From contig JAGPMN010000011.1 of assembly GCA_018052825.1 (NCBI GenBank), positions 1 through 39,132 on the forward strand: a DNA stretch of 39,132 bases. The letters run 5' to 3'. Each line of letters opens with the position of its first letter. Positions within the stretch are counted from its first letter, which is position 1. Shown one piece after another: positions 1-39,132 of the stretch. The translations under genes and the position numbers were made by a program. Source of the stretch: Methanothrix sp. (GTDB taxonomy: Archaea > Halobacteriota > Methanosarcinia > Methanotrichales > Methanotrichaceae). The notes beneath the pieces are model-generated. The model searched no databases and had not been told where the DNA came from. It saw nothing but the letters and a program-made list of their open reading frames with translations.

Positions 1-236
1 CGTTCAACCTCAAGGTCGCTCAGACCATACCATTGCTGAAGTATGAGGATCTTGAACATCACAATGACATCGCAGTTAGGACGCCCACCTCTCTCGGTTT
101 TGTTTTTATACATCTCATCGAGACACTTCCGGATTGGGGACCAATCGATCAGATCCGATATCTGCAATAGCCTATTCTCAGGCATCTTCTTATTCTCTCT
201 TGCCGTTTTAAATGCCCATCCAACAAAAGAATTCAT
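1..236 (-). CDS. IS5-like transposase, N-terminal part (truncated by window edge)
   Basis: The reading frame starts at ATG 236 and runs leftwards off the window, giving about 78 codons. Recognisable pieces include the MPENRLLQIS segment, a basic WSPIRK..LDEMYKNK segment and the FKILILQQWYGLSD helix, which are typical of the N-terminal region of IS5-family DDE transposases. The DDE catalytic domain is not in the window. The paralogous frame at 15475-15750 is nearly identical. The TATA-like run lies only about 25 bases before the ATG, so the transcript may be leaderless. Confidence 0.75.
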   Translation of the reverse strand, partial: MNSFVGWAFKTARENKKMPENRLLQISDLIDWSPIRKCLDEMYKNKTERGGRPNCDVIVMFKILILQQWYGLSDLEVE

Positions 237-305
237 AATAATTAATAGTAATACTAGTATATATACTTTTCGATACTTCCAGGGCAGAGGTTTATAGGAA
301 TCCTC
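1..305 (-). mobile_element. IS5-like element, right end (partial)
   Basis: This is the transposase-start end of an IS5-like element that runs off the left edge of the window. It matches 15515-15819 without gaps and with only about ten substitutions. The terminus is the motif aggaatcctc at 296-305, which is the inverse of gaggattcct found at 15478 and 39006. A TATA-like run near 256-264 lies just before the transposase start. I cannot tell whether this copy is full length or internally deleted like its partner, because the other end is outside the window. Confidence 0.8.
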
Positions 306-333
306 ATATAAAACCAGGAAAATATACGGATAG

Positions 334-1167
334 ATGGAACGGGGATTGTCTATGAAGAGCAAAATCGCTGAGTCGTTGAAACTGAAGTTTGAGCCCGTGG
401 CCACCCTCTGGAGCGATTCCCTGCCCCAAGGTGCCATGCAGTTCAAGGGAGTTGGAGCCGGCTGCATCATGAGCCTCTTCGCCCAGGTTGCGGCCAGGGG
501 AAAGAGTGCTGCCTTCAGCAGGACAACATTCGGCTGCTTTGGCGGCGGCATGGGGCTGGGCTTCGGCAGGCAGTATGAAAACTTCCCCCTCGGCGGGATT
601 GAGGCCTTCAAGTACTTCCTCTCATCGGGGCTTGAGTCCTCCGGCAAGAGGGAGATGATCGAGGGCGTGGAAAAGATCAGGAATAAGGAGATGGCAGAGC
701 ATTTCCTGAGGGGAGAGGGCTTTAAAAAGAGCCCGGAGCTTGTGGAGAAGTTCCTGGAGAGCCTCCCGGCGATAGATGTGCCAGCGAAGTACGTCATCTT
801 CAAGCCGCTCTCCTCTCTGTCTGAGGATGAAAAGCCTGTTCTGGTGACCTTCGTGGCCAACGCCGACCAGATCTCCGCCCTGATCGCACTGGCGAGCTAC
901 GGCAGAGCGGGAAATGACAACGTCATACTTCCCTCGGCTGCCGGATGCCATCAGATAGGCATCTACGCCTACCGGGAGGCGGCATCGGAGAGCCAGAGGG
1001 CGGTGCTGGGGCTGACCGACATCAGCGCCAGGAAGACCGTCAGAGGCATCCTTGGAAAGGAAGTGCTAACATTCGCCGTGCCCTACAGGATGTTTCTTGA
1101 GATGGAAGGCAATGTCGAGGGTAGCTTCCTGAAGAGAAGCCTGTGGAGTAGCATGGCAGGCGACTGA
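334..1167 (+). CDS. DUF169 family protein
   Basis: This 277-residue protein resembles the DUF169 (COG2043) family of archaea and bacteria, whose function is not established. Recognised parts are the N-terminal segment placing a conserved VATLWSD stretch near residue 25, the SAAFSRTTFGCFGGGMGLGFG glycine-rich region with a Cys, and the later LPSAAGCHQIGIYAYREA stretch with a second conserved Cys. The start is uncertain. ATG 334 has no clear ribosome site, while ATG 352 (MKSKIAESLK) follows a weak purine-rich run and gives 271 residues. The IS5-like terminus ends only 28 bases upstream, so the native promoter may have been displaced. It converges with the gene ending at 1219. Confidence 0.8.
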   Translation: MERGLSMKSKIAESLKLKFEPVATLWSDSLPQGAMQFKGVGAGCIMSLFAQVAARGKSAAFSRTTFGCFGGGMGLGFGRQYENFPLGGIEAFKYFLSSGLESSGKREMIEGVEKIRNKEMAEHFLRGEGFKKSPELVEKFLESLPAIDVPAKYVIFKPLSSLSEDEKPVLVTFVANADQISALIALASYGRAGNDNVILPSAAGCHQIGIYAYREAASESQRAVLGLTDISARKTVRGILGKEVLTFAVPYRMFLEMEGNVEGSFLKRSLWSSMAGD

Positions 1168-1218
1168 AAAGCCCTCCTGAGCGTTGATGCGTTTGAGGAT
1201 CTGGAATGCCTCCATGCT

Positions 1219-1809
1219 CTATCTTTTCGTCATCCTCTCCCGCAATTCATCGATGCTGAGCGGATTTAGCGGCTTGCAGAGGATCTCATCGACCTTGAGC
1301 CTCCAGGGGTGCTGGGTGGAGGCTGCCTGCATCACCAGTGCCGTGTCGGCTCCCCTGCCGGTCCCGGCGACGGCGATCACCCTCTCTCCGCCGGCCAGCA
1401 GGCCCGCGTCCGTGGCCATGAGGACTATCTCAAAGCAGACCTTAACGCCCTGGCAGAAGCAGCGGAGCAGGTTGGCCATGATGGTGGCATTGCCTGTGCC
1501 GTAGAACTCATCGGTGTGAAAGAGCATAGTTGCGAAATGCACATGATGCCCGCGCTCTCTCAGGGAACGGGCCAGCTCCTCGGGAAATGCATTCTTCTCC
1601 CTGTGAAAGTCATGCTGATGAGGCACTACGACCAATTTAATATTATTATCTCCAAAAAAATCCATAGCCCTTTTTGCCGTCTCCCCTGTTGTAGATGCCA
1701 GCACTATTTTGCGGATATCGCCGGGGCTGCATCTCTGCAGTGCCAGGTTGAATACAGCCCCCGTGTTTTCCGGTCCGCCCTCTTCGAAATATACGATCTT
1801 TGCTTCCAT
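1219..1809 (-). CDS. Pyruvate-kinase C-terminal-domain-like protein
   Basis: A 196-residue protein resembling COG1751, a stand-alone alpha/beta domain related to the C-terminal domain of pyruvate kinase. It has no kinase catalytic domain. Visible pieces are IVLASTTGETAKRAMDFF near the N-terminus, VVVPHQHDF, and a glycine-rich VIAVAGTGRGADTALVMQA stretch followed by a conserved Lys-Pro near the C-terminus. The frame is open to 1899, but ATG 1809 follows a strong GGAGG at good spacing, so I chose it. The flavoprotein gene lies 86 bases upstream on the same strand and may be co-transcribed. The biochemical role is unknown. Confidence 0.8.
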   Translation of the reverse strand: MEAKIVYFEEGGPENTGAVFNLALQRCSPGDIRKIVLASTTGETAKRAMDFFGDNNIKLVVVPHQHDFHREKNAFPEELARSLRERGHHVHFATMLFHTDEFYGTGNATIMANLLRCFCQGVKVCFEIVLMATDAGLLAGGERVIAVAGTGRGADTALVMQAASTQHPWRLKVDEILCKPLNPLSIDELRERMTKR

Positions 1810-1895
1810 AGATCCGCCTCCTCGGTTTCGGCCTGCTTGTGGCGATGGGTGGAGCACCGGTGAGTTCAGCGCCGCAAGCAGCCCGATGCAGTTGT

Positions 1896-2444
1896 TCAAA
1901 GGGCCGCTCCAACGGATCTGGCCCTCTCCAGCAGGTCTTTTCTCTCGCTGGCGGCGTTCTTCGAGTTCCCGTCAGCCATGCGGATTATCTCTCTGACATC
2001 AAATCCCAGTAATTTCAGCGTCTCTGCAAAATCATCAGCTGCTTTTGCATATGCGCTGATGTCGGGATCGCCCTGGCTGGTGATGATTACAGCCCTCTTT
2101 CCGGGCTTTATGCGCGGCTTGAATTCAAAGTCTATCAATGAATACATCCTGTCCTGCATGAGCTTGAACTGCCCTGTGAATAGGTAGAAGTAAATGGGAG
2201 AGCCGAAAACAACTGCATCGGCATCCGCGATCTCGCGCAGCAGCTTTGAGACATCATCGTCCAGCCGGCAGTGGTCATGCGTCTTGCAGTAATCGCAGCC
2301 CTGACAGCCAGAATACTTCATCTCATTGAGGATATACTTCGAGATCTGATATCCTGCCTGGCTGGCTCCCTCCAGAACTGTCTGGACCAGCGTGTCGACG
2401 TTGCCGTTCTTTCTCGGACTTCCCACAATTCCAATTGCCTTCAT
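1896..2444 (-). CDS. Iron-sulfur flavoprotein (Isf-like), FMN reductase family
   Basis: A 182-residue flavodoxin-fold protein. The N-terminus holds the FMN phosphate-binding motif GSPRKNGN at residues 8-15. Four cysteines at residues 47, 50, 53 and 59 form the compact CX2CX2CX5C motif of the iron-sulfur flavoproteins known from methanogens, where it binds a [4Fe-4S] cluster beside FMN. A VFGSPIYFYLFTGQFK segment is typical of the NADPH-dependent FMN reductase superfamily. The expected role is electron transfer or defence against oxygen or peroxide, but the partner is not shown here. A GGAGAG site precedes the ATG. The gene lies 106 bases downstream of dph2 on the same strand. Confidence 0.88.
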   Translation of the reverse strand: MKAIGIVGSPRKNGNVDTLVQTVLEGASQAGYQISKYILNEMKYSGCQGCDYCKTHDHCRLDDDVSKLLREIADADAVVFGSPIYFYLFTGQFKLMQDRMYSLIDFEFKPRIKPGKRAVIITSQGDPDISAYAKAADDFAETLKLLGFDVREIIRMADGNSKNAASERKDLLERARSVGAAL

Positions 2445-2550
2445 CTCTATTCTCTCCTTTTCTTCTATCTATAGTTGATTCGATTGATTTAAGGATCTTG
2501 GATGATTGCCTTTCCCAGCAGAGTTGCTTTTGAGTTATTAAAGTTCGATC

Positions 2551-3576
2551 TCATTCAGTTTCGATCTCGTCGAACTTATAATCCTCCCATCTCCTCTTGC
2601 CCAGCATTATCTCAAACTCAGGCGGCGTCAAAACGGCGATCCTGTACTTTGCGGCGTCATCCAATGCTACACGGGGACAGGCGGTACAGACCGCCGCCTC
2701 AGCTCCCAGATTTAGCAGTCTGTCCGGCTCTATGTCCTCCAGGTAGACCAGGAACATCTCCTTTCCTGCAGCCACCCCCATGGCCTTGATCCTCTCTGCG
2801 AGCTTCATCCTCTTCTGACCGGGCTTCCTGGAGACCAGGACGGCGAAGCTGCACGCCTGCCCGGCCCGGCAGATGGCTGCGAACCTGCTGCGCAGGAGGG
2901 GATCTGTGTCGATCTCCTCCACATCCCCTGTAACCGGATCTGCGGCGACCACCCTCTTTCCCGTGGCTAAAGCCATGCCCAGGGGATGAAACCGGCCCGT
3001 GCCGATGAAGAGATACTCCTCAGCATCCAGTACACTCGCCGAGGCGTAGGAGCATCCCAAAACCTGCCCCGGATATCTGATCCTTCCTCCGGCAGGGCCG
3101 ATCAAACCCCTGATGCCATGCTCTTTGAGGGCCAGGACCGCCTGATCGATCTTATGGACATGCTGAATGGTGGTGCAGACCCCGATGGTTTTGGCCCTGA
3201 GAGCCCTGCAGGCCTTCTCCGCTATTTCGTGCAGGTCCGCGCGCATGGCGGCCTCCAGGAAGATGACGTTTTGCGGAGCTTTCTCCATCTCTGCGCCCAG
3301 CTCTGCATGGCCGATATGAAGCATTAGGTCAACCTCGTGGCAGAGCTCGGTATCTACGTCGCATGCTCCAAAGCAGGGGTCTGCAGAGATGATGGCCTCT
3401 GCCCCTGTCTCCTCCTCTATGCGGGCGGCAAAGGCGGGCAGCGCCCTCTTTAGCCCCTCCGGGGCCTGCAGGCCGATCCGAGAGGCTCCGCTCTTTTTAA
3501 TGAAATCTGCGGCCTTCTGCCAGTCGATGTCATAGCCATATGGGCTAGAGCCATCGGTCGAGGGTACTCTGTCCAC
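2551..3576 (-). CDS. dph2: Diphthamide synthase Dph2 (archaeal)
   Basis: A 341-residue enzyme of diphthamide biosynthesis. The archaeal Dph2 homodimer uses an unusual [4Fe-4S]/SAM chemistry to transfer a 3-amino-3-carboxypropyl group to a histidine of elongation factor 2. The three cluster cysteines expected for the family are visible in PCFGACDVD (around residue 67), GCSYAS (around 174) and VCTACPR (around 297). The start is GTG 3576, supported by GGAGG at normal spacing with no in-frame ATG nearby. It lies inside the 3' end of fen1 and overlaps it by 32 bases, so the two are translationally coupled. Confidence 0.93.
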   Translation of the reverse strand: MDRVPSTDGSSPYGYDIDWQKAADFIKKSGASRIGLQAPEGLKRALPAFAARIEEETGAEAIISADPCFGACDVDTELCHEVDLMLHIGHAELGAEMEKAPQNVIFLEAAMRADLHEIAEKACRALRAKTIGVCTTIQHVHKIDQAVLALKEHGIRGLIGPAGGRIRYPGQVLGCSYASASVLDAEEYLFIGTGRFHPLGMALATGKRVVAADPVTGDVEEIDTDPLLRSRFAAICRAGQACSFAVLVSRKPGQKRMKLAERIKAMGVAAGKEMFLVYLEDIEPDRLLNLGAEAAVCTACPRVALDDAAKYRIAVLTPPEFEIMLGKRRWEDYKFDEIETE

Positions 3577-4555
3577 GCTTATATGCCTCCTCCAGTTTGG
3601 TTGCGGTCTTCTCCACCCTTTCTCTGTCGAAGTCCCTTTCCTCTACAAGAAATGAGACAATCTCATCGACGCGAGGCTTTTTCATCTTGATCTCATAATC
3701 GTCGGTGACATCCGGATGCAGGAAGAGCTCTCTGATCTCCTGGAAGTTCTCAATCCTATCGTCTCTATCGGCAAGCACAGCCTCCAGGTCTCCCTTCTCC
3801 CTTATGAGCCTGAGAGCCGTCTTGGGGCCAACACGGGAGAGGCCGCAGTTGTAGTCGGTGCCGCACATGATGCCGATCTCGACGAGCTGCTTTCGGCTGA
3901 TGCCATTTTCCATGAGGCTGCGATTGAGATCGATTATCTCCGGCTGAATATCAACATAGATGTTCTTCCTGGGCAGCTTCCTCTTGCCGGTGATGGCCAG
4001 GTTTCTGACAACCAGGGGTGCGCCGAAGAGCAGGACATCATAGTCCTGGCTGCCGGCATAGCCCACATCTCCCCGCGCCGCCATGTGGGCAGCCTGGGCC
4101 TCACCCTCGGAAGGGGCCTGGATGACGGGGAGCCCCATTGCGGAGATAAGCCTCCTTCCGTCATCGAGTATCTCTGAGCTGATGCATGATGCAGCCTGGG
4201 CGTACTTGAAGCCGTCCTGGCCTGTGGCGCGGGCCTCCTTCCAGGCGGCTGCGGCCCTCTCTCTCACCTCGCCCCTCTGCTCCAGCGTGCCCATCTTGAG
4301 CTGTGATGGCTTTCCATCAAAGACGAACGCCACTTTAACTCCCGCCTCCATCAAATTGGCTGTTCTGTAGAGCAGCCCTGATAGATGTGATGTGACCCTT
4401 CCCTGGCTGTCCATTAGCGGCGTGCCGTCCTTCTGCCGGATAATGGCCAGGAACTGGTAAAGCATATTGAAGGCATCCGCAGCTACCCACTTGCCTGATA
4501 GGTCCTCAATCTCGATCCTCTCCCGTTTGAAGAGCTCTCCCAAATCAACGCCCAT
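3545..4555 (-). CDS. fen1: Flap endonuclease 1
   Basis: A 336-residue structure-specific nuclease that removes 5' flaps during Okazaki fragment maturation and base-excision repair. It begins MGVDLGELF, as archaeal FEN-1 proteins do. The N region carries VFDGKPSQLK, the I region carries EAPSEGEAQAA-type acidic residues and YAGSQDYDVLLFGAP, and a helix-hairpin-helix follows at GIMCGTDYN..GVGPKTAL-like sequence. The last eight residues, QSTLDRWL, form a PCNA-interacting (PIP) box. Length and all landmarks are normal. It is divergent from the IscA-like gene across a shared TTTAAATA box and is overlapped at its end by dph2. Confidence 0.96.
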   Translation of the reverse strand: MGVDLGELFKRERIEIEDLSGKWVAADAFNMLYQFLAIIRQKDGTPLMDSQGRVTSHLSGLLYRTANLMEAGVKVAFVFDGKPSQLKMGTLEQRGEVRERAAAAWKEARATGQDGFKYAQAASCISSEILDDGRRLISAMGLPVIQAPSEGEAQAAHMAARGDVGYAGSQDYDVLLFGAPLVVRNLAITGKRKLPRKNIYVDIQPEIIDLNRSLMENGISRKQLVEIGIMCGTDYNCGLSRVGPKTALRLIREKGDLEAVLADRDDRIENFQEIRELFLHPDVTDDYEIKMKKPRVDEIVSFLVEERDFDRERVEKTATKLEEAYKRGQSTLDRWL

Positions 4556-4603
4556 GATCGTACCCTTATCCCTTTTCTCTGATAAAACCTCTACCAGGTA
4601 TAG

Positions 4604-4611
4604 TTTAAATA
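4604..4611. promoter_or_regulatory. Shared divergent TATA box (fen1 / IscA-like)
   Basis: TTTAAATA is near-palindromic and sits in the 92-base gap between the two divergent genes. Assuming transcription begins about 25 bases away, it predicts a leader of roughly 15 to 30 bases on either side. No second TATA-like element is obvious in the gap, so one box may serve both directions. Confidence 0.5.
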
Positions 4612-4647
4612 CGTGTTTTGCGCAGTACTATCTTCGGAGTGTCGATA

Positions 4648-5049
4648 ATGATTGAGATTACCGCGGCAGCGGCAGATAGCATTCAAAAGAGCCTGGCAGC
4701 GGGCAAGGTAGTTCGCATGTTCCTGGCTGGCATTGATCCCTCTGGGGCGTCCTACGGCCTCGGCCTGGGCGATCCTGAAGAGGAGGACATGATCTTCGAG
4801 AGCAGGGGCATCAAGATTCACATGGACCCAAAGGAGGCCGAGCTTCTCAGCGAGACTGTAATTGATTACATAGATGACGGAGTTGAGCGGGGCTTCGTCA
4901 TTCGCGGCCCGGAGGATGAGCCATCCGCCTGCAGCGCATGCGCCAATGCTGATACCTGCGATCACGATCACAGCAGCTCCAATCATGATCACAACGGCTG
5001 CTACCATAATCACGGAACGGATGAGGATACGGGCTGTGGCTGCTGCTAG
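4648..5049 (+). CDS. IscA/HesB-like iron-sulfur protein with His/Cys-rich tail
   Basis: The 133-residue protein has an N-terminal HesB/IscA-like fold: MIEITAAAADSIQ start, a RMFLAGIDPSGASYGLGL core and an IDYIDDGVERGFVIRGP strand. This family is linked to iron-sulfur cluster assembly or carriage. The core has Ser where many relatives have a first conserved Cys (GIDPSG). The metal-ligand capacity lies in a C-terminal extension of about 35 residues with repeated Asp-His and Cys, ending CGCC. I chose ATG 4648 over 4618 because GGAG lies at ideal spacing before it. The tail could bind iron, zinc or nickel. Confidence 0.75.
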   Translation: MIEITAAAADSIQKSLAAGKVVRMFLAGIDPSGASYGLGLGDPEEEDMIFESRGIKIHMDPKEAELLSETVIDYIDDGVERGFVIRGPEDEPSACSACANADTCDHDHSSSNHDHNGCYHNHGTDEDTGCGCC

Positions 5050-5072
5050 CCATATTTCTATTTTTATTTAAA

Positions 5073-5145
5073 CGCCCGGACCGGGATTCGAACCCGGGTC
5101 GAAAGCTCGACAGGCTTTCATGATGGGCCACTACACCATCCGGAC
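5073..5145 (-). tRNA. tRNA-Asp (GTC)
   Basis: The minus strand folds into a full cloverleaf. The acceptor stem pairs GTCCGGA with TCCGGGC. The anticodon stem AAAGC/GCTTT encloses the loop CTGTCGA with anticodon GTC. The T arm is CCGGG-TTCGAAT-CCCGG. The discriminator base is G. The 3' CCA is not encoded. It lies 8 bases from the tRNA-Tyr gene on the same strand, so both probably come from one transcript. Confidence 0.95.
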
Positions 5146-5153
5146 ACAGCAGA

Positions 5154-5261
5154 TCCCGCCTCCCAGATTCGAACCGGGGACATCGCGGTGACTGCGCGTA
5201 GCACCTCATCGGTGCGGAACATACTACAGCCGCGCACTCTACCAGGCTGAGTTAAGGCGGG
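5154..5261 (-). tRNA. tRNA-Tyr (GTA) with a 34-nt intron
   Basis: The acceptor stem CCCGCCT/AGGCGGG has the archaeal tyrosine C1-G72 pair and discriminator A73. The anticodon stem is CGCGG/CCGCG and the anticodon GTA. An intron at 5190-5223 interrupts the loop after position 37, the canonical archaeal site. The exon-intron junctions can form a bulge-helix-bulge: CTGT pairs with GCAG, leaving three-base bulges AGT and TCA. The intron body holds a GCACC/GGTGC hairpin. Mature length would be 74 bases and CCA is not encoded. The tRNA splicing endonuclease is required for maturation. Confidence 0.93.
5190..5223 (-). other. Intron of tRNA-Tyr
   Basis: This 34-base archaeal-type intron is deduced from the bulge-helix-bulge geometry, with cuts after the second base of each three-base bulge. 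Its exact ends depend on that fold. Confidence 0.8.
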
Positions 5262-5418
5262 CCTCTCGCTACCAGGTATTCCTTATACTTAAGCCCTTCG
5301 ACAGAAAGACCTGTGTGGCGGGGCAGGTCTGCCCCGATACGACATCAATAAGCCGAACCAAATTCAGGGCGCAACCATTTTAAGCTGGCGTTCAGCCCTA
5401 ACATTTGATTGTGATTTT

Positions 5419-5949
5419 ATGTTGATAGGAATTATGTCCGATGCTCATGACAGCATTCAGGGAGTAAAAGATGCCATCCTGGCGCTCTCTAAAAGAGGCG
5501 TAGAGATGGCCCTCTTTGCCGGAGACATGATCGGATCGGGCAACTGCTACACCTTTGAGGGCTTTGGCGTTCCCATGAAGCTGGTCTACGGCAACAACGA
5601 CGGCGATCGGGTCGGCCTGGCTCGTGAGTTCGCAAGGGTTGGCGGCGAGTATCTGGGCGACTTCGGCGAGTTCGAGGCGGACGGACTGAATATGGCAATG
5701 CTGCACGGCACAGAGGAGGCGCTGGTCAAAGCTGTGGTCGCCTCCCAGCTCTACGATGTCGTCGTACGCGGCCACAACCACCGCCCCGAGGCCACCAGGC
5801 ACGGCAGGACTCTCCTGGTCAACCCCGGCGAGATCTGGGGCTACCTGACAGGCCGCTCCAGCGTGGCTGTGCTGGATACAAAGAGCCTGGATGTAGAGTT
5901 CATCGAGCTGGGCAGGTTCAAAACATTCAGGGAGATAATAAATGAATGA
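5419..5949 (+). CDS. YfcE/MJ0936-type metallophosphoesterase
   Basis: A 176-residue calcineurin-like phosphodiesterase. All metal-binding motifs are present in order: D-x-H in MSDAHD (residues 7-10), GD in FAGDM (around 35), GNND (around 58), a single His in MLHGTEE (around 95) and GHNH (around 118). The length fits single-domain YfcE-type enzymes, which hydrolyse phosphodiesters with Mn or Ni. The natural substrate is unknown. The ATG at 5419 has only a weak upstream site. It faces the phosphate regulator gene, converging with a 20-base gap. Confidence 0.9.
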   Translation: MLIGIMSDAHDSIQGVKDAILALSKRGVEMALFAGDMIGSGNCYTFEGFGVPMKLVYGNNDGDRVGLAREFARVGGEYLGDFGEFEADGLNMAMLHGTEEALVKAVVASQLYDVVVRGHNHRPEATRHGRTLLVNPGEIWGYLTGRSSVAVLDTKSLDVEFIELGRFKTFREIINE

Positions 5950-5969
5950 GGAGGCAGTTCGAGCATCGC

Positions 5970-6965
5970 CTATTCTTCAGATCTTGTGGCGTGGCTGAGG
6001 TTTATGGTCAGCTCACCGATGTTCCTGATATAGTCGAGCATGCGCTCCAGGCTGCTGGCCAAAATGAGCCTGACAAGCAGCTCGGATTTGTCGTTGCTGT
6101 CTGACGACCTGGCAATGCCCCCTGTGCTCTTCTTGATATCCCCGATCCTGTCTATCAGCTCATTAGCCTTGTTGGAGTTGGTCTGGATCAGGTTGGTTAT
6201 GGAGTCGTCAATCAGGGTACAGATCTGATCGTCCATGTGCGATAGCTCCTCCTTCAGGCTCTCCGGCAGGTTGTAGCTCTTCTGGCTGGCGATCTCTGCT
6301 ATTCGGTGGGCGTGATCGGCGATCCTCTCCAGATTGGATGCCGCCTGCATGTAGTTGAAGGCGGTTATGGGATTGAGCGTCTCCTGCCTTACCGACCCCG
6401 ACCTGAGGATCTCGGTGAACTGGCGGGAGATGAGCAGGTTGAGCCTGTCCACATCGTTGTCCCTCTGGATGACATCCATGGCCAGCTCATCGCTCTTATT
6501 GAGCAGGCTGGCAAAGGAGTCGGTTATCATGGATTTGACCACAGTCTTGATCCTCTTCAGCGCCCTCTCAGACTGAAGCTCCTCAGAGCTGAGCAGATCC
6601 TGAATTACCACCTTGTTTATAGTCTCCTCTAAAATCTCAGGTCCGATGAGCTTGTTGACGATCTGATGCAGATCCTTCTTCTGCATGGAGGACATATGCC
6701 CGGCAGTCACCTCTATTGTCCTGTAGCCGCCTACATAGCATCCGATGATGTCTCTGATCAGATGGTCGCCGACCTTGTCGCCTATATCCAGCCGGGCCCG
6801 CAGGTCCCTCTCAGATCTGTCAGTGGACAGTGTGAGGGCTCCGTTATCGCCCTGATTGATGTAGATGATTGAGCCAGCGGAGATGCCATTCTTAGTCGCC
6901 CAGCTCTTGGGAAGGGAGACGATGAATGTGGACTTGCCGGTCCTCTGTACCTTTCTCGTATCCAT
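5970..6965 (-). CDS. AbrB-PhoU fusion, phosphate uptake regulator
   Basis: A 331-residue protein with an N-terminal SpoVT/AbrB-type DNA-binding domain (MDTRKVQRTGKSTFIVSLPKSW, residues 1 to about 45) and two PhoU-type helical bundles after it. PhoU repeats show the expected acidic pattern, for example NLERIADHAHRIAEI near residue 220. This architecture is common in archaea, where it probably links the phosphate state seen by PhoU to DNA binding. It is the third gene of the pstB-phoU series, after a gap of 55 bases. The start codon follows a GGGATC purine site. Confidence 0.9.
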   Translation of the reverse strand: MDTRKVQRTGKSTFIVSLPKSWATKNGISAGSIIYINQGDNGALTLSTDRSERDLRARLDIGDKVGDHLIRDIIGCYVGGYRTIEVTAGHMSSMQKKDLHQIVNKLIGPEILEETINKVVIQDLLSSEELQSERALKRIKTVVKSMITDSFASLLNKSDELAMDVIQRDNDVDRLNLLISRQFTEILRSGSVRQETLNPITAFNYMQAASNLERIADHAHRIAEIASQKSYNLPESLKEELSHMDDQICTLIDDSITNLIQTNSNKANELIDRIGDIKKSTGGIARSSDSNDKSELLVRLILASSLERMLDYIRNIGELTINLSHATRSEE

Positions 6966-7020
6966 GAGATCCCTTTATGTCGCTTAGCTCATATTGATTC
7001 AGATCGATTCAATGATCAGG

Positions 7021-7680
7021 CTAATTAAGATGCTCTCTCTTTGCCTCCACCATGTAAATGATGGCCTCGCAGATGTTGCAAATATGATCTCCCGTGCGTT
7101 CCAGATGACGGTTGACCATGAGCAGAGACGTGCCTTCTGTGATTACGTCAGGCCGCTCGATGATGATCTTGAGGAGCTTGTCTCTGGCTTTGACGTAAAG
7201 CCCGTCTATATCGTAATCCCATTTGGTGATCTGCCGGGCCATATCCGGGTCGCTGTTCGTGAGTGCCACCATGGACTGGTCGAGCATCTTTTCGCATATT
7301 TCGGCCATGCGGGGTATGAACTCCAGCTTGGTTATCTGGATTTTGTTCTGCGACTGCACTGTGACCCTGGCCACATCTACAGCGAGGTCTCCGATCCTCT
7401 CCAGGTCGATGCCGATCTTGAGTATGCCAATGATGCTCCTCAAATCCTTGGCCATGGGCTGCTGCAGGGCTAATAGCTCCATACATAGGTTCTCGATCTT
7501 TAGGCTGAGATCGTCCATCTCCTGATCGTTCTTAATGACCTCTCTGGCCATGTCGGCGTTCGAATCCTGCAGGGCTGTCACAGATTGATCTATGGCAGCT
7601 CCGACCTTGTCCGCCAGGCCCTTGGTGAGGTTTTTCATCTCCTTCAGGTCTCTATGATAGCGCTCTCGATAGGGGCTCAT
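7021..7680 (-). CDS. phoU: Phosphate signalling regulator PhoU
   Basis: A 219-residue stand-alone PhoU of normal length with two three-helix bundles. Each bundle holds the metal-cluster signature: DLERIGDLAVDVARV near residue 95 and HLERTGDHICNICEAI near residue 195. PhoU dampens Pst transport and phosphate signalling by contacting PstB. It starts 9 bases after pstB with a strong GAGGAAGG site, so the two are co-translated. Confidence 0.95.
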   Translation of the reverse strand: MSPYRERYHRDLKEMKNLTKGLADKVGAAIDQSVTALQDSNADMAREVIKNDQEMDDLSLKIENLCMELLALQQPMAKDLRSIIGILKIGIDLERIGDLAVDVARVTVQSQNKIQITKLEFIPRMAEICEKMLDQSMVALTNSDPDMARQITKWDYDIDGLYVKARDKLLKIIIERPDVITEGTSLLMVNRHLERTGDHICNICEAIIYMVEAKREHLN

Positions 7681-7689
7681 CCTTCCTCT

Positions 7690-8436
7690 TCAGCCGAACC
7701 TTCCCGTAATGTAGTCTTCAGTGCTCTTCATGGCAGGCACCTCGAAGATCCTCTTCGTCTGCCCAAACTCTATCAGCTCTCCCAGCAGGAAGAAGGCAGT
7801 ACAGTCGGAGATCCTGGCGGCCTGCTGCATATTGTGGGTGACGATCACCTGGGTGTAGTTGTCCTTCAAGCCCTCCATGAGGCTCTCGATCTTCCCTGTG
7901 GAAATCGGATCCAGAGCGCTGCACGGCTCATCGAATAATATGACATCCGGCTTCATGGCCATGGTTCGGGCGATACACAGCCTCTGCTGCTGGCCGCCGG
8001 AGAGGCCCAGAGCGGGCTGGTCCAGCCTCTCCGAGACCTCCTCCCAGAGGGCGGCATCCTTCAGGCTGCGCTCCACAATCCGGTCGATGTTCTTTAAGCC
8101 GTGAATCCTGGGGCCGTAGGCAATATTATCGTAAATGGACATTGGAAAGGGATTGGGCTTCTGGAAGACCATTCCTATCCTCTTTCGTAGCTCCACCACA
8201 TCCACATCTTTTCCATAGATATCGATATCGTCGTAAAGGACCTGGCCTTCGATGCGAATGCCAGAGACCAGATCGTTCATCCTGTTCAGGCAGCGGATAA
8301 ATGTGGATTTGCCGCAGCCGGAGGGCCCGATAAGAGATGTGATCTTCTTTTCGGGAATCTCCAGAGATATATTCTTGAGTGCATGCTTCTCCCCGTACCA
8401 GAGGTTCAGATTGCTCGATATGATCTTCGAAGTCAC
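7690..8436 (-). CDS. pstB: Phosphate ABC transporter ATPase PstB
   Basis: A 248-residue ABC ATPase with Walker [10 protein letters not shown] near residue 37, the Q-loop [12 protein letters not shown] which is diagnostic of PstB, the signature LSGGQQQR and Walker [14 protein letters not shown], then the switch His in VTHNM. It energises high-affinity phosphate import through PstCA. The start is GTG 8436 behind a GGGAT site. No pstS, pstC or pstA precedes it. Upstream lies only the 247-base gap shared with the divergent thermosome gene. Confidence 0.96.
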
Positions 8437-8627
8437 TGCATATCCCTTATGCTCTATTTTATGATCCCCTACGGCCCCCCACCATCAGGCTTGAGCGCAC
8501 TTTGGATTTTTGCTGCTTTCTTCTCTCGGTTTTACTGCTATGTTGCCTGAATTGGTTGAGGACTATATAGATCTTCCTATATTGACTATACACAGGCAAG
8601 GCTATATGCTATGAGGTCATGCGAATC

Positions 8628-8636
8628 CTTTATATA
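8628..8636 (+). promoter_or_regulatory. TATA box of the thermosome gene
   Basis: CTTTATATAG lies about 50 bases before the TTG start, predicting initiation near 8655-8660 and a short leader that contains the GGGAGG ribosome site at 8669-8674. A further AT-rich run at 8601-8608 is less well placed. Confidence 0.55.
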
Positions 8637-8683
8637 GAACTTCAAACTGGTATTATGAAAAATGTTCTGGGAGGCCTACAGGT

Positions 8684-10324
8684 TTGGCAGGTTTGAGCAG
8701 CGTTCCGGTAATTATATTGAAGGAAGGAAGTAAACGAGAGACTGGCAAAGATGCGCAGCGAAAGAACATTCTGGCTGCAAAGGCTATTGCAGAGGCTGTC
8801 CGGACCACTCTTGGCCCCAAGGGAATGGACAAGATGCTGATATCCGGAGAAGAGGCAACCATAACCAATGATGGGGCAACCATCCTCCGGGAGATGGATA
8901 TAGAGCATCCAGTGGCCAAGATGATAGTGGAGGTGGCCAAAGCTCAGGATGATGAGATCGGCGACGGCACCACGACAGCCGTGATCATTGCCGGCAAGCT
9001 ACTGGAGAAGGCGGAGGCTCTGCTTGATCAGGATGTCCACCCTACAGTTATTGTGCGGGGATACAAGCAGGCTGCCGCCCGGGCCCAGAGCGTCCTCGCT
9101 GATATGGCCATTGATATCTCTGGCGACGATAGCGCCCTTTTGAAAGTAGCCCAGACGGCTATGCGGGGAAAGGGCATAGAGATTGCCATGGACAGGCTAT
9201 CCCAGATATCAGTGGACGCGGCGCGTGCAGTGGCCGGCTTTGAGGGCAAGGACATCGAGGAGAACATCAAGACTGTGCTCATTTCAGGCGGCAGGATTGA
9301 GGATTCATTCATCAATTACGGCATAGTGGTGGAAAAGGAGAGAACCTCACTGGAGATGCCAAAGCGCATCGAACAGGCAAGGATACTGCTCCTGGAGGGA
9401 ACTCTTGAGCTGAAGAAGCTGGACACCGATGCAAAGATCACCATCAACGAGGCCAGCGGACTGACCACATTCAAAGAGGGCGAGGAGAAGGTCATAAGAT
9501 CTCAGATCGATGCTGCAGTCAAGGCAGGCGCTAATGTAATCTTCTGCGAAAAGGGCATTGGCGTTGCCGCACAGAACTATCTGGCAAGGCTCGGCATCCT
9601 GGCTGTCCGCCGGGTCAGCAGAGAGGACATGAAGATGCTCTCGCTGGCCACTGGAGCCCGGCTGGTGGGCGATATCATGACAGTCTCACCGGGAGACCTG
9701 GGATCGGCGGCTCTTGTGGAGGAGAGGAAGATCGGCAAGGACAAGCACATGATCTTCGTGGAGGGCTGCGAGAAGGCAAAAGCCGTGTCCATCATACTGC
9801 ACGGCGTCTCCGAGCAGTTCCTGGAGGAGATGGAGCGGGCAGTGGACGACGCCCTCAATGTGGTGCTGGACGTCATACGCTCCAGAAAGATAGTCCCCGG
9901 CGGAGGCGCTCCGGAGATCGCCGTGGCTGAAAATCTGCGGCAGTATGCCTCCACCCTGCAGGGCAGGGAGCAACTGGCCATCCGGGCTTTTGCCGATGCA
10001 GTCGAGGCCATTCCCCTCACCCTGGCAGAGAATGCGGGATTCGATCCGCTAGACAGCCTGGCAGCTCTCCGTGCCAGCAGCGGCCAGGGCAGGAAGAACT
10101 TCGGCCTGGACATAGCCTCCGGAGAGCCGGCGGATATGCTGGCCCAGGGAGTGGTTGAGCCCCTGCGGGTCAAGACCCAGGCCATCAAGTCGGCAACCGA
10201 AGCGGCTACTATGGTCCTGCGGGTCGACGACGTCATCGCAGCCAAGCAGGAGGAGATGAAGCCCAGGCCCGGCCAGAGCCCGCATGACTACACCATGCCC
10301 CAGATGCCCATGCCTCACTACTGA
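8684..10324 (+). CDS. thsA: Thermosome subunit (group II chaperonin)
   Basis: A 546-residue ATP-dependent chaperonin subunit that folds proteins inside a double-ring cage. The equatorial domain carries [13 protein letters not shown] and the ATPase motif GDGTTTAVI near residue 88. The C-terminal equatorial part holds [16 protein letters not shown]. The tail ends in a Met/Pro/His-rich segment in place of the Gly-Gly-Met repeats common in this family. Translation starts at TTG 8684, with GGGAGG 10 bases upstream. The ATGs at 8655 and 8662 are out of frame. It is the first gene of a chaperone cluster. Confidence 0.96.
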
Positions 10325-10398
10325 GGCCTGAGAGGAACGGATCGTGTGCCGGCAAAGCCGGCCCGGTCTACTCTATAACTGACTTCGGAGTGGAGCTT

Positions 10399-10947
10399 AT
10401 GGCAGATGCGGAAGGAAGATCCGACGATAAAGCGGAGGCTTCAGGAGCCGAATCGCATGCTTCAAATGAGGCTATGGATGGCGGACCGGGCCGTTGTGAT
10501 GCCAGCGCCAGCATCGAGGAGCTCTCAGAGCAGCTCTCCTCTGCCCGGAGCCTCGCGGATGAAAGGCTCGACCAGCTGATGCGCTGCCGGGCGGAGCTGG
10601 AAAACGTCATGAAGAGGGCGGCAAAGGACCGGGAGGAGCATATGAAGTACGCCTCGGAAAAGCTCATCGCCAAGCTTCTTCCCGTACTGGATAGCCTGGA
10701 GCAGGCGGCAAAGCATGATGAGGGCAGCCGGGTACTTTACAATCAACTGCTCGATATACTGTCGGCAGAAGGCCTGGTGCCCATAGCCGCCAAGGGCTGC
10801 AAGTTCGATCCCTACCGTCATGAGGCTCTCTTTCAGGTGCAAAGGGATGACCTGGAGGCGGGGATGGTGGCCGAAGAGATTCAGAAGGGCTACCTCTATA
10901 ACTCCCATGTCCTCCGCTTCGCAAAGGTGGCAGTAGTCAAGGAGTAA
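10399..10947 (+). CDS. grpE: Nucleotide exchange factor GrpE
   Basis: A 182-residue co-chaperone that releases ADP from DnaK. After an acidic N-terminal tail of about 40 residues comes a long coiled coil ([29 protein letters not shown] region) and then the beta-wing domain, with [11 protein letters not shown] and [15 protein letters not shown] conserved. The frame is open to GTG 10390, but ATG 10399 has GGAG at 8 bases and is preferred. It lies between the thermosome and dnaK genes, 29 bases before dnaK. Confidence 0.95.
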
Positions 10948-10976
10948 GTTTAAAAATTAATTCAGGAGATGAGATC

Positions 10977-12830
10977 TTGTCAAAAATTATCGGCATTGAC
11001 CTTGGAACCAGCAACTCAGCGGCTGCTGTTCTGATGGGCGGCCGGCCTGTCATTATTCCCAGCGCAGAAGGAACGAGCATTGGTGGCAAGGCGTTCCCCT
11101 CCTATGTAGCCTTTACCAAAGACGGGCAGGTGCTGGTTGGCGAGCCTGCCAAAAGGCAGGCGGTCACCAACCCGGAGGGCACCATCACAGGCATCAAGCG
11201 CAAGATGGGAACCGACTACAAGGTAAAGGTCTTCGGAAAGGAGTACAGCCCGGAGGATATATCCGCCCAGATCCTGCGCAAGATCAAGACGGATGCAGAG
11301 ACATATCTGGCCGACACTGTGGACAGGGCTGTGATCACCGTCCCGGCCTACTTCAATGACAATCAGAGGCAGGCCACAAAGGATGCGGGGACCATCGCCG
11401 GCCTGGATGTAGTCAGGATAATCAACGAGCCCACGGCAGCGGCCCTGGCATACGGCCTGGATAAGTCGGGCGAGCACAAGATAATGGTCTTCGACCTGGG
11501 CGGCGGCACGCTGGATGTCACCATCATGGAGATCGGCGAAGGGGTCTTCGAGGTCCGGTCCACCTCCGGTGACACTCAGCTGGGCGGCAGGGATATGGAT
11601 GAGAGGCTGCTAAGCTATGTCCTCGACAAATTCAAGGCCGATTCCGGCATAGACCTGCGCCGCGACTCCATGGCCATGCAGAGGCTGAGGGAGGCGGTGG
11701 AGGTGGCCAAGATCGAGCTGTCCAGCGTACTGCAGACCAACATCAATCTGCCTTACATCACAGCCGACGCCAGCGGCCCCAAACACCTCTCCATGACCCT
11801 CACCCGCTCGAAGCTGGATGAGCTGGTGGCTGATGTCATAGAGCGCTGCCGCGGCCCCATGATCCAGGCATTAAATGACAGCAAGCTGGAGAAGTCGGAT
11901 ATCGACAAGATCATACTGGTCGGCGGCCCCACCCGCATGCCCGTGGTCCAGGAGTTTGTAAAGAGCTTCATGGGCAGGGACATCGAGCGGGGCGTGGACC
12001 CCATGGAGTGCGTGGCCATGGGAGCAGCCATTCAGGCCGGAGTGCTGGGCGGCGAGGTCAAGGACCTTCTGCTACTGGACGTCACACCACTCTCCCTCGG
12101 AATCGAGACCCTGGGAGGCGTCACCACCAGGCTGATCGAGAGGAACACCACCATCCCCACAAGGAAGAGCCAGATATTCACCACTGCAGCAGACAACCAG
12201 ACCAGCGTGGAGATCAATGTGCTGCAGGGTGAGAGGCCCATGGCAAAAGACAATGTCTCACTGGGCAGGTTCACACTGGTGGGAATTCCTCCCGCACCAA
12301 GGGGCATTCCGCAGATCGAGGTCACATTCGATATCGATGCCAACGGCATACTTCATGTATCCGCCAAGGACCTGGCCACCAAGAAGGAGCAGAACATGAC
12401 CATCACTGCCCCACACAAGCTCTCCAAGGAAGAGATCGAGGCCAAGATCAAGGATGCGGAGAGGTTTGCCGCTGAAGATCTGAAGCGGAAGGAGGAGATC
12501 GAGGTCAAGAATGCCGCCGACTCCCTCATCTACAGCTCGGAGAAGATGCTCAAGGAGGCGGGGGATGTGGCAACGGCTGAACAAAAGGAGAAGATAGAGA
12601 AGGCCATTGCCGACCTCAAGAACGCCCAAACTGGTGGCGAGATCTCCGAGATCAAGGCCAAGACCGAGGCCCTGCAAAATTCCATATACGAGCTGTCTGC
12701 AGCCATGTACCAGAAGGCGGCTCAGGCTCAGCAGCAGGCCCAGAGCCAGAGCGGCGGCCAGTCATCAGGCCAGAGCGAGCAGGGCCCGACAGTTGATGCC
12801 GACTACGAGGTAGTAAACGACAAAAAGTAG
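10977..12830 (+). CDS. dnaK: Molecular chaperone DnaK (Hsp70)
   Basis: A 617-residue Hsp70. The nucleotide-binding domain shows [14 protein letters not shown] at the start, [34 protein letters not shown] and the phosphate-2 motif [14 protein letters not shown]. The linker is [19 protein letters not shown] at about residue 365. The substrate domain ends in a helical lid and a Gln/Ser/Gly-rich tail near residue 590. The start is TTG 10977 with GGAGATGAG just before it. This is a bacterial-type chaperone, thought to have reached archaea by horizontal transfer. Confidence 0.97.
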
Positions 12831-12855
12831 ATGGGAAGGAAAGGAACTGTAGATC

Positions 12856-14013
12856 ATGCCCGACAAGAAGGACTACTACGATGTACTGGGAGTTGCCAGG
12901 GATTCCAGCGAGAGGGACATCAAGGCAGCTTACCGCAGGCTCGCCATGAAGTACCATCCGGACAGGTCGAGTGAGCCGGACGCAGAAGAGAGGTTCAAGG
13001 AGATCTCCGAGGCCTACGCCGTCCTCTCCGATGCCGAGAAGAGGCAGAAGTACGACCAGTTCGGCCATGCCGGAATCAACAGCCAGTACTCGCAGGAGGA
13101 CCTCTTCAGGGGCGTGAACTTCGAGGATTTGCTGCGCGGATTCGGCTTCGGCAGAGACAGCATCTTCGATATGTTCTTCGGAGGCGGCGGGCGGGGCCGC
13201 GGCCATACGCGGGGGCGGGACCTGCGCTATGACATCCAGATCACACTGGAGCAGGCGGCGGCCGGCCTCGAGACGACGATCGAGGTTCCGCGCACAGAGA
13301 ACTGCTCCACCTGCCAGGGCAGCGGCGCCAAGCCGGGCACCTCACCTTCGGTCTGCAGCAACTGCCACGGCTCCGGGCAGATCACCCGCGCCCAGAACAC
13401 CCCATTCGGGCAGATGGTCACCTCCTCGCCCTGCCCCAAATGCGGCGGGCGGGGGCAGATCATCACAAATCCCTGCGGAGACTGCAGTGGATCTGGACGG
13501 GTGAGAAAGACCCGGAAGATCAGCATCAAGATCCCGCCGGGAGTCGAGGACGGCCAGCACCTCAAGCTGCGAGGCCAGGGAGACTCCGCCGGTCCTGAGG
13601 GGGAGAGCGGAGACCTGTATGTGGTCATAAATGTACTGCCCCATCCTAAGTTCCAGCGTGCTGAAAGTGATTTGTTCCTGGATGTCCCCATAAGCTTCAC
13701 TCAGGCCGCACTGGGTGCCGAGCTGGAGGTGCCAACCCTCAGCGGCCGGGCCAAGATCAAAATTCCGCCGGGAACTCAGACAGGCACAGTCTTCCGGCTG
13801 AGGGGCAAGGGCATGCCCAGACTGCAGGGCATCGGCTCTGGCGACCTGCATGTCACTGTCAGGATCAAGACGCCCACGGCCCTCAATGAGAGGCAGAAGC
13901 AGCTGCTGGAGGCCCTGGCGGCTGAGTGGGGAGAGGAGAGAAAGAAGCAGACCGAGAAGGAGAAGAGCATCATAGACAAGATTGTAGAGGAGGTGAAGAG
14001 CGCAGTGCAGTAA
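12856..14013 (+). CDS. dnaJ: Co-chaperone DnaJ (Hsp40, type I)
   Basis: A 385-residue type I J protein. The J domain (residues 4-68) has the HPD motif in MKYHPDR. A Gly/Phe-rich region follows at about 80-115. The zinc-binding domain has four CxxCxGxG-type repeats: CSTCQGSG, CSNCHGSG, CPKCGGRG and CGDCSGSG. The C-terminal substrate domains follow, and the last 30 residues are highly charged. It lies 25 bases after dnaK and closes the chaperone cluster. An 11-bp inverted repeat at 14045-14092 lies just beyond its stop. Confidence 0.97.
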   Translation: MPDKKDYYDVLGVARDSSERDIKAAYRRLAMKYHPDRSSEPDAEERFKEISEAYAVLSDAEKRQKYDQFGHAGINSQYSQEDLFRGVNFEDLLRGFGFGRDSIFDMFFGGGGRGRGHTRGRDLRYDIQITLEQAAAGLETTIEVPRTENCSTCQGSGAKPGTSPSVCSNCHGSGQITRAQNTPFGQMVTSSPCPKCGGRGQIITNPCGDCSGSGRVRKTRKISIKIPPGVEDGQHLKLRGQGDSAGPEGESGDLYVVINVLPHPKFQRAESDLFLDVPISFTQAALGAELEVPTLSGRAKIKIPPGTQTGTVFRLRGKGMPRLQGIGSGDLHVTVRIKTPTALNERQKQLLEALAAEWGEERKKQTEKEKSIIDKIVEEVKSAVQ

Positions 14014-14044
14014 AGAAGCGAGCCAGCTCTTATATCCCATCGGT

Positions 14045-14092
14045 TAAGGGGCCAAGAAGACCCTTAGGCGGGGGAGATGAATTGGCCCCTTA
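14045..14092. repeat. Perfect 11-bp inverted repeat downstream of dnaJ
   Basis: TAAGGGGCCAA at 14045-14055 and TTGGCCCCTTA at 14082-14092 are exact inverse copies separated by 26 bases. It may end dnaJ transcription or stabilise its 3' end. There is no following T-run, so I do not call it a classical terminator. Confidence 0.6.
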
Positions 14093-14258
14093 CATGATAG
14101 ATCGACCTGAGATAGTTTCCAACATAAGTTCCCTGGCAAATGTAACGGCGTAAGCTCTCGCCCTGAGACAGGCTCCAGGAGTAATCCCACGATTCGCCAT
14201 CTGGTGTCGACCAGCCAAATGTGTCCCAGAATTTTCCATTTTTTTCGGCGCCAGTGCC
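14064..14258 (-). pseudogene. Open frame continuing past the stop of the membrane protein gene
   Basis: In the same frame as the gene ending at 14259, translation beyond the TGA stays open for 64 codons to a TAA at 14064. The sequence looks protein-like, with a Trp/Tyr-rich stretch (KFWDTFGWSTPDGESWDYSW) followed by a basic segment containing one Cys. It has no start codon of its own in the early part. It may be a decayed C-terminal domain cut off by a TGA mutation or the end of a lost gene. I do not recognise the sequence. Confidence 0.3.
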
Positions 14259-15269
14259 TCATCCACGCATGTTCAAGATGCTTCCCCTCTGGGAGGGCAA
14301 AAAGCTCGATGCCATGGCCATGAGCGGCCCCAGCACCAGTCCCGAGCCGGCCAGGAGGGCTACGGTTCCAAGGACCGCCATGAGCGCTCTCTGCAGTATC
14401 CCTGCCTCTCCTGCCGCCAGCCTGATGGCGGCCACTCCGAGCAGGACGTTTAAGAGGGCTATGGCCAGGGTGATGTAGGCCTCGGGGCCGAAGGGGGCGC
14501 GGATGAGGCTGAAGGCCATCTGGTTTAGGACGGTGGCTGCGGTGGCCAGGAAGAAGAATCCGGCCAGAGTTCCAGCCAGGCGAAATGAGGTGCGCCGGGA
14601 GCCGCGCCAGAAGACGAAGAGGCCTACGATCCCGGCTGCAAAGTAAGGAACGAGGATCATTGCCAGGCTCTGCCCCTCCCAGAGATAGACCGATATCAGC
14701 CGCAGTGGCGTCATAATCCTGTCTGTGAAGCTGACCTCCTCTTTGTAGCCCACTGCCAGGCCGTAGTGGCCGGAGGCTCCACTGACGGAGGCTGTAGTAT
14801 TATTATCATTATTATATACGGCCGCATAGTAGCGGGCAGAGACAGGTGCGGTTATATTGATCCCCGAGATCTCAACGAGGCTGCTCGGGCCGAAGGGCTC
14901 ATAGACGGCATCCTCCGCCCCGCCCGCCTCCGCGGCCATCACCCGCAGCTCCGAAGCCCCTGGCGGCAGTGAAAGCCGGGGAAGGGGTCCGCTGCTCTCC
15001 GGCAGTCCCGGTCCGAGAAGGACCAGGGCCGGATGAAAATCCCCCTCTTCGGGGTCGGCGGACTTGAAGAGTGAGAGGCGGATCCTCTCTCCCTCCTCCA
15101 CATCCATGCTGTAGTAATGCGCGGCGTCGTTTAAAAAGCCATAGGCCGTCCATGACCTGGCCGGGTCGGATATGTGCATGGCTTCGGTGATGTTGCTATT
15201 GTCTGCCGCCGGGCAGGGGAGGGCGAAGAGGAGCAGAAGAAGGGCTGAGAGAGGGCAGATCGGCTTCAC
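14259..15269 (-). CDS. Uncharacterised membrane protein with exported N-terminal domain
   Basis: A 336-residue protein I do not recognise. Residues 1-21 form a signal peptide (LSALLLLLFALPCPAAD). Residues 22 to about 185 form an extracytoplasmic domain with several N-glycosylation-type sites (NIT, NNTT), rich in beta-prone and small residues. Four membrane segments follow at about 194-217, 227-250, 262-285 and 293-320. The tail is short. The frame stays open beyond the stop (see 14064-14258). It converges on dnaJ and probably has its own promoter. Its function is unknown. Confidence 0.7.
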   Translation of the reverse strand: MKPICPLSALLLLLFALPCPAADNSNITEAMHISDPARSWTAYGFLNDAAHYYSMDVEEGERIRLSLFKSADPEEGDFHPALVLLGPGLPESSGPLPRLSLPPGASELRVMAAEAGGAEDAVYEPFGPSSLVEISGINITAPVSARYYAAVYNNDNNTTASVSGASGHYGLAVGYKEEVSFTDRIMTPLRLISVYLWEGQSLAMILVPYFAAGIVGLFVFWRGSRRTSFRLAGTLAGFFFLATAATVLNQMAFSLIRAPFGPEAYITLAIALLNVLLGVAAIRLAAGEAGILQRALMAVLGTVALLAGSGLVLGPLMAMASSFLPSQRGSILNMRG

Positions 15270-15330
15270 GGCGTGGAGGATGGTGCTCTGTACTATTCAA
15301 TATTTCGGCTTTGCGGGTAGTCTCCCCATT

Positions 15331-15477
15331 TCATGTTGTTAACTCAGGAACTGCTACCAACATCATAAGTTCCTTTATTGTCCAAATATGATCGGTTAAT
15401 CCAGCAGCCATAGCAGGAGACCTAGGCGCCCAGCGTCTTTGATCATCTTCAACCTTATTTTTCGCACTAACTGTCTA
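15331..15477 (-). pseudogene. C-terminal remnant of a transposase
   Basis: About 48 codons are open on the minus strand and end at TGA 15331. The tail RSPAMAAGLTDHIWTIKELM resembles the C-terminal end of DDE-type transposases that finish with a 'TPAMAAGLTDHxW' motif. The frame is cut at 15477, exactly where the IS5-like element begins, and I do not see the rest beyond that element. It is therefore an older mobile-element fragment into which, or beside which, the second element inserted. Confidence 0.5.
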
Positions 15478-15750
15478 GAGGATTCCTAAAAACGATAAGC
15501 GACCAGCTATCTGTCGTTCAACCTCAATGTCGCTCAGACCATACCATTGCTGAAGTATGAGGATCTTGAACATCACAATGACATCGCAGTTAGGACGCCC
15601 ACCTCTCTCGGTTTTGTTTTTATACATCTCATCAAGACGCTTCCGGATTGGGGACCAATCGATCAGAGCCGATATCTGCAATAGCCTATTCTCAGGCATC
15701 TTCTTATTCTCTCTTGCCGTTTTAAATGCCCATCCAACAAAATAATTCAT
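15475..15750 (-). pseudogene. Truncated IS5-like transposase
   Basis: Ninety-one codons begin at ATG 15750. They match the frame at 1-236 except for a few residues. After VERQIAGRLSF, where relatives continue with the core of the catalytic domain, the frame runs into the terminal repeat and stops (LGIL). It is an N-terminal fragment only and cannot be active. It might still bind the element ends, which in other IS families can repress transposition. Confidence 0.75.
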
Positions 15751-15819
15751 AATAATTAATAGTATTATTAGTATATATACTTTTCGATACTTTTAGAGCC
15801 GGGGTTTATAGGAATCCTC
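15478..15819 (-). mobile_element. Internally deleted IS5-like element (MITE-like, 342 bp)
   Basis: The element is bounded by gaggattcct (15478-15487) and its inverse aggaatcctc (15810-15819), with similarity continuing a few bases inwards. It keeps the transposase promoter and about 88 N-terminal codons, then jumps directly to the opposite terminal repeat. It lacks all catalytic residues and could move only with help from a full copy. Bases 15515-15819 match window positions 1-305 gap-free at about 96 percent identity. No clear target duplication is seen. Confidence 0.8.
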
Positions 15820-15882
15820 AAGGATCTGCTTAAATATCTTCAGGTCGTATAATTACCATCATTCCTATTGAGGTGAGGAACC

Positions 15883-16098
15883 ATGGCCAAAAGACCTGAA
15901 GAGAGGACATTTCGCGAGTCGGACAATCCCATAGTGGAGGAGTTCAAGGATGAGCTTCTCAGCAAGTCAAGTTTGGGCATTCGCCCCGCCCCGGATGATG
16001 ATGCCCGCCTCAGGCGGCTGGAGGGGCTGCTGGCGGAGGTGAAGCAGAAGGTCGAGGAGCTTGAAAAGAGGGTTATGGCAGAGGAGGGCAGAAGGTGA
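15883..16098 (+). CDS. Small coiled-coil protein, unknown function
   Basis: A 71-residue charged protein I do not recognise. Residues 1-35 are polar with little predicted structure. Residues 43-66 form a clear heptad-type helix (LRRLEGLLAEVKQKVEELEKRV). A strong ribosome site, GAGGTGAGG, lies just before the ATG, and a TATA-like AAATAT run sits at about 15832, after the end of the mobile element. Both support a real gene. It converges with the YHS gene. Confidence 0.7.
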   Translation: MAKRPEERTFRESDNPIVEEFKDELLSKSSLGIRPAPDDDARLRRLEGLLAEVKQKVEELEKRVMAEEGRR

Positions 16099-16128
16099 GC
16101 GCACCTCGACCACAAAAAATTTTTTGGG

Positions 16129-16275
16129 TCATCCCTGGACATACTTTGCAGGATCGGCATCAAATGCCTTCTTGCATCCAGGCGCGCAGAAGTAGTATGT
16201 CCTGCCCTTGTACTCGCTCTTCAGCTTAGCCGTCTTCTCGTCCACAGCCATCTTGCATATCGGATCTATTGCCAT
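16129..16275 (-). CDS. YHS-domain protein
   Basis: A 48-residue protein consisting of one YHS domain (named for Tyr-His-Ser). It begins MAIDPICKMAVDE and carries YYFCAPGCKKAFDADPAKY. The three cysteines (residues 7, 30 and 34) make it a probable metal-binding module. Such domains occur in or next to copper and heavy-metal P-type ATPases. The start at 16275 is backed by a GGAG site, although the frame is open to 16314. It follows the copper ATPase gene by 51 bases and may act as its metal-handling partner. Confidence 0.82.
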   Translation of the reverse strand: MAIDPICKMAVDEKTAKLKSEYKGRTYYFCAPGCKKAFDADPAKYVQG

Positions 16276-16326
16276 AGTCTTCTGTCTCCTTATATTCCCG
16301 TTTGCCCCGGACAATAGTTATGCATC

Positions 16327-18813
16327 TTAAACTCCTGTCCGCCCGGAATCTCCTATCCTATATCGCAGTGCCGGCGGTATATACCTTTTGAGCAGCAGCG
16401 AGAGCGATATTACAGTGACCGAGCTTGCCGCCATGGCCAGGCCCGCCAGCTCCGGCCTGAATGTGATGCCGTAGATCGGATAGAGCACGCCCGCAGCCAC
16501 AGGCACCAGTGCGGCGTTGTAGGCGAAGGCCCAGAAGATGTTCAGCTTGATCCTGGATATCACCTTGCGGGCGAGCTGTATGGCTGCCACGGCATCCAGG
16601 AGGTCGTCCTTCATGAGCACAATATCCCCGGTCTCGATGGCCACGTCAGTGCCGCTGCCTATGGCTATGCCCACATCAGCCTGGGCGAGGGCCGGGGCGT
16701 CGTTTATGCCGTCGCCCACAAAGGCCACGTGCAGCCCCTCCTGCTGCAGTCTTCTGACCTCCCCGGACTTGTCCTCGGGCAAAACTTGGGCCAGCACCCG
16801 CTCGATTCCCAGCGGCCTGGCCACTGCCGCAGCACTCTCTGCATTGTCCCCTGTGATCATGACGAGGGACAGCCCCATCCTCCCCAGAAGCGAGACAGCC
16901 TGTTCAGCCGAGGCCTTCAGATGATCTGAGATGGCGAGAACTCCGCATGCTCTGCCATCAATGGCTACCAGCATGGCCGTCCTCCCCTGTGCCTCATATA
17001 CCGCTGCCCTCTCGAGAATCTCAGGGGCTGCCTCTATGCCGATCTCAGAAAAGAGCATCCTGTTTCCGGCAACAATGCTCCGCCCATCCACCCTTGCCAG
17101 CACGCCCTTGCCAGGCCGGGCCTCGAAGTCTGCCGCCTGGATCAAGGCCAGCCCCCGCTCCTCCGCCCTTCGCACAACCGCCTCCGCCAGGGGGTGCTCG
17201 GATGGCCTCTCAGCCGATGCTGCCAGGCGCAGCATCTGCTCCTCGTCCACGCCGGAGGCGAAGATATCTGTCACATCCGGCCGGCCCACAGTAAGAGTGC
17301 CGGTCTTGTCGAAGGCCACCACATCCAGCTTCTCCGAGGCCTCCAGGGCTTCGCCGCTCTTGATGAGAATTCCCAGCTCTGCGCCCCGGCCTATGCCCAC
17401 TGTGATGGCTGTCGGTGTGGCCAGGCCCAGGGCACAGGGGCAGGCCACTACTAATACGGAGATGAGGGCGGTTACAGAGAAGAGAAGTGTGCTATTGGCC
17501 ACGAAGTACCAGTAGGCAAATGATGCGGCTGCGATGGTGATGATTGCGGGAATGAAGTAGGCCACCGCCCTGTCTGCGATCCTCTGCACAGCCGGCCGGC
17601 TGCCCTGCGCCTCCTCGACCAGAGATATGATCCCGGCCAGAACAGTGTCCCGGCCGACCCTCGTCGCAGAGAACTGAAGAGAGCCATTTTTGTTCAGTGT
17701 CCCGCCCACCACAGGGCTGCCCGGCCTCTTGAGGACTGGAAGGCTCTCACCTGTGATCATGGACTCGTCAACGTAGCTTTCGCCCTCCTGCACTATGCCA
17801 TCTGCGGCGATCCTCTCGCCTGGCCTGACGAGGAGAAGGTCTCCGGCGGCGACCTCCTCCACAGAGACCTCCACCTCCCGGCCGTCCTTGAGGACGGTTG
17901 CCGTCCTGGGCTGCAGGCCGATGAGCTTTTTTATGGCCTCGGAGGTCCTGCCCTTGGCCCCCGCCTCCAGATAGCGGCCTAATGTAAGGAAGGCGGCCAG
18001 CATTACCGCAGTCTCATAGAACATGAAATCTGGCGTCAGGACGATGCCGAATGTGCCAAGGATGCTGGAGCCGTAGGCCACGCCGATTCCCATGCCGTAC
18101 ATCACATCCATGTCCAGGCTCCTGTTCTGAAGAGCCCGCAGTGCGGCCTGGAAGATGGGGCGGCTGACGTAGACGAAGACCGGCAGAGATACAACCAGCA
18201 TGAAGAGGCCCATGAGATTGGGAATGCCCATCAAAAGACGCATGGGCAGGATCTCATGCACTGGCAGGTACATGATGGCCATGAGGAAGATGCTTGCGGC
18301 AAAGCCGGCTATGATGCGCCGCTTTCTGTTCGCCTGCTCCTTTTCGAAGGTCTCCCTCTCCCTCTCAGGCAGAGCCTCCTCCCCGGCCAGGCCCAGGTAC
18401 TGGTAGCCAGTGTCCTCCACGGCCTTTTTCATTTCATCGAGGCCAACCATCCCGGGATTGTATGTGACGTAGGCCTTCTCGGAGGCCAAGTTTACACGCA
18501 CATCGACGACGCCGTCCAGATTTCTGAGGGCCTTCTCCAGTGCTGCCACGCACATGGCGCAGACCATGCCACCAATCCTGAGCACGGCCTTCTCGTCGAT
18601 CACATCGTAGCCCGCATCCCGCACAGCCCTTTCCAGGTCTGAAAGGCGCAGCCTCTCAGGGTCGTAGACCACAGACGCGGTCTCCGATCCCAGGTTGACG
18701 GAGGCCTCGGCTACCCCATCCAGCCTCTGGAGGGACTTTTCAATGGCAGCCGAGCAGGCGGCACAGACCATGCCCGAGATCCGCAGCTCAGCCCTTTTGC
18801 TTGAATCGGTCAA
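16327..18813 (-). CDS. copA: Copper-translocating P1B-type ATPase CopA
   Basis: An 828-residue heavy-metal ATPase that exports Cu(I) across the membrane. Two N-terminal HMA domains carry GMVCAAC (around residue 17) and GMVCAMC (around 88). Then come the transmembrane helices, the TGES actuator motif (MITGESLPV), the ion-site motif CPC in [15 protein letters not shown], the phosphorylation site FDKTGTLT, the nucleotide-domain HP motif [15 protein letters not shown] and [10 protein letters not shown]. All key residues are present. The start is TTG 18813, sharing bases with the stop of the upstream gene (TTGA), with GAGAGG just before it. Confidence 0.95.
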
Positions 18814-19328
18814 ATAAACCTCTCAAACCTCTCCTTGCCCGCCTTGCAGATGGGGCAGACCTCCGGCGGAGCGTTCCGGGCGCACAGGTAGCCGCAGACC
18901 GTACACCTCCACACAGGCAGTGAGGGCTTGAGGGCAGCCCCTAAATCGGCGAAGGCCTTCTGCTTTTTGCGCATCTCCCCCTCCTGGGGCGGCCTTCTAT
19001 CCGGAATTGGCGCGAGCTCCCTCTCGCCGGAGAGCACTGCTCCGGAGACATAGAGGGCGCAGTAGCAGGCCCCAAACTCGGTTATGTCCTCGTCCCTGTA
19101 GTCGCAGGGGCAGATTATGTCCATGTCCTCCTCCTTCACCCCCGAGGCCAGGCGGCATGGGCAGGACCGGTATCCGTAGCGCTTCTCGTTGATGAGCAGC
19201 CCTCTGACCAGCCCTTTTACAAAATCCCTGTCTGAATTGAGATTGTATCCGCCAGCCTTCGCATCCCTCTCCAGGCTGCTGTAGAGTCTCTCCACATCAG
19301 CCGCATCCGGCTCATAGTCCTCTATCAT
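18810..19328 (-). CDS. Ferredoxin-thioredoxin reductase catalytic-subunit-like protein with rubredoxin domain
   Basis: A 172-residue fusion. Residues 1 to about 110 match the catalytic subunit of ferredoxin:thioredoxin reductase, with cluster/disulfide motifs CPCR (around 57), CPCDYR (around 74) and CYC in place of the usual CHC (around 88). The C-terminal 35 residues form a rubredoxin-like domain with CTVCGY and CPICKA. The protein should pass electrons from ferredoxin, perhaps through rubredoxin iron, to a disulfide partner. The adjacent glutaredoxin-like protein is the obvious candidate, as the genes overlap by ATGA. It also overlaps copA. Confidence 0.88.
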
Positions 19329-19603
19329 TTGCCGATCGCCTCTCGAATCTCCTTTTCCTTCAGTCCGACGATGCTCTTTCCGCCGACAACCAGAGTCGGA
19401 AAGGATATGCTGGGATTGTACTTTTTGACCTCGGCTATTGCCTCGGCCCTCTCCTCTCCCCTGAGGAGGTCAACATAGATGTAATCGAAGGCCACGCCCA
19501 TGGAAGAGAGCAGTTCCCTGGTCTTTTTGCACCAGATGCAGGTGCTCAGGGCAAAGAGCCTGATCTCGCCCCTATCCTTTCCGGCTACATGCTCGAAGTT
19601 CAT
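19325..19603 (-). CDS. Glutaredoxin-like (NrdH-type) redox protein
   Basis: A 92-residue thioredoxin-fold protein with active site CIWC in STCIWCKKT near residue 24, the conserved cis-Pro in SISFPTLVV and a Gly-containing helix at the end. I chose ATG 19603 because GGTGAT precedes it at good spacing. The frame is open to 19666. The stop overlaps the start of the reductase fusion gene. It probably carries reducing equivalents from that reductase to target disulfides, possibly including copper-handling cysteines encoded downstream. Confidence 0.88.
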   Translation of the reverse strand: MNFEHVAGKDRGEIRLFALSTCIWCKKTRELLSSMGVAFDYIYVDLLRGEERAEAIAEVKKYNPSISFPTLVVGGKSIVGLKEKEIREAIGK

Positions 19604-19685
19604 GAGATCACCGATGGGCTGGCTGTAGCCTCTGAAGGGATAAATAGCTACGTTTATTGGTGGCAAAATAGAAAGAGCGCACCTC

Positions 19686-19704
19686 CCCCTGCCCTGCGCA
19701 GGGG
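19686..19704 (-). terminator. GC-rich hairpin between secD and the redox operon
   Basis: CCCCTGC and GCAGGGG pair across a five-base loop between the secD stop and the glutaredoxin start. It could weaken or end read-through from secFD. A poly-T tract does not follow directly. Confidence 0.35.
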
Positions 19705-19737
19705 GGGGTGCTCAATATATCTTCAGTGCATGCCCCT

Positions 19738-21417
19738 TCAGTGCGGGGCCATGATGTATCCTATGATCCTGCCGTAAGCGGGACGGGCGATCATCGTTCC
19801 CAGGATTACGCCCAGTATGATGATCAGGGCGAATCCGGTCAGAGCGCCAAATCCCATCACCAGCAGTGGCAGCATGGCCGCCGCCGTGGTCGCAGCCGCC
19901 CCAAGGATGATCACGAAGGCCCTGGAGAGCCTGGTCAGGTAGACCTTGCTGGAGGTTGCGGACACCTTGCCCACGCCCGCCTTCTCAGCAGCCTCCGCCG
20001 CCCTCTCCTTGATGCTGCGCCCGGCCGCCGACGCCGCAGCCTCACCGCCACGCATGAGCTCATCGGTGATTATGACGAGCTGATCGACGCCCGTCCCTAT
20101 CACCATTATGATGCCTGCGAGGCTTGCAAGATCAAGCTGCCATCCGGCCAGCGCCCAGACGCCCAAAAGCATTACGACCTCTGAGAAGGATGTCATGACC
20201 ATCGGCAGGACGATCCTCCTCTCCCGGTAGCGGTAGTAGACCATGCCAGCCACAGTCAGCAGGGCGATGATGCCGGCGATGACCATCTGCAGCTTGAACT
20301 GCTCTCCCAAAGCCGCAGGGACCTGGCCGGAGCCGACGACCTCGACATTGACAGGCAGAGCGCCCTCCCGCAGGTGAATGTAAAGCTCCTTGGCCTTCTT
20401 GGATCCCTCGTCGCCACCGCCCACCCTCGCCTCAAGATTTCTGGTGGGAGCCTTGCTCAGGCTGTCTGCCAGCTCCGGGGCCAGCGGCGCTGAGAAGATC
20501 TCGTCCTTGTCGAGGTACATGGAGATGTAGTGGTCCTCCGGATGCCTGGTGGCGCCGGCGTCTATAGCAGCCTTCTGGAATATGGCTGCGCCCTCCTCAG
20601 AGAGGACAAACGGCACTCCCCAGGAGTTCTGGTCCTTTCCGGGAATCTCCACAGACTCCACAGCATCTCCATAGAGGACATGCATGCTTTCGTTGTTCTC
20701 AGTCTGAATCCTGATCTCGAACTTGCCGGGCTTGCCCACAACCTCCTGCGCCTCTGCCACGTCCATTCCAGCCAGGTCGATCAGTATGTACTTGTTGTCG
20801 ACCATCTTCACCTTGATGTCCTGAAGGCCCAGCCGGTTGAGCTTGGAGTCGAGGACGCTCTTGGTCTCCTCCACTGTCTGCTGGCTCACGCCCTCCACGA
20901 ACGCCCCCTCTCCGGCTGGAACAGAGCCTCCAACATGGGCCAGCAGCTCATTGAGAGACTCCCTCGTGACATTGGTGCGGATCTCATATGTCACGGGGGT
21001 GGCATCATAATTGACCTTTACATCTGTGTCCAGGCTCTTCTTGAGATAATTCACTATAACCGACTGAGGAGATGCTTGAATTGTGATCTTGGAGCTGCCC
21101 TGCCCCTCAGCAACCTTGGCTCCTGAGTATCCCAGGTCGTCGGCAAGGGTCTGATCCACCTTGCCCGGCACAGTCAGCACATAGCTATCGCCGTGCTTTT
21201 CCACAGACGAGGCATTGAACTGGTACTTCAAAATCTCCTCAGGAGAGACATCGATCTGGGCTGTAGCGCCCTGCAGCTTCAGCTGAAGGTATGAGCCGCC
21301 CTCCAGATCAAGCCCGAACTTCAGGCCGAAGGCTCCAATGCATATTATGGCCAGGGCCACGACCACCACATACAGAACCACCCTCCTGTCTTTGGAGAGG
21401 TTCTCAAGCAGCGTCAT
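19738..21417 (-). CDS. secD: Protein-export membrane protein SecD
   Basis: A 559-residue subunit of the SecDF complex that assists export through SecYEG. Archaea have no SecA, so its energy source is thought to be the ion gradient. The N-terminal membrane segment at about 13-35 precedes the conserved FGLDLEGGSYLQL motif. A long extracytoplasmic domain follows. The last 190 residues hold five more membrane helices with GTGVDQLVIITDE. ATG 21417 overlaps the secF stop as ATGA, which fixes the start, although the frame is open to 21462. Confidence 0.93.
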   Translation of the reverse strand: MTLLENLSKDRRVVLYVVVVALAIICIGAFGLKFGLDLEGGSYLQLKLQGATAQIDVSPEEILKYQFNASSVEKHGDSYVLTVPGKVDQTLADDLGYSGAKVAEGQGSSKITIQASPQSVIVNYLKKSLDTDVKVNYDATPVTYEIRTNVTRESLNELLAHVGGSVPAGEGAFVEGVSQQTVEETKSVLDSKLNRLGLQDIKVKMVDNKYILIDLAGMDVAEAQEVVGKPGKFEIRIQTENNESMHVLYGDAVESVEIPGKDQNSWGVPFVLSEEGAAIFQKAAIDAGATRHPEDHYISMYLDKDEIFSAPLAPELADSLSKAPTRNLEARVGGGDEGSKKAKELYIHLREGALPVNVEVVGSGQVPAALGEQFKLQMVIAGIIALLTVAGMVYYRYRERRIVLPMVMTSFSEVVMLLGVWALAGWQLDLASLAGIIMVIGTGVDQLVIITDELMRGGEAAASAAGRSIKERAAEAAEKAGVGKVSATSSKVYLTRLSRAFVIILGAAATTAAAMLPLLVMGFGALTGFALIIILGVILGTMIARPAYGRIIGYIMAPH

Positions 21418-22304
21418 CTCTTCTGCCCCCTTGCCGCCTTCTTGGGCCTGCCCAGATACCATCTCAGACCCTGGGCGTTGGTGACCCAGGTATTGAAGAT
21501 GTCCGCAGCCAGGCCGAATATGAGGACAGTGCTCATGTCTGCTATGACATCCATCCTGGTAAATGAGGGAACAATCAGATATAGGAAGTTGGAGATTATT
21601 ATGAGGGAGATGACGGCGGCAATCGTTGTCCCGGCCATGGTCAGGCCAGTTCCCATCGCCCCTATGATCTTTTCATCCACAGCTCCCTTGCGCTTCAAGA
21701 CCCTCATTGAGAGCAAGAGATCCGTATCCACTGAGTAGCCGATGAGCATGAGCAGGGCCGCTACGGTTCCCAGGGAGAGCTGAACTCCTGTCAGGTTCAT
21801 GGATGCGGCCGCAATCAGTATGTCGGCCAGAGCGCAGATCACGACCAGAAGCGAGACTACAAGCTCCCTGAAGACCAGAAATACGACTATAGCCATCAAT
21901 ATGAAGGAGAGGGGAATGTACTTGACGACCTGCTCCTGCAGCTCTTTGCTGTATATAGGTCCCATGTGCCTGATCTCAGGGCTGACGAACTTCTCATTGG
22001 CCAGCTTTGCAAGCTCGGTATACTCGGCATCGCTCATAGGGCCGAATTGCATCATGTATCTGTTGCCGATGTCTCTTATATCCACCAGGGGATAGCCCTC
22101 GAACTCTGCTGCCACCTCCTCCTGCGATGCCTCTGAGGGCACTGTTACCAGAGTGCCTCCTGTAAACTCTACTCCCAGCTTCACCGGCGAGCCTGTGGCA
22201 AAATAGGTCGCCCCCAGGCTGATAAGTGCTAATATTATAATAATAATAGGAAGCAGCATTATCTGCCTGGGTGGGTACTTGGAAACGATGTCCTGCAATT
22301 CCAT
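21414..22304 (-). CDS. secF: Protein-export membrane protein SecF
   Basis: A 296-residue partner of SecD with six predicted membrane helices. The conserved segment LGVEFTGGTLV follows the first helix at about residues 50-60. IGYSVDTDLLLSMRVLKRK, the cytosolic loop motif, lies near residue 195. The start at 22304 is favoured by GAGGAG six bases upstream. The longer ATG at 22322 has no such site. It precedes secD with a four-base overlap. Confidence 0.93.
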   Translation of the reverse strand: MELQDIVSKYPPRQIMLLPIIIIILALISLGATYFATGSPVKLGVEFTGGTLVTVPSEASQEEVAAEFEGYPLVDIRDIGNRYMMQFGPMSDAEYTELAKLANEKFVSPEIRHMGPIYSKELQEQVVKYIPLSFILMAIVVFLVFRELVVSLLVVICALADILIAAASMNLTGVQLSLGTVAALLMLIGYSVDTDLLLSMRVLKRKGAVDEKIIGAMGTGLTMAGTTIAAVISLIIISNFLYLIVPSFTRMDVIADMSTVLIFGLAADIFNTWVTNAQGLRWYLGRPKKAARGQKR

Positions 22305-22418
22305 GTTTTTCTCCTCTAACATATTGCGAATATGATCCCCGGACTTTATGCGCCTTCATAAGAATATTTCGATCTATTTACGGCTTATCGTCATGAGCGC
22401 GCCTGCATGGCCATCCGG

Positions 22419-23699
22419 TCAAACCTTCTCCCACTTCTTGAGATTGGCCACCTCTGAGAGGGTCTTGCCCCGTCTGATCTCCTCATACATCCGGCTTTCA
22501 GTCTTCTCCACCTCTTTGGCCCTCCTGGCTATCTCGTAGGCCCTCTCCTTGGGTATGACCACAACGCCGCTGTCGTCTCCAACTATGATGTCTCCGGGCT
22601 TGACGGCCTGGCCGGCGCAGGTGATCTCGGAGTTGATCTCGCCCATGCCCTTCGGATCTCCGGCATTGGGGGTTATGGCTGAGGCAAATATGGGGTACTT
22701 CAAATCCCTGATCTCATTCACATCCCTAACAGCTCCGTCGATGACCGCCCCCTCTAAACCGCGGTTCTTGCAGCTCAATGTGGCCAGACCACCCCATGGT
22801 GATATGAAATTGCTGCCGCTGTATATCACCAGCACATCCCCGGGTCCAGACTGGTCTATGGCCTCCACTGGCTTGGCCCAGTCTCCGGCAAAGGTCTGCA
22901 CAGTTACAGCGCGGCCCACGATCTTGGTGCCTATATTGATCGGAAGGATGCCGCGCATGGCTCCCTTGCGGTGCATGGCATCGGATATATTGCATGTGGA
23001 AACCTCCCTTAAAATGGCGAGCATCTCCTCCTCGCGGCTCAGCCTGGGCGCCGCTCCGGCTGTGGCACCGTCTATGGCCTCGCGAAGCTTCCGCGCGGAT
23101 GCGGTGACATCGGGGCTTCGCACAATGCTTCCGCCGACGATGACTATGGCCGCACCGCTAGCTACGGCCTGGGCCCCAGTGACGGCATCAATTCCGCCTG
23201 CCGCGGCCACGGGTGTCCGGACGACATTGACCGTCTCCTTTAGGAAATCTATGGTATCCTTTCCGGTCATCTGCTGGTCGATTCCCACGTGCACGCAGAT
23301 GTAGTCCACGCCCATGGCATCAAGCTCCTGTGATCGCTTCACCGGGTCGGGAACTGTGAGCAGGTCCACCATCAACTGCACTCCATACTCCCTCGCTGCC
23401 CTCAAAGCGTCCGCGACTGTGGAGTCATCCGATGAGGCCAGCATTGCCACTATGTCAGCGCCAGCCTTGGCAGCCATCTCCACCTCCATGGCTCCCGTGT
23501 CCACGGTCTTCATATCTGCCACTATCTTGACTCCAGGAAGCGCCTTCTTCATCTCGCGCACGGCATCCATGCCCTCGCTCTTGATGAGGGGTGTGCCTGC
23601 CTCAATCCAGTCTGCACCGCCGGCAATAGCCTCCCTGGCTATCTGAATTGACCTGTCCAGCTCAAGAAGGTCCAGTGCAACCTGTAGAATGGGTTTAAT
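22419..23699 (-). CDS. hps: Fused 3-hexulose-6-phosphate synthase / RraA-like protein
   Basis: A 426-residue protein. Residues 1 to about 210 form a hexulose-6-phosphate synthase TIM barrel with the N-terminal [10 protein letters not shown] strand and the catalytic ADMKTVDTG motif. In archaea without a complete pentose pathway, this enzyme works in reverse to yield ribulose 5-phosphate and formaldehyde. The last 210 residues are RraA-like, with [15 protein letters not shown] and DGAVRD. In-frame TGA lies 9 bases upstream of an ATT at 23697-23699, which sits 5 bases after GGTGAT. The only ATG (23570) would delete 43 residues including the first barrel strand. ATT is therefore the likely start. 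Confidence 0.85.
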
Positions 23700-23742
23700 A
23701 TGACATCACCACACAACAGCACATGTCTTAGTAAAAAGATAC

Positions 23743-23752
23743 ATGGTATATA
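23743..23752 (-). promoter_or_regulatory. TATA box of the HPS-RraA gene
   Basis: Read on the minus strand, TTTTATATAC matches the methanogen box A (TTTATATA). It lies about 45 bases before the ATT start, predicting a leader of about 20 bases with the GGTGAT site. Its core reads almost the same on the other strand and overlaps the possible dapF start. Confidence 0.55.
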
Positions 23753-24663
23753 AAATGAAGCTGGCAGAGATTTCTGAGATAGAGTTCGATGACGTTCCAC
23801 TCGCGCCGCGGGGCCTGGCATTCACCAAGCTGCACGGAAACGGCAACGACTTCATACTGATAGACGAGCTGACATGCGAGCAGGTGGCCGAGGGCATGAA
23901 GAGGCTGCTGGCAACCGCCGCCTGCAGTAGGAATTTCGGCATAGGCGCTGACGGCGTGCTCTTTCTCTCCGGCAGCCCGCGTGCGGACCTGTCAATGAGG
24001 CTCATTCAGCCGGACGGCTCTGAGGCGGAGATGTGCGGAAACGGCATTCGCTGCCTGGCAAAGTATGCCTTTGACACAGGATATGTTGGGGAGGCATTTA
24101 CTGTTGACACCCTGGCAGGAGTGATACCGGTGCAGGTGAGGGAGATGGATGGCGGCTTTTGGGCAAAGGTGAATATGGGAGAGCCCAGATTCGAGAGATC
24201 TGGCATTCCCGCCTGTGGCGACGGGGAGCTTCTCAATGAGGACCTGCATGGCCTGAAGGTATCGGCTGTCAATACCGGAGTTCCTCATGCAGTGGTATTC
24301 GTGGACGACCTGTCCTTTGACATCGGCAGGACGGCGAAGCCCATCAGGCACAGCGAAATCTTCCCTGAGGGGGCGAACGTCAATTTCGCAATGCATAGGG
24401 GGAATGGCAGGGCTATTGAGATCAGGACATTTGAGAGGGGCGTGGAGGGCGAGACGCTCTCCTGCGGCACTGGATCTGTTGCCGTGGCCAGCGTCGCCCG
24501 CCGGCTGGGGCTGGCAGGGGACAGGGTCGCTGTGCAGACCAGGGGCGGTCCCCTGATCATAACCTTCCAGGGGGGCGAGGCCTTCATGGAGGGTCCGGCA
24601 GTGACCGTCTACTCTGGCGAGATCTCGGAAGAATTTATGTGGAGCCTATCCGGGGAGTTATGA
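23743..24663 (+). CDS. dapF: Diaminopimelate epimerase DapF
   Basis: A 306-residue lysine-pathway enzyme that converts LL- to meso-diaminopimelate with two catalytic cysteines acting as acid and base. FTKLHGNGNDFILIDE begins at about residue 28, the first catalytic Cys is in EMCGNGIRC and the second in LSCGTGSVAVA. Both are intact. Most family members start close to the FTKLHGNGNDF motif, so this protein carries about 25 extra N-terminal residues. ATG 23755 is an equally possible start, since ATG 23743 abuts the minus-strand TATA box. It ends by overlapping the next gene (ATGA). Confidence 0.93.
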   Translation: MVYKMKLAEISEIEFDDVPLAPRGLAFTKLHGNGNDFILIDELTCEQVAEGMKRLLATAACSRNFGIGADGVLFLSGSPRADLSMRLIQPDGSEAEMCGNGIRCLAKYAFDTGYVGEAFTVDTLAGVIPVQVREMDGGFWAKVNMGEPRFERSGIPACGDGELLNEDLHGLKVSAVNTGVPHAVVFVDDLSFDIGRTAKPIRHSEIFPEGANVNFAMHRGNGRAIEIRTFERGVEGETLSCGTGSVAVASVARRLGLAGDRVAVQTRGGPLIITFQGGEAFMEGPAVTVYSGEISEEFMWSLSGEL

Positions 24664-25109
24664 GACTGGCGATTGCATCGGCTCTGTTGGTTCTCGTGGC
24701 CCTTTCAGCCCTCGCCGGCCCGGCTGCAGGGGAGCAGTATGTAGTGGAGCTTGGAAGCAAGAGCAATCCCAATGCCCATCTCTTCGCCTACGACCAGAAG
24801 TGGAGGGAGAGCACTGCCCTGCACAATTACCCCCTGAAGACCAGCGCCTCCAAGGAGTTCACAGACGCGACGCGCCTGTCCACCAGGATGGATCTTCTCT
24901 CCCAGCCAAACGTCACAGAGATCAACATAGACGCCGACTTCATAGGCATCGGCCGGATAGGATATCTGGTGCTGGACTCAGAGACTGGTGACGTCAAGGA
25001 TGAGATGTCCCGCATCAATCACATGTTCGTCGGCAACTTCACCATCGAAGAGAAGATACTGGTGGCCAAGGACCACATGTGCGAGGACGGCTATCTGCCC
25101 TGCGCTTGA
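24660..25109 (+). CDS. Small exported protein, unknown function
   Basis: A 149-residue protein I do not recognise. Residues 1-24 form a signal peptide (LVLVALSALAGPAAG). The mature part is beta-rich and polar, with an N-glycosylation-type site (NFT) and two cysteines close to the end (HMCEDGYLPCA) that could pair. ATG 24660 overlaps the dapF stop as ATGA and follows GGGGAG, so it is translationally coupled to dapF. Its 3' end overlaps the convergent nuclease gene by 19 bases. No functional link to lysine synthesis is apparent. Confidence 0.75.
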   Translation: MRLAIASALLVLVALSALAGPAAGEQYVVELGSKSNPNAHLFAYDQKWRESTALHNYPLKTSASKEFTDATRLSTRMDLLSQPNVTEINIDADFIGIGRIGYLVLDSETGDVKDEMSRINHMFVGNFTIEEKILVAKDHMCEDGYLPCA

Positions 25110-26533
25110 TCGATTCGATCTAGCTGCCGGCCGACTGCCGCATCCATGAGCTCCAGAAACTCCTGCTTTGCCTGCAGAGGGATGGTCGCTCCGGCTGCCA
25201 CGTTGTGCCCGCCCCCAACGCCGCCCACAGCGCCCGCCGAATGAGAGAGGGCATCTGCCAGGTTCAGGCCGGCGCGCACCAGATCCTGTGTGCCGCGGGC
25301 GGAGACCTTCAGATCACCCTCCGGCGTGCGGGCAAAGGCCAGTATGGGCCTGGAGCGGTCAGCCATCTGAAAGCTCATGCCTGCCACGATCCCCACGATG
25401 GTGTCGAGTATGGCATCGCCGGCATCAAAGTACTGGATGCTCCTCATGGGCGTTATGCCCTTTTCAGCCACGAGCTTCAGGCCGCTGACCAGATTCTGGC
25501 GGTGGTGGGAGAGGAGATGCTGCGCCTCGGCAAATGCCTTATCCCTGTCGCCCATGCAGACCTGCAGCCCTACACCGGCATGGCCGTAGCGGGCGGTGGC
25601 ATTGAGCAGAGTTGAGTACTCGCTGGCATCGCGCAGTTCAGTTCCCTCCTGCTCTGCCAGAAGCACATAGACCTCTCCTATGAGCCTCTCCAGCCGGACG
25701 TGGGGGATGCCGGAGCGCAGGCCCTTTCGCAGCAGGGCAGTCACCACTCCTGCCCTCTCCTCAATTGTGAGGTCGATCCAGCGCCTCCAGCGCTCCCCGC
25801 TCTGGCGGATGCCAACCTCCTTGAGAAAGGCGATACAGGCATCCTCATTTCCCGAGAGGCCTGGCAGGTAGGGATCCTGGCAGTACTCCAGCATCTTGTA
25901 GACGGGACGGGTCTGCCTGCCGAAGAGCTTGATGTCGCGAGAGAATGAGAGGGCACCGGCTGTCGAGCCTATATTCAGGATGCAGCGGTTGAGGCCCACC
26001 AGATGCCCCTGGGCCATGTCCTGCAGGTCTCCCACCGCTCCCACCACAGCCAGCGCTGCCAGATCGTCATTGGCGCGGGGCTTTCCCAGGGCTCTTGCCA
26101 AAAGAAATGCTGTGCCGGCACCGCTTATCTGGGTCGCGCCGTCAGCACCCACAAGGTGGGGGTTGATATGGGCAGCGGGGCGGGCCTCGCAGGCAGGGGC
26201 CGGCCTGTGATGATCAGCCACCACAGCAATCAAATCCCTTTCGCAGATCTGCCCGATCATGCCGCTGCCAAGGTCTGTGAATACGACCATATCCGCACCT
26301 TCGTCCGCCACCTCATCCAGGGCCGCCCCGTCAAGCTGCCGGAAGAACATTGGACGGTAGGAGAGACCCAGCCTATCCAGTGCAGTGCAGACTATAGCGG
26401 CCGATGTAAGGCCGTCGGCATCGACGTGAGAGACGACAACAAGATCCCGGCTGCCCTTGATCTGCTCGACAGCCCCTCCAGCCAGCCTGGAAAGATCATC
26501 AAACCCTGTAGCAATCTCTTGGCTCTCTGCCAT
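25091..26533 (-). CDS. DHH-family phosphoesterase, archaeal RecJ-like
   Basis: A 480-residue DHH/DHHA1 protein. The N-terminal domain has HVDADGLTSAA (motif I), FTDLGSG (motif II) and the ADHHRP motif (motif III). The C-terminal DHHA1 domain ends with GGVGGGHNVAAGATIP near residue 450. Archaeal relatives are RecJ-like single-strand exonucleases linked to the replisome (GINS-associated) or to repair and RNA processing. Which of these applies cannot be settled here. It follows the exported-protein gene with a 22-base gap on the same strand. Confidence 0.88.
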   Translation of the reverse strand: MAESQEIATGFDDLSRLAGGAVEQIKGSRDLVVVSHVDADGLTSAAIVCTALDRLGLSYRPMFFRQLDGAALDEVADEGADMVVFTDLGSGMIGQICERDLIAVVADHHRPAPACEARPAAHINPHLVGADGATQISGAGTAFLLARALGKPRANDDLAALAVVGAVGDLQDMAQGHLVGLNRCILNIGSTAGALSFSRDIKLFGRQTRPVYKMLEYCQDPYLPGLSGNEDACIAFLKEVGIRQSGERWRRWIDLTIEERAGVVTALLRKGLRSGIPHVRLERLIGEVYVLLAEQEGTELRDASEYSTLLNATARYGHAGVGLQVCMGDRDKAFAEAQHLLSHHRQNLVSGLKLVAEKGITPMRSIQYFDAGDAILDTIVGIVAGMSFQMADRSRPILAFARTPEGDLKVSARGTQDLVRAGLNLADALSHSAGAVGGVGGGHNVAAGATIPLQAKQEFLELMDAAVGRQLDRIDQAQGR

Positions 26534-26555
26534 ACCAGCATCATATTCAGGATTG

Positions 26556-26987
26556 CTATAAACATTTGACGTGAGCGCGGGGCGAAACTATTTCGCTCAG
26601 ATTGATGGACCCAGCCCAGGCCGTGCCGAGCAGCCGGAAGGCCCCTGGCAACTGCACCATCTGAGGATAGCCGGCTATTGCACTGCTCTCAGGGATTTTG
26701 GTGAACAGGAAACGATCTTCAACTGATACGTTCTCAGAGCTGTTCCTGGAGAAGACATATTCATTCAATACCTCGCCGCTTCCCCTCACCCTGCCTGTGA
26801 CCTCGGTATTCTCAGCCGACCACATCTTGAAATCGGTCATCACCGTGCCTGTGCCCGCCACGTTATGGCTGTAATCGATATCAACACCATCGGATGCGCA
26901 ATAAGGGGCGGCGAGCGCAAATATCAGCAAAGCTAGGGGCAGAACGCAGGATGCGAGATGAAGCTGAAAAGCGTTAGCTTTTGACAT
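26556..26987 (-). CDS. Small exported protein, unknown function
   Basis: A 143-residue protein I do not recognise. It has an N-terminal signal peptide (LASCVLPLALLIFALAAPYCAS, residues 11-32) and a polar mature region with N-glycosylation-type sites (NSSENVS, NLS). The HNVAGTGTVMTDFKM segment near residue 42 reads like the start of a repeat unit in methanogen surface proteins, but this is an impression only. No clear ribosome site precedes ATG 26987. It lies upstream of the RecJ-like gene. Confidence 0.6.
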   Translation of the reverse strand: MSKANAFQLHLASCVLPLALLIFALAAPYCASDGVDIDYSHNVAGTGTVMTDFKMWSAENTEVTGRVRGSGEVLNEYVFSRNSSENVSVEDRFLFTKIPESSAIAGYPQMVQLPGAFRLLGTAWAGSINLSEIVSPRAHVKCL

Positions 26988-27058
26988 AGATCTACGGCCG
27001 GACCTGTTTATATGAGATCTTCCCTACTTAAATCCTCTGACATCAAGCGCATATATTT

Positions 27059-27901
27059 ATGGCCGAAGAGCGACAGCTATCGCTCATCATGACCGCCCTC
27101 CATGAAGCGCCCGCCCACAGCCAGCTCGACATAGCCCCGACCATTGCCCTGACTTTGGGGCTGCATCTTCCAGCCACAGACGGCAGGAGAATTGAGCCAG
27201 CATCCTCCTGGGGCTGCAAAGACGCTGTACTGGTCATAATAGACAGCCTGGGATACGACCTACTGCTCTGGCTGCTGCCGGAGCTGGAAGGCATCAGAGC
27301 TCTTCTCAAAAGAGGCCGTCTCTATGCCGCGCGGGCGGTCTCCAATCGCACCACACCTGCCATCGCAAGCATCCTCTCAGGCCTGACGCCGGAGCATCAC
27401 GGCATCATGGACAAGGCCGGGGCCAAGGAGTCGCCCATACTGAGCCTTCCGGAGATTGCTGCGGCAGAGGGCATGAGCTGCGCCGTTATCATGGAGGAGA
27501 ACGGAGCTGATGTCTACAGAGGATTGATAGACATCGCCTCCGGCATTCCGGACAGCATCCCTCCGGAAGAGTTCGATAGGCGGGCCTGCCGGCTGACGGC
27601 CGAGGCCCTGCAGAAGGGGCCGAGGCTGCTTGTGACCTACTTCATCGGAATCGACAAGAGCATTCACATGGGCCGGGACCTCTCTGGCATCAGGGAGGCG
27701 GCCAGGCTCATCGACAGGTGCATCGGTGAGGTGGCGGCAAGGGCAGACGGAGATACACTGCTCGTCATCTGCGGAGACCATCCAGTACACGCCGGACCCT
27801 TAAAGAGGAGCAAAGAGCCTTATTGCGTGCCTTTGATAACCGCCAGAGGCAACGGCCGCAGGGGGCCCGGAAAAAAGCAGGATCTGACAGGCTTTCGATA
27901 A
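27059..27901 (+). CDS. Alkaline-phosphatase-superfamily phosphodiesterase/hydrolase
   Basis: A 280-residue protein of the alkaline phosphatase superfamily. The first metal ligand lies in LVIIDSLGYD (around residue 60), a probable Thr nucleophile in SNRTTPAIAS (around 100), Asp/His ligands in FIGIDKSIHMGRD (around 200) and the last pair in VICGDHPVH (around 240). There is no signal peptide, so it is cytoplasmic. The fold is shared by phosphoglycerate mutases and nucleotide pyrophosphatases, so substrate cannot be named. The TATA-like ATATATTT abuts the ATG. The true start may be ATG 27089, which would leave a short leader. Confidence 0.75.
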   Translation: MAEERQLSLIMTALHEAPAHSQLDIAPTIALTLGLHLPATDGRRIEPASSWGCKDAVLVIIDSLGYDLLLWLLPELEGIRALLKRGRLYAARAVSNRTTPAIASILSGLTPEHHGIMDKAGAKESPILSLPEIAAAEGMSCAVIMEENGADVYRGLIDIASGIPDSIPPEEFDRRACRLTAEALQKGPRLLVTYFIGIDKSIHMGRDLSGIREAARLIDRCIGEVAARADGDTLLVICGDHPVHAGPLKRSKEPYCVPLITARGNGRRGPGKKQDLTGFR

Positions 27902-27934
27902 GTTTAAATGCCACCAGCGGAATAAGGGAGCTTA

Positions 27935-28057
27935 ATGGATGAAGATTTATCTGAAATTTTTCAATTAATTGCAGAAGATGAGCGCAAACGCAGATATCTT
28001 AAGGAGGTTGGCGACTGGCTTGTGGAAGAGTACTACGAATTTCGCCAGGCATCCTGA
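27935..28057 (+). CDS. Small acidic protein (40 aa)
   Basis: A 40-residue frame with ATG 27935 just after GGGAG at ideal spacing, and a TTTAAA box about 30 bases upstream. The sequence is charged and predicted largely helical: an acidic start (MDEDLSEIFQLIAEDE), a basic patch (RKRRYLKE) and a helix rich in aromatic residues (WLVEEYYEF). Composition and signals support translation. I do not recognise it. It follows the phosphatase-like gene by 33 bases. Confidence 0.6.
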   Translation: MDEDLSEIFQLIAEDERKRRYLKEVGDWLVEEYYEFRQAS

Positions 28058-28196
28058 GGCATTGTTCTCTATTTTATAATTAATTTTGTTTGTATTTATA
28101 TTGATTTTTATTTTCATATTAAATTGATGATCAGATCAATATATGTAGGTCGTTCTCAACTGTGATCGGCGATATGAGGTAGTATTAACGATTAGT

Positions 28197-28346
28197 ATGG
28201 GGCATGCTGAGCAGAATCCTTCGCGGGAGTTGCTTTCTATGACATCATCGCGCACGCCGTGCCAAAATGTTTTGGAGAAGTATGAGATCTCTGCAGCAGA
28301 ACCACAGGAGGACTATGTGCAATTTCCATATCAGAAGGCTTTGTGA
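28197..28346 (+). CDS. Possible 49-aa small protein
   Basis: An open frame from ATG 28197 with codon choice unlike its AT-rich surroundings (MGHAEQNPSRELLSM at the start, EPQEDYVQFPYQKAL at the end). No ribosome site sits close to the ATG. A GAGGT lies 17 bases away, too far to be convincing. A TATA-like TTTATATTG occurs at about 28097. It may be a real small gene, a remnant or chance. Confidence 0.3.
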   Translation: MGHAEQNPSRELLSMTSSRTPCQNVLEKYEISAAEPQEDYVQFPYQKAL

Positions 28347-28581
28347 ATTGGTTACACAGTGTGTGCTGAACTCCCTGCGCAGGAGTGCACAGCCTACTGG
28401 TATTTATTATCATAATAGTATCCGCCAGAGAATTCTTTTCACAACGGATTATATTACGGATGATCTGTCTTCAGATCTCATTGTGAAATATTATTCTGAC
28501 TACTATTAAGCCTTTATTTCAGAAAATATCCTCAAATATGTGTTTTAAAGATCTAACTACAACTATCAACTATGGAAAAGG

Positions 28582-28589
28582 TTTATATA
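28582..28589 (+). promoter_or_regulatory. Strong box A promoter without a following gene
   Basis: TTTATATA, preceded by a purine-rich GAAAAG that could serve as a TFB recognition element, is a perfect methanogen box A. Transcription should start near 28610. No convincing protein begins in the next 400 bases, which suggests that a non-coding RNA or a long leader is made. Confidence 0.5.
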
Positions 28590-28609
28590 CCACAAAAACC
28601 AGGATTATG

Positions 28610-29035
28610 TTGTGCCAAAATGATCGGACAAGATGTCTGATCACAGGGGATAAAGAAGGCTTATTCATCAGAGGGGATGGATGGACCTTTCTTAAATCTG
28701 GAATTAGTAGGGGTAGCGTATTTGGCGAATATATAACATTCGTCATTGTAAATCGATGCGGCCAGATTGGAAGGGGTATCATGAGGAGTAGCAATGAAGG
28801 GGAAAAGATCACATCCAATACGCTTCTTTATGGGATGGCACATAGGGAGTAGCAAAAGGGACTTCGTATCCGTATGTACCGGCCGGAAGACCCTCACTGT
28901 CGGAAAGGGACGGCTGTGAGGATGTAAAGGGGACGGTCGAGGCTCATCGGATATGAAAAAGCAGGCTGTGAATCAGCAGTTCACAGCCTGCCAGAAAAAG
29001 GGATGGCACGGTAAAGATGGGCAATGAGGTGGCAT
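28610..29035 (+). ncRNA. Candidate structured RNA or long leader
   Basis: The region follows a perfect TATA box and has no credible long protein frame. It holds the stem parts TATCCG/CGGATA around 28866-28954 with inner pairing possible between CCCTCAC and GTGAGG, then a 12-bp hairpin at 28961-28991. Short G-rich motifs GGRGTAGC recur near 28710, 28783 and 28847. A GAGGTGGC site at its end leads into the small ORF at 29040, so it could be a leader for that operon. It does not show the core of RNase P or SRP RNA. Confidence 0.3.
28961..28991 (+). repeat. Perfect 12-bp hairpin
   Basis: GCAGGCTGTGAA at 28961-28972 pairs perfectly with TTCACAGCCTGC at 28980-28991 around a seven-base loop. A-rich runs flank it on both sides. 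It is the most stable local structure in the intergenic region and may be part of a leader, a processing site or a terminator. Confidence 0.65.
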
Positions 29036-29039
29036 AATC

Positions 29040-29198
29040 GTGAGAGGGCATATCAAGTTGTTTATGCTGCAGATGAATCCGGAAAAGGCGGGGCAGGCAA
29101 AGCTCACAGAAACGCCAGAGAGCATCTGCTATGTGCCGGGCAGAGATGCAGCTTTGCACGTATTTCATCCTTCGCTCAAAGTCGCATCCGGAAGATGA
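29040..29198 (+). CDS. Small protein (52 aa)
   Basis: A GTG-initiated frame of 52 residues with a good ribosome site (GAGGTG, seven bases upstream) and GC-rich third positions like neighbouring genes. It begins MRGHIKLFMLQMNPEKAG and ends VFHPSLKVASGR, with one Cys in ESICYVPG. It stops only 9 bases before the winged-helix gene and so may be co-translated with it. I do not recognise it. Confidence 0.5.
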   Translation: MRGHIKLFMLQMNPEKAGQAKLTETPESICYVPGRDAALHVFHPSLKVASGR

Positions 29199-29207
29199 AG
29201 GGATTAT

Positions 29208-29663
29208 ATGAGGATCCGGATTGAGATAGAAAATAAAGGTCTCAAGTCCTCTCATGAGTTTGAGTCGGAGGAAATGGATGGAGAGGCATTGAGAGAGAAG
29301 GTCATAGGATTTCTGTCTGCTTCCGGAGTATTTGAGGAGAGGGGACAGGGCATCGGCTCTCATGCTCGTGATCACGCCAGCACGGGAACGCTCATGGAGC
29401 GCCTGGAGGATTTCATCAAATATGAATTCTCCAATACTTGGTTCACCACCCAGGAGCTGAGAGAGAGATACGAAACAGTGGCCGACGATATCAAGCTCAG
29501 CACAGTCTCCACATATCTATCCCGCATGAACCGCGACGGGATTTTGGAGAAAAGGGGTAATAGAAATAACAGGCAATATAAGATGATCGAGCCGCCGATG
29601 GCTGCCCCACAGAGCTATCAGCGCCAGAATGCCTATGAAAAGAGGAGAGCAGAGGGCAGATAG
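29208..29663 (+). CDS. Winged-helix domain protein, putative regulator
   Basis: A 151-residue protein. Residues 1 to about 50 form a short alpha/beta region with a charged, non-catalytic look. Residues 65 to 125 read as a winged helix: LEDFIKYEFSNTWFTTQELRERYE, then a recognition-type helix IKLSTVSTYLSRMNRDGILEKRG and a basic wing NRNNRQYKMI. The tail is polar. It is a probable DNA-binding protein, target unknown. The ATG follows a GAAGGG site. The TPR gene on the opposite strand ends 108 bases away. Confidence 0.65.
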   Translation: MRIRIEIENKGLKSSHEFESEEMDGEALREKVIGFLSASGVFEERGQGIGSHARDHASTGTLMERLEDFIKYEFSNTWFTTQELRERYETVADDIKLSTVSTYLSRMNRDGILEKRGNRNNRQYKMIEPPMAAPQSYQRQNAYEKRRAEGR

Positions 29664-29771
29664 GGACAGCGCCGGGACCGGATGGCCTCCATTGGATCTT
29701 TCCCACCGCCGCCATATGGAGACAAAAAATCCGGTCCGGCCCCACTGTCCGCCATTAGCAGCACTTTTCTG

Positions 29772-32540
29772 TTAGTACATATCGATCCGGGCAGATGTGA
29801 GATTGATCCCAGCCCTGGCACAGGAATTCTCAGGATCTACTGCCAGAACTGCCTGGAAGGCAGCAATGGCCTCCTCGGGGCGGTTATCCGCCGCCAGTGC
29901 CACCGCCCTGTTGTAGAGCACCTCCACATTATCCGGGTCCAGAAGGAGTGCTCGATCGTAGCTCTCTGCAGCCTGCCCATATCTTCCCGTCTGATTTTGG
30001 GCGAGGCCCAGGCCCAGCCAGCCCCAGGACAGCTCAGGCTGCAGGGCGGTCGCATTGGCAAAGGCCAGGGCTGAGTCGCTATATCTGCCCAGATAGTAGT
30101 ATGCCCGGCCCAGATCATACCAGAGGCAGGCATGGGAGGAGTCTATAATGCATGCTGCCTGCAGGCTCTCCGAAGCCTCTTCATATCTGCCGGCTGCCGC
30201 CTGCAGCACTCCCAGGTTCGCACGTGCGGCAAAATTCTCAGGATCTATCTCCAGAATCTCCTGGAAGCACTCCATAGATGCAGAGATGCTGCCTGTGGCA
30301 GCCAGAGCCAGCCCCTTGCCTAGGAGAGAGTCGATGTCATCCGGCTCGAGGCAGAGAGATCTGTTGAAGTGGGGCAGAGCCGATTTAAAGTCGCCCTCCC
30401 AGCATAGGCAGTTAGCCAGGCCGCGGTAGGCCCGGGCGTTTTCCACTGCCAGGGCCTGCTCATAATATCTCCTGGCAGAGCTGTAGTTGCCCATCCTGTA
30501 GAGTGCATCCGCCATCCCGAGAACCGATTCACTGCTCCCCGGATCGAGGAGAGAGGCATTCTCAAAGCTTTGCAGGGCAGAGCTCAGATCTCCAAGGGAG
30601 AGATAGGCCTCACCCGTCGACTCCCAGGCCAGGCGGCTGCTGGCGTCAAGCTCCAGCGCCCTGTCCAGAAAGGCCAGCGCCTGATCAGCCGATCCGCTCA
30701 GTAGCAGTGCCCTGCCGCAGCCCAGCAATGCCCGCAGGCTCTGAGGATCCCGATCCAGTGCCCGGCTGTACTCCTGCAGCGCCCCGGAGAGGTTGCCCCG
30801 GAGACTGAGTACATCCCCCCGGCCCAGCAGCGCATCCATATTCTGGGGGTCTTGTGAGAGGGCCAGATCGTAGTATTTCATAGCCCCCTCCACCTCGCCC
30901 TGCAATCGGAGGGCTTCGCCCATTCCTGCCAGCGACGGGGCATCCTGCGGCGCGAGAGAGAGGGCCGCGCCAAAGCTCTCCTCCGCCTCAGAATAATTCT
31001 GCAGCATGAGCAGGCTGTATCCGGAGCCAGAGAGGGCAGAGATGTTCTGCGGCTCAAGCTTCAGGGCTTCCCGGAAGGCCTGCAGCGAAGCATTGTGGTC
31101 ATGGAGGGCATAGAGGGATCTGGCCCTTCCTAGGAGAGATGGCAAGTCCTGCGGACTGTGGTTTAAGGCCCTGTCATAGCAGGCCAGAGCCTCACCGTAC
31201 CTGCCCAGGAAAAAGAGGCACTGCCCCAGCTCCCCCAGGGCGGGCGAGCTATTGCCATCGACCATGGCAGCCCTGGAATACACCTTCTCCGCCTCCGCCA
31301 ACCTGCCGGCGGACTGCAGCAGGCGGCCTTTGCCGAGCAGGCCATCCATGCTGCTGCTATTTATGGCGACAATCCTGTCATATATTTGCAGTGCCCGGTC
31401 GTACTCCTGCATCGACTCTAAAACCCCTGCATACTCAGTCAGAAAGCCCGTATTTTCAGGCTCGATTCCCAGGGCGGACTCGAAAGAGAGGGCTGCCATG
31501 CTGTATTTTCCTCCGCTGGCAAATATATGGCCTTTGAGTGCCCATGCCTCGGCCAGGGATTGATTTACAGATATGGCACGGTTCAGGCAGCTTATGGCCT
31601 GCCCGGATTCTCCGGCATCAATTAGCAGCCGGCCCTTGAGCAGCCAGGCAGGGGCGTATGCTGCATCCATCTGCAGGGAGAGGTTGATGCTGTCCAGTGC
31701 TGCAGAGAGAGAGCCATTTCTGCGGAGGGCTTCCGCCTCTCTGAAGTAAGAGAGCGAGCTTTTGCCTGCATCCCCACTGCCAGAGGCGGATACCGGGGGT
31801 GAGACTGTCCCCCTCCCATCAGACTGGCTGCCGCCGTCCTCATCCATCTGCTCCACTGCCGGCTCGACCTCTCCTGCCCCAAAAGAGAGGTTGAGGCCTG
31901 ACAGCGACTGCGTCCTTCCAGCCAGGGCCCGGGCATCTGAGGAGTTGACTGCCAGCACCATGTCGAAGAGGCTGAGGGAGTGATTGTATCTGCCGGCCAA
32001 TAGCTCCGACTGCCCCCACGCCAGCCAGGCTCTGATGCGACCGGACCGGGCGGCTGCGCTCTCCCCGCAGGATGAGGCATTCTCAAAGCTCTTCAGGGCC
32101 TCTTCATACATTCCCAGAGCCAGAGATGCATTTCCCCTCCCAACCCATGCCCCGGCCAGGCAGCTCTGCAGTGCCAGGGCCCGGCCATAGCTCTCCTGCG
32201 CCTCGCTCCACTCTCCGGACATCTCCTGAGACCTGCCCATCTCCAGCCATAGTGTGGCGTTCTCAGGGCTTCTCTTAAGGGCAAAATCAAAGCACAGAGT
32301 GGCAATGCCGTACCGGCCCATGCGGGAGAGGGCTATACCCTTTCCTCCCCAGGCTGCAGGGCTCTGCGGCGTAAGCCTTATGGCATTGTCAAAGCTCCTG
32401 GAGGCCTGCTGAAAGCTGCCGTTGGCCAGGCAGGAATTGCCCTCCCTCAGCCAGTAGGCCGCATCATCCAGGGCGCTCGCCCAGGCAGGAAGGCACAGCA
32501 GCAAGAGGGCTGCAGCGAGAAGATAGAGTGAACGGCGCAA
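29772..32540 (-). CDS. Large exported TPR-repeat protein
   Basis: A 922-residue protein. The first 24 residues form a signal peptide (LYLLAAALLLLCLPAWASA). About six tetratricopeptide repeats follow, then a Gly/Ser-rich linker near residues 215-265, then roughly eighteen further TPRs to the C-terminus, each with the A-x-x-x-Y/F and P-x-x-x-A-x-x-x-x-G pattern and about 34 residues long. There is no C-terminal anchor. It is a probable scaffold outside the membrane. I chose TTG 32540, which follows GGTGAT. The frame opens at GTG 32549, which is itself part of that site. Isolated on the minus strand. Confidence 0.88.
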   Translation of the reverse strand: MRRSLYLLAAALLLLCLPAWASALDDAAYWLREGNSCLANGSFQQASRSFDNAIRLTPQSPAAWGGKGIALSRMGRYGIATLCFDFALKRSPENATLWLEMGRSQEMSGEWSEAQESYGRALALQSCLAGAWVGRGNASLALGMYEEALKSFENASSCGESAAARSGRIRAWLAWGQSELLAGRYNHSLSLFDMVLAVNSSDARALAGRTQSLSGLNLSFGAGEVEPAVEQMDEDGGSQSDGRGTVSPPVSASGSGDAGKSSLSYFREAEALRRNGSLSAALDSINLSLQMDAAYAPAWLLKGRLLIDAGESGQAISCLNRAISVNQSLAEAWALKGHIFASGGKYSMAALSFESALGIEPENTGFLTEYAGVLESMQEYDRALQIYDRIVAINSSSMDGLLGKGRLLQSAGRLAEAEKVYSRAAMVDGNSSPALGELGQCLFFLGRYGEALACYDRALNHSPQDLPSLLGRARSLYALHDHNASLQAFREALKLEPQNISALSGSGYSLLMLQNYSEAEESFGAALSLAPQDAPSLAGMGEALRLQGEVEGAMKYYDLALSQDPQNMDALLGRGDVLSLRGNLSGALQEYSRALDRDPQSLRALLGCGRALLLSGSADQALAFLDRALELDASSRLAWESTGEAYLSLGDLSSALQSFENASLLDPGSSESVLGMADALYRMGNYSSARRYYEQALAVENARAYRGLANCLCWEGDFKSALPHFNRSLCLEPDDIDSLLGKGLALAATGSISASMECFQEILEIDPENFAARANLGVLQAAAGRYEEASESLQAACIIDSSHACLWYDLGRAYYYLGRYSDSALAFANATALQPELSWGWLGLGLAQNQTGRYGQAAESYDRALLLDPDNVEVLYNRAVALAADNRPEEAIAAFQAVLAVDPENSCARAGINLTSARIDMY

Positions 32541-32620
32541 GACTATCACCTGTTCAGGGATTTGCAGATGGGATATATTAAGGATCGGGATGGTTGAGCA
32601 GTGCCTGGAGATCCTCGATA

Positions 32621-32628
32621 GCAGAAAC
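32621..32628 (+). repeat. Target site duplication, left copy
   Basis: gcagaaac immediately precedes the left terminal repeat of the IS66-type unit. An exact copy follows the right terminus at 34110-34117. Eight bases is the duplication length typical of IS66-family transposition. Confidence 0.85.
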
Positions 32629-32636
32629 GTATGTGT

Positions 32637-33035
32637 TTAGCAGGTAAGCTTTGTGGTTAGCATTTGTAGGCTGTTTTGCCCCCAGGTTGCCGGTGTCGTC
32701 ATGATTCGCTCATGAATCGATGTTCTTTTATCATTTCGCAGCGCTCCCAGGATTTTTCTCAAGACGACATGGGGCCGCAATGCTCTCTCGGCCCTATTGT
32801 TGTTTGGCTCTACACCCGGATTGATGACAAATGTGAACCAGTAGTCAAATCCATTGTTGATTTTACCGACGAATTTTCGGACTTTCTCGACAGAGTACTC
32901 TTTCGAGATCTGTTTCCTGAGCGCTTTTTGCGCCAATTTCCAAAGAGTCTCTCTGACTTCTGGTAAAAGATCCGTTTCCAGTTCACTCCATTCATTCCCA
33001 GCTCTGAGTTGCTCGATAAACTCTTCTTCTTGCAT
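32637..33035 (-). pseudogene. IS66-family transposase, C-terminal remnant
   Basis: An open frame of 132 codons whose second half is typical of the IS66 TnpC C-terminus: FVINPGVEPNNNRAERALRP and VLRKILGALRNDKRTSIHERIMT. The catalytic glutamate-like region (NNRAERALRP) is kept but the upstream DDE residues are absent. It ends inside the terminal repeat. It is a fragment, not a working enzyme. Confidence 0.75.
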
Positions 33036-33275
33036 ACTCCCATCAAATCATTATTGCCAAAATAATATATAATTCTTGCGGTCGAATGGATGTTGGTTGG
33101 ATCACATTATTGAGTTAAGATCTAAACACATACCTTCTTTTCAAGCAGAAGTCTAAGATGTTTATAATTGAGTAAAAATTTGAGGCTGTCACCACCACAT
33201 TATCAACGAGATTAGCATTAGGTCTACCAACACCTTTATTAATCAAGTTACCATTTCCAGAAAGAGGCTTGAATT

Positions 33276-34019
33276 ATGGAATTCCTTGACATTATGAGCA
33301 TCTCACACCGCTATATGGAGATACTAAACCCTTCCACGCCTGAAAAGATCATCAAACTTGGCAAATTACTCAAATTGAAAAAAGGAAACCGGGTTATTGA
33401 CTTCGGTTGTGGTTGTGCCGTACCCCTTACTCTCTGGGCTGAGGAATTCGGTATTACTGGTATTGGAATAGATATATCCGAGGATTTCTGCGACAGGGCT
33501 AGGCAAAAACTGGCTTCGAAAGGTTTATCGGACCGAATCGAAATCGTTTGCTCCAATGGGGCTGATTACATATTCGAAGAAGGGGTTTTCGATGCCGCAA
33601 CATGTATTGGGTCAACGTTTATTTTTGGCGGCTGCCAGCAGACACTCCAAGTACTGAAGCGAGCTGTTCATCAGAATGGACGCCTTGGTATCGGTGAAAC
33701 CCACTGGCTTAGCAATCAGGTACATCCGGTATACGCCCAAAAACAGACAACTACCCATACAGAAACGGAACTAACTCAATTTGCCCGGGATGAAGGCTTT
33801 GAACTCGAATACATCATTCGTGCCAGCTACGACGACTGGGACAGGTACATTTCGGATGGTTGGTATGGACTGATACGTTGGCTTGAAGAAAATCCCACCC
33901 ACACTGACTATGAACAGGTATTCAAGCATTTCCGTACTGACCAGGATGATTATTTACAGTTCCAACGCCAATATATGGGTTGGGCCATGTACTGCCTCGC
34001 TCCCATGAAATCTCGTTGA
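33276..34019 (+). CDS. Class I SAM-dependent methyltransferase, passenger of the IS66-type unit
   Basis: A 247-residue Rossmann-fold methyltransferase. Motif I is VIDFGCGCAVPLTLW near residue 40, with the acidic ribose ligand in GIGIDIS (around 65). Later motifs IEIVCSNGADYIF and FDAATCIGS follow. The C-terminal half is rich in Trp, Tyr and Gln (YDDWDRYISDGWYGLIRWLEEN) and probably forms a substrate cap. The substrate is unknown. AGAGG precedes the ATG. Codon use is visibly more AT-rich than in neighbouring genes, which with the flanking repeats points to acquisition by transfer. Confidence 0.85.
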   Translation: MEFLDIMSISHRYMEILNPSTPEKIIKLGKLLKLKKGNRVIDFGCGCAVPLTLWAEEFGITGIGIDISEDFCDRARQKLASKGLSDRIEIVCSNGADYIFEEGVFDAATCIGSTFIFGGCQQTLQVLKRAVHQNGRLGIGETHWLSNQVHPVYAQKQTTTHTETELTQFARDEGFELEYIIRASYDDWDRYISDGWYGLIRWLEENPTHTDYEQVFKHFRTDQDDYLQFQRQYMGWAMYCLAPMKSR

Positions 34020-34046
34020 CATGTAGTCATCTATGAAAATATTTTT

Positions 34047-34109
34047 GTATGTGTTTAGGTCCCTGAATTCGGCATCCACCGACCTACTCTCAAGCACCTA
34101 AACACATAC
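34047..34109. mobile_element. 63-bp mini-element with IS66-type ends
   Basis: It consists almost only of two inverted termini, gtatgtgtttaggt and its inverse acctaaacacatac, around about 35 bases. It forms the right end of the larger unit. It looks like an extreme deletion derivative whose presence provides the second end needed to mobilise the passenger gene. Confidence 0.65.
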
Positions 34110-34117
34110 GCAGAAAC
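34110..34117 (+). repeat. Target site duplication, right copy
   Basis: gcagaaac follows the right terminus directly and matches 32621-32628 exactly. Confidence 0.85.
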
Positions 34118-34256
34118 AATTATATACGTTGATGATCGTAACAAAATACGGCAAAGGGCAAACCGGCTTTTGCTCCCACCTTCTCTTATTTTGAAAAAGC
34201 GATCACCGCCATTTTGCAGCGAAAGGTTTATCTACGTCTTGTGTCGTAGAAGAGAT

Positions 34257-34304
34257 AGGCAAAAGTCGACGGCCATTATCCCTCCTACAATTTGACTTTT
34301 GCCT
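34257..34304. promoter_or_regulatory. 11-bp inverted repeat upstream of the AAA+ operon
   Basis: AGGCAAAAGTC (34257-34267) and GACTTTTGCCT (34294-34304) are exact inverse copies with a 26-base spacer, ending 76 bases before the first gene of the AAA+/GXGXG/VWA operon. It could be an operator or a leader hairpin. A weak TATA-like TCTATATTG lies at about 34350. Otherwise I see nothing coding in 34118-34379. Confidence 0.45.
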
Positions 34305-34379
34305 CCCTCCTTTTCTGCCTTCTCTTCATAACAGCATCTACCATTACGTCTATATTGCAGCTCTGCCCTCCATTGGGAT

Positions 34380-35654
34380 ATGCCCGATCCCCGCAAGAAG
34401 ATAGAACAGCTGATAGAGTCCCTTGAAGAGCTGAGGCTGCATGTGGGCAGAAAAGACATGGCTGTGGGCGGCCAGGAGATCAATGCGCCGCTCTACTTCT
34501 CCCTCGCCAATGCATGCCTGCGAAACCATGCAGTGCTGCTCTACGGCGGCATGGGGGCCAACAAGACCACGCTTGTCAACCTGCTGGGCACCTCCTTCCT
34601 CTCCCTGGATCTGGAGGCTGTGGAGGACCTCATGATCTCCGGGCACCCTGAGCAGACTGAGGAGAAGATCGTGGGCTTCCTCGACCCAAGACAGTGGATG
34701 GGGCCCACCTCAGGGCCGACCAGGGTTCTCTGGACTGGATGGGCCCAGTCGAGGTGGAAGCTCATCAATGAGATCAACCGCTTTCCTGGAGGCAAGCAAA
34801 ACCTGTTTCTGGAGATACTGCAGAAGCGGCGGATAAGCTACGCCGGGCAGGTCTGCTCTCCTGGGGACACCTGCTACTTCGCAACCATGAACCCTGAGTT
34901 CTCATCGACATACCCCGTAGACCAGGCCCTTCTGGACAGGATATCCGCCTGCGTGCCAGCCACACAGCCCGATTTTCTTGCCGGCCTGCTCCTGGCCGAG
35001 CGAGAGAGGGAGGTGCGGGAGCTGGCGAGGGAGCTGCCCCGCTTCACATGCGGGGAGTTTGAATCGCTTCCCGGGCTGGTGGCGGAAAAGCCCGTCAAGA
35101 GCCAGGTGGAGCTGGCCATACTCTGCCTGCTGCGCGACTTTACACTGTGCGAGAGGGCCCCGGCCTATGACAAGAGCCAGCTCTCAAAGGCCAAGCCGTC
35201 CATGGGGCTCTGCTCAGGCTGCCACTACTGGAATAATCCTGAGGCGGTCTGCTGGCAGGTGGATGAGGGGCTCTCAGACAGGGTGCGCCAGGACCTGAGG
35301 GCCTTTACCAGGGCCTTTGCCTTCCTGCTGGATATGGACGCAGACCTGCAGGTGCTGCGGGCCGTGGCCCCATATGTGATATGGCACAGGGTGACGCCGC
35401 TTCCCTCCGCTCTGGAGAAGCCCCCATACTTCGGTGCGGGCAGGCTGGCCTATGTCTCGGACCTCGTGGAAAAGAGCATCAACCGCACAATGAACGAGAG
35501 GGCGGAGATGAACCTGATCTACTCCAGGGCTGTTGACGGCGAAACATCCGCATCGAAGGCGATTGAGGAGCTCTCCCTGTTCGACGATCCCATCGCCAGA
35601 ATGGATTTCATCCCCTCCCTGGAGCGGATCAAAGCCGCAGGACTATGGAGATGA
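34380..35654 (+). CDS. MoxR-like AAA+ ATPase with altered Walker motifs
   Basis: A 424-residue AAA+ protein. The order fits MoxR-type ATPases: P-loop GGMGANKT at about residues 55-62, Walker B KLINEINR at about 127-134, sensor-1 FATMNPEF (around 163) and VDQALLDRI with a conserved Arg (around 180). The Gly before the P-loop Lys is Asn and the Walker B Asp is Asn, while Lys, Glu and sensor Asn remain. The C-terminal half holds a Cys cluster (GLCSGCHYWNNPEAVCW) that could bind metal. It heads an operon with overlapping downstream genes. The ATG lacks a strong ribosome site. Confidence 0.82.
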   Translation: MPDPRKKIEQLIESLEELRLHVGRKDMAVGGQEINAPLYFSLANACLRNHAVLLYGGMGANKTTLVNLLGTSFLSLDLEAVEDLMISGHPEQTEEKIVGFLDPRQWMGPTSGPTRVLWTGWAQSRWKLINEINRFPGGKQNLFLEILQKRRISYAGQVCSPGDTCYFATMNPEFSSTYPVDQALLDRISACVPATQPDFLAGLLLAEREREVRELARELPRFTCGEFESLPGLVAEKPVKSQVELAILCLLRDFTLCERAPAYDKSQLSKAKPSMGLCSGCHYWNNPEAVCWQVDEGLSDRVRQDLRAFTRAFAFLLDMDADLQVLRAVAPYVIWHRVTPLPSALEKPPYFGAGRLAYVSDLVEKSINRTMNERAEMNLIYSRAVDGETSASKAIEELSLFDDPIARMDFIPSLERIKAAGLWR

Positions 35655-36433
35655 TGAAGATGAAGCTGTCCCGCTTCATGGACGAGGCCTACGAGGGAAT
35701 GGCTGCAGCCGGGCCTTCAAGACTGAAGAGCCAGAAGAAGGGCCTCATATTCAGCCTGGAGGACTTGGCAGAGCAGGTGGGCTCCAGGCCCGTGCGGGAG
35801 GATGTGGAGCAGCTTGTGCGAGATGACAGAGGCCAGATGGAGATGCTCCTCTCCTCCAAGCCTGGAAAAAAGTATGCACTGCTCTGGGGCTATCTCTCCG
35901 GCATGGCAGCGGAGATGAGCGATGGGCCGCTCATGCTGCCTGGCCTCGAGTATGCGGGCCTCGAGATGCGGCATGGCTGCCTGCTCCTGGAGCAGGCCGG
36001 CTCTCACGTGGGTGAGAGGATGGCAGGGGGCAGGATCATCGTTCAGGGGGGTGCCGGCGATTACCTGGGCCAGGAGATGGCAGGTGGCGGGATAATCGCG
36101 GCAGGCTGCAGAGATTATGCCTTTCGCAATATGCAGGGTGGCTTCGGCCTGATCAGGGGCGACGCAGGAAAGTATGTGGGCCTGGGAAACAGCGGCGGCA
36201 GGATAGTTGTGCTTGGAAGCTGCGGTGAGAGGGCAGGCTGGCTCATGCACTCCGGGAGCCTCTATGTGCGTGCTGATGCGGGAGACTACATCGGCCTTCT
36301 CATGTCCGGTGGCAGGATCCGGGTCAGGGGCAGGGCGGGGCGCAGAGCTGGCTGGAGGAAGAGGGGCGGGAGCATCTCTGCGACAGGCTTCGGCCCGGAG
36401 GCTGCGGAGGATGTCGAGCTGGATATGGGCTGA
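35645..36433 (+). CDS. GXGXG beta-helix protein (FwdC / glutamate synthase C-domain type)
   Basis: A 262-residue protein. Residues 1 to about 100 are helical and unrecognised. Residues 105-255 hold about seven repeats of the form G-x-x-x-G-x-x-M-x-G-G-x-I-x-V-x-G, the right-handed beta-helix found in formylmethanofuran dehydrogenase subunit C and the C-terminal domain of glutamate synthase. No catalytic residues are evident, so a structural or docking role is likely. Starts at 35645, 35651, 35654 and 35660 are all in frame. ATG 35651 gives an ATGA overlap with the ATPase gene. Confidence 0.82.
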   Translation: MEMMKMKLSRFMDEAYEGMAAAGPSRLKSQKKGLIFSLEDLAEQVGSRPVREDVEQLVRDDRGQMEMLLSSKPGKKYALLWGYLSGMAAEMSDGPLMLPGLEYAGLEMRHGCLLLEQAGSHVGERMAGGRIIVQGGAGDYLGQEMAGGGIIAAGCRDYAFRNMQGGFGLIRGDAGKYVGLGNSGGRIVVLGSCGERAGWLMHSGSLYVRADAGDYIGLLMSGGRIRVRGRAGRRAGWRKRGGSISATGFGPEAAEDVELDMG

Positions 36434-37919
36434 TGTCTGGGCGAAGTCCCGCAAGAACTGGCACTGGCCGCTTCTGCCCATGCCCCGCCTGGCTGCAGCG
36501 GCCCGGGGAGGGCAGGGTGCAAGTGAGGGCGAATTTCCATTCGAAAACTACAGGATAACCATTGACTGCGATACTCTGGCCCTTGGGCCGGAGTACCTCG
36601 TGGGGCTCTTCGACCATCTCATATCTCACTACATCTTTTGTCCGCGATCGCTGGAGGAAGCTGGCCGCCTGGCGCTGGCAGCCATCAGGGGGCTGGAGAG
36701 GCCGGACGCCCTGGCTGCGCGGCGCATGGTCAACATATTCTCGGACATCGTCTGCGACTCATTCCGGGTGGAGAGAAGCCCGGAGGACGGGAGGAAGACA
36801 CTTCTCGGCTGGAGGAGGCTGGCCTCGCAGGGGCAGGCCCTCTCACCGCTGGATCGAGTGGTGCTGGGGTTTCTCAGACAGTACTGGGGAGCGGATCTGC
36901 CGGCATGCTCTCTGCCTGCGGTGGCGCAGCTGGCCAGGGTCTTCTCTCCCGGCGTCATGGACAGGAGTCTATGGCCCAGGCAGTGCCGGCAGATGGCCAG
37001 CATACTGGAGCCTTTCCAGCCGGGGCTGCTTGGCAGGGGAGAGATCAGGTGCCTGGAGATCCTGAACGGCAGCGCCCGGGACGCGCCACTCTCCTGCGCT
37101 GCTGAGCTGGACATCCGCCAGTACGAGCAGGCCATGGCAGTACTTGGACTGAAGGGGGACCTCGTCCGCTGGTATCGCGACCAGAGCTACAGCATCGAGA
37201 TCGCCGAGACCGCCAGCCCCAGGAGGGAGAGCTATCCCTCTGCGCCCCAGAAATGGAGGCTGACAGATCCATGCAGCGATCTGGACATGGCCTACTCACT
37301 CAGCCTTGCCCCCAGGCTCATCCCGGGCGTCACAACATACAAGAGAAGCCGGGAGAGCGGGCCGCTCGTTCCCGGAGGCAGGGCGGTGCCAGACCTGCTT
37401 GTGGTGCTGGACAGCAGCCGCTCCATGGAGGGGCCGGCCCTGGGCACCAAGACCCACAGGGCGACACTTGCAGCATTCAAGGCCTGCCGCTATGCCCACA
37501 GCAAGGGGGCAATGATTGCAGCCATAAACTTCAGCGAGAAGTACATCGTCGCCCCCTGGACGCGGGATCTCCACGCCGTGGAGAGCATCCTTGTGGAGTT
37601 TTTCTCCACCCGCACACATATTCCGGGAAAGGCGGTGAGAAGGCTGGCTGAGGAGCGGCCGGGCTGCCTGATCCTGTGCATCACGGACACCCACATTCAG
37701 AACCTCTATAAGGAATGGGAGGACATCAAGAGGGCTGCCGATGCTGGCAGGTTTGTGCTCTTCTGCATCGACCAGGCCTACAGGGACAGGAACGCAGAAA
37801 AGGCGCTGGCCGGGCTTGGGCAGGTCTACTACATAAACCGGCTTGAGGACCTGGTCTCAATGGTCGTGGAGGTCACAGGAAGGGCCTACTGCGGGGAAAG
37901 TTTTATCTCTTCGCAGTGA
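36411..37919 (+). CDS. VWA-domain protein
   Basis: A 502-residue protein. The first 320 residues are helical and not recognised. A von Willebrand factor A domain fills about 325-490, with the metal-site motif DSSRS at about 333-337, a Thr in FFSTRTHIPGKA and an Asp in ILCITDTH. All metal-site elements are present. I chose ATG 36411 because GGAGG lies 9 bases upstream. It overlaps the GXGXG gene by 23 bases. In MoxR-VWA pairs this protein usually carries the ATPase to its target. Confidence 0.85.
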   Translation: MSSWIWADVWAKSRKNWHWPLLPMPRLAAAARGGQGASEGEFPFENYRITIDCDTLALGPEYLVGLFDHLISHYIFCPRSLEEAGRLALAAIRGLERPDALAARRMVNIFSDIVCDSFRVERSPEDGRKTLLGWRRLASQGQALSPLDRVVLGFLRQYWGADLPACSLPAVAQLARVFSPGVMDRSLWPRQCRQMASILEPFQPGLLGRGEIRCLEILNGSARDAPLSCAAELDIRQYEQAMAVLGLKGDLVRWYRDQSYSIEIAETASPRRESYPSAPQKWRLTDPCSDLDMAYSLSLAPRLIPGVTTYKRSRESGPLVPGGRAVPDLLVVLDSSRSMEGPALGTKTHRATLAAFKACRYAHSKGAMIAAINFSEKYIVAPWTRDLHAVESILVEFFSTRTHIPGKAVRRLAEERPGCLILCITDTHIQNLYKEWEDIKRAADAGRFVLFCIDQAYRDRNAEKALAGLGQVYYINRLEDLVSMVVEVTGRAYCGESFISSQ

Positions 37920-37935
37920 ATGGGGGTGCTGGCGT

Positions 37936-38008
37936 GCCGGGATAGGGTAGTGGTTTATCCTGAGGGACTGTGGATCCCTCGAGCTGGGTTCGAATCCCGG
38001 TCCCGGCC
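37936..38008 (+). tRNA. tRNA-His (GTG)
   Basis: The acceptor stem pairs GCCGGGA with TCCCGGC. The anticodon stem AGGGA/TCCCT encloses the loop CTGTGGA with anticodon GTG. The T arm is CTGGG-TTCGAAT-CCCGG. The discriminator is C73, as expected for histidine. The base before G1 is T, so the G-1 identity residue is not encoded and must be added after transcription. CCA is not encoded. Confidence 0.95.
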
Positions 38009-38030
38009 CCTGATATCAAAGCGATCTGCT

Positions 38031-38168
38031 ATGAATTTCATTTTCGCAAGTCTCACGAAAAGAGCTGATCCGGCGGTTAAGAAAGATGGGATTTTGCGGG
38101 ATGCAGGAATCTCCCGTGAAGAGTGGCTTTCATTTGCATACGCAGATCCCATGTTGATGAGCGATTGA
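38031..38168 (+). CDS. Possible 45-aa small protein
   Basis: An open frame beginning MNFIFASLTKRADPAVKKDG and ending FAYADPMLMSD, with protein-like composition and a plausible helix at ISREEWLSFAY. No ribosome site is obvious and it starts just 23 bases after tRNA-His. It may be a small gene or the end of a larger lost one. Confidence 0.3.
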   Translation: MNFIFASLTKRADPAVKKDGILRDAGISREEWLSFAYADPMLMSD

Positions 38169-38273
38169 CTCCTCAGTCATGCATTCCCAATCGACAGAAA
38201 CATCATGCAAAAGCCTTTTCCATTTTGACGCCCTGACAGTATGCTCTCTCTGACGAGGACGAAGCCGGTCTGA

Positions 38274-38516
38274 ATGCGACGAACGGCCGCCGCCCGGCGG
38301 ACATCGCCGGCAGCGCCATTTTCATGCGGAATGCGGAGACAGACGGGCGCATACAGAAGCGTGGCCTTGGCTGGCGGGCAGAGCACCCTCGGCGAGCTGA
38401 AGAGCACCAGAAAGGACGACTTTCGAAAGATGCTGGTCTGGGGCGACAGAAAGTTCAGCAGAGAATTGGTGCAGTCTGGAGTCTCCCGTCGACTATATAT
38501 AGCCAATTATGAATAA
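38274..38516 (+). pseudogene. Possible gene remnant upstream of the NYN gene
   Basis: The second half of this frame, from about 38352, reads like protein with GC-rich third positions (TLGELKSTRKDDFRKMLVW, then WGDRKFSRELVQSGVSRRLY). The first half is Arg/Ala-rich and non-coding in look, as if a frameshift lay between. No ribosome site is seen. Stretch 38169-38273 holds nothing I can support. Confidence 0.25.
38494..38501 (+). promoter_or_regulatory. TATA box of the NYN gene
   Basis: TATATATA predicts initiation near 38523, which would place the hairpin at 38536-38559 in the leader and make TTG 38589 the natural start. Confidence 0.5.
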
Positions 38517-38535
38517 TAAGCAGGCATAATGCTCC

Positions 38536-38559
38536 CTACCGTCCCCCCGGGGACGGTAG
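38536..38559 (+). promoter_or_regulatory. 11-bp hairpin in the NYN gene leader
   Basis: CTACCGTCCCC and GGGGACGGTAG are perfect inverse copies around a two-base spacer. The hairpin lies between the predicted transcription start and the GGTGAT ribosome site at 38577-38582. It could be a regulatory hairpin or a palindromic operator. Confidence 0.5.
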
Positions 38560-38588
38560 TGCACAATAATTTACAGGGTGATTGGCTT

Positions 38589-39017
38589 TTGGATAAAACG
38601 GCAGTCTTTATCGATGGTGGTTTTTTTGGGAAGGTTCTCGATGACTTAAATAAGCCACGGATTGATTTTGAAAAGCTCTCCGATAACATGTGCCATGGCA
38701 ATAGGCGACTAAGAACCTATTATTATGATTGCTTGCCATATCAGAGCGACCCGCCAACGCCAGAAGAACGAGAAAGATACTCAAAAAAATCTAAATGGCT
38801 CGATAGACTGTTGCTTTTGCCCAGATTTGAGGTTAGGTTGGGAAGGCTCTCTCACAGATTCGAGCAAAAGGGAGTGGACATACTATTCTCAGTTGACCTT
38901 GTTCGCATGAGCTGGGCTAAACAAATAGATAGAGCAGTGTTGATCACAGGAGATAGCGATTTTATCCCTGCAGTAAATGCGGCAAAAGAAACAGGTGTCA
39001 TCGTAGAGGATTCCTAA
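38589..39017 (+). pseudogene. NYN-domain (LabA/PIN-like) protein, truncated by an IS5-like insertion
   Basis: The frame encodes the first part of a NYN nuclease-like domain: KTAVFIDGGFFGKVL near the start and VLITGDSDFIPAVNAAKETG with the catalytic Asp pair near the end. Relatives continue for a further strand and helix. Here the frame meets gaggattcct, the IS5-like terminus, at 39006 and stops at 39015. Start TTG 38589 has GGTGAT six bases upstream. The frame is open to ATG 38529, but that region contains the hairpin. RNA binding or cleavage is the family role. Activity of the stump is doubtful. Confidence 0.7.
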
Positions 39018-39132
39018 TTACATCAGGTCTCCTATCAGATATACGGCTCGGCCAACGATTCAACCATTTTTCCGCTCTTCAGACGCCAAATTTCCTTGAT
39101 TAACCATCTTTTTCGGTTATTCTTCGACAGCT
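39006..39132. mobile_element. IS5-like element, left end (partial)
   Basis: gaggattcct at 39006-39015 equals the left terminus of the element at 15478 and is likewise preceded by TA. The inner sequence differs from the deleted copy because that copy lost this end. A minus-strand frame enters from the window edge and stops at TGA near 39034 (ending KMVESLAEPYI), which could be the C-terminus of the transposase, though I do not recognise it. The rest lies outside the window. Confidence 0.5.

Follow-up and report, generated by a model that had tools for sequence, protein, structure and literature searches.

The stretch of DNA analysed here (the window) comprises 39,132 nucleotides and comes from a Methanothrix genome of 1.8 Mb in 77 contigs. 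Its + strand carries, at 34380-37919, genes for a MoxR-type AAA+ ATPase, a GXGXG protein and a VWA protein, each overlapping the next (Table 1). This arrangement, proposed in the initial annotation, was upheld when its coordinates were checked: all three frames are 56-81% identical to, and syntenic with, counterparts in some 15 other genomes from the same genus, which rules out chance open frames. The closest relatives of the three proteins, at no more than 81% identity, are those of Methanothrix and other Methanotrichaceae, and at least 15 genomes of the genus besides this one keep the trio in synteny, with junctions that are tight or overlapping as here. In relatives, the GXGXG gene starts in an ATGA overlap, the equivalent of which is the probable start given in Table 1. 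Although the VWA reading frame extends back to 36207, relatives place its start at about 36411, overlapping the GXGXG stop codon.

Table 1 Features of the AAA+/GXGXG/VWA locus and of its products.
Feature	Position	Strand	Details
MoxR-type AAA+ ATPase gene	34380..35654	+	424 aa product
AAA+ Walker A	residues 56-63		GGMGANKT
AAA+ conserved motif	residues 88-96		GHPEQTEEK
AAA+ Walker B	residues 128-134		LINEINR
AAA+ sensor 1	N171		
AAA+ conserved Arg	R187		
AAA+ Cys4 site	C257/C278/C281-H282/C291		
GXGXG protein gene	35645..36433	+	262 aa as listed; probable start ATG 35651
VWA protein gene	36411..37919	+	~502 aa; start by comparison with relatives
VWA N-domain motif	H69, H73, C77, P78, D112		HxxxH-Y-xx-CP...D; counted from Met 36411
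tRNA-His	37936-38010		directly after the trio

A methyltransferase gene upstream of the trio (33276-34019) was considered as a fourth member and rejected, as it was not found at the loci of relatives. Upstream genes encoding a PfkB protein in about 10 Methanotrichaceae loci and an HD-domain protein in 12 related bacterial loci represent local synteny. In a Pfam scan of 111 neighbour proteins, the families that recurred were common ones such as TPR and radical SAM, and none would name a client.

The AAA+ protein matches Pfam AAA_3 (E 1e-4) and AAA_5 (E 6e-4) with scores below the gathering cut-offs (22.3 against 27 and 20.3 against 22, respectively), and we therefore regard it as a divergent MoxR-type ATPase; orthologues at two other loci (L122 and L140) pass the AAA_5 cut-off. 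It possesses the sensor 1 Asn and the conserved Arg of the MoxR type and has a VWA partner gene in its operon. The initial annotation called it MoxR-like but overlooked that both Walker motifs are altered: the window protein matches neither the canonical Walker A pattern, GxxxxGK[ST], nor the Walker B pattern, hhhhDE. Among 28 family members, K62, E131, N171, R187 and the GHPEQTEEK motif are invariant, while the Walker A Gly is found in 19 and the Walker B Asp in 20. Asn replaces the Gly preceding the Walker A Lys in Methanotrichaceae and Altarchaeum, and replaces the Walker B Asp in Methanotrichaceae only (8/28), so that the two changes occur together only in that family. The bacterial and Archaeoglobi proteins display canonical Walker motifs (G[ED][PY]GxGKT and DEINR). 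Given these substitutions, ATP hydrolysis by the Methanotrichaceae proteins is probably slow or modified; alternatively, ATPase activity could have been lost there. Downstream of these motifs lies a group of four Cys residues and one His (C257, C278, C281, H282 and C291), each retained in 26-28 of the 28 sequences, with losses mainly in Altarchaeum.

The GXGXG protein matches PF01493 (E 5e-9, 36.4 bits) above its gathering score of 32.5. It consists of a helical N-domain (residues ~1-93) followed by a right-handed β-helix (residues ~94-250), which has about seven to eight coils in the predicted structure (pLDDT 91.5), in agreement with the seven repeats counted originally. Of the two GXGXG β-helices named in the initial annotation, FwdC, the β-helical subunit of formylmethanofuran dehydrogenase, is the closer in both sequence and fold: the protein matches the FwdC model TIGR03122 with E 5e-30 and 104.5 bits, and the top Foldseek matches of its model are FwdC/FhcC (probability 1.0 over ~164 residues). 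It nevertheless does not reach the equivalog cut-off of TIGR03122 (NCBIfam, 130.65 bits), whereas FwdC of the same genome scores 275.8 bits. It also differs from FwdC/FhcC in having its own helical N-domain, in lying outside any Fwd operon and in occurring in bacteria without FwdA. The GXGXG domain of glutamate synthase (GltB) belongs to the same repeat family and is a weaker match (E 3e-5; Foldseek probability ~0.5). Profile comparison shows the helical N-domains of the bacterial and Archaeoglobi proteins to be homologous (E 3e-5), and gives no match between either of them and the Methanotrichaceae N-domain.

The VWA protein is recognised by Pfam VWA_2 only at E 0.03, and its assignment depends on the conservation of the MIDAS residues, DSSRS 336-340, T404 and D428 (P0003 numbering), which are invariant in 14 relatives. 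The intact metal site noted in the initial annotation, DxSxS...T...D, is accordingly present, but a further conserved domain that precedes the C-terminal VWA domain had been overlooked. The motif of this N-domain is well conserved among 38 VWA proteins: the two His of HxxxH are found in 37 and 36 of them, C77 and D112 in 35 each, and P78 in all; HxxxH is absent in two Archaeoglobi genera. The motif looks like a zincin helix in which the catalytic Glu has been lost. The window protein reads HLISH rather than HExxH, and Glu follows the first His in only 4/38 proteins, with a true HExxH in Altarchaeum (HEICH), Muiribacteriota (HEVGH) and one Syntrophaceae copy (HELNH).

The initial annotation had proposed searching archaeal genomes for the three genes together. 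They were found grouped in both archaea and bacteria, and the trio behaves as one system, retained as a set across several phyla of archaea and bacteria. Within a sample of 394 genomes of the phylum, the trio is syntenic in each of the 14 Methanotrichaceae genomes with a score, and the order AAA+-GXGXG-VWA is kept in nearly all Methanotrichaceae relatives found. The only other family in this sample with the AAA+ protein is f9 (13 genomes), whose loci are Archaeoglobi-like and within which a named Archaeoglobales locus (L140) nests in the tree. A scan of 84,980 genomes returned 139 AAA+ relatives, of which 80 loci were kept. AAA+ identity to the window protein is about 49% in Altarchaeum and 24-31% in bacteria, the bacterial relatives being MAGs labelled Deltaproteobacteria, Syntrophaceae, Desulfobacterales, Latescibacterota, Gemmatimonadota and Muiribacteriota. 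As most of the distant relatives are bacterial, the system is not specific to archaea.

Profile searches of the 80 kept loci and some added ones gave the order AAA+-GXGXG-VWA at 66 loci, AAA+-VWA-GXGXG at 4, AAA+ alone at 8, AAA+-GXGXG at 4 and AAA+-VWA at 1; eight of the remaining loci are Altarchaeum genes that had been fetched separately on purpose, or a locus truncated by its flank. The first order is that of Desulfobacterota-type MAGs, Latescibacterota and Gemmatimonadota, and the second that of Archaeoglobi, where further such loci exist beyond the four. The GXGXG gene, whose absence from relatives would have broken its link to the other two, is present at almost every locus whose contig permits a check. 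Three of the four AAA+-GXGXG loci sit on contig ends (L100, L116 and L139), one locus has no adjacent GXGXG gene (L109), and two have an AAA+ gene without adjacent partners (L113 and L123). In Altarchaeum the trio genes are unlinked: the AAA+ gene is found in 4/4 genomes and the VWA gene in 3/4, and all four encode a double-length GXGXG protein of 571-588 aa with a repeated GXGXG array. The AAA+ gene of one Archaeoglobi genome (G102) is likewise unlinked from its VWA-GXGXG pair. The AAA+ tree and a quick version of the VWA tree agree, both resolving Methanotrichaceae plus Altarchaeum, Archaeoglobi, and bacterial clades.

Within Methanothrix, two to three lineages have a decayed locus. At the site beside the PfkB-family kinase gene in G020, which is 96% complete, all that is left are VWA fragments that lack the MIDAS region; neither an AAA+ gene nor a trio-type GXGXG gene is present there. 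Other remnants of the locus were found in G010 and G008. Because these two MAGs are only 77% and 58% complete, the best evidence of decay comes from G020. FwdC-like proteins persist in all three genomes. Decay that leaves such remnants indicates that the trio is dispensable and that its parts are lost together. The agreement of the AAA+ and VWA trees, together with the decay of the locus while FwdC-like genes stay, identifies the GXGXG protein as a true third component.

MoxR-VWA pairs are widespread, and only a handful have known clients. The trio shares with NorQ/NorD, CbbQ/CbbO, RavA/ViaA and CoxD/CoxE a MoxR-type AAA+ gene adjoining a VWA gene with an intact MIDAS, and the adaptor-motor logic of those pairs is likely common to it. 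It differs from them in its fixed, FwdC-like β-helical third component, in the Cys4 site and GHPEQTEEK motif of the AAA+ protein, in the HxxxH...D N-domain of the VWA protein and in the lack of a client gene alongside. We consider it likely that the trio forms a dedicated remodelling machine, driven by a MoxR-type AAA+ protein and built of three constant parts, in which the β-helix is a permanent subunit. In such a machine the AAA+ protein would be the motor, presumably hexameric, the VWA protein would serve as adaptor, its MIDAS presenting the client to the motor, and the GXGXG protein would most likely act as a docking surface or client-recognition arm. The near-constant grouping, co-inheritance and joint decay of the genes, the conservation of residues at the nucleotide site, the MIDAS, the Cys4 site and HxxxH...D, and a fold like that of FwdC are direct observations; complex formation and the adaptor and docking roles would follow by analogy with NorQD, an analogy established for the family. 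In NorQD, the VWA protein reaches into the ATPase pore with a finger, and iron insertion is driven by the complex (PMC13036017).

That precedent also favours a reading in which the trio is a metal-insertion chaperone, with the HxxxH...D domain and the Cys4 site carrying metal that the ATPase helps to hand over to some metalloenzyme. The initial annotation had proposed remodelling or metal loading; by the NorQ/NorD analogy, and with conserved candidate metal ligands in the AAA+ and VWA proteins, a remodelling and possibly metal-handling role is plausible, but the targets it suggested fail, as detailed below. The conservation of both candidate sites and the apparently anaerobic nature of most lineages found are consistent with metal insertion as the function. 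However, each candidate site is lost in one lineage, and with HxxxH missing from two Archaeoglobi genera and Cys4 lost in Altarchaeum, neither is indispensable. Moreover, the Cys4 group could be a structural zinc site, and no metalloenzyme gene recurs nearby. Both groups of residues are conserved candidate metal ligands and, because the fold search gives no significant match for the VWA N-domain, we only infer metal binding by that domain. Metal insertion as the function of the trio is thus possible though doubtful. A further reading, possible but less likely than not, is a hitherto unrecognised chaperone class of archaea and bacteria in which a MoxR/VWA motor with metal sites of its own (Cys4 in the AAA+ protein; HxxxH...D in the VWA protein) would have recruited the β-helical subunit of formylmethanofuran dehydrogenase as a permanent client-binding subunit and would serve a widely conserved complex, with a doubly altered nucleotide site in Methanotrichaceae.

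The same N-domain raises the question of AAA+-driven proteolysis or processing, in which it would be a peptidase of the zincin type that has degenerated in most lineages and receives its substrates from the AAA+ ring. The lineages that retain a true HExxH argue for this, as does a layout like that of the DUF2201 metallopeptidase-VWA family (L202): an N-terminal HExxH-type motif, then HP/CP, a later D and finally the VWA domain. The only notable Foldseek match of the N-domain, the minigluzincin abylysin (4jiu, probability 0.66), points the same way, but at E 2.6 it is not significant. The likeness to DUF2201 exists at the motif level only: PF13203 (DUF2201) matches neither the trio VWA proteins nor anything else in the window's genome, DUF2201_N gave no Pfam match, and a profile comparison with a DUF2201 protein was empty, although its single-sequence target makes it a weak test. 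As the catalytic Glu is replaced in 34/38 sequences, most members are not ordinary zincin proteases, and we regard a proteolytic machine as unlikely.

The clients put forward in the initial annotation were formylmethanofuran dehydrogenase and glutamate synthase, for which the trio would be a dedicated maturase whose GXGXG protein mimics the client's β-helical subunit. The closeness of the β-helix to FwdC speaks for this, and the window's own genome has FwdC adjoining an FwdA-like reading frame. We examined co-occurrence in 34 trio genomes outside Methanotrichaceae (5 archaeal and 29 bacterial), many of them incomplete MAGs. FwdA was detected at cut-off in all five archaeal genomes, which favours the proposal, but in 0/29 bacterial ones. 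A full glutamate-synthase domain match was present in 17/34 genomes and absent in 17/34, the negatives including all four Altarchaeum genomes and two single-contig chromosomes (G423 and G429). There is no recurring Fwd neighbour at the loci examined, and Methanothrix lineages that have lost the trio (G020 and G010) keep FwdC-like proteins. Methanogens of the Methanosarcinaceae-type group have Fwd, and the relatives of that type that were listed (family f3) have no trio. The client is therefore not, in general, either of these enzymes, and the retention of all three genes across several phyla of archaea and bacteria leads us to reject the trio as a helper for those two alone. Such a dedicated maturase is quite improbable.

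Very unlikely indeed is a ternary MoxR-vWA conflict or defence system of the kind described by Kaur and colleagues, which has the same general make-up of MoxR, vWA and a third component: in the four published types that component is VMAP, iSTAND, FtsH or a β-propeller and never a GXGXG protein (PMC7159879), whereas the trio has no variable effector domains, shows congruent AAA+ and VWA trees and long-term vertical conservation within Methanotrichaceae, and gives no PADLOC match.

In line with the initial annotation, whose author knew of no described system with this trio, we found no description of an AAA+/GXGXG/VWA trio in the open literature searched. A remodelling machine of this kind would combine a constant third subunit, its fold derived from that of a known enzyme, with an easily recognised signature in sequence (GHPEQTEEK and Cys4), and would put the β-helix of formylmethanofuran dehydrogenase to use outside C1 metabolism. 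As members with canonical Walker motifs occur in groups with cultured representatives, such as Archaeoglobi, the machine and its client are open to experiment. One Syntrophaceae MAG (G430) carries a second copy (L159) that belongs to the Archaeoglobi type and points to lateral transfer.

Within the genus Methanothrix, the trio is present as decayed copies in three of the genomes compared (G020, G010 and G008). The SAM methyltransferase gene of the window had no counterpart at the trio loci of relatives. The genome to which the window belongs encodes an additional GXGXG protein of 295 residues outside any trio, which scores below the FwdC cut-off (TIGR03122, 130.65 bits).

The Syntrophaceae MAG G430 carries two trios, one of bacterial type and a second of Archaeoglobi type, the latter probably acquired by lateral transfer. 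In some Archaeoglobi loci, the VWA gene is followed by a tandem pair of GXGXG genes.

Two of the unlinked trio genes of Altarchaeum have constant neighbours in all four genomes: the double-length GXGXG gene immediately follows that of A/V-type ATP synthase subunit D, and the AAA+ gene precedes one for a conserved protein of 162-163 residues, for which Pfam returned no match in any of the four.

Features of the window and of compared loci (L, locus; C, contig)
Feature	Location	Remark
SAM methyltransferase gene	window 33276-34019	same strand as trio, upstream
NYN-domain gene	window 38529-39017	putative ribonuclease-type; close to contig end
295-aa GXGXG protein gene	L002 976-1863	own genome, C55
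Decayed trio, G020	L208 3554-4232	
Decayed trio, G010	L043 5681-6242	
Decayed trio, G008	L209 5-544	
Second trio, G430	L159 867-4564	Archaeoglobi-type
Tandem GXGXG genes	L192 4031-5529; L193 3829-5342; L196 8984-10471	Archaeoglobi
Subunit D and double-length GXGXG genes	L153 4962-5612 and 5632-7347	Altarchaeum; also L154, L155, L156
162-163 aa protein gene	L092 5952-6440; L093 2305-2793; L094 3850-4341; L096 8344-8835	after Altarchaeum AAA+
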